This document shows, one piece after another, positions 1-64,000 of a stretch of DNA of 64,000 nucleotides. Each line of letters begins with the position of its first letter. Position 1 is the stretch's first letter. The translations under genes and the position numbers were made by a program. The stretch is from Olleya sp. Hel_I_94 (GTDB taxonomy: Bacteria; Bacteroidota; Bacteroidia; Flavobacteriales; Flavobacteriaceae): contig NZ_VISI01000002.1 in the NCBI RefSeq assembly GCF_007827365.1, positions 935,001 through 999,000 on the forward strand. The letters are read 5' to 3'. The notes under the pieces were generated by a model, which was not told the DNA's origin, did not search any database, and was given only the letters and a program-made list of their open reading frames with translations.

Positions 1-2318
1 GGTCTTAATTGTCTGTGGTCGCCAACAAGGATTAATTTTTGGGCTAAAACTGTTGGTATTAATGCTTCTGCTGTGGTTGCTTTTCCACTTTCGTCCATTA
101 TTACATAGTCAAATTCAAAATTATATTTTTGATATTTTTTTGATGCGATATGATTAGTTGTTGCACCAATTACTCTAATGCTATCTATTAATTTTTGGTT
201 TATATTACTATTTTCATCTAACGAACTAATTGTTGCTAACCAATCTTTAAATATTTGTTGAATAATCAAATTTTCGTTTTTAAGTTCTTTCTTAAATTCA
301 GACTTATATAAATTCCAATTTGATTTCGCTTTTTTCTTAACCTCAGTTTTCCAACCCTCAATTTTTCTGTCTAAAGTATGTTTTTGCAAACTTACTTTTG
401 GTTTTCTAATACCACTTAATCGAACAATTGGAATCTCTTTTTCCAATAGATTATCTAACACGTTATCAACTGCATCATTTGTTTGAGAAGTGATTAAAAT
501 TTTAGCATCAGGATTTTTATTTAATATTTGAAATACTATTTCTGTTATAACAGTTGTTTTTCCTGTTCCTGGTGGACCTTGAATAATTGTTAAAGGTTCT
601 CTATTAATTGCATTTAGTATTGCTTTTTGTTGATTAAAACTATATACAAAGTCATTACCTTTTTCGTCTGTTTGATAAACATTTGTTAGTTCTTGAAATT
701 CAAGATTTTTGCCCTGCAAGTCAGTAGGATTAAAAACGTAATGTATTAAATCTCTATTTTGAACTTCATTATATTCTACTTTTCGTATTGCTTCTAATTG
801 TCTTTTCTTTTCCTCTTCTTGTTTACTGATATTTTCAAATATGTAACCATTTTTGGGGATTTTTTCAAAATCTAATCCTTCACAATCCTTAAATTTTAGA
901 ATTCTTGTTTTTGTATTGAAATCATAAGCAACTCCCGAAAATTCCATTGGGTCTTTCATTTGTTTTTTATCGGCAGTTTCACTTACGATAAATTCAAAAT
1001 CTTCTGGGTTTGGTGGCGTTGCCTTGTCAATGTGAGAGAAGATTAAGCCGTTCTTGCTGTATTTCTCATTGTCTTGAATTTTAAATGAAATTTCATAATT
1101 TCCTTTTTTCTCAAAACCTACATAACGTAACCTTAATGAGTTTTTTTCTAAAACTTGCATTTCTCTGGTTAGTAAGTCTTTAAAGAATTTTAATTCTTTA
1201 GTAATTTCTTTTTTTCCTTTTCTATACTCGCTCTCGTGTTGTTTTTCTTTTTGTATTTTTTTTAAAAATGGCGTTAGGTTATGATAATCAATTTGGTGGT
1301 ATTGAGAAGTAAAAGTTAATGGAACATTAAACTTCTTTCCATATTTTGAAACTCGTGAATATTTGTTTTCATCTTCTATCTTGTTACAGAAATTACGAAT
1401 TGTTAATTCATTTTCATCTATTATCCATAAACAATGCGCGATAAAAGAATTAGTAATTATATCAAGAAGAATAATGTTTTCATTTTTAGAATTACTCCAA
1501 ACTTCAATTTTATTGTTATTGTCATTTAACTCATTAATTAGTTGTTCATTATTTTCTCCTGAAGTATAGATGTAGTAATCGGAATTAAATAAATTATTTT
1601 GAGTGATTTTAATAAGATCTTCAATAAATTGAATATAATTAAGTCGCTCATTAGGTTGTTTTTCGCAAGATTTATCTATTAACTGTTTAATTTCTTCAAA
1701 TTCGTTGATATCATTTTTTGCAAAATACCATTCAATAACTTTACCAATAGAATAAATGTCAGATTGATAGGAAAATCCCTTTGGGATTTTTCTATCCCAT
1801 TTTTCAGGTGACGCAAATTCTTTTGCGAAAATTTCTAGTTCTTGTGATTGACTTAATGTTGCAGAAATATCTGAAATTCCAAAATCAATTAAGTAAAAAT
1901 CAAAGTTTTCATCTACAAGTATATTTGCTGGTGTTATATCTCCGTGAGTTAGTTTATGTTTTTGTTGCAATTGCTGTAAACAATTTGCAATTTGTTCAAT
2001 TCCTTTTAAAAAATGCGTTGGTTTGATTTCAAAAACATTTTCCTCTAAAGAAGTTGCGTTTTTGTTTTCAAATATGATGCAATAAGCACTTTGGATTTCG
2101 TCCCATTCATATTCAATAATTTTCGGAAGAGAAGAGTGGGCTGCTTTTTTTAAGTGTCGTAATTTATTGTTAAGAATTTTACTCGGTTGTGAATTTTTAT
2201 CAATTCCTTTAATCCATTTGATAAAATAAATTTCTCCACTTTCATCTGTTACTTTGGCGGTTGATGAATAACCTCTGTTTTGGATTTCTCCATATAGTTG
2301 GTATTTGTCTAAAATCAT
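1..2318 (-). CDS. Protein kinase fused to superfamily 1 (UPF1/DNA2-like) helicase, partial at left edge
   Basis: The reading frame is open for 772 codons from ATG at 2318 to the window edge, so the C-terminus is missing. The first about 250 residues form a Ser/Thr protein kinase-like domain: the catalytic loop reads HGDITPANILVD, followed by LIDFG in the DFG position. A linker of about 350 residues resembles the N-terminal part of UPF1-like helicases. The helicase core then shows Walker A (QGPPGTGKTT), motif Ia (TSQTNDAVDN), Walker B (VIMDESGKAT) and motif III (LVGDHRQL), and stops before motifs IV-VI. Its start is 14 bp after the stop of the DUF4258-like gene, so the two are probably cotranscribed. 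Kinase-helicase fusions of this kind are usually accessory genes; a role in phage defence or DNA stress is inferred only from architecture and the nearby CRISPR locus. Domain calls are secure, function is not. Confidence 0.88.
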   Translation of the reverse strand, partial: MILDKYQLYGEIQNRGYSSTAKVTDESGEIYFIKWIKGIDKNSQPSKILNNKLRHLKKAAHSSLPKIIEYEWDEIQSAYCIIFENKNATSLEENVFEIKPTHFLKGIEQIANCLQQLQQKHKLTHGDITPANILVDENFDFYLIDFGISDISATLSQSQELEIFAKEFASPEKWDRKIPKGFSYQSDIYSIGKVIEWYFAKNDINEFEEIKQLIDKSCEKQPNERLNYIQFIEDLIKITQNNLFNSDYYIYTSGENNEQLINELNDNNNKIEVWSNSKNENIILLDIITNSFIAHCLWIIDENELTIRNFCNKIEDENKYSRVSKYGKKFNVPLTFTSQYHQIDYHNLTPFLKKIQKEKQHESEYRKGKKEITKELKFFKDLLTREMQVLEKNSLRLRYVGFEKKGNYEISFKIQDNEKYSKNGLIFSHIDKATPPNPEDFEFIVSETADKKQMKDPMEFSGVAYDFNTKTRILKFKDCEGLDFEKIPKNGYIFENISKQEEEKKRQLEAIRKVEYNEVQNRDLIHYVFNPTDLQGKNLEFQELTNVYQTDEKGNDFVYSFNQQKAILNAINREPLTIIQGPPGTGKTTVITEIVFQILNKNPDAKILITSQTNDAVDNVLDNLLEKEIPIVRLSGIRKPKVSLQKHTLDRKIEGWKTEVKKKAKSNWNLYKSEFKKELKNENLIIQQIFKDWLATISSLDENSNINQKLIDSIRVIGATTNHIASKKYQKYNFEFDYVIMDESGKATTAEALIPTVLAQKLILVGDHRQLR

Positions 2319-2332
2319 TGTTTTATTTTTAT

Positions 2333-2620
2333 TTAACAGTTAATCCCTGTATCTCCAAACTTAGCAAAAGCTGTTATTAATATATTTTGTCTAGTCACTA
2401 CTGTTAAACTTGTCAAACCAAGACAATCTCTAGCTAACAGATATCCTTGTTCTATGGCTTGCATAATTCTTTCTTTATGAAGCACATACTCTACTTTGTT
2501 TCTCGCCATTGTTTTCATATCTCCTTTAATAAGACACATAGAAACTAGAAAAGGATCTATTTGTCGCTGTGTTAAGCGCTGTTGAAAATGAGGGCTTTGT
2601 TTATAATTTAGTATTTTCAT
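2333..2620 (-). CDS. DUF4258-like small protein
   Basis: The protein has 95 residues if it starts at ATG 2620 (MKILNYK). A longer reading from 2650 would begin inside a perfect hairpin (2638-2660), so I reject it. The N-terminal pattern SPHFQQRLTQRQID, with the His and two Gln-Arg pairs, matches the DUF4258 pattern (H...R...RgI). Proteins of that family are small, often sit in mobile or toxin-antitoxin-like neighbourhoods and have no established activity. The gene lies 14 bp upstream of the kinase-helicase and downstream of a 46-residue gene with an almost identical leader. It may be a regulator or partner of the kinase-helicase. The family call is tentative; the gene itself is well supported. 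Confidence 0.7.
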   Translation of the reverse strand: MKILNYKQSPHFQQRLTQRQIDPFLVSMCLIKGDMKTMARNKVEYVLHKERIMQAIEQGYLLARDCLGLTSLTVVTRQNILITAFAKFGDTGINC

Positions 2621-2637
2621 GATTTTTGGTTTTAATC

Positions 2638-2660
2638 TCATCCTTAACAAAAGGATGAGA
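2638..2660 (-). promoter_or_regulatory. Hairpin between the 46-residue gene and the DUF4258-like gene
   Basis: CTCATCC and GGATGAG form a perfect 7-bp stem with a 9-nt loop, 11 nt after the stop of the 46-residue gene and 17 nt before the next start. No T-run follows, so it is a weak terminator at best. It could be an attenuator or a stabilising 3' end. Confidence 0.5.
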
Positions 2661-2671
2661 TTTGGTTAGTT

Positions 2672-2812
2672 TTACTTCTTAGAATTTTGATTTGGGTTTA
2701 ACTGTTTTCCTCTGTTACCATGCACTTTACTATAAGCCTTGTTACTTCCAGATGTTCCTTTGTTTGAATTTGCTTGATTTGATTTGTGATTGTTTTGTTT
2801 TGAATTACTCAT
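2672..2812 (-). CDS. Small Asn/Ser/Lys-rich hypothetical protein (46 aa)
   Basis: The frame runs from ATG 2812 to TAA 2672-2674 and begins MSNSKQNNHKSNQANSNK. It is rich in Asn, Ser, Lys, Gln and Gly, has no hydrophobic segment and looks intrinsically disordered and basic. Its leader (ATTAAAACCAAAAATTATG) is nearly identical to that of the following DUF4258-like gene (ATTAAAACCAAAAATCATG), which supports it as a genuine expressed gene. It is the first gene of the leftward group that ends in the kinase-helicase. Small proteins of similar composition occur in flavobacteria, but I know no function. Confidence 0.6.
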   Translation of the reverse strand: MSNSKQNNHKSNQANSNKGTSGSNKAYSKVHGNRGKQLNPNQNSKK

Positions 2813-2926
2813 AATTTTTGGTTTTAATTAGATTTATAAAAGCTCAGCACCTTGCTAAACCCTTGTTATTACTGTAAATATCTAGATGTTTACAATTAAA
2901 TTTTCTAATTTGTGACAGACCAACTA

Positions 2927-2959
2927 TATTTGGGATATTGACCTACTTATTTGGGATAT
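2927..2959 (+). promoter_or_regulatory. Direct repeat upstream of the LytTR two-component operon
   Basis: The 12-mer TATTTGGGATAT occurs twice, at 2927-2938 and 2948-2959, exactly 21 bp apart (two helical turns) and 31 bp before the kinase start codon. LytTR regulators such as AgrA and AlgR bind direct repeats with this spacing. Autoregulation by the regulator encoded at 4040 is inferred. Confidence 0.5.
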
Positions 2960-2989
2960 AATATCAACCAAAGCACCAACTGTAATTAA

Positions 2990-4039
2990 ATGAATCGCTA
3001 TTCAGTACTTTATAATCAATACGCATTAACCGAGCAAATAGAATTACTAAGAAGCGCATTTTTAATATTACTATGCGTATTAATTTTAGTTATAATAAGA
3101 AATTGGTACAATCTTTATAAGAAGCGTTCTTTTAGAAAAAACAATAGATTATTAAAAGAAAAACTAGATGCTCAGCAATTAAACATCTCGAAATTTGATC
3201 AACAACTCAGAAAAACAGAATCTTTAGAAAGAAAACTGAATAAAAAGGTTACTGAAATTTTTCAGTTAGAAAAAGAAATGGAAGATTACAAGCAAAAATT
3301 CTATTCTTATTTAAGTGAAAAAGAAAAAGAGATAGCACAACATAAAGAAACAAATAACTATCAAAAAAGAGCTTATGAGCGTTTTGTCGACTATAAAAAC
3401 GTTGAAGCTAACAATACACGACTTGGTGCTCATTTTATTAAAAATGTAATTAGCCAGATTTACAAAGACATTGAGGAAACAGACAATAGCTACAAATCCT
3501 TTTTAGGTATAAATTATAAAAGAGGTGAGAAAAAAAGTAAAGTACCACCAATAAAAGCACTAAAAAATATTTTTAAATTATTAGATTATAATGTGTCGGC
3601 TTTAAATAAAGAACACACTACCCTTGAAGAAGAACTGGCACATATTAATATGTTTTTAGATCTTATTAAATACCTTAAACCAAATACCAATATCAATTTT
3701 AGTAACAAGTTAAACTCAGAACAAAATAGTAGTATCAAGATTAAACCAACGCTTTTCTTTCCGTTTGTTGAGAACGCTTTAAAACATGGCGCCTTAAATA
3801 ATGTAGATTCGTTTATTAGTATTATTTTAAAAGAAAATGACGACAAACAATTAAGTTATTGCTTGGTTAATAGTGCAGAACAACGCTTAGATTATGACAG
3901 TAAAGTTTCTCAATCTTCTAACTTTGGTTTGAATGCTTTACAGCAGTTACTTAATGCCTATTATCCAAAAAGCAAATTGGAACATAAAACATTACCAAAC
4001 AATCAATATTTATCTGAATTAACCTTAAGCTTAAACTAA
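2990..4039 (+). CDS. LytS/YesM-type sensor histidine kinase
   Basis: The protein has 349 residues. One membrane segment lies at about 21-37 (FLILLCVLILVIIRNW), followed by a long coiled coil at about 50-130, then the His_kinase phosphoacceptor region with AHFIKN at 146-151 (H148 is the likely phosphorylated His). The HATPase N-box reads FVENALKHGALN. There is no extracellular sensor domain, so the input is probably sensed through the membrane or coiled coil, or comes from a partner. The stop codon directly abuts the ATG of the LytTR regulator, indicating translational coupling. The H-box differs from the common PHFLFN (AHFIKN here) but keeps His, Phe and Asn. Signal and target genes are unknown. 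Confidence 0.88.
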   Translation: MNRYSVLYNQYALTEQIELLRSAFLILLCVLILVIIRNWYNLYKKRSFRKNNRLLKEKLDAQQLNISKFDQQLRKTESLERKLNKKVTEIFQLEKEMEDYKQKFYSYLSEKEKEIAQHKETNNYQKRAYERFVDYKNVEANNTRLGAHFIKNVISQIYKDIEETDNSYKSFLGINYKRGEKKSKVPPIKALKNIFKLLDYNVSALNKEHTTLEEELAHINMFLDLIKYLKPNTNINFSNKLNSEQNSSIKIKPTLFFPFVENALKHGALNNVDSFISIILKENDDKQLSYCLVNSAEQRLDYDSKVSQSSNFGLNALQQLLNAYYPKSKLEHKTLPNNQYLSELTLSLN

Positions 4040-4795
4040 ATGATACGATATATATTGGTTGATGATGATCCTAATACTTTAAAAGGTGTTAAAACTAAAA
4101 TTGATAATCTATCAAAAGATTATGAGTTAAAACATATAGCAAGTTATGACAGCTCTAAAAAGGCTTATCAAAATATAAATGAAGACGACTTTGATTTACT
4201 TATTGTAGATTTTGACATGCCTGTTTATAATGGTATAGAATTAGCTCAAAAAATTGCGACAAACAAAAAAATAATATTTTTAACCTCAACAACTAATAAT
4301 GAGAAACAAATCATAAATAGTTTAGATATTTCTGGATACTTAAGCAAACCTTTTGAGGTTGAAGAATTTGAGGTCATCCTTAAAAATAAGGTGATTGGAA
4401 AAGTAAGCAGTAAAAAAACATTTAAAAAAGGTGAGAGATTAACACTCGCAATTGGAGTTAATCAGGATATTGGTTTTTACCCTGATAAAACATACTACAT
4501 TTCCACATCACGAAACATAAAAAAATATCAGTCTAATAAAAACTGTGTCCATTTTTTTGGAGCTCAAGATGATGTCATTGTAACTAATGTTAGAATTAGC
4601 ATTAACGACCTATCGAAAAAATTAGAACCTTATGGTTTTGAAAAAATTAATCAAAGCACTATTGTTAATCTATCTAAAATTGATAATAGAAATAACAAAA
4701 AAATTGAGTTATTGGATTGTGAAGAAACACTTTTCATTGGAGACAAGGAAAAAAAAGGAATCGTATATAAAATACGATCTATATTTGGTATTTAA
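4040..4795 (+). CDS. LytTR-family response regulator
   Basis: The protein has 251 residues. An N-terminal receiver domain shows the acidic pocket VDDD (8-10), phosphoacceptor D57 in IVDFDMP, conserved T in FLTSTT and K in LSKPF. The C-terminal half (about 140-250) fits a LytTR DNA-binding domain, including the pattern YGFEKINQSTIVNLSKI, typical of the region where such domains read F..ihrS.lVNl.kI. It begins at the base after the kinase stop codon and is clearly its cognate regulator. The 21-bp-spaced direct repeat at 2927-2959 is a candidate binding site. Confidence 0.92.
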   Translation: MIRYILVDDDPNTLKGVKTKIDNLSKDYELKHIASYDSSKKAYQNINEDDFDLLIVDFDMPVYNGIELAQKIATNKKIIFLTSTTNNEKQIINSLDISGYLSKPFEVEEFEVILKNKVIGKVSSKKTFKKGERLTLAIGVNQDIGFYPDKTYYISTSRNIKKYQSNKNCVHFFGAQDDVIVTNVRISINDLSKKLEPYGFEKINQSTIVNLSKIDNRNNKKIELLDCEETLFIGDKEKKGIVYKIRSIFGI

Positions 4796-5105
4796 AACTC
4801 ACTTACTACCTCATCAACTCATCTAACGCTTTACCGTTTTTATCTTTCCCCAATGTCCAACAATTCGATACTATTTTATAAGAATCGATACTGTAGTTGT
4901 GTAGTTAAAAATTTAGTCCTCTTGCATCAACATACTTTCCATTAATTACCTTTTATATCAATTTAATTTTTAAATCGTTTCTGAGAAGTACAACCCAAGG
5001 TTTAAATGATTTAATCTCATTTCATACACTATGACATCCTTTAGAAACTAAAAATCAATCATTTACCAACCGTCATACTAAAATAAATTCTATCCATAAC
5101 ATAAT
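4796..5105. other. Non-coding stretch between the LytTR regulator and tracrRNA
   Basis: I find no open frame with a plausible start, no RNA gene and no strong hairpin. The sequence is AT-rich and lies downstream of two units that converge here: the LytTR operon on the plus strand and the tracrRNA on the minus strand. Confidence 0.5.
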
Positions 5106-5183
5106 AAAAAAAGCGACATTTTCATGCCGCTTTAAATGTTTTCACAACGGAATAATCCTTATTGTGAATTGATTTCAAATTGT
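5106..5183 (-). ncRNA. tracrRNA of the type II-C CRISPR system
   Basis: Read on the minus strand, the RNA opens with an anti-repeat (5161-5183) that can pair along 23 consecutive bases with the 5' end of the repeat read on its minus strand: 21 Watson-Crick pairs and two G-U wobbles. It continues with AAGGATTATTCCGTTGTG, the nexus-like core typical of flavobacterial tracrRNAs, and ends with an AAGCGGCA/TGTCGCTT hairpin followed by seven T (5106-5132). A TATATTTG box at 5188-5195 fits a flavobacterial -7 element that would start transcription close to 5183. Length is about 78 nt. The pairing requires crRNAs from the minus strand of the array. Confidence 0.9.
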
Positions 5184-5187
5184 TATA

Positions 5188-5195
5188 CAAATATA
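5188..5195 (-). promoter_or_regulatory. Likely -7 box of the tracrRNA promoter
   Basis: TATATTTG on the minus strand is an exact match to the Bacteroidota consensus TAnnTTTG and ends 4 nt before the anti-repeat. No clear TTG is visible at -33. Confidence 0.6.
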
Positions 5196-5216
5196 TATTA
5201 AAAAAAATAAATTTAA

Positions 5217-5232
5217 TTACGGTTTTCCGTAA
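5217..5232. promoter_or_regulatory. TTACGG-N4-CCGTAA palindrome upstream of cas9
   Basis: TTACGGTTTTCCGTAA has perfect 6-bp arms. It lies 53 bp before the cas9 ATG and 22 bp upstream of the tracrRNA -7 box, so one protein bound here could control both. The reverse complement of the same 16 bases occurs at 12892-12907. Confidence 0.6.
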
Positions 5233-5284
5233 AGTGGCTAATTATTAATTTTTTATTTTTAGTTAAAATTAAAACTCTTTTCAA

Positions 5285-8200
5285 ATGAGAAAAATATTAG
5301 GATTGGATTTAGGTACTACATCAATCGGTTGGGCTTTAGTAAATGAAGCTGAAAATGAAAGTGAAAATTCAGAAATCATTAAACTTGGAGTTAGAGTTAA
5401 TCCGCTTTCTATTGATGAAAAAACAAACTTTGATAAAGGAAAACCAATTTCTACAAATGCAGATAGAACCCTAAACAGAGGTGCTAGAAGAAACTTACAA
5501 CGTTATAAACAAAGACGTGAAAACTTATTTGAGGTATTATTAAAAAATAAAATAATCGAGAAAGAAACAGTTTTAACGGAGACAGGATATAACACGACTC
5601 ATGAAACTTTAAGATTAAGAGCTAAAGCACCTAACCAACAAATAGAATTAAAAGAATTAGCAAGGGTGTTATTTTCAATTAACAAAAAAAGAGGTTATAA
5701 AAGTAGTAGAAAATCAAAAAGCGAAGATGAGGGAAATGCTATTGATGGTATGTCAATTGCTAAAGAATTATATGAAAATAAAATTACACCTGGACAATAT
5801 GTATATCAACAACTTTTAAATAAAAAAAAATATATTCCTGATTTTTATCGCTCTGATTTACAGAATGAATTTAATACAATCTGGGATTTTCAAAAACAGT
5901 TTTATCCTAATATTTTAAATGATGAAATGTACAAGAAACTTGAAGGACAAGGACAACAAAGCTCTAGGAAGAGATTTCTTGCTATTCATGGTATTTATAC
6001 CGCTGAGAACAAAGGAAAAAGAGATGCCATCAAATTACAACATTATAAATGGAGATCAGAAGCAACAACTAATCAATTACCAATAGATCAGGTTTCTTAT
6101 GTTTTAGTGGAGATAAATAATGATTTAAATAAATCTAGTGGATACCTTGGTGCTATAAGCGACAGAAGTAAAGAATTATATTTTAAAAAGGAAACTGTTG
6201 GCCAAAATCTATACAGGCAAATAAAAGAGAACAATCATATTTCTTTAAGGAATCAAGTTTTTTATAGACAAGATTATTTAGATGAATTTGAACAAATTTG
6301 GGAAGAACAAGCTAAATATTACTCAGAATTAACTTCAGAATTAAAAAATGAAATTCGTGATGTCGTAATTTTTTATCAACGAAAATTAAAATCTCAAAAA
6401 CATCTTATTTCTGATTGTCAATTTGAAAAACGACATAAAGCTATTCCTAAATCTTCTCCATTATTTCAAGAGTTCAAAATTTGGCAAAATTTAAATAATT
6501 TAGAATTTAAAAACACAAAAACAAAAGAAAAAATTGTTTTAGATGAAGACTTAAGAATTTCTCTTTTTGAAGAATTAAATTTGAGAGGAAATCTAACAGA
6601 AAAAGACATATTAAAATTTTGTGATTTAGACACCACTTGGAAGAGCAATTTTACAACAGGACTAGAAGGCAATAATACAAACAAGGCATTATATAACATT
6701 TACCAATATATCGCTACAGAAGAAGGCTATGGTTTTGATTGGGAAAAGAAAAATGCAAAAGAAATACAAGAAGAGTTAAAATCCATTTTACCTCAAATAA
6801 ATATTGATGCTACTATTTTAAATTTTGACGCCAATTTAGAAGGCCAAACATTTGACAAACAAACCAGTTATCAATTATGGCACTTACTATACTCAGCTGA
6901 AGATGACACAAAAATATTAGAGAAAGACAGATTAATTTATGGAAACTCAAATGTAGCTCTAAAAAAGAAACTTCATACTAAATATGGTTTTAAACCAGAA
7001 TATGCTGCCATGATAGCTAATATTTCTTTACAAGAAGATTACGGTAGTTTGTCCTCTAGAGCTATTCGTAAAATTATTCCTTTTTTACAAGAAGGTAATG
7101 ACTATTCAGAGTCTTGTGCATTAGCAGGATACAACCATTCTAGTAGCCTAACCAAAGAAGAATTAGAAAAAAGAATTTTAAAACCAAAATTAGAAATACT
7201 ACATAAAAACAGTTTAAGAAACCCAGTTGTAGAGAAAATTTTAAATCAAATGGTAAATGTAGTAAATCAAATTATTGATGAATACGGAAAGCCTGATGAA
7301 ATAAGAATTGAACTAGCTAGAGATTTAAAAAAATCTGCAAAAGAAAGAGAAGAAACTACAAAATTTATAAACTCTGCAACCAAAGTAAACGACGACATAA
7401 AATTTTTAATTAAAAAAGAATTTGGGTTTACTCCCACTAAAAATGATTTAGTACGATATAAGCTGTGGCTTGAACTTAAAAACAATGGACATAAGAGCTT
7501 ATTTACAAACAAATACATTCCAAAAGAAAATATCTTTTCAAAAGACATAGATATTGAACATATTATACCAAAAGCTATTTTATTTGACGATTCCTTTTCC
7601 AACAAAACACTTGCCTACAGAGCTGTTAATCTAAAAAAAGCAGATAGAACAGCTTTAGATTTTATAGAACAAGAATATAATAATGAAGAAATTAATAATT
7701 ATAAATTAAGGGTAGAAAATTTATATAAAAATGGAGATATAAGCAAAGGAAAATACAGGAAGCTTTTAATGAGCATCGCTAATTTACCAACAGATTTTAT
7801 TGCGCGAGATTTAGTTAACACCCAGTATATTTCTAAAAAAGCAAAAAGTATGCTATTTGAAGTGTTTCAAAATGTAGTTCCAACATCTGGTAGAATTACA
7901 GATAAATTACGTGGTGACTGGGATTTAATAAACGTAATGAAAGAGCTTAATTTACCTAAATATAGAAGTTTAGGACTAACAGAAATTCAAGAAAGAAAAG
8001 GTAATAAAAAAATTGAGGTGATAAAAGATTGGACAAAAAGGAATGACCATAGGCATCATGCAATGGACGCACTTACAGTTGCTTTTACTACACATAATCA
8101 TATTAACTACATTAATAATCTTAATGCATCTAGAAGCAAAGAAAGTGTATTGTATGCCATTAAAAATACTATTACTAAAATTTACGAAGATCCAATTGGA

Positions 8201-9379
8201 AATAAAAAGAGAAAATTTATACCTCCAATGGTTAATTTTAGGGTTGAAGCTAAAAAGCATATAGAGTCTGTTTTAATTTCGTATAAAAATAAAAACAAGG
8301 TTGTAACTAAAAACGTTAATAAATCTAAGTTAAAAGGTAAAGATAATTTCAATATCAAATCACAGCTTACACCTAGAGGGCAACTACATAAAGAAACAGT
8401 ATATGGCACCTCTAAAAGAGAAATGGAAAAACCAATAAAACTGAATAAAAGCTTTAACCTAGACACTTTAAATCTAATTATTAACCATAACTTAAAAACT
8501 CTTGTAGCAAAGCATTTACATAAATATAATAATAACCCAAAAATTGCTTTTGACTCTAAAACAATAAAAAAAGACCCTATTCTTTATAACGATTTACCGT
8601 TAACAGAAGTTTTTTGTTTCGAAAAAATCTATACTATTCGTAAAGTTGTTTCACCAGACAATTTTAAAACGGAAAAAGATTTAAATAAAATAGTGGATAA
8701 AAAAACACGAGAAATATTAAAGTTTAGACTAGCAGAATATGGAGCAAATCCAAAAGAAGCTTTTGCTGATTTGGACAAAAATCCCATCTGGTTAAATAAA
8801 GAAAGAGGAATTACTATTAAAAAAGTCACTATAACAGGTGTTGCTAATGCAGAACCTTTACATTATAAAAAAGATCATTTTGGAAATGAAATGTTAGATG
8901 AAAATGGTAATAAACAAGCTGTAGATTTTGTAAGTACAGGGAATAACCATCATGTCGCAATTTATAAAGATAACAAAGGTAAATTACACGAAAAAGTGGT
9001 ATCGTTTTATGAGGCTGTCGCTAGAGTAAATCAAGGGTTACCTATAATTGATAAAGAATACAATACAAGTTTAGGCTGGGAATTCTTGTTTACTATGAAA
9101 CAAAACGAAATGTTTGTGTTTCCAAGTGATGATTTAAATTTAGATGAAATAGATCTACTAGATAAGAAAAACTACACTTTAGTAAGTCCATATTTATTTA
9201 GAGTCCAAAAATTAACTACTAAAGATTATTTTTTTAGACATCATCTAGAAACAACTATTCAAGATAATAAAGAATTAAAAGGAATATCTTTTATTAGAAC
9301 TGGCTTAAATAATATAGAGAATATAATAAAAATAAGAACTAATCATCTAGGAATGATTGTTCAAATAGGAGAATTTTAA
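5285..9379 (+). CDS. cas9: CRISPR-associated endonuclease Cas9, type II-C
   Basis: The RNA-guided DNA nuclease has 1364 residues, normal for Bacteroidota II-C enzymes. RuvC-I reads LGLDLGTTSIGWA with D8. The Arg-rich bridge helix follows at about 61-80 (RTLNRGARRNLQRYKQRREN). RuvC-II IRIELARDL supplies E676, the HNH domain IDIEHIIP supplies H759 with N782, and RuvC-III DHRHHAMDAL supplies H925 and D928, so every catalytic residue is present. The remaining about 430 residues include the PAM-interacting region. The order tracrRNA, cas9, cas1, cas2, array with no csn2 or cas4 defines subtype II-C. A palindrome at 5217-5232 precedes it. The stop is 3 bp before cas1. Nothing looks truncated. Confidence 0.98.
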   Translation: MRKILGLDLGTTSIGWALVNEAENESENSEIIKLGVRVNPLSIDEKTNFDKGKPISTNADRTLNRGARRNLQRYKQRRENLFEVLLKNKIIEKETVLTETGYNTTHETLRLRAKAPNQQIELKELARVLFSINKKRGYKSSRKSKSEDEGNAIDGMSIAKELYENKITPGQYVYQQLLNKKKYIPDFYRSDLQNEFNTIWDFQKQFYPNILNDEMYKKLEGQGQQSSRKRFLAIHGIYTAENKGKRDAIKLQHYKWRSEATTNQLPIDQVSYVLVEINNDLNKSSGYLGAISDRSKELYFKKETVGQNLYRQIKENNHISLRNQVFYRQDYLDEFEQIWEEQAKYYSELTSELKNEIRDVVIFYQRKLKSQKHLISDCQFEKRHKAIPKSSPLFQEFKIWQNLNNLEFKNTKTKEKIVLDEDLRISLFEELNLRGNLTEKDILKFCDLDTTWKSNFTTGLEGNNTNKALYNIYQYIATEEGYGFDWEKKNAKEIQEELKSILPQINIDATILNFDANLEGQTFDKQTSYQLWHLLYSAEDDTKILEKDRLIYGNSNVALKKKLHTKYGFKPEYAAMIANISLQEDYGSLSSRAIRKIIPFLQEGNDYSESCALAGYNHSSSLTKEELEKRILKPKLEILHKNSLRNPVVEKILNQMVNVVNQIIDEYGKPDEIRIELARDLKKSAKEREETTKFINSATKVNDDIKFLIKKEFGFTPTKNDLVRYKLWLELKNNGHKSLFTNKYIPKENIFSKDIDIEHIIPKAILFDDSFSNKTLAYRAVNLKKADRTALDFIEQEYNNEEINNYKLRVENLYKNGDISKGKYRKLLMSIANLPTDFIARDLVNTQYISKKAKSMLFEVFQNVVPTSGRITDKLRGDWDLINVMKELNLPKYRSLGLTEIQERKGNKKIEVIKDWTKRNDHRHHAMDALTVAFTTHNHINYINNLNASRSKESVLYAIKNTITKIYEDPIGNKKRKFIPPMVNFRVEAKKHIESVLISYKNKNKVVTKNVNKSKLKGKDNFNIKSQLTPRGQLHKETVYGTSKREMEKPIKLNKSFNLDTLNLIINHNLKTLVAKHLHKYNNNPKIAFDSKTIKKDPILYNDLPLTEVFCFEKIYTIRKVVSPDNFKTEKDLNKIVDKKTREILKFRLAEYGANPKEAFADLDKNPIWLNKERGITIKKVTITGVANAEPLHYKKDHFGNEMLDENGNKQAVDFVSTGNNHHVAIYKDNKGKLHEKVVSFYEAVARVNQGLPIIDKEYNTSLGWEFLFTMKQNEMFVFPSDDLNLDEIDLLDKKNYTLVSPYLFRVQKLTTKDYFFRHHLETTIQDNKELKGISFIRTGLNNIENIIKIRTNHLGMIVQIGEF

Positions 9380-9382
9380 AAG

Positions 9383-10611
<1,229 letters not shown>

Positions 10612-10683
10612 AATAGAATAATTAAAACCTAATAAGCTTTTATTTTTATACTCATAAAAGTAATTTTTTGAATTCTAAAAAGT

Positions 10684-10721
10684 AATCCCAACCTATTGAG
10701 TTTACTCAACAAATTGGGATT
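10684..10721 (-). terminator. Terminator at the cas2-proximal end of the CRISPR array
   Basis: Outer arms AATCCCAA (10684-10691) and TTGGGATT (10714-10721) enclose an inner TTGAGT/ACTCAA stem. On the minus strand the hairpin is followed by ACTTTTTAG, as in an intrinsic terminator. It sits 3 bp beyond the first repeat, where a minus-strand crRNA transcript would end. The plus strand has no T-run after it. Confidence 0.7.
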
Positions 10722-10724
10722 GAC

Positions 10725-12290
10725 CTTGTGATTGCTCACGTAAAAATACAATTTGAAACCAATTCACAACTGTTTTTCAATCATTAATTCAGATAAGTCA
10801 CTTGTGATTGCTCACGTAAAAATACAATTTGAAACCAATTCACAACACCCATTCGCCTGAACCATCTTTTTTAGTTCTTGTGATTGCTCACGTAAAAATA
10901 CAATTTGAAACCAATTCACAACATAAGTTGCATTATGGTATAAATGGTATTGCTTGTGATTGCTCACGTAAAAATACAATTTGAAACCAATTCACAACTA
11001 TTCTATTGAAAGCCCTATTGATTTAAAGCTTGTGATTGCTCACGTAAAAATACAATTTGAAACCAATTCACAACATCGTTGTAGAAGATAACGTGTTAAC
11101 AGACCTTGTGATTGCTCACGTAAAAATACAATTTGAAACCAATTCACAACTATCAGACAATAATACTGATTCAATAGTAACTTGTGATTGCTCACGTAAA
11201 AATACAATTTGAAACCAATTCACAACTGACTTGTTGACGTACTGCTTTTCGTGCTTCTTGTGATTGCTCACGTAAAAATACAATTTGAAACCAATTCACA
11301 ACAAGTTGCACCTGTTTGGTCCTTAATGTATTCTTGTGATTGCTCACGTAAAAATACAATTTGAAACCAATTCACAACTATTTAACAGTTTTGGCTTCTT
11401 TAAACAGACTTGTGATTGCTCACGTAAAAATACAATTTGAAACCAATTCACAACTATAGTGATTTTATAATCTTTATTGCTATCCTTGTGATTGCTCACG
11501 TAAAAATACAATTTGAAACCAATTCACAACTGTATCTTCTTTTGATACCCATTGTTTATTCTTGTGATTGCTCACGTAAAAATACAATTTGAAACCAATT
11601 CACAACTAGTTTAATTGAAACGTACTAACAAATGCTCTTGTGATTGCTCACGTAAAAATACAATTTGAAACCAATTCACAACATCATGTTACCACTAAAA
11701 GCAAATAGGTTGCTTGTGATTGCTCACGTAAAAATACAATTTGAAACCAATTCACAACACATATGTAGAGCGTAAAAGCGGTGTTAATCTTGTGATTGCT
11801 CACGTAAAAATACAATTTGAAACCAATTCACAACACATCTGACTTTGCACTTTAACCAATTTATCTTGTGATTGCTCACGTAAAAATACAATTTGAAACC
11901 AATTCACAACTAACGATCTGTTAAGTCATTATGGATATGACTTGTGATTGCTCACGTAAAAATACAATTTGAAACCAATTCACAACAGACGATACCAGAT
12001 ATATATTTTTGTTCATCTTGTGATTGCTCGCGTAAAAATACAATTTGAAACCAATTCACAACGTATTTATACTTTTTTACCCATTTAGCCATCTTGTGAT
12101 TGCTCACGTAAAAATACAATTTGAAACCAATTCACAACAATGCGTTTTACACTATGTTAAAAATATATCTTGTGATTGCTCACGTAAAAATACAATTTGA
12201 AACCAATTCACAACTATATACCAAGAAAGGACAGTAGCTTATTTCTTGTGATTGCTCACATAATAATACAATTTAAAACCTATTTCTAGT
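10725..12290 (-). CRISPR. Type II-C CRISPR array, 21 repeats of 46 bp and 20 spacers of 30 bp
   Basis: Repeats start every 76 bp from 10725 to 12245 without a single deviation. On the plus strand each begins CTTGTGATTGCTCACG and ends ACCAATTCACAAC; on the minus strand it therefore begins GTTGTGAATTGGTTTC, the usual type II orientation. The repeat at 12017 has one A-to-G change and the last one (12245-12290) has nine changes, seven of them within the first 16 bases of the minus-strand reading. All spacers are exactly 30 bp and all differ. Pairing with the tracrRNA, an in-repeat TTG-N18-TATTTTTA promoter-like pattern and a terminator at the left end all favour minus-strand transcription. Spacer targets could not be searched. 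Confidence 0.98.
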
Positions 12291-12403
12291 GCTAATCATA
12301 TATCAATAATCATTCATGTTTTCAATTTAATTGTAATTATGAGTTCTGGCTAGAGATTCCTTTAATTTAATTAAAAATATTGTATTATTTATTTTATAAT
12401 ACT

Positions 12404-12811
12404 TTACAATTCCCTGTCAAAATATTTAATAACTAAACAATTACTGTCCTTTACAGAAACTTTATAAACAATAGAATGTTCGTAATCTTTCCAGACCATT
12501 GCGTCAATTTTGACGTAATTTTCATTATTAAAATATTTTATCCAATTATTAGTTTCTGAACTTGGCTCAATCATTAAAGCTTTATAGCACATTTGTTCTT
12601 CACCTTCTTTCTTTTCTGTCAAATAACAAGCTACAAATTGATTGTAAGTATCAAATTCAAGAGTATAAGTAATATATTCTATACCATCATCTGTAATATC
12701 CATTTTATAATCTTTATGCGATTCAATAAGTTTAGTTTTTGTAAAACCAATTTGCGCAGTAACTGTTGTCGTTATAAAAATTAACAAAATAAAAGTAAAA
12801 GCATTTTTCAT
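12404..12811 (-). CDS. Secreted hypothetical protein (135 aa)
   Basis: A clear Sec signal peptide (MKNAFTFILLIFITTTVTAQ) ends with the AQ cleavage pattern usual in flavobacteria. The mature part of about 115 residues contains alternating hydrophobic strands and two Cys residues (CYLTEK, MCYKAL). I do not recognise a family. It is monocistronic, between the CRISPR array and the thermonuclease operon, and has the TTACGG-N4-CCGTAA palindrome 81 bp upstream of its start. It is probably periplasmic or exported. Confidence 0.8.
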   Translation of the reverse strand: MKNAFTFILLIFITTTVTAQIGFTKTKLIESHKDYKMDITDDGIEYITYTLEFDTYNQFVACYLTEKKEGEEQMCYKALMIEPSSETNNWIKYFNNENYVKIDAMVWKDYEHSIVYKVSVKDSNCLVIKYFDREL

Positions 12812-12891
12812 AAAATAAAGTGTTTTAAGTTTAATCGTAGTGTTTGATTTTTTAAACCACTATAAAACTAAATTATTAAATTATTTTATTT

Positions 12892-12907
12892 TTACGGAAA
12901 ACCGTAA
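12892..12907. promoter_or_regulatory. TTACGG-N4-CCGTAA palindrome upstream of the 12811 gene
   Basis: TTACGGAAAACCGTAA, with perfect 6-bp arms, is the exact reverse complement of the site upstream of cas9. It lies 81 bp before the start codon at 12811. Confidence 0.6.
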
Positions 12908-13017
12908 TTGAAGTAAATTGTGTTTAAAATATAGGATTTTGAATACTTTAATAAGTGGAATTAAGCATACAAACTTAATATTAAAAATATAGATACTGAC
13001 GTCTTAAACTTCAAGTA

Positions 13018-13383
13018 TTAATGCTGATAACACCTACCATTTGCATTTTTAGTCATCCGCTTACAACGCTTACCAGCTTTGGTTTTGCCTGTGCATTGCG
13101 AAGCAGTACTCACCTTACTTTGTGTATTGTTGTTGTCCGTTTTAGCATTACTACTACTTAAAGCTGTCTTTGATGTTTTATATAATGGTTTACATACTTT
13201 GCAAGCTTCATAGCCATAAGCTAACGCATCTTCCAGAGTAATTGCGAATTTGGAGTACTTTAAATAATTACAGCTTTCTTTATGATACTTTTCTCCTGTT
13301 TTAGTTTTATAAACTGTTTGACCAATTGAACTAAAAGAATAAGCAAAGGATATAAGAAAAAATATAATTTTTAAAGACTTCAT
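13018..13383 (-). CDS. Secreted Cys/His-rich small protein with Ada-like metal-binding motif
   Basis: The protein has 121 residues. A signal peptide (about 1-21) is followed by a region like the zinc-binding segment of Ada and of many thermonuclease tails: YHKESCNYLKYSK followed by GYEACKVCKP. A linker rich in Ser/Thr leads to a C-terminal Cys/His cluster, CTGKTKAGKRCKRMTKNANG with RCYQH at the end, seen in flavobacterial DNA-binding or nuclease-associated tails. It starts 11 bp after the stop of the thermonuclease gene, and in other bacteria the same modules can be fused to thermonucleases. It may therefore bind DNA or metal alongside that enzyme outside the cell. This is inference. Confidence 0.75.
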   Translation of the reverse strand: MKSLKIIFFLISFAYSFSSIGQTVYKTKTGEKYHKESCNYLKYSKFAITLEDALAYGYEACKVCKPLYKTSKTALSSSNAKTDNNNTQSKVSTASQCTGKTKAGKRCKRMTKNANGRCYQH

Positions 13384-13394
13384 TTTGGCAAGAT

Positions 13395-13931
13395 TTAATT
13401 ATTAGCTTGTTGTTTTTTCAACTTTCTTAATCTTGATGCTTCTTTTTTATCCGCTCTCCATTGCCAAGGAGAAATTGCATTAGGATCTTGCCATAAACCT
13501 AGTTTTTTATTTTTAGCTTGATCCTCTAATTTTTGCAAAACAGAGTCTTTAGAGTACTTAACATAATGCCATGCCAGCCCATGTTTAACTAATTGATGAT
13601 TGAGGTTTATTGAATCTCCATAATACACATTTGCAATTAATCGTCGATACCTATCTTTTTTCAATACTTGAACGGTTACATTTTTACTAAAAATAGCATT
13701 AGACACAAATTGCTTCGCTTTAGTAGAGTAAGCTTGCTTTTTTTCTGGACAATCTATATTGGCTAACCTTACTTTTACAGTTGTTGAGTCTTTAGTCAAA
13801 AGCTTAAAGGTATCACCATCCATAATACTGACTACTTTACCAGTAATGATAGTGGGTTTAACAGCTGTATACTTACTATTAGAGCTTAAAAAAAACGTAA
13901 AAAATAATATTGACAATAATAATTTAGGCAT
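13395..13931 (-). CDS. Secreted thermonuclease (staphylococcal nuclease homologue)
   Basis: The 178-residue protein has an N-terminal hydrophobic export signal (about 1-22) and a complete SNase domain at about 28-150. The calcium and catalytic residues are visible: D38 and D40-T41 in MDGDTF, R55 and D60 in VRLANIDCPE, E63, and R97 in DRYRRLIANV. The family hydrolyses DNA and RNA phosphodiester bonds in a calcium-dependent way. The gene is fourth in the leftward operon starting with the TerB-like gene, 35 bp after the lipoprotein gene. An exported nuclease could serve nutrient uptake, biofilm DNA turnover or defence. Confidence 0.93.
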   Translation of the reverse strand: MPKLLLSILFFTFFLSSNSKYTAVKPTIITGKVVSIMDGDTFKLLTKDSTTVKVRLANIDCPEKKQAYSTKAKQFVSNAIFSKNVTVQVLKKDRYRRLIANVYYGDSINLNHQLVKHGLAWHYVKYSKDSVLQKLEDQAKNKKLGLWQDPNAISPWQWRADKKEASRLRKLKKQQANN

Positions 13932-13966
13932 GTTTTATTTGATTTGGTAAAGCAAAATACATTAAA

Positions 13967-14878
13967 CTAATTATTTAAAATAAAATCTTTGATAATTTTA
14001 TCCATGTTAGATGGTAATGCTGATGTTTTAATTTGATAACGTCCCACTTTCATCGCATCAAACCAATCACTCCAATATTTTTTAATTAAATCCTCTTCGT
14101 AAGGGTTTTTATTATCAGGATTTATACCCAAAACAAGAATTTCTAGATTTGACAAATTATGAGCTGCTGGAATAAAACCAAAATGCTGATCATTTATTTT
14201 AGCCTCCCAATTTTTGCTATTTAGTTTTACTTCTCTTATAAAACTTGGTGTTAGATAAGTAGTTAAATTGTCTTCTTTAATTTTAGTGTTTTTGTGATAG
14301 ATATAACCATCCGTTAAAACAACTAAAATATTCCTGTAATTTTCTTCTATACAGTAATCGTTAACTTTAGACTTAAAAAATCGCCAAGTATCAGATCCAA
14401 CATACTTATTATCTGCTATCGCCAAATCATATATAGCTTTAGGACTTGTCGCATAGTTATTTTTAATTTCATCCAATACGGATAAGGTTACATTTTTTCT
14501 ATTTATATTATATTTCAAATTATTAGAAATGGTATTAATATTTTGATTGCTTGGTTCTGGATCAAAATATAACTGAATTTTATCATTCATAGCTCTAACC
14601 TTTTTTCCTCTTAAATGTATGTCAAAAGCTTCAGACACGGATTTAATATAAGCTACATCTCTTTGATAATATTCCATTGCACTATTAGGATGTTCGTCAG
14701 GACTTATCCTATCTGATAGGTCTAATAAAAAGCTGATATTTAAATTATCGTTAGAGTTACGCTTTAGCGTTTTATCCGTTCGTTCTTCAATATCAACGCT
14801 ATATTCTTTACTGTCTTCTTTACAGGCTGTAAGAATCACAAGAAGCACTAAAAAAATTGTATTTATTTGTTTCATCAT
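13967..14878 (-). CDS. Lipoprotein with von Willebrand A-like features
   Basis: I choose the ATG at 14878 (MMKQINTIFLVLLVILTAC), giving 303 residues: it places a lipoprotein signal directly at the N-terminus and starts 4 bp after the upstream stop. A longer reading from 14896 would overlap the neighbour by 14 bp. The lipobox LTAC predicts lipid anchoring. The mature part contains LLDLSDRIS, resembling a MIDAS-type DxSxS region with one substitution, and VVLTDGYIYH, typical of the vWA strand ending in TDG. A vWA-like fold is therefore likely, though metal binding is uncertain. Its neighbours are a four-helix membrane coiled-coil protein and a TerB-like protein. Confidence 0.8.
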   Translation of the reverse strand: MMKQINTIFLVLLVILTACKEDSKEYSVDIEERTDKTLKRNSNDNLNISFLLDLSDRISPDEHPNSAMEYYQRDVAYIKSVSEAFDIHLRGKKVRAMNDKIQLYFDPEPSNQNINTISNNLKYNINRKNVTLSVLDEIKNNYATSPKAIYDLAIADNKYVGSDTWRFFKSKVNDYCIEENYRNILVVLTDGYIYHKNTKIKEDNLTTYLTPSFIREVKLNSKNWEAKINDQHFGFIPAAHNLSNLEILVLGINPDNKNPYEEDLIKKYWSDWFDAMKVGRYQIKTSALPSNMDKIIKDFILNN

Positions 14879-14882
14879 GGCA

Positions 14883-16145
14883 CTATTTTTTTTCAAATAT
14901 TATATTCTGAACTTCTATACCTTTTAGATTTAACACATCAAGGTGTTTAGAAGCAACAGCTTCACAATTTTCTCTAATCTCATCTAACTGTTTTATTGGA
15001 AATTGCAATTCTGAATTAATTGCTTGATACCAGCCTTCAACATATTGATAATGATAAAGAAGGTACTCCTTAACAGGAAAGATAAAACCATCTATTTTTG
15101 ATTGTAATTCTGTTATTTTTCCTTTTATAGCCGTAAGCTCTTGCTGCACTGTATCAATAAGAATAGCTAATTCATCTTTCTTTTTTATAGAATTTTTTAT
15201 TGTTTCCTTCTGATTTAAAATAAACACCTTTATTTTATCTACATTTTCATGCTCTTTCATTACAAAGTCAAATACCAACCCCCAAATAATATAAACTACA
15301 AATCCAGCAAAAATAATTCCCCAAAAATTAACACTACTTAAAGCATCCTGAGGCGAAAATTGTTGACCAAGGACAGCATCATATAAAAATATTTTCTTTT
15401 CTATTAAGTACGCTAAAATAACATCAAAAATGAATGTTAAAATATACAGTGATCCAATTTTAACAGATGCTTGCCATCCTTTAATTTTATGAAACATATG
15501 CACTAAATAACCTAGTCCCATAAAAACAAAAGGCAGAGTCCCAACAAAGACAGCTTCTAACCATCCATCATTTATAGCTTTACCCAATGCGTTTGCATCA
15601 AAAATTGCAGCAGATAAACTATCAGTTTCAAAATTCTTAAAAAAAGCAGAATATGTTGCTGATATATAAAAAACAAAAAGATATATTGTTATTGGCACCA
15701 AGAGAAATAACCCAATATAAAATTGAGCTTTTGGTCGTTTATCAGAATCAATACCATATTTATCAGGATGTTGCTTTACGTCAATAATCTCAAATTTAGA
15801 TTTATCAATCAAACTTTCAATAACTTTTATTTGATCTTCATAAATAGATTTGGCTGTTTCTCTTTTTTTAAGTTCCGTACGTTCGCGTTCCTGAGACTCC
15901 AAATAAGGTTGTTTCAAAATCCTCTGTTCATTAAGTTGCTTTCTACAAAGGTTTTCAAAAGTGTTAAATAAGTTATGTAAACCTACTCCAAATGTTACTG
16001 GATTACCCTCCGCTTTCTTAGACGCTCCATAACCACTTTGATAATATGTTATCCTCACTTGCTCTCTAGCCTCTTCTGTACTTTCTGCCACAGAATTGAC
16101 TGGCTCACTATTTTTTAATTTAAATATATTTTTGATTACTTCCAT
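14883..16145 (-). CDS. Coiled-coil integral membrane protein of the TerB operon
   Basis: The protein has 420 residues. An N-terminal cytoplasmic region of about 130 residues includes a coiled-coil stretch rich in Glu/Arg/Lys. Four membrane segments follow at about 140-165, 200-220, 232-250 and 275-295, and then a second coiled coil at about 300-360 and a C-terminal domain. No enzyme motif is visible. It lies 2 bp after the TerB-like gene and 4 bp before the lipoprotein gene, so the products are probably made together and may form one envelope-spanning complex. I do not recognise a named family. Confidence 0.82.
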   Translation of the reverse strand: MEVIKNIFKLKNSEPVNSVAESTEEAREQVRITYYQSGYGASKKAEGNPVTFGVGLHNLFNTFENLCRKQLNEQRILKQPYLESQERERTELKKRETAKSIYEDQIKVIESLIDKSKFEIIDVKQHPDKYGIDSDKRPKAQFYIGLFLLVPITIYLFVFYISATYSAFFKNFETDSLSAAIFDANALGKAINDGWLEAVFVGTLPFVFMGLGYLVHMFHKIKGWQASVKIGSLYILTFIFDVILAYLIEKKIFLYDAVLGQQFSPQDALSSVNFWGIIFAGFVVYIIWGLVFDFVMKEHENVDKIKVFILNQKETIKNSIKKKDELAILIDTVQQELTAIKGKITELQSKIDGFIFPVKEYLLYHYQYVEGWYQAINSELQFPIKQLDEIRENCEAVASKHLDVLNLKGIEVQNIIFEKK

Positions 16146-16147
16146 AA

Positions 16148-16543
16148 TTATGAATTTATGTCCCTTATTATTTCTTCTTTACTAATACCTTCTTTTGCTG
16201 ATTTCAATAAAAAATCTGCTAATTCAGTTATATTTTCATCTAAAAATTCAAATTTTTTACAATACTTTTTTAAAGTTATGTATTCATCATCTGTTACTTC
16301 TCCATCTGCCCAAATCATAAAAGCCAAATCATATAAGTATTCTACTCTTAATTCTAGTGTTTCTGGTATTGTAGAATCATGAGATGGATTCAATAAAATT
16401 TCATTTAATTGTTCTTTAGTTAATCCTCGCTCCTCCGCAAACTTATATAGCATTTGCATTTCTAGTACGTCAAAATTATCATCAGAAAATGCAATTTGGT
16501 AGAGTCTCAAAAAATGACTCTTTAATTCAGTAGATATTATCAT
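16148..16543 (-). CDS. TerB-like (tellurite resistance/stress) helical protein
   Basis: The 131-residue protein is all-helical and begins with a segment typical of TerB-like domains: LYQIAFSDDNFDVLEMQMLY, where acidic residues follow the A-D pair, and a second similar repeat, LAFMIWADGEVTDDEY. TerB domains coordinate metal through such acidic repeats and occur in tellurite-resistance, colicin-resistance and phage-defence clusters. It is the first gene of a five-gene leftward operon. The TTACGG-N4-CCGTAA palindrome lies 79 bp upstream. The domain call is good; the biological role is inferred. Confidence 0.8.
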   Translation of the reverse strand: MIISTELKSHFLRLYQIAFSDDNFDVLEMQMLYKFAEERGLTKEQLNEILLNPSHDSTIPETLELRVEYLYDLAFMIWADGEVTDDEYITLKKYCKKFEFLDENITELADFLLKSAKEGISKEEIIRDINS

Positions 16544-16621
16544 AATTTTTGCAGTTTAATTTTTTGTTTAACCTATGCTTCTATTAACTCATCAAACTTA
16601 TGGTAAATAAATACTAGATCT

Positions 16622-16637
16622 TTACGGTTTCCCGTAA
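16622..16637. promoter_or_regulatory. TTACGG-N4-CCGTAA palindrome upstream of the TerB operon
   Basis: TTACGGTTTCCCGTAA has perfect 6-bp arms and lies 79 bp before the start at 16543, almost the same distance as the site serving the 12811 gene (81 bp). Confidence 0.6.
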
Positions 16638-16710
16638 ACCAAAATTTTTAGGCACTTTTTACCAATATTTGGTTTCCATAAATGTCATTTAATTAGCTAT
16701 GTAAATAGAA

Positions 16711-16746
16711 AAAAAGGAATGAAATTTTAAATACTTTCATTCCTTT
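16711..16746 (-). terminator. Intrinsic terminator of the small lipoprotein gene
   Basis: AAAGGAATGAAA (16713-16724) pairs with TTTCATTCCTTT (16735-16746); read on the minus strand the stem runs into a T-run. It lies 25 bp after the stop of the 16772-16942 gene. Confidence 0.75.
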
Positions 16747-16771
16747 CTTGTAACTGTACTTATAAGATTCA

Positions 16772-16942
16772 TTAATCTTCTTCCTCTGTTGGTGGTGGCG
16801 GTGGAGGTGGTGGATCAATATTTCCATCTTGTCCACAACATAGTTGAGTGGTATTAATTTCATCAGACAAATTCTCTGGCGTGCAAGAAAATAAAACGCA
16901 ATTGAGGAAAACCGTAAGCGTGATTATATATATTTTTTTCAT
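16772..16942 (-). CDS. Small proline-rich lipoprotein (56 aa)
   Basis: I choose the ATG at 16942 (MKKIYIITLTVF) because it gives a compact lipoprotein signal with lipobox LFSC; an upstream reading adds 25 polar residues that would bury the signal. The mature peptide of about 37 residues has two adjacent Cys, then eight Pro in a row and an acidic tail. Small exported proteins of this type are common in flavobacteria and have no known role. Its own terminator lies at 16711-16746. Confidence 0.7.
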   Translation of the reverse strand: MKKIYIITLTVFLNCVLFSCTPENLSDEINTTQLCCGQDGNIDPPPPPPPPTEEED

Positions 16943-17049
16943 TTTTGTATTATTAAAATTAGACATAGGTATTGCTGTCCGAGATTTGATCGAATAGATA
17001 TTATCGCATAGCAACACATTAAAATTTGAAGAGAATGCTCTTCAATAGT

Positions 17050-17182
17050 TGGAAAGTGTGGAGCATATTACTTAAGTAAAATTGTTACTTTCCAAATGGC
17101 AATTTTAGCTTAGTAGAGTACTCCACTTTAGAATTAAAATATCTCGTAAGCCTTATTACGAGAAGGCAATTTTAATTCTGAC
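17050..17182. repeat. Dense nested inverted repeats upstream of the 17234 gene
   Basis: TTGGAAAGT (17050-17058) and ACTTTCCAA (17087-17095) form one pair. TACTTAAGTAAAATTG (17070-17085) is nearly complementary to CAATTTTAGCTTAGTA (17100-17115). A third hairpin has outer arms AGAATTAAAAT and ATTTTAATTCT and inner arms CTCGTAA and TTACGAG (17130-17179). The segment GGCAATTTTA appears in two of the structures. It is about 130 bp, non-coding, and ends about 50 bp before the start at 17234. A structured leader or remnant of a small palindromic element is possible. Confidence 0.55.
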
Positions 17183-17233
17183 TCAAAGAAATGTCTAAAA
17201 AAAAATATTGAATGGAAAAGCTATGGAAATGTC

Positions 17234-17959
17234 ATGGAAAAGAATTTCCACTACTTAAAAACACTAAAAACCAAACATAAATTGACACACAAAAAATTAC
17301 TTCTTGACGCTTTTAATAAAGCAAAAATTGAAAATGGTTTTAACAGTAAAAGTCACGTTACGCAGTTTTTATCTGATTACATCCAAGAAGACTGTGGTGA
17401 ACCTTATGGAGAAAGAATTTTAAGAAACAAATACAATGACATTATTTCAAACAAAAATGAAGTAATAGAATTAAGACAGTTTGCTGCTGAAAGTTTAAGA
17501 AACTATTTAGGTTATGAAAAGGATGTAATAGTAATTGATAAAAAAGAATTGAAACCAGAATACTCTAGCTTTTTTGTAAACCATAAAATGAAATTATTAT
17601 CAGTTTTTGGTATTATAATTATCCTTTTGATTTTAATTCCAATAACGATAAACACACAACGTTGGATGGTTTGGAATGATAATCATTATACAGAAGTAGA
17701 ATTTGATTTAAAGAAGTATAACGCAAATCAAATTAAAGCATTTAACGAAGCTCGTATCTTGAACTTCACGAAAATCAATCCAGATTGTGAAACACAATTT
17801 TTTAAAGAAAATGGTTTAGAAAATTTATGGTATGGAAAAAATCATAATAAAACTTTAGACTTTTTTACTTCTGCAGGGTTACATCCTCACACTGGTAAGA
17901 CACTAAAACCAATTACTGTATATATGATAAAGAAATATATTTGTCCTGATTATAAATAA
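17234..17959 (+). CDS. Single-pass membrane protein of unknown function (241 aa)
   Basis: The N-terminal about 100 residues are charged and helical and begin with a pattern like a small DNA-binding or adaptor domain (KTKHKLTHKKLLLDAFNKAK). One membrane segment lies at about 119-139 (SVFGIIIILLILIPITI). The C-terminal about 100 residues, presumably periplasmic, carry two Cys (CETQFF, YICPDY) and the pattern LDFFTSAGLHPHTGKTLKP. I do not recognise a named family. The gene is alone, preceded by a 130-bp field of inverted repeats and followed by a strong bidirectional terminator. Confidence 0.8.
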   Translation: MEKNFHYLKTLKTKHKLTHKKLLLDAFNKAKIENGFNSKSHVTQFLSDYIQEDCGEPYGERILRNKYNDIISNKNEVIELRQFAAESLRNYLGYEKDVIVIDKKELKPEYSSFFVNHKMKLLSVFGIIIILLILIPITINTQRWMVWNDNHYTEVEFDLKKYNANQIKAFNEARILNFTKINPDCETQFFKENGLENLWYGKNHNKTLDFFTSAGLHPHTGKTLKPITVYMIKKYICPDYK

Positions 17960-17970
17960 AATTTGGAATA

Positions 17971-18006
17971 AAAAAAGCCAGACACGATAGTGTCTGGCTT
18001 TTTTTT
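17971..18006. terminator. Bidirectional intrinsic terminator
   Basis: AAAAAAGCCAGACAC and GTGTCTGGCTTTTTT enclose a GATA loop. It separates the convergent genes ending at 17959 and 18029 and has A/T runs on both sides. Confidence 0.9.
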
Positions 18007-18028
18007 ATTTAACAATCATGCTAAAATC

Positions 18029-18754
18029 TTACTCTTCATCAAAAAAGAAATCATGAATTTTAATAATATCTCCTCTTCCAATTTGAACAAGATCACTAGT
18101 TTCTTTTAAAAATATTCCTAAAGAACGTTCGTTATATAGTAGTTTCATTTTTGAAGAATAGTCTGTAACAACATACATATCACCTGTTAATTTGAAAAAA
18201 GGAATAACCAACTTACTTTTAACTTTTACTCCTTTGTTAACTACTTTTCCTTCTTTTAAAGTAGCCTCTAAATTAACCTCGTCACTTTCTCCTGAAGACA
18301 CTTTAACGTAAGCTACCATCATATTAAGCCACTCTGAGTCATCAATTAAATACCAACTTACTTTTTCAAAATCAATACCATATTCACTTATCCAACCACT
18401 ACTAGTAAAACCAAAAAGCACTTGTTTTTTTCCATTTAATTCTGGCTTATCTTCTGGCGTAAACTCTTGTATTTTAAATGTTATTACAGATACTGCTGAC
18501 ATATCTTTTAGTTTTTTACCATTAAAATCTAATGTTTTTAATGAAAAACTAGTTAATTCAGGTCTGTTTGTTAATATCCATTGTGTAGCTGTTAACTCAG
18601 CTTTTTCCTTCATTTGTTCTACTGCTGCTACTCCTGCTCCGATAGCTAAAAGTCCACCTGCAATACCTGCAATTGCTTCTCCTTTATTTTGCGCATAAGA
18701 TTGCTTTGGTATTATTGTGATAATAAGAATTAAAATTAAAAGCGATTTTTTCAT
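18029..18754 (-). CDS. Secreted hypothetical protein with glycine-zipper segment (241 aa)
   Basis: A signal peptide (about 1-21, ending SYAQ) is followed by a Gly/Ala-rich hydrophobic stretch (AIAGIAGGLLAIGAGVAAVE) like the glycine-zipper segments of envelope proteins. The remaining about 190 residues are mostly beta-strand-like with no catalytic motif. The protein is probably periplasmic or outer-membrane associated. The gene is monocistronic and has a degenerate copy of the TTACGG-N4-CCGTAA palindrome 105 bp upstream. Confidence 0.8.
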   Translation of the reverse strand: MKKSLLILILIITIIPKQSYAQNKGEAIAGIAGGLLAIGAGVAAVEQMKEKAELTATQWILTNRPELTSFSLKTLDFNGKKLKDMSAVSVITFKIQEFTPEDKPELNGKKQVLFGFTSSGWISEYGIDFEKVSWYLIDDSEWLNMMVAYVKVSSGESDEVNLEATLKEGKVVNKGVKVKSKLVIPFFKLTGDMYVVTDYSSKMKLLYNERSLGIFLKETSDLVQIGRGDIIKIHDFFFDEE

Positions 18755-18858
18755 TTAATAAAAAGTTTAATTAGGTTTCACCTACTTCGGTTTATAGTCT
18801 TTTTTCGGTATAATTCCGACTTGAAAACACAAACTTAAATGATTGGAATTTTTATTTT

Positions 18859-18874
18859 TTACGGGAATCCTCAA
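18859..18874. promoter_or_regulatory. Degenerate TTACGG-N4-CC palindrome upstream of the 18754 gene
   Basis: The left arm TTACGG is intact and the right arm reads CCTCAA instead of CCGTAA. It lies 105 bp before the start at 18754. It is a weaker member of the set. Confidence 0.35.
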
Positions 18875-19053
18875 TTGAATTAAAAAATATAAGCATGAAA
18901 AAAAAATACGCAGTTTTTTCTTGCCTATTGCGCAAAAATTGCGCAAATTCGTATTAAATAATTTTATTAATCACAAGATTAAACTGCATACGATTTTAAC
19001 AATTGCAGCTTGAAAAGCCTATTAAACTGGTATTTATGTGTTTTTTTTCGAAA

Positions 19054-19095
19054 TTCATAACCCAGAGGTCAGGGGATCGTGCCCCCTTCTCGCTA
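19054..19095 (+). pseudogene. 3' fragment of a tRNA (CAT anticodon), possible attachment-site remnant
   Basis: The fragment begins in the anticodon loop (TTCATAA), continues with a 3' anticodon-stem half (CCC), a variable region AGAGGTC, and a T-arm of AGGGG and CCCCT around a degenerate T-loop (ATCGTGC), and ends with an acceptor half TTCTCGCTA. No 5' half with GGG or an acceptor strand precedes it. A terminator follows at 19121-19147, as after a real tRNA gene. Tyrosine recombinases often leave such 3' tRNA pieces at one end of an integrated element, although none is visible here. Confidence 0.5.
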
Positions 19096-19120
19096 CAAAT
19101 GTAAAACGATTGTAAATAAG

Positions 19121-19147
19121 CGGTTTAGTCTTCTAAACCGTTTTTTT
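19121..19147 (+). terminator. Intrinsic terminator after the tRNA fragment
   Basis: CGGTTTAG and CTAAACCG enclose TCTT and are followed by seven T on the plus strand. Confidence 0.85.
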
Positions 19148-19251
19148 ATGCTTAATTTTAAACAGATTATTACATTTGCGTACGAAAGTGAATACGATAA
19201 TGCATACGATTTGAACACAAAAAATTAAACATCTAAAATTTACGACGCTAA

Positions 19252-22209
19252 CTATACGCTTCTAGAATCTTTAAGTATTGCTAGCTTTTTACTCCAAACT
19301 ACACTCATACTGTAAAAACCAAATCTATCTGTTATTTTTCCATAACATCTATAAACACCTAGACCGTTAACAGGAAACTGATTAACAACATCTGTAAAAT
19401 GTACTGCATCAAAATAGGCACCTTTTTGGTCAACAAATGTACTAAGTCGCATTAGTTTGCCTTGTGACGTTTTGTTAAAACGTGTGGTCACTAAATTTCC
19501 GTAAATAAGCATGTTTTTGCCAATAAATTGATTCATTTGATCTGCAAAAAATCCATCATTCTTAGTTTCACTTATTAAATCAAAATAATTACATAACGGA
19601 AATCCAAGTAACTCCATTTGGTCATAAGCATTTTCAATCCAATTATTATCTAATTTGGGTAATGTAAATTGCTTATGATCTGTTTTAAATAATTTGGATT
19701 GTATGGTCTCTTTTTCTTTAGCGTTCAATTTAAAAATAGCTTCCCACAGTAATTTTACTTTAGATTTATTAGTAAACCTAAATGCATCAATCCTTATTAG
19801 AATGGTTAATTGTTCAATAGTAATCAAAATCCTATCGATAAAATCATCTAAAGATTTAAATGGACCATGTAATTGTCTTTCAGTTAAAACCCTATTAACA
19901 GTATAATCTTCTAAGTTTTTTAAATATCCAAATCCTAAGTAAATTGAGGTACCAATTAATCTATTTGGATGATCGCTTTTATTAATACATGGTAAGCAAA
20001 TCGTAGCACCTTGTTGCCTAGCTTCATGAAAATAATGTTCTGCGCTATAAAAACCACCACCATTATTAAGTACAGCAGTCATAAACTCCAAAGGGAAATA
20101 GCATTTTAAATATAAACTTTGATAACTTTCTACTGCGTAAGATGCCGAGTGTCCTTTCGCGAAAGCGTAACCAGCAAAACTTTTAATTTGATTCCAAACT
20201 TCAAAAATTAAGTTGTCAGCATACCCTTTGTTTCTGCAATTAGCAATAAACTTTTCCTCGACTGCTTCAAATTCTTTTCTTGACCTAAACTTACCACTCA
20301 TCCCTCGCCTAAGTACATCTGCTTCGCCTAAAGTTAAATCTGCAAACTGATTTGCCACTTTTAATACATCCTCTTGATATACCATTACACCATAGGTTTC
20401 TGGCATAATGTTATATAATATTGGATGTGCCTCTTTACGTTTTTCTGGATGACGATGTCTTTTAATAAACTCTTCTTTCATACCAGAACCCGATACGCCT
20501 GGTCTAATAATTGAACTAGCTGCGACTAAACCTAAATAATCTTGAGTTTGTAATTGTTGCATCAAGCCACGCATAGCAGGAGACTCGACATAATAAGCAC
20601 CAATTGCACCACCAGATTTTAATAAATTATTAATTTTGGAATCTTTTTTAAAAGCCTCCACATTTGTAATATCTATTGGTGGTATTTCTGGTCTATTTTC
20701 TGCAATAATTTCTAGTGCTTCTTTAATTTTTGCCAAACCACGTTGTCCCAAAATATCAAATTTAAACACGCCAACATCTTCTGCAATAATCATATCAAAT
20801 TGTACCGTAGAAAACCCTTTTGGAGGTAAATCTGTCGCAGAATAATAATGCACAGGCTTATCTAATATTAATATTCCTGCGGAATGCACGCTTAAATGAT
20901 TTGGAAAACCTTCAATTAATTTACCATATTTTAAAACCAGTTTTGAAATATCATCCAAATCAGAGACATCATAATTATTCTTACTAAGCTTATCTATTTC
21001 TTCTTTTGGCAAACCAAAAACCTTACCTAACTCTCTAACAACTGCTCTATATTTAAACGTATTGTAGGTTGCTAATAATGCTGTGTGCTTAAATCTTCTA
21101 AAAATATAATCTGTCACATCCTCACGATCCTTCCATGAAAAATCAATATCAAAATCTGGTGGAGATGCCCTGTATGGATTTATAAAACGTTCAAAATACA
21201 AATCTAACTCGATTGGATCTACGTCTGTAATCCCAATAATATAAGCAACTATACTATTGGCACCACTACCACGTCCAACATGAAAATAACCTTTACTTTT
21301 AGCATAAGACACGATATCGTGATTGATAAGAAAAAAGGACACAAAATGCATGGATTTTATAGTCTCTAATTCGGTTTTTAAACGCGTAAATACTTTTGAT
21401 GTTGGATTAGCATAGCGTTTTGGCAAACCTTGATCACATAATTTTTCTAGTAGTAAACAATCATTTTCAAACGAGTCTGTGTATAGTTTTTGATTTTGAG
21501 ATTCTCTCTCATCACCAAAGCCAAAATTGATATCGCATTGCTTAATTAGGTTTTTTGTGTTTTCTATTATAAAAGGAAATTCAGCTAAAGCTGTATTTAA
21601 TTCGTCCAAAGACAACATTTTATCCAATGGGTTACACTCTTCCGTTTTTTCAAGTTTACTTAATAATGTATTATTATCTATGGCTCTTAATAATCTGTGT
21701 GCATTAAAATCTTTTTTATCTCTAACGGTTACTGGTTGTAATAAAACAATTTTACTTTGTTGTTGTTTTATTTTTGAAAACCTAAGCTTACGCAAATCGT
21801 TAATTGACACGCCTACAAACTCGTTTTTAGCAAAAGTATTTTTATTTTGCTGCAATACTTTTTCAAAAGGGTAGATTATAAAAGCATTATCAAATGTTGG
21901 TGCAATATCAGGTAGTTTTATTTTTTGCTCGGAATGCTTAGACAAAAATTGGTTTAAGGCTTTAAAACCCTCATTATTTTTTGCTAAGCCTACATAATTT
22001 TGCTGTGCTCCAACCCTAAAATCGATACCAATTATTGCTTTAATTTTGCGTTTTTTTGCGTGACGTACAAAATTTAAACAAGCAGATGTATTGTTAATAT
22101 CTGTCAACGCTACAGCATCCAAAGCATTAGCTTGTGCTAAATCTAAAAGGTCGGTTTCAGAAAAAGTTCCAAAACGTAAGGAGTAATATGTGTGACAGTT
22201 TAAATACAT
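19252..22209 (-). CDS. dnaE2: Error-prone DNA polymerase III alpha subunit, DnaE2/ImuC-like
   Basis: This C-family DNA polymerase has 985 residues, shorter than replicative DnaE (about 1150 or more). The palm carries the catalytic Asp triad in PPDFDIDFSW (D352, D354, D356), and GRGSGANSIVAYIIGI precedes it as in all DnaE proteins. The N-terminal PHP domain is degenerate: the usual ALTDH reads ALTDINN, so proofreading by this domain is unlikely. Its ATG overlaps the stop of the Y-family polymerase gene by one base, making translational coupling almost certain. The pair corresponds to the ImuB-ImuC mutasome pattern of translesion synthesis, without an ImuA gene. Expression is probably controlled by the divergent LexA-like repressor. 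Confidence 0.93.
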   Translation of the reverse strand: MYLNCHTYYSLRFGTFSETDLLDLAQANALDAVALTDINNTSACLNFVRHAKKRKIKAIIGIDFRVGAQQNYVGLAKNNEGFKALNQFLSKHSEQKIKLPDIAPTFDNAFIIYPFEKVLQQNKNTFAKNEFVGVSINDLRKLRFSKIKQQQSKIVLLQPVTVRDKKDFNAHRLLRAIDNNTLLSKLEKTEECNPLDKMLSLDELNTALAEFPFIIENTKNLIKQCDINFGFGDERESQNQKLYTDSFENDCLLLEKLCDQGLPKRYANPTSKVFTRLKTELETIKSMHFVSFFLINHDIVSYAKSKGYFHVGRGSGANSIVAYIIGITDVDPIELDLYFERFINPYRASPPDFDIDFSWKDREDVTDYIFRRFKHTALLATYNTFKYRAVVRELGKVFGLPKEEIDKLSKNNYDVSDLDDISKLVLKYGKLIEGFPNHLSVHSAGILILDKPVHYYSATDLPPKGFSTVQFDMIIAEDVGVFKFDILGQRGLAKIKEALEIIAENRPEIPPIDITNVEAFKKDSKINNLLKSGGAIGAYYVESPAMRGLMQQLQTQDYLGLVAASSIIRPGVSGSGMKEEFIKRHRHPEKRKEAHPILYNIMPETYGVMVYQEDVLKVANQFADLTLGEADVLRRGMSGKFRSRKEFEAVEEKFIANCRNKGYADNLIFEVWNQIKSFAGYAFAKGHSASYAVESYQSLYLKCYFPLEFMTAVLNNGGGFYSAEHYFHEARQQGATICLPCINKSDHPNRLIGTSIYLGFGYLKNLEDYTVNRVLTERQLHGPFKSLDDFIDRILITIEQLTILIRIDAFRFTNKSKVKLLWEAIFKLNAKEKETIQSKLFKTDHKQFTLPKLDNNWIENAYDQMELLGFPLCNYFDLISETKNDGFFADQMNQFIGKNMLIYGNLVTTRFNKTSQGKLMRLSTFVDQKGAYFDAVHFTDVVNQFPVNGLGVYRCYGKITDRFGFYSMSVVWSKKLAILKDSRSV

Positions 22210-23423
22210 TATTGGTTACGATGTGCTAGTAAAATTGGTGGTTCGCCATTAAAAGGGTTATCAAATCTACCAATGGTTTTTGCTCCCATTGCAGACGCTC
22301 TCATGATGCTTAAGTCACCATATCTGTTTCTTATGGTATCCATAGCATTGTAAAGACTTAGCATTTCTTCGGTATCATCAAAAAGGTCAATTTGATAACT
22401 TCCTGTTACGATATCACTAATTTTTACACCTACTAATCGGATTAATAATCTACGTTGGTATAGTTTTTCAAACAGCTCTAAAACCTTAGGAATTATAACA
22501 TGGTCTGCACTAGAATATGATATTTTAATTTGTTTAGAATAGGTATTAAAATCTGAATATCTAATTTTTACACTTAGTGTTCCTGCTAGTTTATTACCCT
22601 TTCTTAATTGAAATGCTAAATTTTCTGCCATAGCAAAAATGGTGGTTCTAAGCTTGACCATGTCAATGGTATCTTTTCCAAAAGTACGCTCTGTAGACAG
22701 TGATTTACGCTCATAAAAAGGAACTAAAGGTGGATTATCAATACCATGTGCACGCTTCCAAATAGTACGTCCATTTTTGCCCAATGCGCTAATCATCATC
22801 TCTAGTGGCATTTGTTGGATGACGCTAATTTTATCCACTCCTAAACCTCTTAACACCTGATAGGTTTTTTCTCCTACAGATGGTATTTTACGAATGGATA
22901 ATGGTGCCAAAAAATCTTTTTCAAAACCAGAATCTATCTGTAATTGGTTATTTGGTTTAGCTTCACCAGTTGCTACTTTAGATACAATTTTATTAGCAGA
23001 CAATCCAAACGAAATGGGTAATCCAGAGTCTTTAATTATTTTTTGTCTAAGCTCTGACGCGTATTTATAACAGCCATAAAACTTATCCATTCCTGATAAA
23101 TCTGCGTAAAACTCGTCCACACTTGCTTTTTCAAATACAGGTACTTTTTCTTTTATAATCTCTGTAACTTGATGCGAAAATTTTGTGTAAATCGAAGCAT
23201 TTCCTCTAATTACTGTAGCTTCTGGACATAAGCGTCTAGCAACTTTCATGGACATACCAGAATGTATACCAAACACTCTAGTCTCATAACTACAAGCTGC
23301 CACTACACCTCTATCTCCTGTACCTCCAACTAATAAAGGTTTTTTTTGTAAACGACTATCTATTAGTCGCTCGCATGAGACAAAAAAAGTGTCTAAATCT
23401 AGATGTAAAATATTATTTTGCAT
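22209..23423 (-). CDS. dinB: Y-family DNA polymerase (Pol IV/ImuB-like)
   Basis: The 404-residue translesion polymerase keeps both catalytic acidic groups: D9 in LHLDLDTFFVS and D103-E104 in SVDEFYADLSG. The steric-gate region, the helix-hairpin-helix (IPSVGEKTYQVLRGLGVDKI) and a little-finger domain (about 230-340) follow. It is the first gene of the leftward mutagenesis operon. A TAATTTTG box ends 5 bp before its ATG, so the mRNA is leaderless or nearly so. Partnership with the DnaE2-like product is inferred from the one-base overlap. Whether it is a classical DinB or an ImuB needs a tree; no standard clamp-binding tail is obvious. Confidence 0.93.
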   Translation of the reverse strand: MQNNILHLDLDTFFVSCERLIDSRLQKKPLLVGGTGDRGVVAACSYETRVFGIHSGMSMKVARRLCPEATVIRGNASIYTKFSHQVTEIIKEKVPVFEKASVDEFYADLSGMDKFYGCYKYASELRQKIIKDSGLPISFGLSANKIVSKVATGEAKPNNQLQIDSGFEKDFLAPLSIRKIPSVGEKTYQVLRGLGVDKISVIQQMPLEMMISALGKNGRTIWKRAHGIDNPPLVPFYERKSLSTERTFGKDTIDMVKLRTTIFAMAENLAFQLRKGNKLAGTLSVKIRYSDFNTYSKQIKISYSSADHVIIPKVLELFEKLYQRRLLIRLVGVKISDIVTGSYQIDLFDDTEEMLSLYNAMDTIRNRYGDLSIMRASAMGAKTIGRFDNPFNGEPPILLAHRNQ

Positions 23424-23424
23424 G

Positions 23425-23471
23425 CTACAAAATTAGCTACATATTTAAGTAATTATTGCTTATATTTGTAG
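23425..23471. promoter_or_regulatory. Divergent promoters and inverted repeat between polymerase and LexA-like genes
   Basis: CTACAAA (23425-23431) and TTTGTAG (23465-23471) form an inverted repeat. Each arm overlaps a TAnnTTTG -7 element: TATATTTG at 23461-23468 for the plus-strand repressor and TAATTTTG at 23435-23428 for the polymerase operon. Both boxes end 4-8 bp before their start codons. A bound repressor would block both operons, so the site is a likely SOS-type operator. Confidence 0.65.
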
Positions 23472-23475
23472 TATT

Positions 23476-24249
23476 ATGAATTATATATCTAAAAACATAA
23501 AACATTTAAGAAATCTCAAAAAGCTATCTCAAGAGGGAATTGCCGAAGAGTTAAATGTTACCAGATCGCGAATTGGCTCTTACGAAGAGAACCGATCTGC
23601 ACCTACATTAGAGTTTTTAATTGCGTTTTCAGATTACTTTAAAATACCCATAGATATTTTACTGCGCAACGACTTAACTAAAGCTAAAGATTTCTCTTTT
23701 ATAGAGTTAAATAATCAACGCGTCCTATTTCCAATTACTGTTGATGATGATAATGAAAATTTAATTGAAGTCGTGCCTGTTAAAGCTTCGGCTGGATATT
23801 TAGCAGGTTATGACGATCCTGAATATATTGAGCAACTTCAAAAAATAAAACTGCCTTTTCTTCCTACAGGAAAACATCGTGCATTTCCTATAAAAGGAGA
23901 CTCGATGTTACCAATGAAGGATGGCTCGTTTGTTATTGGTCGTTTTGTAGAAAATAGAAGCGAAATTAAAAGTGGCAGAACCTATGTTTTAGTTACTTTA
24001 AATGACGGTATGGTTTATAAACGTGTGTATAATAATATTGATTTAAACAACTCATTATTACTAATATCAGACAATAAAACCTATAATGACTATAGTGTAC
24101 CAATTAATGAAGTATTAGAAATTTGGGAATTTACATGCAGTATTAATACACAAGAATACACACAAGAAGAGTTAAAAATTAGCAGTATTCTAGGTATGTT
24201 TAACGAGTTAGGTGTCGAATTAAAAGCTTTAGAGAAGTCTATAAAATGA
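23476..24249 (+). CDS. LexA-like repressor: HTH_XRE plus S24 self-cleaving peptidase domain
   Basis: The protein has 257 residues. An XRE helix-turn-helix spans about 5-62 (LSQEGIAEELNVTRSRIGSY). A LexA/S24 domain follows at about 100-220: an Ala-Gly scissile pair at 106-107 (KASAGYLAGY), nucleophile S143 in KGDSMLPM and K182 in GMVYKRVY. The fold resembles phage CI-type repressors more than E. coli LexA. It diverges from the polymerase operon over a 52-bp gap containing an inverted repeat, and its last four bases overlap the start of the DnaQ-GIY-YIG gene. It probably represses both operons and self-cleaves upon RecA filament formation. Confidence 0.9.
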   Translation: MNYISKNIKHLRNLKKLSQEGIAEELNVTRSRIGSYEENRSAPTLEFLIAFSDYFKIPIDILLRNDLTKAKDFSFIELNNQRVLFPITVDDDNENLIEVVPVKASAGYLAGYDDPEYIEQLQKIKLPFLPTGKHRAFPIKGDSMLPMKDGSFVIGRFVENRSEIKSGRTYVLVTLNDGMVYKRVYNNIDLNNSLLLISDNKTYNDYSVPINEVLEIWEFTCSINTQEYTQEELKISSILGMFNELGVELKALEKSIK

Positions 24250-25577
24250 TATATACAATTATTGATGTTGAAACCAGTGGGTCTAAAAATAAGATTACTG
24301 AAATTTCAATTTTTAAATATGATGGCACACAGGTTATTGACGAGTTTACCTCTTTAGTTAATCCAGAGGTTTACATCCCAGATTTTATTACATCTTTAAC
24401 AGGTATTGACAATGCTACTGTTGCAGATGCACCTACGTTTGCAGAAGTAGCAAATGCTATTTTAGCAATAACTGAAGGCACTACTTTTGTTGCACATAAT
24501 GTTAACTTTGACTATAATGTTATTAGAAATGAATTTAAAGCTTTAGGTATTGAATTTAACAGAAAAAAACTATGCACAGTCCGCTTATCTCGAAAGCTAT
24601 TACCAGGTCATAAATCGTATAGCCTAGGAAAATTATGCAAGTCACTAAATATTAATATTGTAGACAGACATAGAGCAAGAGGCGACGCAGAGGCAACCGT
24701 TGTTTTATTTGAAATGTTACTTAATCAAGAAGAAACCGAAAAGGTCTTTGCTGAATTTTTAAAAAAATCGTCTAAAGAAGCCACATTACCTTCTCACTTA
24801 CCAACCACTGTTTTTAATAATTTACCAAATTCAGCAGGTATTTACTATTTTAAAAATAAAAAAGGACAGATTATATATATTGGTAAAGCAAAAGACATTA
24901 AAAAACGTGTTTTAAGTCACTTTTACAGTAAAGCACAAAAGTCCTTAGACTTATGTCGTAATACTGCAGATATAGACTTTGAGTTGTCAGGAAGCGGGAT
25001 TATTGCTTTACTAATGGAAGACGCAGCAATCAAGCAGCACTACCCAGAATACAACGTCGTATCCAAACGCACTCCAAAAGCGTATGCTATTTTTAATTAT
25101 GAAGACAGACAAGGCATCACGCATTTAGCATTTAACACACTAAAAGCTACACCAAATCCGATAGAAACGTTTTCTAATATTACAGACTGTAGACAATATC
25201 TAGAGCTACTCTGTACTAAGTTTTCGTTATGCCCTAAATTTTGTCATTTACAAGATGGTGTTGCACAATGTTCGCATTACAAAATAACAACCTGTAAAGG
25301 TGTTTGCGCAAACGAAGAAAATGTAACAAATTACAATTTACGAGTAACCTTAGCAATTGATTACATTAATAACAACAAAGAAAATGTAGTATTAAAACAA
25401 CAAGGAAGACATAGTCAAGAGGAAGCTTTTGTGCTAATTAAAAATGGTATATACTTGGGATATGGCTTTATAGACAAGTCTGAACAAGTCAATAATCCAG
25501 AAGATCTAGAAACCTTTTTGATACCACAAAAAGATAATCTAGATGTTTGGAAAATATTACGAACGGTTTTGAAGTGA
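24246..25577 (+). CDS. DnaQ-like 3'-5' exonuclease fused to GIY-YIG (UvrC/Cho-type) nuclease
   Basis: The protein has 443 residues. The N-terminal about 165 residues form a DEDDh exonuclease: D7 and E9 in IIDVETSG, HNVNFDYNVIRNEF, and a final HRARGDAEA. A GIY-YIG endonuclease domain follows at about 195-275 (AGIYYFKNKKGQIIYIGKAK and NVVSKRTPKAY). The last about 170 residues carry a Cys cluster (LCPKFCHLQDGVAQCSHYK). Similar fusions are known in Bacteroidota and other phyla. The start overlaps the repressor stop in ATGA, so it belongs to the SOS-type cassette and probably takes part in lesion incision or proofreading during repair. Confidence 0.9.
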   Translation: MIYTIIDVETSGSKNKITEISIFKYDGTQVIDEFTSLVNPEVYIPDFITSLTGIDNATVADAPTFAEVANAILAITEGTTFVAHNVNFDYNVIRNEFKALGIEFNRKKLCTVRLSRKLLPGHKSYSLGKLCKSLNINIVDRHRARGDAEATVVLFEMLLNQEETEKVFAEFLKKSSKEATLPSHLPTTVFNNLPNSAGIYYFKNKKGQIIYIGKAKDIKKRVLSHFYSKAQKSLDLCRNTADIDFELSGSGIIALLMEDAAIKQHYPEYNVVSKRTPKAYAIFNYEDRQGITHLAFNTLKATPNPIETFSNITDCRQYLELLCTKFSLCPKFCHLQDGVAQCSHYKITTCKGVCANEENVTNYNLRVTLAIDYINNNKENVVLKQQGRHSQEEAFVLIKNGIYLGYGFIDKSEQVNNPEDLETFLIPQKDNLDVWKILRTVLK

Positions 25578-25598
25578 TAATAATTAAAACAAAAAAAT

Positions 25599-25616
25599 AT
25601 CACCAAATACAGTGAT
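25599..25616 (+). promoter_or_regulatory. ATCAC-N8-GTGAT operator-like motif upstream of the DUF4132 gene
   Basis: ATCACCAAATACAGTGAT ends 103 bp before the start codon at 25719. It matches 36009-36026 and the minus-strand reading of 35813-35830 in most positions. Confidence 0.6.
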
Positions 25617-25718
25617 TAAAAAAAGTTGAATTCCATTTATATTGCAGTCAATAATTAAGCTTTTATTTAATAAAAGCAAATAGTTAATATTAAACACTGA
25701 CGTAAAGGATTACAACAT

Positions 25719-28700
25719 ATGGTTCCAATAGAAGAAGCTAATAAATACATTAAAAAACATCAAAAACCAGAAGTTGATCGTTTTGACTTTAGATTATTCT
25801 CTACACCTTATAGGATACTAGCTAAAATTTTAGGAGGTATTGAAAAAGACAAACGCCTAAGATATAATGTCACAGATTTTATAGAGGCTTTTGACAATCC
25901 TATCACTGTTAATCCTTGGGCAAATCAGGAAGGCATGCGTTTAGGAATACAACTTTATGGAGTCGTACAAGCACCATATTTGTCTGCCATGTGGGATTTT
26001 ATGAACACCCTTCCTTATCAAACAGATTATAAGCGTAAAGCTTTTAGAACTAAACCATCTAAAGATATTTTAATTAACAAACTAAATCATTTTACTAGGT
26101 TTTTACAGCATAGTCGTATGGGTTTTGGTGGACTATCGTTACAAGAACATTTTCAATATAGCGTGTATTATCCTAATGCCAACAGTATTTTTTTAGCTAC
26201 TATTTTGCATAATGCAGGAACCATGTTTGACCCATTATTAGACGACATTATTCAAGCAGAGGATGAGATTGGTGGTGTTAGTGCAGATATTATAAAAGCA
26301 TTATTACTGTCTGAAAATAAAAACCATTGGGATATGGTTGCTAAACTATTACTTGCTGCTCAACGTCAAGAAGGTTTGCGTCAAACCATTATAGAAGCCT
26401 TAGACCAATCTAGTCTTGGTGCGCTTAAATATATAATCAATAGTATTCTAAAAAATGATCTTACGCGCTTTAGCAGTGTTACCAGAGCTGTAAGCACTTG
26501 GTTTGGATTAAATTGGGAAACACCTAAAAAATCAGTGATTAATCGTGTGCTAGAGTTAGCACAATCTTTAATCCTAAATCTAAAATCAGTTGACACATTA
26601 CTTAAAAGCAAAGATAACTTAGAAGTTTTAGTCGCATTATGGTCTATCGGTATTTTGGATGTAGATACTGCAAATCTTAAAGCTTTAGACATTGTTTTTG
26701 ATTCTGAAGATAGAAACAAGAAAATTTTAGCCTTATATTTTATCTGGACTACAGAAAAAACAAACGATGCATTAGTACCCTATTTTATACAACATTTAGG
26801 TAAAGATTACGCCTTAGACCATTGGATGGCTGTTAATTTACCCTCAACAACCTTAGATAATACTACTTTTGAAAAATTACTTAGCGTTGCAAAAAATGTT
26901 ACAAAAAAAGCAACAACCTTTGAAAGCAAAATTTTCTCTTGGTGGTCTTTTACTCCTGGTCCCACATATTTTTTTCAGTTTTTAATTAATAGTGCCACAG
27001 AACAACAATTAGAGCTAATGGCTACTGAATTTGAAGCGTTTCCTACTGAATATAGAGAATCTTATATACGTAAAGTATTTCCTAAACATTACAGTTATTC
27101 TTTTTACAATTATAAACAAAGCCAAGAAAATAAAGTACAATTAGATTATGATCAATATTCCTGGAAAAGAGCTTTAGCTAGAAAAGCTATTTACAACAGA
27201 AATGAGCTAGTCATGGCTACAGGCTTAAATATTTTTAGTAAAATGCACCTTTATGATGCCGATTTAGAGATTGCTGAAGATTTATTAAGACGAAAAAATA
27301 AAGGTTTACGCACAGCTTTAATACATTTAGTTATCAAACTACCTGTGGACCGTTTAAAACAGAGTACTACCAATTTAATAACTTCAAAAAATGTAGATCA
27401 ACGCATTGCAGGTTTAGAAATTTTGACGCTTTTACATGATGATAATAGACAACCTGATTTTATTAAAAAACATATTACCAACTACAATCAGCGTCCTAAA
27501 ATTACTAAAAACGAACAAGTCTATTTAGATAAATTTTCTAAAAACACACAAGAATATAATCTAAGTAATGGTTTTGGTGTTATAGACTATAATAACTTAA
27601 CACCACTTTATCAACCACAAGTTCATTTTAAATCAAAAACAAATTTCTTTGATAAATTAGGTATTTCAACATCTAAATCTTCTGAATTTAAATTTAAAGA
27701 ATTTATAGATTCTAATAAGATTATTACCCAGATTAACCATTTAATTAATTTAGTAACCTCCAACGGAAACTATGAATATCAAATAGAAAGCTATCAAGGC
27801 GAAATTAGAACGCTATATATAGAAAAGGGACTATATGCCATGAAACGCTTAGACGACACTGCAACTCCAGAGGACCATTTACATAACATTCCGTTAGCTA
27901 ATTTATGGATAGAATGGTATGAAAAAAGTCAACTTAATGATTTTGAATTGTATGCTGCAATACGTTATATCAATAACCGTAGTTATCCCTTCGGAAACTA
28001 TAAAGCTTTAGAACCTTTTGTAAGGCAATATTATCCAGATTTAAATGGATTAAATTTAGATGCTACTAAAAATTATTCGCAAAGATTAAATACATATAAT
28101 ACTATTTTAAAACGGTTATTTAGGGTTTACTCAGACACCAAAACCATTGGATCATTCAAGTTTTCAATTTTTGAGGACATGATTGCCAATTTTCCTGATA
28201 AATATAAACTTACATCATTTCAAGATAGCGACAAATATTATACAACTACTTACCATTGGACTACTGTTATACTGCCTTTATTACCAAGTTTTAGTGTTAA
28301 TTATCTAAATCAATTCTCTAATAAACAGCTATTAAAGTATTGGTGTCTTAACATGTATTTAATTGCTCAAAATATAGCTTATCCACATGACGCTACAGAT
28401 ATTAAAATCATTACAGAAGCTAACACAAAACCACGTAATTTAGAATTTCCTGATATCCAAATCACCTTAAATCTTTACAAAAAAGGCTTAATTAATGATG
28501 ACGATTTACTGTTACAAGCCTTACATTCTAGAGAACTAATGACGGTTATTGATGGTGGCTTTAATTATAGGATGAATTACAAAAATGGCTTTGAACGCAA
28601 CATGGTAGCTAAACACGTTTTTCTGCCTTTAAAAACTAATTTATTAGAAACCGAATTAGAGCGTGGCGATTTAACAACTCCTGCGACAACCTATATAAAT

Positions 28701-30719
28701 TCCATCCATAAGGTTGAAGGTGTCGCTTATGTGTTTAGAATTTTAGAACGTCTAGGAAAAGACAATTTTGAGCGTGGTTACAGCTATTATGGTGATAGTA
28801 AAAAAACAATTTTTAGTAATCTATTAAAAAAGACAACCTTTAAAGACACAGAAAGCTATGCGGATTTTGCAAGATTGGCTGACCAGGCAAAACTACCTAA
28901 AAAACGCTTGATAGAGCTTGCTTGCTACGCAACACAATGGGCTGAAGTTGTTGGCATATATCTAGACATTCAAAACTTAAACAATGCTGTTTGGTGGTTT
29001 CAAGCACACGCTTCGGATTATATGAATAGCGAAAAAGAAACCATTATCTCTCGCTATTCTAACATCCCTAAAAGCGATTTTGCATTAGGAGCTATAGATA
29101 TTGATTGGTTTAATAAAGTTTATAAAACCCTAGGAAAAACTAACTGGAAAGTGCTTCACGATGCAGCTAAATACATTTCTGATGGTAATGGACACCGACA
29201 AGTCAAACTATATTCTAGTGTCATGTTAGGCGAAGTAAAAATCACAGAAACCCTTAAAAAAATTAAAGACAAACGTGATAAAGATTACGTGCGCGCATTA
29301 GGATTAATTCCGTTAAGCAAAACTATTCCTGAAAAAGATTTACTAAAACGTTATAACTTACTTCAAGATTTTTTAAAAGAAAGCAAACAATTTGGGGCAC
29401 AACGTCAAGAAAGCGAAGCAGCAGCAGTGACCATAGCATTAGACAATCTATCCCGAAATGCTGGGTATCAAGATCGTGTCCGATTTAGTTGGGCAATGGA
29501 AGCTAAAGCCACAAAAGCTATTATGGGACAAGCGGTTGTTACTATTGATGATACAGTAATCCAGCTATTAATTACCAACATTGGTAAAGCCACAATTAAA
29601 GTATCTAAAGCAGATAAAGTCTTAAAAAACATTCCTGCAAAACTGCGTAAAGACAAACAAGTTATTGCTCTAAAAGACAATAAAACATACTTATCTAAAC
29701 AATACAGTCGTACACGTTTATCGTTAGAAAATGCAATGGTTAATCAGGACCAATTTACAGCACTTGAAATTAGTAATATGATGCAACATCCTATAGTAAA
29801 AGCGATGTTAACTAAATTAGTACTAATTGTGCCAGAGAAAAAAATCACAGGGTTTTACAATAATGGTAGCCTGACAGACGCGACCGGAACGCAACATACT
29901 TTAGCAGAAGACGACGTATTACTTATTGCTCACGCCTGGCATTTATACCAAGCAGTACAATGGGACCTTTATCAAGAATACTTATTTGCAGCGCGTATCA
30001 CACAACCATTTAAACAAGTGTTTAGAGAACTGTATGTTATGACTGCAGACGAGCGTGAACATAGTAACCGATCAGAACGCTATCAAGGTCACCAAATACA
30101 ACCTAAAAAAACCGTAGCACTTTTAAGAAGTCGTGGTTGGACTGTAAGCATGGAAGATGGTTTACAAAAAGTATATCACAAATATGGGTTTATTGCCACA
30201 ATGTACGCTATGGCAGACTGGTACTCGCCTTCAGATGCCGAAGCACCAACTCTGGAAGACATCTGTTTTCAATCCATAGATAACTACAACCGCATTCCGT
30301 TAACAGAAATTCCGGAGGTTATCTTCAGCGAAGTCATGCGTGATATTGACCTAGTTGTAAGCGTCGCTCATGTTGGTGGTGTGGATCCAGAAGCCAGCCA
30401 TAGTACCATGCAAATGCGTGCTGCTTTAGCTTTGGCTTCTGCAAAACTATTCAAACTAAAAAATATTACAATAAAACAGCGTCATATCTTTATCAAAGGG
30501 ACTTTGGGTGACTATAGCATCCATTTAGGAAGTGGACAAGTTAGCAAAAACGGACTGTCACTATCCATAATTCCAGTACATAGTCAACATAGAGGTCGTT
30601 TATTTTTACCATTTGTTGACGACGACCCAAAATCTGCCGAAATTATTTCAAAAATGAAATTACTGTCCGAGGATAGTACCATCCAAGATCCAACTATTTT
30701 AGCACAAATAAATAGCTAA
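25719..30719 (+). CDS. Giant DUF4132 protein (YehI/MolR-like), C-terminal DUF7737-like region
   Basis: The protein has 1666 residues. No signal peptide is visible. Residues about 150-1300 look like a long alpha-solenoid. A DUF4132 core follows, including the pattern ITQPFKQVFRELYVMTADE and LLRSRGWTVSMEDG. The last about 130 residues (from SEVMRDIDLVVSVAHVGG) resemble the C-terminal DUF7737 domain common in Bacteroidota members. DUF4132 proteins such as E. coli YehI sit near MoxR-type ATPase/vWA modules and have no known enzymatic role. Here no MoxR or vWA partner is adjacent, so this copy is separated from its usual company. The 18-bp motif upstream links it to two other operons. Confidence 0.85.
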   Translation: MVPIEEANKYIKKHQKPEVDRFDFRLFSTPYRILAKILGGIEKDKRLRYNVTDFIEAFDNPITVNPWANQEGMRLGIQLYGVVQAPYLSAMWDFMNTLPYQTDYKRKAFRTKPSKDILINKLNHFTRFLQHSRMGFGGLSLQEHFQYSVYYPNANSIFLATILHNAGTMFDPLLDDIIQAEDEIGGVSADIIKALLLSENKNHWDMVAKLLLAAQRQEGLRQTIIEALDQSSLGALKYIINSILKNDLTRFSSVTRAVSTWFGLNWETPKKSVINRVLELAQSLILNLKSVDTLLKSKDNLEVLVALWSIGILDVDTANLKALDIVFDSEDRNKKILALYFIWTTEKTNDALVPYFIQHLGKDYALDHWMAVNLPSTTLDNTTFEKLLSVAKNVTKKATTFESKIFSWWSFTPGPTYFFQFLINSATEQQLELMATEFEAFPTEYRESYIRKVFPKHYSYSFYNYKQSQENKVQLDYDQYSWKRALARKAIYNRNELVMATGLNIFSKMHLYDADLEIAEDLLRRKNKGLRTALIHLVIKLPVDRLKQSTTNLITSKNVDQRIAGLEILTLLHDDNRQPDFIKKHITNYNQRPKITKNEQVYLDKFSKNTQEYNLSNGFGVIDYNNLTPLYQPQVHFKSKTNFFDKLGISTSKSSEFKFKEFIDSNKIITQINHLINLVTSNGNYEYQIESYQGEIRTLYIEKGLYAMKRLDDTATPEDHLHNIPLANLWIEWYEKSQLNDFELYAAIRYINNRSYPFGNYKALEPFVRQYYPDLNGLNLDATKNYSQRLNTYNTILKRLFRVYSDTKTIGSFKFSIFEDMIANFPDKYKLTSFQDSDKYYTTTYHWTTVILPLLPSFSVNYLNQFSNKQLLKYWCLNMYLIAQNIAYPHDATDIKIITEANTKPRNLEFPDIQITLNLYKKGLINDDDLLLQALHSRELMTVIDGGFNYRMNYKNGFERNMVAKHVFLPLKTNLLETELERGDLTTPATTYINSIHKVEGVAYVFRILERLGKDNFERGYSYYGDSKKTIFSNLLKKTTFKDTESYADFARLADQAKLPKKRLIELACYATQWAEVVGIYLDIQNLNNAVWWFQAHASDYMNSEKETIISRYSNIPKSDFALGAIDIDWFNKVYKTLGKTNWKVLHDAAKYISDGNGHRQVKLYSSVMLGEVKITETLKKIKDKRDKDYVRALGLIPLSKTIPEKDLLKRYNLLQDFLKESKQFGAQRQESEAAAVTIALDNLSRNAGYQDRVRFSWAMEAKATKAIMGQAVVTIDDTVIQLLITNIGKATIKVSKADKVLKNIPAKLRKDKQVIALKDNKTYLSKQYSRTRLSLENAMVNQDQFTALEISNMMQHPIVKAMLTKLVLIVPEKKITGFYNNGSLTDATGTQHTLAEDDVLLIAHAWHLYQAVQWDLYQEYLFAARITQPFKQVFRELYVMTADEREHSNRSERYQGHQIQPKKTVALLRSRGWTVSMEDGLQKVYHKYGFIATMYAMADWYSPSDAEAPTLEDICFQSIDNYNRIPLTEIPEVIFSEVMRDIDLVVSVAHVGGVDPEASHSTMQMRAALALASAKLFKLKNITIKQRHIFIKGTLGDYSIHLGSGQVSKNGLSLSIIPVHSQHRGRLFLPFVDDDPKSAEIISKMKLLSEDSTIQDPTILAQINS

Positions 30720-30732
30720 CTTTAAATTATTA

Positions 30733-30821
30733 GGGCGTTACCTCGCTTAGGCGAGGTCAGGCTTTCTGTTGCAAGTCCTCGTGCTATCGCACTGTGGGCT
30801 TTCCACGACAATCCTTAACGC
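30733..30821. repeat. Short palindromic element with GCGTTA...TAACGC ends
   Basis: The 89-bp element begins GGGCGTTA and ends TTAACGC. It contains hairpins CCTCGC-TTAG-GCGAGG and GTGC-TATC-GCAC and GTGG-N5-CCAC. Its GC content is far above the surroundings. Similar short dispersed elements occur in many flavobacterial genomes, though only one copy is in this window. It separates the DUF4132 gene from the 137-residue gene. Confidence 0.65.
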
Positions 30822-30839
30822 AAAAAAAATCAGCATAAA

Positions 30840-31253
30840 ATGATATTCACGTTACAACTAAAAAGATTAGGCAAAAAAAAAGTAAAAGAAGTCCCTTTTA
30901 CTTTAAATCAAACGCCAAAAAACTTAGAAGCATTACTAATTGCATGTGTTAAAAATCAAGTCGATGCCTTTAACACAAAACGTACTGCAGTAAATGTCAT
31001 TGGTTTTTTAACACCTGCTCAAATTGAAGAACAAGCACATAGCGGTAAAATAGATTTTGGAGACATAACCAACACTAATTTAGCCAACCAACAACAAGCT
31101 ATAGACAATGTGCTACTGGCATTTAAAGACGGATTATTTGTAGTTTTTGTAGATGACAATGAAATAACTGACTTACAAACACCTTTACAATTATCCTCTG
31201 ACAGCGTCATTGCTTTTATAAGATTAACATTTTTAGTTGGCACTTATTGGTAG
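30840..31253 (+). CDS. Hypothetical protein (137 aa) downstream of DUF4132
   Basis: The protein is soluble, without a signal peptide or membrane segment, and has a mixed alpha-beta pattern (IFTLQLKRLGKKKVKEVPFT at the start). The C-terminal part, LFVVFVDDNEITDLQTPLQL, resembles the small partner proteins found beside DUF4132 genes, but I cannot name a family. The dispersed palindromic element lies between it and the DUF4132 gene, 120 bp in total, and it is transcribed in the same direction. It may be a functional partner. Confidence 0.75.
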   Translation: MIFTLQLKRLGKKKVKEVPFTLNQTPKNLEALLIACVKNQVDAFNTKRTAVNVIGFLTPAQIEEQAHSGKIDFGDITNTNLANQQQAIDNVLLAFKDGLFVVFVDDNEITDLQTPLQLSSDSVIAFIRLTFLVGTYW

Positions 31254-31468
31254 TATTTGTTGTTTTTGTAGATGTTACTTTTTCATATGTAAAGGATAAT
31301 AACTTGTATACAAAACATCTTTCAGGTAAAGGCACTTCAAATTAATTAGCACAAAAACTATGCAACTTAAAACTTAAATCAAGACTGTTTTTTTTAGCTT
31401 TCATAATACATAAACACCTAATTTTGCAAAAAACAATTAGTACTATACTTTAGCATTTATTAAGGCCA
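31254..31468. other. Non-coding gap before the GNAT gene
   Basis: AT-rich sequence of 215 bp. I see no open frame, hairpin or repeat of note. Confidence 0.5.
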
Positions 31469-31984
31469 ATGATTAAAATTATAAAAGCAACTCCTGAAGA
31501 CTCAAAGCTTATTGCAACTTTAGGCCAACAGACCTTTAGAGAGTCTCATGGACACAGTGCGCCAAAGGAAGATATTGACCGATTTATTTTAAACACCTAT
31601 AATACAGACGCTATTTTTAAAGAGTTTGAAAACAAAAAAGCAGTATACCATTTACTATATTATGATAACCAATTGGCTGGATTTTCTAAAATACAATTAG
31701 AAACGCCTAACGCTAATTTAAGTGACAAAAACATTACTAAATTAGACCGAATTTATCTTTTAGATGCTTTTCAAGGTAAACAGTTGGGTGTAACATTATT
31801 GGATTTTAATATCGCACTATCAAAGCAACATAACCAAAACGGATTGTGGCTTGTTGTTTGGGTAGAAAATAAAAAGGCTATTCAGTTTTATAACAAAAAG
31901 GGATTTAAAATAGTTGGAGCTTATGATTTTAATATTTCAAAAACACATAGCAACCCTAATCACGTTATGTTTTTAGAGTATTAA
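31469..31984 (+). CDS. GNAT-family N-acetyltransferase (171 aa)
   Basis: The protein covers a complete GNAT fold. Acetyl-CoA-binding motif A is RIYLLDAFQGKQLGVTLLDF, with the Q-x-x-G-x pattern at the pyrophosphate loop, and motif B is VVWVENKKAIQFYNKKGFKI. The family transfers acetyl groups from acetyl-CoA to amines of small molecules or proteins; the substrate is not predictable. It is monocistronic with its own terminator at 32008-32040. Confidence 0.9.
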   Translation: MIKIIKATPEDSKLIATLGQQTFRESHGHSAPKEDIDRFILNTYNTDAIFKEFENKKAVYHLLYYDNQLAGFSKIQLETPNANLSDKNITKLDRIYLLDAFQGKQLGVTLLDFNIALSKQHNQNGLWLVVWVENKKAIQFYNKKGFKIVGAYDFNISKTHSNPNHVMFLEY

Positions 31985-32007
31985 GGCCCTATTTTTAAAC
32001 TAAATTT

Positions 32008-32040
32008 AAAAGGTGTTTACAGGCGTATTCACCTTTTTTT
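32008..32040 (+). terminator. Intrinsic terminator after the GNAT gene
   Basis: AAAAGGTG and CACCTTTTTTTT form an 8-bp stem with a T-run on the plus strand, 24 bp after the GNAT stop. Confidence 0.75.
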
Positions 32041-32145
32041 TATGTTCAAAAAGCAAACCATTAAATCTATAAATGGCTGAATCCCGTGATATAAAAAATA
32101 CGGTTGGATTATAAATTTGTAGTAAATAATTAAACAAATAGTATT

Positions 32146-32766
32146 ATGAGCAAAGCCATTCATGGAAAAGAAAATCCTCAAGAAGCAGTTAAAAAAATCA
32201 TTGCGCAAACAAAGCAAAGTGATCAAAAAATCTATCCTATTTTAAAACCTGGAACTTGGGTTGGTCTTAAAGCTGGTGCTTTAAATTCTAATTTAATAAA
32301 CTCTGAAAACGGACCAAAAGTTGTTATTGGTTACGGTATAGATACGCCTGATAATTTCGTGTTTTTAACAAAAAAACATTTAGAGACAATGGATGGCCAA
32401 CAAATTACACAACAAGCGTTTCAAAACTTAGAAAATTACAACACTGTGTTTGAATATTCTGAAACATTTGACAACAAAGTAGTTACCTCTAGTGGTAATG
32501 ATTTTTCTAGTGAAAGAATCTTATCCGTTTCACATATGTTAAAAGCACATGAGATGCTAGAAGCAGATGAGTTGTTGGTGTCATTGGCTAGGCGTACTTG
32601 TATGATGGCTATTTCTAGAAATGCAGATCAAGAGCTACTAAATAAATTTGTATACCTACATGAATACACCTGGAATGATGATAGCTTTGGAAATGCAGCT
32701 ATCTCTGACATATTATTTATTGTAAAAGAAGGACGCATTACTGGACATATCCCATTATCTGAATAA
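32146..32766 (+). CDS. Conserved hypothetical soluble protein (206 aa)
   Basis: The protein has no signal peptide or membrane segment. The N-terminal part is helical (NPQEAVKKIIAQTKQ), the middle is strand-rich (PGTWVGLKAGALNSN), and the C-terminal part has a helical segment (HMLKAHEMLEADELLVSLAR) and ends in DILFIVKEGRITGHIP. I do not recognise a family. It lies in the group of hypothetical genes around the DUF4132 locus and has its own terminator. A weak copy of the ATCAC-GTGAT motif may lie at 32073-32090. Confidence 0.75.
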   Translation: MSKAIHGKENPQEAVKKIIAQTKQSDQKIYPILKPGTWVGLKAGALNSNLINSENGPKVVIGYGIDTPDNFVFLTKKHLETMDGQQITQQAFQNLENYNTVFEYSETFDNKVVTSSGNDFSSERILSVSHMLKAHEMLEADELLVSLARRTCMMAISRNADQELLNKFVYLHEYTWNDDSFGNAAISDILFIVKEGRITGHIPLSE

Positions 32767-32778
32767 AAAAAATAACAC

Positions 32779-32825
32779 AAAGTATTTACTGTTATTTAAA
32801 CCTGATTAACGGTAAATACTTTTTT
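32779..32825 (+). terminator. Intrinsic terminator after the 206-aa gene
   Basis: AAAGTATTTACTGTT pairs with AACGGTAAATACTTT (one G-T step) and is followed by T's; it starts 13 bp after the stop codon at 32766. Confidence 0.75.
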
Positions 32826-32845
32826 ATAACTTAAAATTAAAAGAT

Positions 32846-33220
32846 TTGAAATATTTAGACTTTAGCATAAATGGAAGAGTGCAAAATTTAATGGTTGATG
32901 TATTTGATGCCATAAGTAAATCCAACGCACCTCAACTTAAAATCAACGAGATTTTAGAAACCAGAAGTATTTTTGAGTTAGTTTTTGAAATTGTTAATTC
33001 TACAGGATTTTACAGTCAAGATGAAAATTTTAACTTGATTAAAGCCTTAAATATTGATACCGACAATGATAATTTTGAAGATGCTTTATATGCGACTTGG
33101 ATTACAATGGGTAATAATTTAAATACATCAAAAACACAAGAAGAATTTAATGCTAAGTTTGCTTTATTTGTGCCTATTATCCTAAAAAAAATGGAAGCTA
33201 TTAGACGTATTGCTGTTTAA
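32846..33220 (+). CDS. Hypothetical helical protein with TTG start (124 aa)
   Basis: The protein starts at TTG 32846 (MKYLDFSINGRVQN); there is no ATG upstream in frame, and the next (MVDVFDA) would remove the first strand. It is acidic and mostly helical, without export signal, and includes DNDNFEDALYATWITMGNNL. I do not recognise a family. It lies 79 bp after the 206-residue gene, beyond a terminator. Function unknown. Confidence 0.65.
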   Translation: MKYLDFSINGRVQNLMVDVFDAISKSNAPQLKINEILETRSIFELVFEIVNSTGFYSQDENFNLIKALNIDTDNDNFEDALYATWITMGNNLNTSKTQEEFNAKFALFVPIILKKMEAIRRIAV

Positions 33221-33283
33221 ATTATTTCTTATAAAATTTTAAAAATGAAGTAATAAATTAATTTGCTTTTTAAACTAAAACTT

Positions 33284-33326
33284 AAAAAAAAGACCAATTA
33301 CAAATCTGTATTGGTCTTTTTTTTTT
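33284..33326. terminator. Bidirectional intrinsic terminator
   Basis: AAAAAAGACCAAT and ATTGGTCTTTTTT flank an 11-nt loop, between the convergent genes ending at 33220 and 33364. Confidence 0.85.
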
Positions 33327-33363
33327 AAAGCTTAAACTTGTTTTTTGCTTAGAACTTAATTTA

Positions 33364-33792
33364 TTAAGAATACGCTTTAATTAATTTATTTAAAGTCCAT
33401 TTAGTTTTAAACAAGCTACCATCATCATGACGAAAAATATACAAAGTTTTACTATCATGCCGATCTATAAACAACAATTCTCCTTCTGTGTTACTACCAA
33501 TAGTAATACTACTTGACAACATTAACATAGAACAGTGTTTTCCTTTTTGATCATAAACAGTTGGTCCCAAAATGGTTTTTAATGTCTTTACATAAGCTTT
33601 TAAAGCTCGTGCTTCGCTAACGTCTAGACCATCTATATTAGTTATTGCAATCATTTTTTCAAAACTATACAGCGTAAATGCTTCGTCTTGAATAGTGACC
33701 ACTCTTGGTTGTACTGCAATAAATGCATTGTAATTTTTATTAAATAAGTCGCTTGCTCTTTCTCTGGTTTCTATAATTAAATCTGTTTCCAT
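33364..33792 (-). CDS. Hypothetical protein (142 aa), last gene of the lipoprotein operon
   Basis: The protein has no export signal and is probably cytoplasmic. It has a helical N-terminus (LIIETRERASDLFNKNYNAF) and a strand-rich C-terminus (LLFIDRHDSKTLYIFRHDDG). The family is not recognisable to me. It is the third and last gene of the leftward operon that begins at 35711, following the 224-residue lipoprotein gene after 68 bp. A shared promoter is plausible, not proven. Confidence 0.7.
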   Translation of the reverse strand: METDLIIETRERASDLFNKNYNAFIAVQPRVVTIQDEAFTLYSFEKMIAITNIDGLDVSEARALKAYVKTLKTILGPTVYDQKGKHCSMLMLSSSITIGSNTEGELLFIDRHDSKTLYIFRHDDGSLFKTKWTLNKLIKAYS

Positions 33793-33860
33793 TTGGTTTA
33801 TTTTAAATCTTTGTTTTTTCTAATTCATTATTGGATATAATTACAACTAATCACTAATCA

Positions 33861-34535
33861 CTAATCACTAATCAAATCATATACATTGTCATTGTTAACC
33901 ATTGATATTGGATATAAATCTTTATTTGAATAAGTCATTTTTATATAATCAATAGTAGATTTTCTGATACCATAAATAAAATTGGTAGTTACTTTTCCAA
34001 CACCAATATGCATTGCATTTCCGTAGTTATTATAGTCCGAACCAATTAACATGTAATTATCATCATCCGCTTGATATTTAAATTTTAATTGGTAATCATG
34101 TCTCATTGATTGATGCTTTAAAGTAATTACGTTAGTATTTAAAACGGTCAATTGTTTTTCTACAGAAGTATAAATAAAAGCATAAGTCAAATTACCTGTT
34201 TGGCTTTTAAGTTTGAAGGTTCCGTCCTTTTGTCCTTCAAATATAGCAAGGGTTACACGTGTTGCATCAGCATAAGCATTGTGTTGAGTACCATTGGATA
34301 ATAATACAGCGTAGTCATAAATATCATCTGTATTTAAATAGGCTTTAACTTTATTAAGCTTACCTCCTGTCCTAATAATCGTATAGCCTTGCGGAATAAA
34401 ATGATTTAAATGTTTAGGTTTTAAATCTTGCTTATCTTGAAATGCTAAAGTTATTTTTGAGGTTGTAGAATCTATAATATGGTCAGTACATGACGTCAAA
34501 AAAAATATAGTAATTAGTGTCATTAATATGTGCAT
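33861..34535 (-). CDS. Lipoprotein of unknown function (224 aa)
   Basis: The N-terminus MHILMTLITIFFLTSC is a short lipoprotein signal with lipobox LTSC (Cys16). The mature protein is strand-rich; YDYAVLLSNGTQHNAYADAT and FEGQKDGTFKLKSQT resemble one blade of a propeller-like repeat. It follows the DUF4831-like lipoprotein gene after 39 bp in the same direction. Its C-terminal codons and stop lie in a four-unit CTAATCA tandem repeat (33847-33874). Confidence 0.75.
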   Translation of the reverse strand: MHILMTLITIFFLTSCTDHIIDSTTSKITLAFQDKQDLKPKHLNHFIPQGYTIIRTGGKLNKVKAYLNTDDIYDYAVLLSNGTQHNAYADATRVTLAIFEGQKDGTFKLKSQTGNLTYAFIYTSVEKQLTVLNTNVITLKHQSMRHDYQLKFKYQADDDNYMLIGSDYNNYGNAMHIGVGKVTTNFIYGIRKSTIDYIKMTYSNKDLYPISMVNNDNVYDLISD

Positions 34536-34574
34536 TGCTATAGATTTAAGGATAACAAAAATGATATAATAGGG

Positions 34575-35711
34575 TTAGAATTGGTTAATACGATTTTCTA
34601 TAGATTTTATAACCAAATCGATTGTATTCAATTTTTCAATGTATTCTGCTTTAATTGTTAGTTGTGAAGCCTCAATAGCTTTACTAGAATCATAGTCCAG
34701 CTGCTCTATTTCCTCTTTTGTACATGGTTGATTGTTCTGGGTTGTTGGTTTAAATAAGTTAACAGTACCTTCATTAGACTTCTCCAAATCTTTTATTGTG
34801 ATAGTTTTAATAGTACCCAATTGCGATAATGATAATGAATCTGATGCTACACGAGAATCATTTAGCGAAAGCGTAAAATTTACAGTAGATAAACTACGAT
34901 ACGCTACACCTTCCAATGGTTTTTGAGTCGCTACTTTTGTTACGTTTTCCGTTGTTGGCATTGGTAGTTGTAAAGTCACAACATCGTTTAACGTCACGTA
35001 TTCTCCAAAAAGATGATCTGGCGCAATAGTGTGATATATTTTATTGTCTTTAATGGTAGACCAATGACCTTGTTTAACGTAGCGTTTTGAAGGATCAAAA
35101 ATGACCGTATATTTTAGCTTAGTTTTTTTTATGTAACGCTTTTCTTTATCGTCTTTTCTAGTAGATTGCTTTTTATATAAATGCAACAATTTTAGTGCAA
35201 ACTCAGCTTCATCTTTTGATGTAATTTTAGACATGTTATTCTTTATATTTAAAACTGAATTATAAGCACCAACTTCAATATTAGAATCCGTTAAAAAGGA
35301 TAATACCTTATCACTTTTTACACTATTTGCAGAAATAAAAACACTGTCTTTGGCTATACTATTTTGTGGCGTCTCACTTGTATTTACAAAAAAAGTATTT
35401 GACACTTTTTGACCTATTATATAATAGGTTTTGGACGTATCTGCTACCAACAATTTTGTAATCTTAATAGGGTCTTCAATAGTTACTTTTGCGTTGTTAT
35501 TTATACACTGTGTGTTCCCTTCATGTTTATCCAACTTTGGCTCGTTTAAGGTATAAACAATCTCTATTTTTAAAAGGCCTTTAGATAAATGATAGGCTAC
35601 CTCATCTCCTGTTAGCACAGAATAATCATTATGCATAACCGTATAACTTTTTTTACTGCAAGACGTACTTAAGACTAAAAATAGTGCGAAAAAAAATAAT
35701 TTATTTTTCAT
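34575..35711 (-). CDS. Lipoprotein, possibly DUF4831-like (378 aa)
   Basis: I choose ATG 35711 (MKNKLFFFALFLVLSTSC): it puts a lipoprotein signal with lipobox STSC at the N-terminus, whereas the upstream reading adds 25 residues in front of it. The mature part is strand-rich. The segment EGVAYRSLSTVNFTLSLNDS and the following QLGTIKTI resemble the C-terminal part of DUF4831 proteins of Bacteroidota, but the match is weak. It starts a leftward operon with the 224- and 142-residue genes. The 18-bp ATCA...CAGTGAT motif lies 102 bp upstream in the correct orientation. Confidence 0.72.
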   Translation of the reverse strand: MKNKLFFFALFLVLSTSCSKKSYTVMHNDYSVLTGDEVAYHLSKGLLKIEIVYTLNEPKLDKHEGNTQCINNNAKVTIEDPIKITKLLVADTSKTYYIIGQKVSNTFFVNTSETPQNSIAKDSVFISANSVKSDKVLSFLTDSNIEVGAYNSVLNIKNNMSKITSKDEAEFALKLLHLYKKQSTRKDDKEKRYIKKTKLKYTVIFDPSKRYVKQGHWSTIKDNKIYHTIAPDHLFGEYVTLNDVVTLQLPMPTTENVTKVATQKPLEGVAYRSLSTVNFTLSLNDSRVASDSLSLSQLGTIKTITIKDLEKSNEGTVNLFKPTTQNNQPCTKEEIEQLDYDSSKAIEASQLTIKAEYIEKLNTIDLVIKSIENRINQF

Positions 35712-35812
35712 AAAAATAGCGTGTTTTAAACTGTTTATTGAAATAGATAATTGGTAATAATTGATGTATTTATTAATACACGACAAAATTAGATTGTAGG
35801 ATAGTGAGCTGC

Positions 35813-35830
35813 ATCACTGAAATTAATGAT
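35813..35830 (-). promoter_or_regulatory. ATCA...CAGTGAT operator-like motif for the lipoprotein operon
   Basis: On the minus strand it reads ATCATTAATTTCAGTGAT and ends 102 bp before the start at 35711. The right 11 bases (ATTTCAGTGAT) are identical to those of 36009-36026. Confidence 0.6.
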
Positions 35831-36008
35831 ATCTAGAAATACTCAATTTTAGACGCTAAAATTTTTAGTGCGTTTTAAAACAAAAAAGCACGCTTTAGTT
35901 GGTGTATTTTTATGATTGTTTTAAATGTAATAAGGTGTTTACAATCCTTAACAAGTCCTTTTTTTTCGATTAAAATTTTTGGACTAATTATGGTTTAAAA
36001 AATAAAAA

Positions 36009-36026
36009 ATCACCCATTTCAGTGAT
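36009..36026 (+). promoter_or_regulatory. ATCAC-N8-GTGAT operator-like motif for the DUF1266 operon
   Basis: ATCACCCATTTCAGTGAT ends 98 bp before the start at 36124, flanked by A-rich sequence as at 25599. Confidence 0.6.
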
Positions 36027-36123
36027 AAAAAAAACTAATGATAATCTCAACTTTGTTAAAACTAATTTTTCAACTAGTTGATAGCATTAAAACAGCAAAA
36101 TTGCAAATAAAGCACTACATATA

Positions 36124-38610
36124 ATGTCAGTAATTTTTAAAACAAAAATAGAAGCTACACTAACTAAAAGCACTTTAAATCCAAATGAAACAAAAGCATT
36201 AGTGACTACTTTAGAGTTACTTAACTATCAAGATACGGAAACCTACATACAAGCAAAAAACAGCATAACCAACCAATCAACAACCTCTGTTTTTACAAAC
36301 GTATTGGCTCAAAAACTATATTATCATCCTGAGGTTTATGCAGACCAAAATCAGGGATTAGCGTTTGTAGCTTCATGGTTTCCTTTGATAGATTATGGCT
36401 TTTATCCTGATAAAAAAAGTAGTGATTTATTAGTTAATTTTTTAAAATTCAGCTTAAGCTTATTAACATCTAAAACGGTTAAGAAATCGCTTCAAACTCG
36501 TGTTTTTAATGTTATAAAATTACTTGTACAAAGTCCGTCGGACGCTTCACTTCCACTCTCAAAATTTTTATTAAATACAGCTTTTGATAGCAGAGATTAT
36601 TTAAGCTCAGACTTTATAATTCAGCAGTGTTTAAAACATGATCTATTAAATGGACAATATTTTGTTAATCGAACCAATCAAGACTATACCTCACACTCTT
36701 TTAAAATAAACCAGACGTTTGTTAATCATTTTTATTTAGGCGATTGGACGCAATTAATAAGCAATATTCATCACCTCTTACCTATTGGCAAACCTTACTT
36801 ACCTAATGCTTATAATATAATAGCACATTGGTTTACTGATGATTTAGCACAATTTTATGCTACTAATTTAGATTATGCAGTACAAGCACTTCAAGCTATT
36901 AAAGAGCGTTATGCATTTATTGAAGATAAAAGTGACGCTTTATTAAATATAAAAACAAATGAGGGACTATATCCTCTACTCCATACATTAGCCATTAAAA
37001 CATGGGATTCTGGTGATGTGATACTATTTAAACTTAACACTAAAAATTTAACGCAAACGCAATTGGACGCCTGCTATTTAAGATTGTTAGATTGGTTAAC
37101 AGTAAATGAAAGCAGTAATTTTTACACCGAAACGTTTAAAGATTATGCTAAACCTTTTTTATTTGATAGTACTACTAAAGCACTACCTGTAGCATGCATT
37201 CCGTTTTGGTTTGAAAAGTGCCATCCTAAAACAGGTATTGAGACTCAAAAAACAGTTTACAATGACTTATTTCTTCATGCATTAACTAAAAATCCAAAGC
37301 CCAAACTTCCTGTTTTGCGATTAGATAATAGTGATTTTCAAATTACAGGAGCATATTTAATTACAACCGTATTTAAAATTGAAGATAATTTAAAAGAATG
37401 GCTAGATCCATTTGAAACAGCAGGTATAAATAATCCTTTAAACCAGTTTTTAATACTTATGTTTTATGATGCTCGCGAAGCGTTATTAAAACTATATAAT
37501 GAAGCTGATTGTGAGGTATTACAATCATTTGCTTTAGCATTAGCACACTCTGCAACAGAAACTTCAGACACCATAAAAACTAAAAACCTACCCTTATTAG
37601 TTAGCATTTTAAGTTCATTATGCAAAACCTCTGGAAACTTTACACGCGTAAACCAAATTTGGGCACTTAAAAACATTGATCATGTTATAAAAGATCAATG
37701 CAATTTGTTTGCGCAATCACATTATATAAATATAAAAGCACCTTTAAAACTTAACATCATTCAGTCTTGGTATAACTTTTTAGGCGATTATTATTACAGT
37801 TTAACAACGGAAGCTGTTTGGGTAAGTCACATGCTAAAAACGCAAGGGTCACGCACTGGTATTTATTTTAATAGTCTTAAAGACGATGTCACTTACTTTT
37901 TAAATAAAAGCATCCATCGTATGCTTCATTTTCATAAAAAAAGTAAACAAAAACAGGAAAGTAATAGCGTTTTTACTACAATTACCACAGAGATTGAAAC
38001 ATATCTAGCTGATTTTCTTCAAGAATTAAATCCAGACAAATTAGACCAACACACGACCAAGTATATTTATAATTATAGTATTGATAAAAGTTATGGTTTT
38101 ACAGATAATAACACTTTAGACAAAACCATTGCAAATATTTACAACTTTCATTTTAAAGAAGAAGCAACAACAAATATCAATATCCTTAGAGAGCATGGTC
38201 TGCTAACAAAAATAGACGCAAAGGACATTCCGATAGACAATACTTTAATCACTAAAGCATTACATAATTTAGAAAATTATAAAACCGAAACTACTAATAA
38301 CACTGAACTATTAGAGGTTTTAAGCACAAAAATAGTAGCTTTTAAATCTTGGTTAACACAAGATACAACAGGATTACAAGCGCGATTTATACAAGCGCTT
38401 TACATGACTTTGTTGGACACCGATTTAGCACCAGAAACACCATTAGAACCTTACGGAAACCTTTGTAGACAATTGTTTGTTCAATTAGCAAAAGATTCCA
38501 ACATGGCTATGACTTATGCTTTAGGATTAAAAGCTATGGCTAACTCCGGAGCTTATTCTGATCCATTAAAAACAACTTTATTACAAGTTATAAACGACTT
38601 AAATGCTTAG
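36124..38610 (+). CDS. Large helical-repeat protein of unknown function (828 aa)
   Basis: The protein has no signal peptide or membrane segment and is almost entirely helical, suggesting an alpha-solenoid scaffold. Phrases such as LVNFLKFSLSLLTSKTVKK and LPLLVSILSSLCKTSGNF recur in solenoid style, but no defined repeat could be assigned. A DUF6493-like identity is possible and not established. It is the first gene of a five-gene operon (36124-44150) in which each gene follows within 30 bp or overlaps. Its upstream motif is shared with the DUF4132 gene, so the two giant proteins may be co-regulated and work together. Confidence 0.75.
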   Translation: MSVIFKTKIEATLTKSTLNPNETKALVTTLELLNYQDTETYIQAKNSITNQSTTSVFTNVLAQKLYYHPEVYADQNQGLAFVASWFPLIDYGFYPDKKSSDLLVNFLKFSLSLLTSKTVKKSLQTRVFNVIKLLVQSPSDASLPLSKFLLNTAFDSRDYLSSDFIIQQCLKHDLLNGQYFVNRTNQDYTSHSFKINQTFVNHFYLGDWTQLISNIHHLLPIGKPYLPNAYNIIAHWFTDDLAQFYATNLDYAVQALQAIKERYAFIEDKSDALLNIKTNEGLYPLLHTLAIKTWDSGDVILFKLNTKNLTQTQLDACYLRLLDWLTVNESSNFYTETFKDYAKPFLFDSTTKALPVACIPFWFEKCHPKTGIETQKTVYNDLFLHALTKNPKPKLPVLRLDNSDFQITGAYLITTVFKIEDNLKEWLDPFETAGINNPLNQFLILMFYDAREALLKLYNEADCEVLQSFALALAHSATETSDTIKTKNLPLLVSILSSLCKTSGNFTRVNQIWALKNIDHVIKDQCNLFAQSHYINIKAPLKLNIIQSWYNFLGDYYYSLTTEAVWVSHMLKTQGSRTGIYFNSLKDDVTYFLNKSIHRMLHFHKKSKQKQESNSVFTTITTEIETYLADFLQELNPDKLDQHTTKYIYNYSIDKSYGFTDNNTLDKTIANIYNFHFKEEATTNINILREHGLLTKIDAKDIPIDNTLITKALHNLENYKTETTNNTELLEVLSTKIVAFKSWLTQDTTGLQARFIQALYMTLLDTDLAPETPLEPYGNLCRQLFVQLAKDSNMAMTYALGLKAMANSGAYSDPLKTTLLQVINDLNA

Positions 38611-38613
38611 ACA

Positions 38614-39270
38614 ATGACAGCAGATATAACACCACAAATACAACAGCAATTAAATTTATCCGCTTTACTACTTAAAAAAGGCCATAATAACGCAAACCTA
38701 AACAGCTGGTCTGGTTTTGATAGTGAAGACCAAATGCAAATCAAACAAGCTAAAAGACTACTAAAGCTACATGGTATTACATCTGGTTTGCATTTACGCA
38801 ACAGCTTGCAACGTTACCAAAGCGGACAAATGGTATCCAACACTTTTACTAAACTAGCAACAGAGCTTAGAATGGATACTTCCACGACGTTTGATGGTAA
38901 ATATAATGCGTTAGAAAATCCAAAACTTAAACACAAATATAAAATGGTATGGACGTATCGTTTTAGTTTAAAGTACCAACAATTTATTGGTTATGAACTA
39001 GCCTACTACATTTACCTAATGCGCTTAGCTACAGTCGTTGGGTATATAAACACTGACGAGTTAATCTTGCGTATGGAAGATGCTAACGACACCATTAAAA
39101 AAACATTTACTAGTTGGGGAGAATTTCATCGTAATGTGTGTTTGGGTGACGAATTTGTTTTAGGAGCAACAGAGCAGGACAACAGCAAATTTCCTGGAAC
39201 AAAAACCCTTTGGGAACACTACCAACGCCTTAACGTACAACATGCCAATTGGTTTAAAACATGGAAGTAA
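38614..39270 (+). CDS. DUF1266-like protein (218 aa)
   Basis: The C-terminal half matches the DUF1266 pattern: LMRLATVVGYINTDELILRM for the segment usually reading LaRwGy.aGyL...EA, then a run of helix to KTFTSWGEFHRN for the SSWeefg motif, and CLGDEFVLGA for the following G..fW region. The N-terminal half is helical. DUF1266 proteins such as YbeU and YbeR have no known activity and often sit near polymorphic-toxin or effector-like loci. It starts 3 bp after the 828-residue gene and its end overlaps the TPR gene start. Confidence 0.75.
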   Translation: MTADITPQIQQQLNLSALLLKKGHNNANLNSWSGFDSEDQMQIKQAKRLLKLHGITSGLHLRNSLQRYQSGQMVSNTFTKLATELRMDTSTTFDGKYNALENPKLKHKYKMVWTYRFSLKYQQFIGYELAYYIYLMRLATVVGYINTDELILRMEDANDTIKKTFTSWGEFHRNVCLGDEFVLGATEQDNSKFPGTKTLWEHYQRLNVQHANWFKTWK

Positions 39271-41513
39271 TGACTAAAACAAGACAAGAACTAATACAAC
39301 ATATTGAGCGTGCAGAACAACTTTACGCAGCTAATCTTTACTCGCATTTATCATCGCATATTACTACAGTCCAAGAACATTTTGAACAGTTAAACGAAAC
39401 AGATTACGCTAGATTTTATCGTATCGTTATGTTATACATTTGTGCTTTTGAAGACCTAAATATGCCTGTAATGGAGTCTTATTTGGAAGCTTTAGAAAGT
39501 CTAAACGAAGTCCAAGCTTCGGATTACGAATTACTTTGTAGCCATTACCAATACTGTCAGGAGTCTGTATACAAAAAAGCAGTCGTCGCTTTTCCATATA
39601 ATGATACGTTACATCTTCATTATGCCTTAAAACTTAAACATGACAAACGTTTTACTGATGCTATTTTAATTTTAAAATATATTTTAGAATGTTATCCAGC
39701 TTTAACAGAAGTTAGATTTTTATTACATGAAGTACAGTCGGAATACTTACAAATATTATGTGACACTGACGAAGCTGCAGATTACAAAGCTATTTTAGGT
39801 TTAGCATCTGCCACGCATAATTTAGACATTTTAAAAGGCTTACAATTAGATGATCAATTAGATCAAGAAAGTCAAAGTTTAGTGCACATACAATTAGCCC
39901 TTTGGAATAATAAATCTGCAGAAATTGCCAAACTTTGGAAAAACGAATGGAAGTTATTAGACCTTACACCAAACACTCGTTATTTATTAGCCGATTATGC
40001 TAAAACATTTATGCGTTATGATTTAGTTGCTCAAATTTTAAGAGCACCTAAAACACCTGATTTTCCAGAGGAAAACTTCAAAAACTTTGACCAGTACAAA
40101 GCTTACATGCAAGGTTTAGCAGATTCTGGTTGGCAATTAGCACAACATTATTATTTACTGGTGGGTAATTCGGCTTATTATCACACAGGTAACGAAAAAA
40201 TATTTAACATTTGTGTCACGCAAGGTTTAGCGCAAAACCCTAATAATCCTTTATTATTAGTACTTAAAGCCCAATATTTTTATGTCAAGGAAGACTACAA
40301 TCAAACAGGTGCTGCTTATCACGAAGCCTTTAAAAATGGATTACGCTTAAGCGAATATCTTTTTTACCTTTTAGAAGTCAATAACCGCATAAAAAACTGG
40401 CAAGGTATTTTAAATATTGTCGAGCAATTTCATAAAGGACAAACGCCTACGCTTAAAACCTTGTTTTTTCAAGCACGAGCCTTAGTTAATTTACAGCAAC
40501 ATGATGCAGCATTAAAGGTTATAAATGAAGCGCTTCAAGATTTTCCGCATCCAATGCATTCTTACGCTCCTTGGTTGTATAGTATGCGCATGGACTATCA
40601 TAAAAAAAATCAAAATTACACAGCCTTTTTAGAAGACTTAAATGAAGAAATTTACTTTTACAAAATAGGTGACAATGATTATTGTCAAACCATAAATAGT
40701 GGTGTTGAAGCCCTTCTAGAAAAAGGTGATTATCAAGAATGTTATAAGTACGCCATCTACAACCACGAACAAGATAAATTATACCCACATTTATATCCTG
40801 TATTGCATTGGCTATGTTTTTATGATTTTTTAATTACAAAACCAGACTATTTAGAGGATGTTACAAAAGCAGATTTAGTTGAAACACCAACCTCATTTAT
40901 TGATCACCGTAATAATGGATTTTTACATTGGATTTTAGGTGATAATAAAGCAGGAGCCAATGCTTTATATGAAGCTTCTAAATTAGCATCAAACGCAACG
41001 TATTACCTAAAGTTAGCCTTAGAATGTGCTAATGAAGGCTATGATAATGCACAAAGTCTTCAACTATCTAAAACTATTAAAAATCAATTTCCTGAGATTC
41101 GGGATTGGCATTTAGATTTAAATTACGCTGAGTTATTAAAAAAAGAAAAACATTATACAGCTGCATACAATGCCTATTTAGACCTTATACAAAGCTATTT
41201 AGAAGCCTCCTTTTTTGGTTTTCCTAAAGATGAATACAACCTTTTAGCACGCGCTTTAAAAGAATGTGCTTTAGGTATGGAAAATAAAAGTGAGTACCAT
41301 AAGTATAATGCTATGCTTTTAAGCAAAGATCAACCCAACAAAAACCTTTTAAAAGAACAGCAAACCTATGCAGATCAGCACTATAAAGACGATTTATTTT
41401 TAAGACATAATTTACTGGAAAGTAACAGTCGATTGGATATCGAAATGACAGAAGCAGAAAAAGATGAATTATTACAAATCAAATCAATAATAACAACCTC
41501 TTATTTTGTCTAA
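39261..41513 (+). CDS. TPR-rich soluble protein (750 aa)
   Basis: The protein is helical throughout. Tetratricopeptide-type pairs are visible, for example PLLLVLKAQYFYVKEDYNQT with GAAYHEAFKNG, and TLFFQARALVNLQQHDAALK. No signal peptide is visible, so it should be a cytoplasmic scaffold. The ATG at 39261 overlaps the DUF1266 gene by 10 bp; an in-frame ATG at 39270 forms a TAATG overlap with its stop and may be the real start, 3 residues shorter. It lies 27 bp before the TPR histidine kinase. Confidence 0.8.
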   Translation: MEVMTKTRQELIQHIERAEQLYAANLYSHLSSHITTVQEHFEQLNETDYARFYRIVMLYICAFEDLNMPVMESYLEALESLNEVQASDYELLCSHYQYCQESVYKKAVVAFPYNDTLHLHYALKLKHDKRFTDAILILKYILECYPALTEVRFLLHEVQSEYLQILCDTDEAADYKAILGLASATHNLDILKGLQLDDQLDQESQSLVHIQLALWNNKSAEIAKLWKNEWKLLDLTPNTRYLLADYAKTFMRYDLVAQILRAPKTPDFPEENFKNFDQYKAYMQGLADSGWQLAQHYYLLVGNSAYYHTGNEKIFNICVTQGLAQNPNNPLLLVLKAQYFYVKEDYNQTGAAYHEAFKNGLRLSEYLFYLLEVNNRIKNWQGILNIVEQFHKGQTPTLKTLFFQARALVNLQQHDAALKVINEALQDFPHPMHSYAPWLYSMRMDYHKKNQNYTAFLEDLNEEIYFYKIGDNDYCQTINSGVEALLEKGDYQECYKYAIYNHEQDKLYPHLYPVLHWLCFYDFLITKPDYLEDVTKADLVETPTSFIDHRNNGFLHWILGDNKAGANALYEASKLASNATYYLKLALECANEGYDNAQSLQLSKTIKNQFPEIRDWHLDLNYAELLKKEKHYTAAYNAYLDLIQSYLEASFFGFPKDEYNLLARALKECALGMENKSEYHKYNAMLLSKDQPNKNLLKEQQTYADQHYKDDLFLRHNLLESNSRLDIEMTEAEKDELLQIKSIITTSYFV

Positions 41514-41540
41514 ACATCTTAAATTTACGTTTTTTATTAC

Positions 41541-43508
41541 ATGGCATTAAAAGCAAATCATACCTTAATAGCACTATTCCTTTTTTTAGGAATTAATACT
41601 TGGGTTATTGCTCAAACATCTGCTAATACACCATTAATTGACTCGTTATCCCAAACCTACGGACAAAACTTATATACCAATCCAATAGTTGCTAAAAAGG
41701 CAGCACAGGACTGGTTAAAGGAAAGTAAACGACTAAAAATAGATTTACAAACCGTTAGAGCGCATTATGCTTTAGGTAATTTAGGTAATATTTCAGGAGA
41801 TTATAAAAGTGCTATTAAAGAAACAAAAGCAGCAATTACACTTTTAAAAGCGTTAAACATTACTAATGGTCTGGCTGCTTGCTATAACATTTTAGCATTG
41901 GGCTATAAAAACCTTGGTGATTATCCCAATGCAATGGATAGTTTTATACAATGCTTAAGTTATGCTAAGGCAAATGATGATAAAGTACAAGAGGCCAATG
42001 CCTATCAAAATATAGCCACACTTTATGTGCTTCAAAAAGAATATAAAAAAGCAACCGAAAACTTAGATCGTGCAGCAAACTTATATCGTGCTTTAAAAGA
42101 CGATGATGGTGTATTGGTAACCTTATTTAACTTTGCTAATATTTTAAAAGAGCAAAACAAGTTTGACCAAGCCAGAAAGCACTATCAAACGGTACTTGGA
42201 TATCGAGAAAAAGAAGGCAATAAAGCTGTTATTGCGTATATAAATATCAACCTTTCGCAAATGCTTGTGGAAGAAGGTAAATGTGAAGAGGCTGTTGTGG
42301 CTTTAAAAAAAACGTTAACACAATTAAAAGCACTTAATTTTACGTCAGATATTGTTATTGTGTTAAACGACTTAGGTTTATGCGAAAGTAAATTAGGACA
42401 CACAAAAGCAGCTATAAATTATTTTCAGGAAGCTTTAACTTTAGGAGAAGAACAATCTTTACTTAGCTACAAATCTGATATTTATAAAAACTTAGCACAA
42501 TTATATCAAGACGAAGGTGATTACAAAAATGCGTTAACTTTTTATCGAAAAGGAATCACTACAGTAGCAGAACAAAATGCTCTTGACAAAGAAAAATATG
42601 TTGTTAAAATACAAGAACGTTATGAGACACAACTAAAAGAAACACGAATTAAGTTATTAGAAAAAGAACAAAAATTAAGTGATGCCGAGTTACAAAAAGC
42701 CGAACTTACCTTAAAACGTCAACGTTTTGTTAGAAACGCATTTATTGCTGGTTTTGTGTTAGTATTAATAACACTAATAGTTTTAAGGTTGTTGTATATA
42801 CAGCGATTACGAGTACAAAAACAATTAAATCTTCAACAAGAGGAAAACGCAAAGCAGAAAATTAATCAAATGATTCAGGATCATAAATTATCTGTAATAG
42901 AGCGTTATCAAGAAGGTCAAGATGAAGAACGTGCTAGATTAGCAAGAGATATACACGATGGTATTGGAAGTGATTTAGCTGGTATAAAAATAGCTTTTGA
43001 GCATTATGTTGAAAAACACAATTCAGAACCACAAGCCAAACGTATTGGCACTGCAATAGAAAATGCTTGTATTGACATACGCAGTCTCTCTCATCAATTA
43101 CATCCTTTATCGTTTTCTAAAATAGGATTTACTAGTTTTTTAAACGATTTTGTTGCACAAATTACTAATAACACAACCTTAGCGATTCAAACTTTTTTCT
43201 TTCCAGAAGAAGACATTGATAAACTACCTGAAGACCTTTTGGCAGATGCCTATCGCATTGTACAAGAGTTAGTCAATAACATTATCAAACACGCACAAGC
43301 GACACAAGCAGAAGTACAATTGACTAAACATGAAGACTACCTAAACATTGTAATTAATGATAATGGTAAAGGGTTTAAGACCAATAAAAAACAAGGTATT
43401 GGGCTTCGTAATATAAAAGAACGTTTACAAAAAGTTAAGGGTTCAATAACTATTGATAGTAGTTCTGGAAACGGAACTTCAATTACCATAGACATTCCTA
43501 TAAATTAA
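41541..43508 (+). CDS. TPR-containing sensor histidine kinase, NarL/HisKA_3 type
   Basis: The protein has 655 residues. A signal peptide (about 1-25, ending VIAQT) leads to a periplasmic TPR domain (about 60-370: GNISGDYKSAIKETKAAITL, NLGDYPNAMDSFIQCLSYAK), a coiled coil, one membrane segment at about 395-418, and a cytoplasmic kinase. H472 in ARLARDIHDGIGSDL is the phosphoacceptor of a HisKA_3 domain; N579-N580 in ELVNNIIKHAQA form the N-box; NDNGKGFKT and GIGLRNIKERL form the G-boxes. This architecture is common in Bacteroidota, paired with a LuxR-type regulator, as here 6 bp downstream. Input is unknown; the periplasmic TPR suggests protein or peptide sensing. Confidence 0.93.
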   Translation: MALKANHTLIALFLFLGINTWVIAQTSANTPLIDSLSQTYGQNLYTNPIVAKKAAQDWLKESKRLKIDLQTVRAHYALGNLGNISGDYKSAIKETKAAITLLKALNITNGLAACYNILALGYKNLGDYPNAMDSFIQCLSYAKANDDKVQEANAYQNIATLYVLQKEYKKATENLDRAANLYRALKDDDGVLVTLFNFANILKEQNKFDQARKHYQTVLGYREKEGNKAVIAYININLSQMLVEEGKCEEAVVALKKTLTQLKALNFTSDIVIVLNDLGLCESKLGHTKAAINYFQEALTLGEEQSLLSYKSDIYKNLAQLYQDEGDYKNALTFYRKGITTVAEQNALDKEKYVVKIQERYETQLKETRIKLLEKEQKLSDAELQKAELTLKRQRFVRNAFIAGFVLVLITLIVLRLLYIQRLRVQKQLNLQQEENAKQKINQMIQDHKLSVIERYQEGQDEERARLARDIHDGIGSDLAGIKIAFEHYVEKHNSEPQAKRIGTAIENACIDIRSLSHQLHPLSFSKIGFTSFLNDFVAQITNNTTLAIQTFFFPEEDIDKLPEDLLADAYRIVQELVNNIIKHAQATQAEVQLTKHEDYLNIVINDNGKGFKTNKKQGIGLRNIKERLQKVKGSITIDSSSGNGTSITIDIPIN

Positions 43509-43514
43509 GACATA

Positions 43515-44150
43515 TTGAAAAAAACAAATATCATTATAGCAGACGACCATTTAATGTTTTTAGAAGGCATTAATACCATATTAAGTGACATGGAAGAGAT
43601 TGGAGAAGTACATCTAGCTACCGAAGGAAAACAAGTGGTTAGATTACTTAAGCAGTTTGAAATTGGCTTAATTATTAGCGATATAAATATGCCTAAAATG
43701 GATGGTATTGAGTTGCTAACCGAGATAAAGAAAAAGCATAGTCACGTTAAAATTATCATGCTAAGTATGTTAGACAACCACAGAACAGTACATAAAGTTA
43801 TTCAAAAAGGTGCTGATGGATTTGTTCCAAAATTTACTAGTAAAGACGAATTACAAAAAGCGGTTAGAACTGTTTTAGGTGACGAACAATATTTTTCTGA
43901 AATTATCAAACAGCGTTACATGGAAAGTGTTTTTGAACGAAAAAAATATAAAAACATTGAGTTATCACCTCGTGAAAAAGAAGTCTTAGCGCTTTTAGCT
44001 GAAGAATTAACGTCTAAAGAAATTTCGGAAAAACTTTTTATTTCTGTTAATACCGTAGAAACACATCGAAAAAACATCTTATTAAAAACGGGTTCTAAAA
44101 CAACAACTGGTGCTGTAAAATATGCAATAGAATCTGGTTTATTTGATTAA
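43515..44150 (+). CDS. NarL/LuxR-family response regulator with TTG start
   Basis: The protein has 211 residues. The receiver domain shows DDH (10-12), phosphoacceptor D56 in IISDINMP, and MLSML and KFTSKDE for the remaining switch residues. The C-terminal LuxR-type HTH runs LSPREKEVLALLAEELTSKE to ISVNTVETHRKNIL. The start is TTG at 43515, 6 bp after the kinase stop; no ATG is available before the receiver strand. It is the obvious partner of the TPR kinase and may bind one of the recurrent motifs in this window, but which one cannot be told from sequence. Confidence 0.93.
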   Translation: MKKTNIIIADDHLMFLEGINTILSDMEEIGEVHLATEGKQVVRLLKQFEIGLIISDINMPKMDGIELLTEIKKKHSHVKIIMLSMLDNHRTVHKVIQKGADGFVPKFTSKDELQKAVRTVLGDEQYFSEIIKQRYMESVFERKKYKNIELSPREKEVLALLAEELTSKEISEKLFISVNTVETHRKNILLKTGSKTTTGAVKYAIESGLFD

Positions 44151-44174
44151 TTAATAATTAACAGCTATGTTAAT

Positions 44175-45167
44175 TTACCAAGCTAAAACCCCTTCTGCTT
44201 GAAGCGTTTTTTTTATCAAAACAAGTTCTTCATCATAAGAGATTTTATCATTTTTTGTTGTAATTAATTCGCCTTTATATATATGACCTGTTTCTAAATC
44301 AAAATAAGTTGCATAAACCCCTTTTAGCGGGTTTTGGTATTTTACTGTGCCTTCATTATTAACTGTTTTATCGCTAAGATATTGGACACTAGCTGCTCTT
44401 GACAACGCATTTTTATCTAAATAAACCTTTTTAGAGTCATATATCTCAAAGTTTGGCTGTGACTGCTCTAAATATTTAATAAGATCACGTTTAATTCTAG
44501 ATTCTATAATATTAAAATTTGTTGCTTTATCCGATAACATAAAACAGGACATACTCCATTTGTTATCGTAAACCTCCAAAGGGACTTCAATAAACCCTTC
44601 TGGATGATTAGGTGTTTTTATAATTAAAGCAATATCAGAATAGATATCTAAATCGTCATAAAAATAATTTAAACGTGTAATAAACTTATTTAGCAACAAT
44701 TGTAAGGCTTCAGATTCTACATTAACATCAGTGGTTAAATCAATACTATTGTTATTAAATACAATTAAAGAAAATTCAGTTTTAAAAATACGTTTAATAG
44801 CTTGCCTTGTGTCGTAACGTTTAATTGCTTCTAAATAATAATCATTTATCGTTTTTACATCCAAACCACTCATCGTTATTCCTCCATCCTCTAGTATTGT
44901 TTTTAGGTTTATGTGACAATAAAATTCAATTTCTGGTTTATCCGCATTATAAATACGGACACTAAACATATTTGGATTCATGTTTCCGCTATTAAAAAAA
45001 CGGTTTAAATTTTTAAAGTTAAGCTCACCTTTATATTCTCTGGTTAAATACTGCACTAAATTATTTGATGCTTGCTTTTTAGAAATACCTCCAACTAGCC
45101 TGGTAAATCCTTTGGCTAATATTACTAGTACAAATAGGCAGATACCTAGTATTATTACAATCCTCAT
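44175..45167 (-). CDS. Membrane-anchored hypothetical protein (330 aa)
   Basis: An N-terminal hydrophobic segment (MRIVIILGICLFVLVILAKG) acts as a membrane anchor or uncleaved signal; no lipobox is present. The remaining about 300 residues are soluble with mixed alpha-beta content, for example LLNKFITRLNYFYDDLDIYS. The family is not recognised. Its end converges with the LuxR-type regulator. The perfect CTCACGG-AATT-CCGTGAG palindrome is 49 bp upstream and is shared with the divergent 131-residue gene. Confidence 0.78.
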   Translation of the reverse strand: MRIVIILGICLFVLVILAKGFTRLVGGISKKQASNNLVQYLTREYKGELNFKNLNRFFNSGNMNPNMFSVRIYNADKPEIEFYCHINLKTILEDGGITMSGLDVKTINDYYLEAIKRYDTRQAIKRIFKTEFSLIVFNNNSIDLTTDVNVESEALQLLLNKFITRLNYFYDDLDIYSDIALIIKTPNHPEGFIEVPLEVYDNKWSMSCFMLSDKATNFNIIESRIKRDLIKYLEQSQPNFEIYDSKKVYLDKNALSRAASVQYLSDKTVNNEGTVKYQNPLKGVYATYFDLETGHIYKGELITTKNDKISYDEELVLIKKTLQAEGVLAW

Positions 45168-45215
45168 CTTTTAATTTTTTAGAGTGTAAAATTAGAGCTA
45201 ATTAAAAGCTACTAC

Positions 45216-45233
45216 CTCACGGAATTCCGTGAG
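45216..45233. promoter_or_regulatory. CTCACGG-AATT-CCGTGAG palindrome between divergent genes
   Basis: This perfect 18-bp palindrome has the same ACGG-N4-CCGT core as the sites at 5217, 12892 and 16622. It is 49 bp from the minus-strand start (45167) and 85 bp from the plus-strand start (45318). Confidence 0.6.
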
Positions 45234-45317
45234 TTTTAATATTCACTTAAATGAGGTGTAAAATTTATAACCTCTTAAAATACCTTTGAATCATAAATAA
45301 CACCTAAAACATTTACC

Positions 45318-45713
45318 ATGGGATTAAAAGAAAAAAAAGCAGCAAAATCAATTGAAGACCAATATTTATCAGATTATCAAAAAGAGATTAACGACATTGT
45401 TGGTAAAGCCTTACCTATTAATATTAATTGGGATACTTTTGAAATGGATTATATAAAATTTGTACCAAGCGTTTGTTTACAAAGGCTTACAGATGGATTA
45501 AAAGAAGTTTGTAGTGATGATATGGGAAAAGAAGCAGTACAAGAAAGTATTAACTCCATTGAAGTCTATTGTATACCAAACGAAGGTGCTGAAGACAAAA
45601 AATCTTTAACATTAGAAGCAGGCGTATTTGCATTAACCGCTTGTTGGGGAGGACACCATAGTGGATTTTTTACGGACTTAGTAATACGCGAGTTTTTAGA
45701 AAACAACTTATAA
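45318..45713 (+). CDS. Hypothetical soluble protein (131 aa)
   Basis: The protein begins with a Lys-rich helix (MGLKEKKAAKSIEDQYLSDY) and has a compact mixed domain with Cys in VCLQRL, KEVCSDD, EVYCIP and TACWGGHHSG. The pattern GVFALTACWGGHHSGFF is striking and could bind metal, but the family is unknown to me. It is monocistronic between a palindrome and a bidirectional terminator. Probably cytoplasmic. Confidence 0.75.
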   Translation: MGLKEKKAAKSIEDQYLSDYQKEINDIVGKALPININWDTFEMDYIKFVPSVCLQRLTDGLKEVCSDDMGKEAVQESINSIEVYCIPNEGAEDKKSLTLEAGVFALTACWGGHHSGFFTDLVIREFLENNL

Positions 45714-45740
45714 GCTAAATTATATTTTTTGAAAAACTAT

Positions 45741-45777
45741 AAAAAAGCCTTTAAGGATTTAATCTTAAAGGCTTTTT
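45741..45777. terminator. Bidirectional intrinsic terminator
   Basis: AAAAAGCCTTTAAG and CTTAAAGGCTTTTT flank an 8-nt loop between the convergent genes ending at 45713 and 45799. Confidence 0.9.
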
Positions 45778-45798
45778 ATCTGATTATTTAATTAGCTA

Positions 45799-46194
45799 TT
45801 AATTAAGTGCCAAATCATTAAAGACAACACCTTTTAAATGAGCATTAAAATAAGTTTCGTTAATACTTGTATTATACTCACTAAAAGATTGACTACAACC
45901 TGTAGCAGTAGCTTTATCAAACTTTAGTGACACTGCAGGTTGGTTGCTATCATCAATAAAAATGGTTATACAACCAGACCAAGTTCCTGGTTGATTAGTA
46001 ATCCAAGCTATAAACAAAGGATCTAAACCGTTTTTAATTCCGGCAGATAAATTAACCTCTACAGATCTACTATCCTCCTCTTGATAATAATTTGTCGAAA
46101 AATTATAGTCACATTGGGTAAGCTCAAACTGTTTTGTAGTCGTGTCATCTTTTCTAATTAATAATTCTATTTTAATATTACTAGCGTTTTCCAT
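45799..46194 (-). CDS. Orphan type VI secretion tube protein-like (TssD/Hcp-like), 131 aa
   Basis: I choose ATG 46194 (MENASNIKIELL); the only longer start is a GTG that adds 11 residues. The product is 131 residues, the usual length of Bacteroidota TssD. The order of strands fits that family: ELTQCDYNFSTNYYQEED for the segment with the conserved Cys-Asp-Tyr, then WITNQPGTWSGCITIF, VSLKFDKATATGCSQSFSEY for the L.F..A....Y.E.F segment, and a final beta strand HLKGVVF. No other T6SS gene lies nearby, so it would be an orphan tube or effector-carrier subunit. An ACGG-N4-CCGT site lies 74 bp upstream. Confidence 0.55.
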   Translation of the reverse strand: MENASNIKIELLIRKDDTTTKQFELTQCDYNFSTNYYQEEDSRSVEVNLSAGIKNGLDPLFIAWITNQPGTWSGCITIFIDDSNQPAVSLKFDKATATGCSQSFSEYNTSINETYFNAHLKGVVFNDLALN

Positions 46195-46267
46195 AGTTAA
46201 TGCATCTATTAAATTATTGTTATACACTTATGATACAAAATTGAGGTATTTAGCAACAAATAAACTA

Positions 46268-46279
46268 ACGGTATTCCGT
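46268..46279. promoter_or_regulatory. ACGG-N4-CCGT palindrome upstream of the TssD-like gene
   Basis: ACGGTATTCCGT, flanked by TA and GA, lies 74 bp before the start at 46194. It belongs to the same set as 45216 and 5217. Confidence 0.55.
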
Positions 46280-46472
46280 GAAATTATAAATTAATCATGC
46301 TAAAAATTGTTAATTAAACAAAAAAACAAGGTAATTGGAATACTAATTTTAGCATTAAATTCAATTGAAAAAAAGACAATAAAAAGTAAAGAAACCTCTT
46401 ACTTTTTACCTAAAAATTAGAATAATTTTATGATTTCAGAACAGCTAATTATAATATTTAGTTAACAAAAAG

Positions 46473-46580
46473 TGCATTTTATCGAAGATTTTTACAAAAA
46501 ACTACACTTTATCGATAAAAAAAGCATTTTGTAAATTACACATTTTCAACTGATTAAGCTAAAAAGATGTATTTTGTCGT
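46473..46580 (+). promoter_or_regulatory. Repeated TrCAtTTTATCGA motif upstream of the M14 gene
   Basis: The motif occurs as TGCATTTTATCGA (46473), TACACTTTATCGA (46503) and TGTATTTTGTCGT (46568). Copies recur at 56331 (TACATTTCATCGA) and 56351 (TGTATTTTACCTA) upstream of the second LamG-type gene. A shared regulator of exported proteins is possible. Confidence 0.45.
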
Positions 46581-46670
46581 GTTTTTGTGCATTTAAAAGA
46601 AGTTTTTCGTAATATTTTTCCTAGTTTAGCGGTCTAATTATAAAATCCTTTATACCTCAAACCAACAACA

Positions 46671-49600
46671 ATGAATAAAATTACATTACTTATTCTTATT
46701 ACACTTACTTGTACGTTTTCTTTTGCACAAGAAAAACATTCTAGAATTAAAATCACAAATCCAGACGCTGCTACAAAACGTATCATTGCAACTGGAGGTA
46801 TTGATTTAAATTGTGGCGCATCTCATGATCATGATAATTTAACTTTAGAGTTAGCAGATACTGAACTTGATATATTATCTGAAAACAATATACAGTTTGA
46901 AGTCGTGATTGATGACTTAACAAAATTTTATGCGGATAGAATTAAAAATGACACTAATAATACAACTAGTAAACAAACTTATAATAGTGATGCATCACAA
47001 GGTCAATTAAGAGCTTCGGTATCTAATATTATTAAAGACAATATTATACAATATACAGGGTGTGACGAATTTAATTGGGTAGAACCAACTAATTTTCATT
47101 TTGGATCAATGGGTAATTGCTTAACAATAAGCGAAGTATTAACCGAACTGGATAATATGAATTCCTATGATGCTACAAATAACTTAAATATAGTATCTGC
47201 TAGACAAGATGCATCATCTAATAATAAAAAAACTTGGGGTAATCCACAAAATACAATTACCAATAACGGATTAACTTATTCTGGACAAGGTACATCTAGA
47301 TGGAACCCACAAACCATTAACTATATACGTATTACAGGTAACGAAAGCGCTACTGCTGAAGGTACAAAACCACAAATATTATTTACTTCTATGATACACT
47401 CTAGAGAAGTAAGTGCTTTAATGAATAACATATATTTTATGTGGTATTTAATTGAAAACTATAATACAAACGACGCGATTAAAGAGTTAGTTGATAATAA
47501 CGAGTTATATTTTGTACCAGTAGTTAATCCTGACGGTCTACGTTGGAATGAACATTTAAGTCCAGGAGGAGGTGGAATGCAGCGTAAAAACTTAAGACCA
47601 AATACTGGAAGTACATCTAATTCGACTTCATTAAGAGGTGTAGATCTAAACCGAAACTTTGACTATTATTGGGATTATAACGATGTTGGATCTTCGGGAT
47701 CTCCTACAAGTAATTTATATAGAGGTCCATCTGCTGCTTCTGAACCTGAGACACAAATTATGGTAGATTTTATTACTAACCGTAATTTTAAAACAGGTGT
47801 TTGGAATCACTCTTATGCTAATTCTGTTCCGCATCCATATGGTGGTGTACCAACTTTAAGTTCTGGTAGAGAAAATGAGTTTTATAAATGGCATGAAGAA
47901 ATGACTAGGTATAATAGATACCTTTACGGAGCAACTATTTTTTACGAATCTAATGGTTTACCAGATGATTGGATGATGGGTGGAGCTAATGATAATAATG
48001 GGAAAAATGGTTCTGGTCAAGCTATTTTAGCAACAACACCTGAACATGGTGCAAACAGTTCTGGATTTTGGCCTAATAATGCAAACGTAAGATTAAATGC
48101 TGTAAACTCTATGCGTATCTCCTTAGCAACTGCTTATTATGGAGGTAAATATGCTAAACTACACGATTTAACTCAAAGTACAATTAGCAATGCAATTGGT
48201 GATGATATTGTATTAGGTATTGAGCGTATTGGACAAACAGCAAGTGATTTTACTGTAACTGTAACACCAATATCTTCTAACATTTCAAGTATAGCTTCTC
48301 CAATAACAGAAGTAGGCATGTCTGTACTTGAACAAAGAAATGTTAGTTTTTCTTTAAATTTAAATACTGGAATTTCTCCAAACGAAAAAATTATCTACAA
48401 TGTCGCGTTATCAAACGATAATGGAGTTATCTATGAAGCTGAATACACAAAATACTATCAACCTACTATATTATTCCAAAGCAATCCTGATACAGACGGA
48501 TTAAATGGTTGGACACAATCTGGAGGTTGGTCTATTACATCAAACTCTTATGATGGTAGTAGTGCTATAAGCACAGGATCTTATACTGCTAATGCTTCAA
48601 AAACATTAACTACGACTAATAGCTATGATTTTTCAAATTCAGATGAAGTAACTATTCAATTTTACTCTAAATGGGATATAGAAAGAAATTATGATTTTGC
48701 AGAAGTTTTAGCTTCTCCAGATGGTGGATCAAGTTGGATTTCGCTTTGCGGAAATTACACAAAACCTAACGCGACTAGTAATACAACCAGCCATGACAAC
48801 AAAAGTAATACTTATGCTAACTATCAAGCTAATAGTGCTGGGCAAATATATGATGGTGACCGAATGGATAATTGGGTTATGGAAGAGTTTTCAATTGACA
48901 GTGATTATGCCTCAATTTTAAATTCTGACAATGTAAAAATCAGATTTAACTTCAGGACTGACGCTTTAAATGTTAATGAAAATTATACGACAACTAATGA
49001 TGGTTTTTTTATTGATGACTTTAAAATTATAGGTATCACTTATGCTTGTGAACCTATTGTTCCTACCAACGTAACTGTAACAAATATTACAACTGCAACT
49101 GCGCAAGTAAATTGGGATGCAGGTGTGTTAGCAACTTACGATTTAAGATATAGAGAAACAGGTTCTGGATCTGCTGGATGGACAACTATTACAGACATTG
49201 CTACAAATACGTATACTATTTATGGCTTAGATGAGACTACAGATTATGATGTTAGAGTAAGAACAAAGTGTACTTCTAGTAATTCTAGTTACAGTGCAAT
49301 AACAAATTTCACAACAACTACCTCAACGACTTGTACAGGAACAGCAATTACTACTTTCCCATATTTTGAAAGTTTTGAAAACACATTAGGTGTTTGGACA
49401 GATCAAACCTCACCTACTGACGACTTTGATTGGACAATTAAACAGCAAGAAGCCAATGGTAATTCTACTCCATCTGCAGGCACAGGACCTTCTGTATCAT
49501 CAGATGGTACTTACTTTATTTATATTGAAGCATCAGACCCTAACTTTCCTAGCAAAACAGCTAGTTTATTAAGTCCATGTATTGATTTTTCTGATAGAGA

Positions 49601-51350
49601 AAATGCATCTTTCAATTTTGATTACCACATGTTTGGAGACTTTATTGGCGTATTAACAGTAGATGTAAGTACAGATAATGGTGCAAACTATGTTACTTTA
49701 AGTGATTATACACTTTCTGGAAGTCAACAAGCTAGCCATACAGAGGCTTGGAAAACTCAAACTGTGGACTTATCATCTTTTGATGGTCAAGTTATTAAGT
49801 TAAGATTAAGTGCTACAACTAGCTCTAACGCAGTTGATGGATGGTCTGGAGACATTGCAATTGATAAATTAGGTATTACCTCTGATTTAGCGACTTCTGC
49901 TTCACCTGTGGCTAATTGTCAAAATATAAATGTGCAATTGGACGCTACCGGAAACGCATCAATAACAGCATCTCAAATAGATAATGGATCAACAGACGAT
50001 GTTGCCATTACAAACTATAGTATTGATATAGACACGTTTGATTGTTCTAATGTTGGTACGCCTATTACAGTAACATTAACTGTGGAAGATGCAGATGGTC
50101 AAACTGATACTTGTACAGCTACTATAACTGTATTAGATCAAATTAAGCCTGTATTTGCTAATGTACCAGAAAATATTGCATTGACTTGTGGTGCTAATAA
50201 TCCAACTTGGACAGATCCAACAGTTACGGATAATTGTGATAATTCATTAACAGCTAACAGAACAGATACTACTGGGTTAAATAGTGGAGATACTTTTCCT
50301 AACGGAATAACAACAATTAGTTACAACGTGACTGATAGTTCTGGTAATACTGAAACAGCTTCTTTTACCGTGAATATTGTTGAAGATTTAACTAATCCTG
50401 TTGCCATAACACAAAATATAAATGTGCAATTAGATCAAGACGGAAATGCAACCATTACTCCTGCTGATGTTAATAATGGATCAACAGATAATTGTGCAAT
50501 TGCATCTTACAGTCTATCACAAACCAGTTTTGATTGCTCTAATATTGGAGAAAACACAGTCACACTTACCGTTACAGACACAAATGCTAATATAGATACA
50601 GCAACTGCAACCGTTACTATATTACAACAAGATGCTCCAACAACTGCTTGTTATGAGACAGCAACTTACAACTCTAGTACTTGTACTTGGGTTGTAACAG
50701 GAACACCTCCAGAACCTGTAATTACCAATGTTACTATTTGCTCTAACGAGACCTACACATGGTCAGTAAACAGTGTAACATATAATGGTGCAGATGGAGA
50801 TACATCTGTTACAGTAACTGGTTCTGGATGTGATGCAGATCAAACTTTAAACATCACTGTAACAACTGCTACTAACACATACTATGCAGATAATGATGAA
50901 GATGGTTTTGGAGACGCAAGTAACTCAATATTAACATGTACGCAGCCTATTGGCTATGTAACAGATAATACGGACTGTGACGACACTAATGACACTGTTT
51001 ATCCTGGAGCTACTGAGATTCCGCAAAACGGAATTGATGAAGACTGTAATGGATCTGACGAAACTGAAACTTTAGGAGTTACTGAATTTGCAAATGATAA
51101 TATAGTTATTAGTCCTAATCCTTTTAATGCGTTTATTGATGTTAAACTTCCAACTAGATTAAATAACGAAACTATATCTGTTTCAATATTTGACTTAAAT
51201 GGTAGAGTGATATACAATAAGATAACGCAACCTATTAACGGAAAAATTAGACTTAATCAATTAGAAAGCTTAGAACAAGCTCCTTACTTTTTAAGAATTT
51301 CTGATTCTAAAAACACGTTTATTCAAACTCAAAAACTAATTAAATTTTAA
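46671..51350 (+). CDS. Secreted M14 metallocarboxypeptidase with FnIII, HYR and T9SS sorting domain
   Basis: The protein has 1559 residues. A signal peptide (1-19, ending FAQ) is followed by a propeptide and an M14 domain with the zinc ligands H243 and E246 (MIHSREVS), H380 (WNHSY), D325-N327-R328-N329 (VDLNRNF), and catalytic E458 ([10 protein letters not shown]). It thus cleaves C-terminal residues from peptides outside the cell. A jelly-roll region, an FnIII-like domain (about 795-880), a MAM-like domain, two HYR repeats and a MopE-type metal-binding motif ([15 protein letters not shown]) follow. The last about 80 residues form a type A T9SS sorting domain ([10 protein letters not shown] to IQTQKLIKF), so it is exported and anchored or released by the Por machinery. 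All catalytic residues are present. Confidence 0.93.
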
Positions 51351-51528
51351 CCAACAACAACCTACAAGCAAGCAATAAATAGTCTGAAAACGGTCTAAAG
51401 CAACTAACTAACCATTCGTCGACAGATAAATGCTTTCTAACTAAAGTCAACCTATTAAGTGCTTGCTTAAATTTAATTTTACATCATATTAACAAAAAAG
51501 ATTTCCCCTCAAATCAACCTTTTAAATT

Positions 51529-54500
51529 ATGAAAAACTTTACCTTCAACAAAACCCTACTTATTATTTTAGCTGTATTCAGCTTAGGTAACAGCTATAAT
51601 GTGTTGGCTCAAACCGAAACAACTTTAGGATTTTATGATTTTGAATCTGGATCACAAGGTTGGTCTGGTGGAACGCAAGCATCCAGAGGTACAAATACTT
51701 TATTTGCCTATAGCGGTAACTCTAGTTTTTGGTTAAGAGATAATCTAGGAAACAATTCCTCAATGACTTCGCCTTCTTTTTACGTTGGAATCTACGATAA
51801 AATTGATTTTAAATTTTTCTTTACAAGTTATAGTATGGAAAATGGTGAGGACTTCTTTGTAGAATATAAGGCTGGAAATTTATTTGGAAGCGGTAGTTGG
51901 CAAACTGTTGCTAGATTTGTTAGTGGTAACGTTGCTAGTAAAAATGCAGATTTTCAATCAGGTAATTCAACTATTTTTTATAGTAAAACAGTAACGTTAA
52001 TGGCTACTGATTTTAATTTTCCTATAGTAGGATCTGGTACATTCAGGATAAGATGTGACGCTAGTGACACTGGAGATATTGTGATGATAGATGATATCAC
52101 AATTACTGGTACAACCTACAATACACCAACTACTGGTCCTGGAGGTGTCGTTAGTAATTTAGACTTATGGTTAAAAGCAGATCAGTTAGATGGATCTAAT
52201 TATGGATTAGATGGTGCAAACGTTAGTAAATGGGTAGATAACGGAAAAGGAAATAATGCAGAAGTTGTTGTTGCTGGACAAGAACCAGTTTACAGAAATA
52301 ATGCCTCAAAAAACATGAATTTCAACCCAGTAATCGAGTTTGAAAACAACAACAATACCTCTCAAGCAGATATGACCTATTTAACAAATAGGGATGAGCT
52401 AAAGGGAACTGGTGGATTTAGTACTAATGATGTTTTTGTAGTCTTAATGCCAGATCCAGAAATTACAACTTCAATGATACCTTTGGATACTTTTACTGGA
52501 TCGGATCCATTAACAGATAGTTTTACTGAGGATGTTACAGGATTTGGATATGGGTCTTATACAGCAAGAGTAACTAATGAACGTCTTTCCTTTTGCATAG
52601 GTACTACCAGTGAAACACCATCAAATCCAACCGAAAATGGTTACGGAATAGCTGATACAAATTCAGGGACTGACTACAATCAAATACAAATTATTAATGT
52701 TAGACAAAACAATGCTAACAATAATATGGAGTTGTACTTTAATGCCAATCAAGTTGGAAATGAAACTAATGACCTTTCAAGATACGCAACTATTAATAAT
52801 GGTAGATATTGGTTAGGTAGAAGTCAATATTGGAATGGTAGTTTTGATGGTAGAATTGCAGAAGTAATTACTTATAACTCTAGAAAATCAGACAACAACT
52901 TAACACAAGAACGTAACAGAATACAGTCGTATTTAGGTATAAAATATGGAATCACTTTAGGTGTAAACGGTATCTCTCAAGATTATGTTGATAGTCAAGG
53001 AAATGTAATTTGGGATCAATCTGCAAATATTGGTTACAACTATGATATTGCAGGAATTGGACGTGATGATAGTGCTGAGTTAGACCAAAGACAATCAAGA
53101 AGTATAAATTCTGAATTAGATGCTACAGGAGAAACTAGAGGGTTAATTACTATAGGGTTAACTGACATTTACGACACTAATAGCTTAAACAAAGCGTCAA
53201 ACCCTGTGTCATTAAATAATCGCGAATACCTAACATGGGGAAACAATAATGCAGATTTAAATGCAGCTCCAGAGGTAATAAGTGTTGACATGAGTAGTGG
53301 TATACCAGGCCTATCAACTTTAGTTAGTTTTTTAGGTATGCAACGTATTTGGAAAGTAGTAGAAAATGGTGGTGATATTGGTGAAGTAAAAGTTTCAATA
53401 CCTCAAAATGCAATTAGAAATATTACGCCTCCAGGTAGTTACTATATGTTTATTTCGGACACTCCTGTTTTTGACCCAACTGCTGACTACAGATTAATGA
53501 CCTTAAATGGGACTAATCTAGAGACTAGCTACGATTTTGATGGAACAAAATACATAACATTTGGATATGCATCACAAGTAGAAGTAACAAGATCTGTTTA
53601 TTTTAATGGAGCCAATAGCTACATGGACATGGACAATAATTTAGATTTAAACCCTTCTGGTTTCACCCTTTCAACTTGGATAAAAAGAGAAGCAAGTGAT
53701 ACTGGAACAAAATCTATTATTTCTAAAAGAAATAATCCTTTTAACTCAGGATACGACCTTCAAATTCTAAATGATAATCGTATTAGAATGTATTGGAAAA
53801 ATGGTAGTAATCAAGTATTAACTAGTAATACAAGCATTCCTGATAATGAGTGGCACCATATAGCATTTATTTATAATGGCACAAGATTATTTTTATATAT
53901 TGATGGTGTACTAGATAAATCTGCAAACAAATCTGCTCCTTTAAACACAGACGATTCGTTTTTAGTAGCTGCCGCATCAAAAACGTCAACTACACAATTT
54001 TTTAGAGGAAACATTGATGAAATTAGAGTTTGGGATACTGATTTAAGTATTAATCAAATCCGTTACTTAATGAATCAAGAAATTGAAGACAACGGTTCGT
54101 TTACTAGCGGAAAAATAATACCTAATACAATTACTAATAATGAAGTGGCAGCATTACCATGGAGTAATTTAAAAGGATACTACCCAATGTCTATTTACAC
54201 CTATACTAATACTAACGATGCTTCAGGAAGCAATATACAAGGTGCTTTAAAAAACTTAAATACTGTAGACTTTCAGACTGCACCTTTACCATACACAACA
54301 AGTGCATCTGGTGATTGGGAAAATAATAGCACATGGACTAATGGTAATACCTTCTACATTCCAGGATCTACATCAATAGTAGATGCAGATGTTACTGTAG
54401 ATTGGAATATTGTTGAAATAAGTCATAACGTAACTTTAGACAACAACAACCTACCAGCTAATAACAATGATAACAGAACGGTATTAAGTTTAAATGTTAT

Positions 54501-56181
54501 TAATAACACATTATCTGTAAATGGTGATAACGATTTAAATACAGGTAACGGAATAACAGTTTCTCACTATTTAAAATTAGACGGAAAAATAGATTTACAA
54601 GGTGAGTCGCAATTAATTCAATCTTTAAACAGTGATTTAGACCCATCAAGTACAGGATCAATAGAACGTGACCAACAAGGGACTAAAGATTTGTTTACTT
54701 ACAACTTCTGGTCTTCTCCAGTTGGTGTAACAAATAATAGTACTAATAATAATGCATATACTTTACCTCAGGTATTTAAAGATGGTACTGACCCTAATAA
54801 TCCGGTTGATATAAACTTTATAACAAATAGTTATAATGGTACTTCAGGATCACCAATCGGTATTGCAGATTATTGGATATGGAAATATTCTAACCAATCT
54901 GGAGCTTATGCAGACTGGCAACATGTTAGAAGCACAGGTTCTTTATTAACAGGAGAAGGGTTTACTTTAAAAGGAGTTACAAATACTGGTAATGATTTGT
55001 CTCAAGAACAAAACTATGTTTTTAACGGAAAACCAAACAATGGAGATATTAACCTACCTATTACTGCAGGAAACGAATATTTAGTTGGTAATCCATATGC
55101 ATCAGCATTAGATGCGCATCAATTTATAATGGACAATGCGCCAACAATAGAAGGTGCTGGTAGTACAACCGGAACATTATACTTTTGGGAACATTGGGGA
55201 GGAGGATCTCACAATTTAGCAGATTACCAAGGTGGTTACGCTACTTATAATTTATCAGGATCTACTCCTGCTGCAAGCTATGGTACCAATGATCCATTAG
55301 TCGCTACAGGTGGTACACCTGTTAAATTACCAGGTCGCTATATTCCAGTGTCTCAAGGATTTTTTGTAAAAAGTGAAAACTCGGGTAATATTAGATTTAA
55401 TAATGGACAACGTATTTTTGAAAAAGAAGGAGCTTCTTCAGTATTTGTAAGATCTACTGCTGATGCTGCAACAACATCTAATAGTTACAATGCAGATGAC
55501 AGATTAAAAATTAGATTAGGCTTTAATTCTGTTAACACTGTACACAGACAATTATTAGTCACAGAAGATACTAATGCTTCTACTGGATATGATTGGGGTT
55601 ATGATGGTGAAGCCAAAACAGAGCAAATGGATGATATGTATTGGATGATTAGCGATAATAAATATACAATACAAGGTACTAATGTTATTGATTACGCAAC
55701 TATTTTACCTTTAGGAATTCATGTTGATACTGATGGAATAAACACCATAACAATTGATGCTTTAGAAAATGTTCCAGATGACTTAGAAATTTATATCTAT
55801 GACAACGTTACAAATACTTACCATGATCTTAGACAAAACGACGTCGCTTTAGACTTAGCAACAGGAGTGTATTTGGATAGATTTGATTTAAGATTTAGTC
55901 AAGTATCTAACTCATTGTCTACAGAAGATTTTGAAATAGAAACAACAATCAATTATTACTATGCAAATGGATCTAATACTATAGTAGTAAATAACCCTAA
56001 ATTAGAAAATGTAAAAACAGTAAGTCTTTATAATATATTAGGACAAGAAATTGTTTCTTTTAATGATTTTGAATCTACAGGTTTAATCGAATTAAAAACG
56101 AACAAAATAAGCACTGGTACTTACGTTTTAGAAGTAATTACAGAAGATGGTAAACTATCTAAAAAAGTTTTAATCGAATAA
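51529..56181 (+). CDS. Giant T9SS-exported protein with LamG-like domain, paralogue of the 56425 protein
   Basis: The protein has 1550 residues and a signal peptide (about 1-28, ending VLAQT). A MAM/jelly-roll region (about 30-195) is followed by a DUF8202-like part (GGVVSNLDLWLKADQLDGSN, SYLGIKYGITLGVNGISQDY), a LamG-like concanavalin A domain (about 690-835: GFTLSTWIKREA and WHHIAFIYNGTRLFLYIDGV), a large C-terminal region shared with the next gene, and a type A T9SS sorting domain (TVSLYNILGQEIVSFNDFES to SKKVLIE). The LamG domain suggests carbohydrate or protein binding at the surface. It follows the M14 gene by 178 bp and is followed by its own terminator. Confidence 0.9.
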   Translation: MKNFTFNKTLLIILAVFSLGNSYNVLAQTETTLGFYDFESGSQGWSGGTQASRGTNTLFAYSGNSSFWLRDNLGNNSSMTSPSFYVGIYDKIDFKFFFTSYSMENGEDFFVEYKAGNLFGSGSWQTVARFVSGNVASKNADFQSGNSTIFYSKTVTLMATDFNFPIVGSGTFRIRCDASDTGDIVMIDDITITGTTYNTPTTGPGGVVSNLDLWLKADQLDGSNYGLDGANVSKWVDNGKGNNAEVVVAGQEPVYRNNASKNMNFNPVIEFENNNNTSQADMTYLTNRDELKGTGGFSTNDVFVVLMPDPEITTSMIPLDTFTGSDPLTDSFTEDVTGFGYGSYTARVTNERLSFCIGTTSETPSNPTENGYGIADTNSGTDYNQIQIINVRQNNANNNMELYFNANQVGNETNDLSRYATINNGRYWLGRSQYWNGSFDGRIAEVITYNSRKSDNNLTQERNRIQSYLGIKYGITLGVNGISQDYVDSQGNVIWDQSANIGYNYDIAGIGRDDSAELDQRQSRSINSELDATGETRGLITIGLTDIYDTNSLNKASNPVSLNNREYLTWGNNNADLNAAPEVISVDMSSGIPGLSTLVSFLGMQRIWKVVENGGDIGEVKVSIPQNAIRNITPPGSYYMFISDTPVFDPTADYRLMTLNGTNLETSYDFDGTKYITFGYASQVEVTRSVYFNGANSYMDMDNNLDLNPSGFTLSTWIKREASDTGTKSIISKRNNPFNSGYDLQILNDNRIRMYWKNGSNQVLTSNTSIPDNEWHHIAFIYNGTRLFLYIDGVLDKSANKSAPLNTDDSFLVAAASKTSTTQFFRGNIDEIRVWDTDLSINQIRYLMNQEIEDNGSFTSGKIIPNTITNNEVAALPWSNLKGYYPMSIYTYTNTNDASGSNIQGALKNLNTVDFQTAPLPYTTSASGDWENNSTWTNGNTFYIPGSTSIVDADVTVDWNIVEISHNVTLDNNNLPANNNDNRTVLSLNVINNTLSVNGDNDLNTGNGITVSHYLKLDGKIDLQGESQLIQSLNSDLDPSSTGSIERDQQGTKDLFTYNFWSSPVGVTNNSTNNNAYTLPQVFKDGTDPNNPVDINFITNSYNGTSGSPIGIADYWIWKYSNQSGAYADWQHVRSTGSLLTGEGFTLKGVTNTGNDLSQEQNYVFNGKPNNGDINLPITAGNEYLVGNPYASALDAHQFIMDNAPTIEGAGSTTGTLYFWEHWGGGSHNLADYQGGYATYNLSGSTPAASYGTNDPLVATGGTPVKLPGRYIPVSQGFFVKSENSGNIRFNNGQRIFEKEGASSVFVRSTADAATTSNSYNADDRLKIRLGFNSVNTVHRQLLVTEDTNASTGYDWGYDGEAKTEQMDDMYWMISDNKYTIQGTNVIDYATILPLGIHVDTDGINTITIDALENVPDDLEIYIYDNVTNTYHDLRQNDVALDLATGVYLDRFDLRFSQVSNSLSTEDFEIETTINYYYANGSNTIVVNNPKLENVKTVSLYNILGQEIVSFNDFESTGLIELKTNKISTGTYVLEVITEDGKLSKKVLIE

Positions 56182-56212
56182 TATAGCCCAAATCTACTTT
56201 ATTCTTATTAAC

Positions 56213-56246
56213 AAAAAAACCAAGACATGATGTCTTGGTTTTTTTT
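56213..56246 (+). terminator. Intrinsic terminator after the first LamG-type gene
   Basis: AAAACCAAGACA and TGTCTTGGTTTT enclose a 3-nt loop and end in an eight-T run on the plus strand. Confidence 0.9.
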
Positions 56247-56424
56247 ATTTCACCTTAATCTAAAACAAAATACTTTACACCCTTTTTTATGCTTTTAAAC
56301 CTATAAATGATTCAAAAAAATCTTCAAAAGTACATTTCATCGAAAATATTTGTATTTTACCTAATAAAGCGATAGTTTTACCTCGAATTTTGAATTAGTC
56401 CCCAAACTAAACACATTCCTGCTT

Positions 56425-59400
56425 ATGACAACCTTTACTTTTAAAGCTTTATTAGCTAACTTATTAAGTAAGAAACATATATTACTGATAAGTCTATTTA
56501 CTTTATGTAATACGTTTGCTCAGACGTCTATTGTACAAGTCTCTGTAAATTGGCCAAGTTGGTCCTCTGAAAACAGAGTTGAAATTTATAATCCTGGAGG
56601 CACATTATTAGCCACTATTGATAATGGTTTTGATGGTAGTGCTAATAACTCATACAGCACTACATTAGATTTAGGTTGTATAGCAGATGGTATTAATTAT
56701 TACGCAGTGCTTTATGATACTTATAATGATGGTTGGAATGGAACGACATCTAATATAACCATTACATCTAGTGGTACCACTGTATTAACAAACTCAGGTA
56801 ATGGAGCAACACCAGGAGGTGTCACTCAATTTTTCAATGTATCTGGAGGTTGTGCAACTAGTTGCTCTTCTATAGTAAGTAGTTTTCCTTATAACGAAGG
56901 TTTTGAATCTGGTTTAGGAAGTTGGACACAGGATACTAGTGAAAATTTAAATTGGACAAGAAACTCAACTGGGACACCATCTAGTAATACTGGACCTTCT
57001 AACGCTAATGGCGGAAATTGGTATTTATATACTGAAGCATCTAGCAATAACAACAGAACAGCAAACTTATTAAGTCCATGTTTTGATTTAACAGGAGCGA
57101 CTTCTGCTCAATTTTCATTTTACCATCATATGTATGGTGCTAACATGGGAACTCTAAATGTAGACTTAAGTACAAATGGTGGTACAACATACCCAGTTAA
57201 TCTTTGGTCACAAAGTAATCAAGTACAAACCAATAATGGATCTCCATGGGTTTTAGTTACAATAAACTTGACCGCTTATGTTGGGCAATCTATTAATATA
57301 AGATTTTCTGGAAACACAGGAACTGATTACAGAAGTGATATGGCTATTGATGATATTTCATTAACTGCGGTTACTACGCCTTTACCTGAAATTAATATTA
57401 CAGGAAATGGTACAACAATTAATAGTGGAGATAATACACCTAGCACAACAGATGACACAGATTTTGGGTCTATTAATGTTGCTTCTGGTAGTAATACAAA
57501 TATGTTTATTATTAACAACGATGGTACACTACCTTTATCATTAACAGGTGGATTACCTTATGTTAGTATAACTGGAGCAAATGCTTCGGATTTCACCTTA
57601 GCTAGTATTCCAACTACTCCAATTGCCTCAGGAAGTAATACAACTTTTAGCATCACCTTTGATCCTTCTTCAAATGGATTAAGATCTGCAATAATTACTA
57701 TTGCTAATGACGATTCAAATGAAAATCCTTATACTTTTTACGTTCAGGGTTATGGAAATACGCCTTTAGCACAAGGTCCTGGAGGTGTAACATCTAATCT
57801 TGAAACGTGGTTAAAAGCAAATGATGGAGCAGGACTTAGCGACAACCAACCTTTAACAACTTGGTATGATCAAGCTAATACTAATCATGCCACAGTAAAC
57901 ATGGCTGGACAAGAACCTACGTACAGAGATCATCCTAGTTATAATGTTAACTTTAATGCTGTTGTAGATTTTGATAGTTCTTACAGCTTAGCTCCTACAG
58001 ATAATGACTACTCTTTTGATAATACTAATGGAGACTTTTTAAAGAGTGATTCTGGGTTTTACACTCAGGATATGTTTGCTGTTGTTTTACCTGATAACAA
58101 CATTAACACCTCTTTTGGAAACATGGACATTTTCTGTGGTGACGAAGATTTAGCTACAGATACAGAAGACGTTACAGGTTTTGGATATGGTCGTTATTCG
58201 GCTAGATTTACTAATGAGGTTTTTGCCTATTGTGTTGGACCAACAACTAATTCGGCTCCATATACAGGTTATGGTGTCGCAGATAATAACACGACTACAA
58301 ATTATAATAATGTTGGTATTTTAAATGCTAGAAACAATACTGCTGCAACTAGACAAGAGTTATTTTATAATGCTAATAATGTAGCAACAGTACACAATGA
58401 CGTTGCCGATTTTTCTAATGTTAATGATTCGCGTTATTGGATTGGAAGAAGCGAAGGTTATGAGGCTGCTGCTAACGCTAGAATTGTAGAAATTATCTCT
58501 TTTTCTTCAAGAAAAAATGATGCTAACTTGTTAGACGAACGTAATAAAATTCAATCCTATTTAGCTATCAAATATGGTGTTACCTTAGGTATTAATGGTA
58601 CGTCTCAGGATTATGTAGATTCCAATGGAAACGTAATTTGGGATGTGTCTGCAAATTCTGGTTTTAATTATGATATTGCAGGAATTGGACGTGATGATGA
58701 TTCGGATTTAATCCAAAAACAATCTAAAAGCGTTAACAACTCAAGCATTGTAGCTATATCATTAACTAACACAGCTTTAACAAACAACTTAAACTCTAGC
58801 TCATTTAGTACTGACAAAGAGTTTTTAGTTTGGGGTAATGATGGTCAAAACACCAATACTTCTGGTGCATCTGTTACAGTTAGCTTAGGACCTGCTACTA
58901 TTACAACTATTACAGATGTAATGAACAGAAAATGGAAAATTGTAGAAACTGCTGGAGATGATATTGGAACGGTTGAGGTATCTGTATTTGATACTGATTT
59001 AACCGGATTACCTCCATTAACAGGAAATGACGCTTATGTTATGCTTGTATCAGATGATTCTGGTTTTACAACTAACTTACAAACGGTATTTTTAGACCCA
59101 AGTACTTTTAACGGTCAAGGCACTAGAGAAGGTACTTATGATTTTGATGGTACTAAATATTTTACTTTTGGTGTGGCACACGAAGAGGTTAAATCTAGAC
59201 ATTTAGGATTTGATGGTGTGGATAATTTTACTTTAGTAGGTAATAAAGTAGATTTAGCTGGTGACTTTACTGCTTCGGCTTGGGTAAAACCTGAAGGTTC
59301 TAACAACTTAGCTAGCGACAAAACAATAGTTGCAAAAAATGATGGTGTAGATGGTTACAAATTTTTCTTAACAGATAATAATACTGTAAGTTTTTCAATA

Positions 59401-61794
59401 GGAAACAATCCAACAGACCGAATAAATTCTATTACAACTTTACCTAACGACATTTGGCATCATGTAGCTGTAATTTACGATAACAACATTGCTAGTCTTT
59501 ATATTGATGGGGTTTTAGATAATTCAAAAACCATTGTCAATCCAACGCCTAATGGTGCCGAGTTTGCTATTGGTGCAATTTATATTGATAAATTAAATAT
59601 TTTAGACTTTTTTAAAGGAGATATTGACGAAATCAGAATTTGGGACCAAGCATTAACCTTGACTCAATTACGATATGTCATGAATCAAGAATTGCAAAAA
59701 GCAGGCACTGCTGTAAATGGTGTTGTAGTCCCAAATGCAATAACTAAAAATGATATTGAAGTTGTTGACTGGTCTAATCTAGAGGCTTATTACAACATGA
59801 ATTCTTATATTGGAACGCATCTTAACGATGTCTCTGGTAATGGTAACAGAGGTAGTCTAACAGATCCTAATCAATTTACTTTAGAGTACCAATCCTCTCC
59901 TTTACCTTATAACACTTCAAGTGATGGTAGTTGGGATAATAACAGTACTTGGGTTAATGGAGCCGAGTTATATATGCCTGGAACAGCTAGTATTGTTGAT
60001 CCTAGTGTAACTATAGATTGGAATATTGTTAAAACCAACCATAATTTAACACTAGATAACAACACGCTTCCTTCTGGAAATAATCAAAACAGAACAGTTT
60101 TAGGTTTATTTGTAGAAAGCAATAAGTTAACTGCAAATGGTGACACTAGTTTAAATCAAGGTAATGGTTTGACTATTACACACTATTTAAAATTAGATGG
60201 TAAGATAGATTTAGAAGGCGAATCACAATTAATCCAAACATTAAATAGTGATCTAGATGTTACAAGTGCAGGAACATTAGAGCGTGACCAACAAGGTACT
60301 CAGGATTTATACACCTATAACTATTGGTCGTCGCCTGTTGGAACTAGCAATGTAACTACAAATAATAACAGCTATACATTACCAACAATTTATAAAGATG
60401 GTACTAATCCTGCTGCTCCAACTAATATCAACTTTATAACTAATAGTTATAATGGTACTTCTGGAACACCAATTGGTATCGCAGATTATTGGATATGGAA
60501 ATACGCTAACCAATCTGGTGCTTATGCTGATTGGCAACATGTAAGAAGTACAGGATCTTTACAAATTGGTGAAGGCTTTACAATGAAAGGAGTTACAAAC
60601 ACAAGCGGAAATGTAGCTTTAGAACAAAATTATGTATTACAAGGAAAACCAAATAATGGTGATATAACTTTACCTATAACTGCTTCAAACGAATATTTAA
60701 TTGGTAATCCATATGCATCTGCAATAGATGCTCATCAATTTATTATGGATAATGCACCAACAATATTAGGAGCAGGTGGAACGACTGGTACATTATATTT
60801 TTGGGAACATTGGGGAGGAGGCTCTCATAATCTAGCAGATTATCAAGGTGGATATGCAACCTATAATTTATCAGGTGCAACTCCTGCTGCAAGTTATGGT
60901 ACTAATGATCCTATGGTAGCAACAGGTGGTACACCTACTAAACTTCCAGGTCGATATATTCCGGTTGCACAAGGATTTTTTGTAAAAAGTGAAAACACAG
61001 GTACACTAAGATTTACTAATAGCCAACGTGTTTTTGAAAAAGAAGGATCATCATCTGTGTTTGTTAGAATGTCTTCTGAAAACTCTGTAGCAGATAATTA
61101 TAACTCTGACTCTAGATTAAAAATTAGATTAGGATTAAATTCTGTTAACGGAATACACAGACAATTGTTAGTAACTCAAGACAGTCATGCGACTCCAGGA
61201 TATGATTGGGCTTATGATGGCGAGAAAAAAGACGCTCAAATGGATGATATGTATTGGACTATTGATAACAATAACTATATCATACAAGGGACAAACGTTA
61301 TAGACCAAAACACGGTTTTACCAATAGGTCTAATTACAGATGCAGCTGGTGATAATACACTTACATTAGATGCTTTAGAAAACGTACCAAATAGCCTTGA
61401 CATTTACATACACGATGTTTTAAATGCTACTTATCATGATTTAAGACAAGGTGATTTTATAATTAATTTACCTGCAGGAGAACATAGTAACAGATTTGAA
61501 TTGGTATTTAGCAACCAACAAGAAAGTTTAAGTGTAGAGGATACTGAATTAGAGAACGACATTAACGTCTACTACTCTAACAGCTTACAAAACATTGTTA
61601 TTAATAATCCTAAGTTAAACACCATTACGTCTGTTAATTTGTACAATATTTTAGGACAGCACATCACTAACTTTAAGGATATAAACACACAAGATTATAT
61701 AGAATTAAATTCTGGCGAGTTAAGTACTGGAAATTATATCATCAAATTAAAAACGAGCGAAGGTGAAATTTCAAAGAAAGTTTTAGTTGAATAA
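56425..61794 (+). CDS. Giant T9SS-exported protein with MAM-like, choice-of-anchor and LamG-like domains (paralogue)
   Basis: The protein has 1789 residues. A signal peptide with a long N-region (about 1-33, ending TFAQT) leads to an N-terminal beta domain (VQVSVNWPSWSSENRVEIYN), a MAM-like domain (about 155-315), a choice-of-anchor D-like domain (PEINITGNGTTI to SNENPYTFYVQGYG), then the DUF8202-like, LamG-like (about 925-1080) and C-terminal regions it shares with the preceding gene, and a type A T9SS sorting domain (VNLYNILGQHITNFKDINTQ to SKKVLVE). The extra about 240 residues at the N-terminal side distinguish it from its paralogue. It is probably a surface adhesin or glycan-binding protein. 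Copies of the TrCAtTTTATCGA motif lie at 56331-56363. Confidence 0.9.
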   Translation: MTTFTFKALLANLLSKKHILLISLFTLCNTFAQTSIVQVSVNWPSWSSENRVEIYNPGGTLLATIDNGFDGSANNSYSTTLDLGCIADGINYYAVLYDTYNDGWNGTTSNITITSSGTTVLTNSGNGATPGGVTQFFNVSGGCATSCSSIVSSFPYNEGFESGLGSWTQDTSENLNWTRNSTGTPSSNTGPSNANGGNWYLYTEASSNNNRTANLLSPCFDLTGATSAQFSFYHHMYGANMGTLNVDLSTNGGTTYPVNLWSQSNQVQTNNGSPWVLVTINLTAYVGQSINIRFSGNTGTDYRSDMAIDDISLTAVTTPLPEINITGNGTTINSGDNTPSTTDDTDFGSINVASGSNTNMFIINNDGTLPLSLTGGLPYVSITGANASDFTLASIPTTPIASGSNTTFSITFDPSSNGLRSAIITIANDDSNENPYTFYVQGYGNTPLAQGPGGVTSNLETWLKANDGAGLSDNQPLTTWYDQANTNHATVNMAGQEPTYRDHPSYNVNFNAVVDFDSSYSLAPTDNDYSFDNTNGDFLKSDSGFYTQDMFAVVLPDNNINTSFGNMDIFCGDEDLATDTEDVTGFGYGRYSARFTNEVFAYCVGPTTNSAPYTGYGVADNNTTTNYNNVGILNARNNTAATRQELFYNANNVATVHNDVADFSNVNDSRYWIGRSEGYEAAANARIVEIISFSSRKNDANLLDERNKIQSYLAIKYGVTLGINGTSQDYVDSNGNVIWDVSANSGFNYDIAGIGRDDDSDLIQKQSKSVNNSSIVAISLTNTALTNNLNSSSFSTDKEFLVWGNDGQNTNTSGASVTVSLGPATITTITDVMNRKWKIVETAGDDIGTVEVSVFDTDLTGLPPLTGNDAYVMLVSDDSGFTTNLQTVFLDPSTFNGQGTREGTYDFDGTKYFTFGVAHEEVKSRHLGFDGVDNFTLVGNKVDLAGDFTASAWVKPEGSNNLASDKTIVAKNDGVDGYKFFLTDNNTVSFSIGNNPTDRINSITTLPNDIWHHVAVIYDNNIASLYIDGVLDNSKTIVNPTPNGAEFAIGAIYIDKLNILDFFKGDIDEIRIWDQALTLTQLRYVMNQELQKAGTAVNGVVVPNAITKNDIEVVDWSNLEAYYNMNSYIGTHLNDVSGNGNRGSLTDPNQFTLEYQSSPLPYNTSSDGSWDNNSTWVNGAELYMPGTASIVDPSVTIDWNIVKTNHNLTLDNNTLPSGNNQNRTVLGLFVESNKLTANGDTSLNQGNGLTITHYLKLDGKIDLEGESQLIQTLNSDLDVTSAGTLERDQQGTQDLYTYNYWSSPVGTSNVTTNNNSYTLPTIYKDGTNPAAPTNINFITNSYNGTSGTPIGIADYWIWKYANQSGAYADWQHVRSTGSLQIGEGFTMKGVTNTSGNVALEQNYVLQGKPNNGDITLPITASNEYLIGNPYASAIDAHQFIMDNAPTILGAGGTTGTLYFWEHWGGGSHNLADYQGGYATYNLSGATPAASYGTNDPMVATGGTPTKLPGRYIPVAQGFFVKSENTGTLRFTNSQRVFEKEGSSSVFVRMSSENSVADNYNSDSRLKIRLGLNSVNGIHRQLLVTQDSHATPGYDWAYDGEKKDAQMDDMYWTIDNNNYIIQGTNVIDQNTVLPIGLITDAAGDNTLTLDALENVPNSLDIYIHDVLNATYHDLRQGDFIINLPAGEHSNRFELVFSNQQESLSVEDTELENDINVYYSNSLQNIVINNPKLNTITSVNLYNILGQHITNFKDINTQDYIELNSGELSTGNYIIKLKTSEGEISKKVLVE

Positions 61795-61828
61795 GTATTG
61801 CCCCAAATCATTTTATAATTCACTAAAA

Positions 61829-61860
61829 AGAAAAGCCGAAACATATGTTTCGGCTTTTTA
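61829..61860 (+). terminator. Intrinsic terminator after the second LamG-type gene
   Basis: AAAAGCCGAAACAT and ATGTTTCGGCTTTT form a perfect stem with no unpaired loop bases assignable and A/T runs on both sides. It also could serve the leftward hisS group. Confidence 0.85.
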
Positions 61861-61872
61861 ATTTTATACTAT

Positions 61873-62046
61873 TTAAGCAATAAGAATAATGACTATTATC
61901 AGAATAAAAAGTACTGACAAAATATAATTATAAACACTGTTATTTAAATCTTTAAACTTAATTTTTCCTAGATAAAACAACCATCTAATAGTTTGACCTG
62001 AAAATCTAAGAACAAAATCGATAATTATGTCTAAAGAAAAATCCAA
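61873..62046 (-). CDS. Small membrane protein downstream of hisS (57 aa, TTG start)
   Basis: The frame starts at TTG 62046, 8 bp after the hisS stop, and ends at TAA 61873. It begins LDFSLDIIIDFVLRFSGQTI if the TTG is read as Leu, and ends in one membrane segment (NYILSVLFILIIVIILIA). No ATG is available, so the start is uncertain. The coupling to hisS and the clean hydrophobic tail argue for a real small protein; there is no known family. Confidence 0.45.
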   Translation of the reverse strand: MDFSLDIIIDFVLRFSGQTIRWLFYLGKIKFKDLNNSVYNYILSVLFILIIVIILIA

Positions 62047-62053
62047 GAAACAA

Positions 62054-63424
62054 TTATTTCAACTTAGTAATTAACACCTCTAAATTTACTTTATCCTGTT
62101 CCCCTGAAATCATATTTTTTAAAGTGAATTGATTATTTTTAAGTTCCTCCTCTCCTACTAAAACAACAAATGGTATGTTACGCTTATTGGCATAATTCAT
62201 TTGCTTTTTCATTTTAGCACTATCAGGATACAGCTCGGCATTTATATTATTTGCTCTTAAAGCTTTAATTGCTTTTAAACTAAATAAGGATTCTTTATCA
62301 CCAAAATTGATAAACAATACTTCTGTAGATTTTGTAATAGTTTCTGGAAACAAACCTAATTCTTCTAAAACTAAATAAATACGATCTAATCCAAAACTAA
62401 TGCCTACTCCACTTACATTTTTAAGACCAAATATTCCTGTTAAATCATCGTAACGACCTCCTCCACCAATAGATCCCATTGCTACACCTTCTGGTGCAGA
62501 TACCTCAAAGATAGCTCCTGTATAATAATTTAAACCTCTAGCTAACGTTACATCTAACTGTAATTTAGCAGATTTTAAACCTAATGCAGTTATAGCCTCA
62601 TTAATAAAACTTAACTCTTCTATTCCTTTTTGACCTTCTTCAGAGGTACTTAAAATAGATTTTAAACTCTCTATTTGTGACCCAAAATCACCTTTTAAAG
62701 TAAATAAAGGTTGAAGCTTAGCTATACCGTCTTCAGAAATACCTTTACCAAGCATTTCTTCCTTTACCTTATCCTCTCCTATTTTATCTAATTTATCTAA
62801 AGCAACAGTAAAATCGATTAACTTATCACTTGCTCCAATAACCTCAGCAATACCAGATAATATTTTACGATTGTTTATTTTAATTGTAGCACCTTCTAAC
62901 TTTAAAGCTGTAAACACGTTGTCATACAACTGTACAAACTCTACTTCTTGCCATAAACTATCACTACCAACCACGTCTGCATCACATTGATAAAACTCTC
63001 TAAAACGTCCTTTTTGTGGTCTATCAGCACGCCAAACAGGTTGCATTTGATAGCGTTTAAACGGAAATTCTATTTCGTTTTGATGTTGGACTACGTATCT
63101 AGCAAATGGTACTGTTAAGTCGTAGCGTAATGCCTTTTCTGAGATTCTTGGTGTTATTTTAGCTGAGTCCTTTAAAGCATATAATGGCTCGTCCACTTTT
63201 GATAAAAAGTCACCTGAATTCAAAATTTTAAAAATCAAACGATCACCTTCTTCTCCATACTTACCCATTAAGGTATCAGAGTTTTCAAAACTTGGTGTCT
63301 CTATTGGCTGAAATCCAAAACGTTGAAATTGTGATTTTATAGTACTAAATATATAGTTACGTTTTGCAACTTCTTCTGGATTAAAATCTCTTGTTCCTTT
63401 TGGTATACTTGGTTTTTGTGCCAT
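62054..63424 (-). CDS. hisS: Histidyl-tRNA synthetase
   Basis: The protein has 456 residues, a normal length for Bacteroidota HisRS. Class II motif 2 region is [20 protein letters not shown] followed by [10 protein letters not shown]; the HisA motif is [15 protein letters not shown]; motif 3 lies around GGGGRYDDL and [11 protein letters not shown]; the C-terminal anticodon-binding domain starts near [12 protein letters not shown]. The enzyme charges tRNA-His with histidine in the cytoplasm. It is an ordinary core gene and, with DUF6495, marks conserved backbone at the right side of the window. Confidence 0.97.
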
Positions 63425-63471
63425 ATATATTCCTTTTATTAAAAGGGTTTTATTTGTGTTACTTTAAACGT

Positions 63472-63491
63472 ATTCTGTACTTATACAGAAT
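63472..63491 (-). promoter_or_regulatory. Perfect inverted repeat upstream of hisS
   Basis: ATTCTGTA and TACAGAAT form an 8-bp stem with a 4-nt loop, 48 bp upstream of the hisS start and 54 bp after the DUF6495 stop. It lacks a T-run; it could be a weak terminator or an operator. Confidence 0.45.
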
Positions 63492-63544
63492 AACAAAAAT
63501 AGTGGTTTTAATTTATTTTTTAAACTACCGTTTTCAGGACTTGT

Positions 63545-64000
63545 TTAGTTAATTAACTTGTTCATGTACTCATACAACTCTCCTTTTGTAATAGCACTTC
63601 CTGATTGAATAAGCTTAAATTTATCTAAGTTTTTATCCTCAGAATAGTCTTTTTTACCTTGTGTAAAGGTTACTGTGTCGTCCATTAAATTTTCGCGCAA
63701 CCAGTTAAAACCATCTGGTGTAGTTACATCTATTGGACCATCTATCTTGATACCTATAACGTGCATATGGTCGTCATTAAAAGTAAATAAGTGTAAGTTA
63801 TGTGCAGATATTTGCTCCACATACTTTACTTGGTTTAACACACCTTCCCAAACTAAATCACTAAAAACATCTAGCTCCTGTTCTGCTACTTCTGGTTTAT
63901 CCTTTTTTAAGGTTTCCCACTCGTCTGCTGTAATGGTCTGTGTTGCTAAAAAGTTTATAAACTCTTTATGTAATTCTTCAAATTGTTCTTTTGTAAGTCT
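63545..64000 (-). CDS. DUF6495-family protein, partial at right edge
   Basis: The frame is open from the right edge (RLTKEQFEELHKEFINFLAT) to the stop at 63545, 151 residues without the true N-terminus. A shorter reading from GTG at 63841 is only an internal codon. The sequence matches my memory of the flavobacterial DUF6495 family, small cytoplasmic proteins with the pattern VAEQELDVFSDLVWEGVL and a C-terminal FKLIQSGSAITKGELYEYMN. Function is unknown. It lies upstream of hisS in the same direction. Confidence 0.85.
   Translation of the reverse strand, partial: RLTKEQFEELHKEFINFLATQTITADEWETLKKDKPEVAEQELDVFSDLVWEGVLNQVKYVEQISAHNLHLFTFNDDHMHVIGIKIDGPIDVTTPDGFNWLRENLMDDTVTFTQGKKDYSEDKNLDKFKLIQSGSAITKGELYEYMNKLIN

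What the first reader, a model, noticed from the sequence alone, without database searches (positions are those of the whole stretch)
1..2812. Three-gene operon: 46-aa protein, DUF4258-like protein and a kinase-SF1 helicase fusion
Seen: a Ser/Thr kinase domain (HGDITPANILVD, LIDFG) in one frame with a UPF1-like helicase core (QGPPGTGKTT, MDESGKA, LVGDHRQL), 14 bp behind a DUF4258-like gene, which follows a 46-residue gene with the same leader. Established: kinase and helicase modules recur in phage-defence proteins, and DUF4258 proteins in mobile or toxin-like loci. Inference: the operon is an accessory defence or DNA-stress module; the DUF4258 protein could be a regulator or toxin.
Basis: partly seen in the sequence, partly recalled or inferred. 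Interest (0 to 1): 0.72.

Follow-up and report, generated by a model that had tools for sequence, protein, structure and literature searches.

The report
Mokosh phage-defence operon with toxin-like add-on
The genes are a known kind of bacterial anti-phage system (Mokosh type I) that carries an unusual toxin-like extra gene and sits behind a likely switch that, in a related bacterium, stands in front of a different antiviral gene.

The parts
1..2318 (-). MkoA: Ser/Thr kinase - SF1 (UPF1-like) helicase fusion, 5' 772 codons; gene continues left of the window to G000:C2:934175 (1047 aa in all)
   Evidence: PADLOC MkoA 7.9e-146; Pfam Pkinase, AAA_11, AAA_12 above cut-off. The downstream gene MkoB (450 aa; PADLOC MkoB 3.3e-31) lies wholly left of the window at G000:C2:932823-934175
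2333..2620 (-). DUF4258-like, predicted BECR/RelE-BrnT-fold protein, 95 aa
2634..2662 (-). 12-bp perfect hairpin between the 46-aa gene and the DUF4258 gene
   Evidence: RNAfold -16.5 kcal/mol; hairpins also follow the 46-aa gene in G109 (-15.2) and G033 (-17.1), none in G091; G045 not folded (place checked)
2672..2812 (-). 46-aa basic N/S/K-rich small protein, first gene of the operon
   Evidence: relatives in 4 of 148 other genomes; dN/dS 0.07 against G109, 43 codons
2618..2635 (-). leader copy TTAAAACCAAAAATCATG before the DUF4258 gene
2810..2827 (-). leader copy TTAAAACCAAAAATTATG before the 46-aa gene
2908..2955 (-). three direct repeats CMCAAAT, start-to-start 21 and 20 bp: candidate LytTR operator
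   Evidence: same three sites with the same spacing in G109; only match in the genome even with 2 mismatches, control 0
2990..4039 (+). histidine-kinase-like protein, divergent to the operon
   Evidence: 62% identity to the protein at the same place in G109; His_kinase Pfam 19.3 bits, below cut-off 25.2
4040..4795 (+). response regulator with LytTR DNA-binding domain
   Evidence: Pfam Response_reg 62.5 bits, LytTR 25.2 bits, both above cut-off; 66% identity over 128 aa to the G109 protein, which is cut by a contig end

Best explanation
A Mokosh type I anti-phage operon (MkoA kinase-helicase, MkoB PLD-type nuclease) installed as exchangeable cargo in a flavobacterial defence slot. Proposed working: the divergent histidine kinase and LytTR regulator act on the three repeats between them and the 46-aa gene and set transcription of the cargo; a hairpin after the 46-aa gene limits read-through, so the small protein is made in excess of the cargo. 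On infection MkoA, a UPF1-like helicase gated by its kinase domain, finds phage RNA or RNA/DNA structures and licenses MkoB to cut nucleic acid. The DUF4258 protein, with a predicted RelE/BrnT-type RNase fold, works beside MkoA as an extra RNA-directed effector or ribosome-reading adaptor; it was borrowed from a helicase-PLD-RtcR operon in which it holds the same place. Shown here: gene content, family identities, cassette boundaries, conserved repeat spacing, swapped cargo. Inferred: regulation, RNA targeting, the origin of the DUF4258 gene, every activity.
Confidence: 0.6

Rival explanations
1. The Mokosh pair alone is the system. The DUF4258 gene is a leftover first gene of a replaced DUF4258-helicase-PLD-RtcR operon and rides along without a role in Mokosh.
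For: Homology to other Mokosh pairs begins at the MkoA start codon, and neither small gene is found in the 19-kb regions around the pairs of G075 and G029. The DUF4258 gene has the same first place in the other operon.
Against: Open frame, 14-bp spacing, selection for protein sequence between window and L045 (dN/dS 0.21), though that ratio mostly reflects time before the join. No remnant of the other four genes was found near (tblastn at E 0.1 over L003 and the window; the only helicase hits are MkoA itself).
Confidence: 0.35
2. The 46-aa protein and the DUF4258 protein are a toxin-antitoxin pair that happens to lie before Mokosh.
For: DUF4258 is listed as a RelE/ParE-superfamily toxin family with antitoxin-first order (PMC11980606, table passage); the 46-aa gene comes first.
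Against: The four other genomes with a 46-aa relative have no DUF4258 match, and a 46-aa profile finds nothing (best E 1.3) in the 16-19 kb around the two other DUF4258 genes. No family match of any kind for the 46-aa protein.
Confidence: 0.05
3. A chromosomal RNA or DNA stress-response module, not defence.
For: UPF1-like helicases and LytTR systems also serve ordinary physiology (general knowledge).
Against: Mokosh match of both genes, slot beside an integrase-like gene and CRISPR-Cas, viperin as alternative cargo.
Confidence: 0.04

Closest known systems
Mokosh type I (MkoA, MkoB)
   Same: Kinase-SF1 helicase fusion followed at once by a PLD-type gene; full-length MkoA profile match.
   Different: Two extra genes in front (46-aa, DUF4258); divergent kinase-LytTR pair and repeats; MkoA lacks a 61-residue stretch seen in two relatives. 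A table passage of PMC10952713 lists a NERD domain for Mokosh type I; none is among the 25 of 35 Pfam rows shown for this MkoA.
BrnT-like RelE toxins placed before RtcR-linked CoCoNuT operons, and the RelE-like RTL domain of CnuH helicases (PMC11090510, passages)
   Same: A small BECR-fold gene in the same direction directly upstream of a UPF1-like helicase system; the RtcR-CARF gene is there too in L045 (PADLOC) and, by reading, in G010.
   Different: No McrB match among the operon's proteins; sequence is DUF4258-like rather than BrnT; in the window it precedes a kinase-fused Mokosh helicase without RtcR.
Prokaryotic viperin loci with adjacent HicA or RelE toxin genes (PMC10865869, abstract and passages)
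   Same: A known antiviral effector paired with a small RNase-type toxin gene.
   Different: In G109 and G033 the viperin's small partner is the 46-aa protein, which matches no toxin family; here the toxin-like gene goes with Mokosh.
DUF4258 (PF14076) toxins of type II toxin-antitoxin modules (PMC11980606, abstract, table passages and section 18)
   Same: Weak profile match and similar predicted fold.
   Different: No recognisable antitoxin gene; the neighbour in all three loci is a helicase gene.

Membership tests
Mokosh type I | SF1 RNA-helicase domain of the COG1112/UPF1 kind | tested here: met
   AAA_11 135.9 and AAA_12 114.3 bits, above cut-off; MkoA 486 bits over residues 2-1034
Mokosh type I | Ser/Thr kinase domain added to the helicase | tested here: met
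   Pkinase 51.0 bits, cut-off 31.7, residues 17-204
Mokosh type I | PLD nuclease encoded by a separate adjacent gene | tested here: met
   MkoB 107 bits; HRK-x4-D ... GSFN read in the sequence (HKD motif recalled); but Pfam PLDc_2 19.6 bits is below its cut-off 27
Mokosh type I | anti-phage activity | not testable with these tools
   needs an infection assay
BECR-fold RelE/ParE superfamily (DUF4258 family) | sequence match above the Pfam cut-off | tested here: not met
   18.9 bits (window) and 19.7 bits (L045) against 25
BECR-fold RelE/ParE superfamily (DUF4258 family) | BECR fold | tested here: inconclusive
BECR-fold RelE/ParE superfamily (DUF4258 family) | ribonuclease or toxic activity | not testable with these tools
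   section 18 of PMC11980606 says little is known about DUF4258 toxins
type II toxin-antitoxin module | cognate antitoxin gene adjacent | tested here: not met
   46-aa protein has no family match and was not found with DUF4258 elsewhere
CoCoNuT (type IV restriction) | McrB-like GTPase gene in the operon | tested here: not met
   no McrB match among the families shown for the operon's four proteins (25 of 26 PADLOC and 25 of 35 Pfam rows shown for MkoA); other flanking genes were not scanned for it

The most novel reading that the evidence does not exclude
A two-component-controlled plug-in slot for antiviral effectors: kinase, LytTR regulator, three-repeat operator and a 46-aa protein stay, while the effector behind them is exchanged between Mokosh type I and viperin (and perhaps a 213-221-aa unknown). 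In this genome the cargo gained a third subunit, a BECR-fold RNase-like protein that recurs directly before MkoA-family helicases and would make Mokosh a three-part RNA-attacking system. It would be a case of anti-phage defence switched on by a sensor kinase.
Probability: 0.3. Interest if true: 0.75.

Novelty: new variant of a known kind. Interest (0 to 1): 0.55.

Why it matters
How Mokosh is controlled and what its parts do is, as far as the passages I read go, largely open. A histidine kinase-LytTR pair with a conserved repeat array in front of interchangeable antiviral cargo would give a direct handle on what signal turns such defences on, and the recurring small BECR-fold gene is a testable candidate partner of MkoA-family helicases. 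Practically, the 46-aa gene and its repeats mark a slot in which further antiviral genes can be looked for, such as the unknown 213-221-aa protein.

Tried and rejected
Leader as a general flavobacterial signal: rejected, 3 exact copies in the genome, 2 of them here. DUF4258 in plasmids, phages, viral contigs: no match. P0001 in viral contigs: none; MkoB in plasmids: none at 1e-10; MkoA in plasmids at 1e-40: one partial match (43% covered, 36% identity, Aliarcobacter), not followed. PDB sequence search with the DUF4258 profile: none at E<=10. Foldseek with the DUF4258 model: nothing below E 0.46; the BECR signal came only from the VIA-align second look. The single-protein DUF4258 scan of genome contigs found nothing; the two-sequence alignment found two loci. 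Six further histidine-kinase hits at 7.5e-13 to 8.4e-16: apart from G033, the neighbours within 1.5 kb of the other five look unrelated to defence, so dropped as ordinary LytTR pairs. A weak DUF4258-like hit in L018 (E 0.063) overlaps a longer ORF on the opposite strand; not counted. The MkoA profile search over the family hits 232 of 397 genomes, but 13 of 14 controls too, so that count reflects generic kinase and helicase domains, not Mokosh. Paper searches: viperin with LytTR and phage, and LytTR with anti-phage and two-component, gave no papers; viperin with histidine kinase and defence island, and hotspot terms, gave listings only, of which I read passages of PMC10865869; Mokosh with RelE gave 275 papers at four of five terms, 10 listed, of which I read the Mokosh passages of the three that hold the word: none speaks of an accessory gene; DUF4258 with helicase gave one paper, listing only.

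Shuffle test of the repeats used first-order Markov sequences (1 of 20,000 reached three sites, in each locus) and a motif chosen after the fact; it is weak support by itself, and the identical spacing in G109 and the single match in the genome carry the argument.

Full report
Observation. The three genes are present as described. The window is G000:C2:935001-999000 of a 3.56-Mb genome. Reading on to the left gives the full kinase-helicase, 1047 aa, and a fourth gene, 450 aa, whose start codon overlaps its stop by one base. Both small genes carry the leader TTAAAACCAAAAAT[C/T]ATG; the genome holds 3 exact copies, 2 of them here, and none of the reversed control.

What the large genes are. PADLOC names the 1047-aa protein MkoA (7.9e-146, residues 2-1034 on positions 7-1097 of 1112) and the 450-aa protein MkoB (3.3e-31). 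Pfam gives Pkinase, AAA_11 and AAA_12 above cut-off; PLDc_2 on the second protein is below cut-off, but the C-terminal THRKLIIKDDDYYIQGSFNF reads as one HKD motif (motif recalled). Passages of PMC11672841 describe Mokosh type I as helicase and PLD nuclease in separate genes with an added Ser/Thr kinase domain; passages of PMC11291487 say that Mokosh degrades viral transcripts; a table passage of PMC10952713 also lists a NERD domain for type I, which I did not see here (25 of 35 Pfam rows shown). One search covered 397 family genomes and gave 30 loci (L007-L036); among the 29 that are not the window's own, two hold close relatives of both genes, G075 (92-94% DNA identity) and G029 (79-81%). Homology with both starts at the MkoA start codon and ends 21 and 47 nt before the MkoB stop, and neither a DUF4258 nor a 46-aa gene is found in the 19 kb around them. 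The window's MkoA lacks a 61-residue stretch present in both. dN/dS against G075 is 0.24 for MkoA and 0.15 for MkoB.

The 46-aa gene and the control region. Relatives occur in 4 of 148 other genomes, in none of which the DUF4258 gene was found. In G109 and G033 the neighbour on the same strand is a prokaryotic viperin (PADLOC pVip 6e-95 and 2.1e-81); in G091 and G045 it is a 213-221-aa protein of unknown kind (57% identical to each other, no PADLOC match). In G033 the 46-aa gene is last, after kinase, LytTR regulator and viperin. In G109 the order is that of the window: viperin and 46-aa gene leftwards, histidine kinase (62% identity) and LytTR regulator (66% over 128 aa, cut by the contig end) rightwards. 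Between them both loci hold three CMCAAAT repeats with spacings of 21 and 20 bp; the pattern occurs once in the window's genome even with two mismatches allowed, control 0. The two kinase genes have dN/dS 0.18 and a dS of 1.8, so the conserved spacing is not mere recency. A hairpin follows the 46-aa gene in the window, G109 and G033 but not G091; G045 was not folded.

The slot. In the window's genome, G109 and G091 the same genes precede the cargo: START-domain gene (80-86% identical), integrase (47-71%), a 247-251-aa protein (22-34%) and a zinc-ribbon protein (40-57%); in G029 the Mokosh pair lies about 3.5 kb from the same START gene (79-84%), without the integrase and beside type I RM genes by reading. 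To the right of the window's operon stand Cas9, Cas1 and Cas2 by reading and a repeat array with 76-bp period. G033 and G045 carry the 46-aa gene outside this slot.

Reading. Mokosh type I is established by content. That it is cargo in an exchangeable slot rests on three genomes. That the kinase-LytTR pair controls it is inferred from divergence, repeats and spacing. That the DUF4258 protein contributes is the weakest step; a leftover from a replaced operon explains the exact boundary as well. Against the slot idea: 2 of 4 viperins found have no 46-aa gene within 1.5 kb, the kinase pair in G033 is not specially close, two of the five 46-aa loci have no such kinase, and only one genome besides this one has the full arrangement.

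Verdict: a known system with an unusual front end; interest moderate, higher if the control cassette proves real.

Noticed in passing
window 5285-10611 and about 10714-12290: Type II CRISPR-Cas (Cas9 1364 aa, Cas1, Cas2 by sequence reading) with a repeat array of about 20 units of 76 bp, directly right of the LytTR regulator.
   Followed up: partly
L045:7992-15261 and L038:9376-16515: Five-gene operon DUF4258 - MkoA-like helicase - 352-356 aa - PLD - RtcR-type CARF activator, next to RM-like genes (L045) and a Wadjet-like set (L038), both by reading; four-gene form on Vibrio and Pontibrevibacter plasmids (L048-L050, by annotation).
   Followed up: partly
L059:8867-9508 (-) and L060:8981-9646 (-): 213-221-aa protein without PADLOC match, twice directly after a 46-aa gene; a candidate unknown defence cargo.
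   Followed up: no
L003:12256-15494 (G000:C2:929256-932494): START-domain gene, tyrosine-recombinase-like integrase, 251-aa and zinc-ribbon proteins flank the cargo and recur in G109 and G091: a defence hotspot.
   Followed up: partly
L005 about 500-720: Downstream of MkoB, a broken stretch that reads like part of the S24-type repressor encoded at window 23476-24249 (by eye, not aligned by a tool).
   Followed up: no
window 1-2318, around 'KNENLIIQQIFKDW' of MkoA: 61 residues present in both close relatives are absent here, in frame, between the Walker A motif and MDESGKA.
   Followed up: partly
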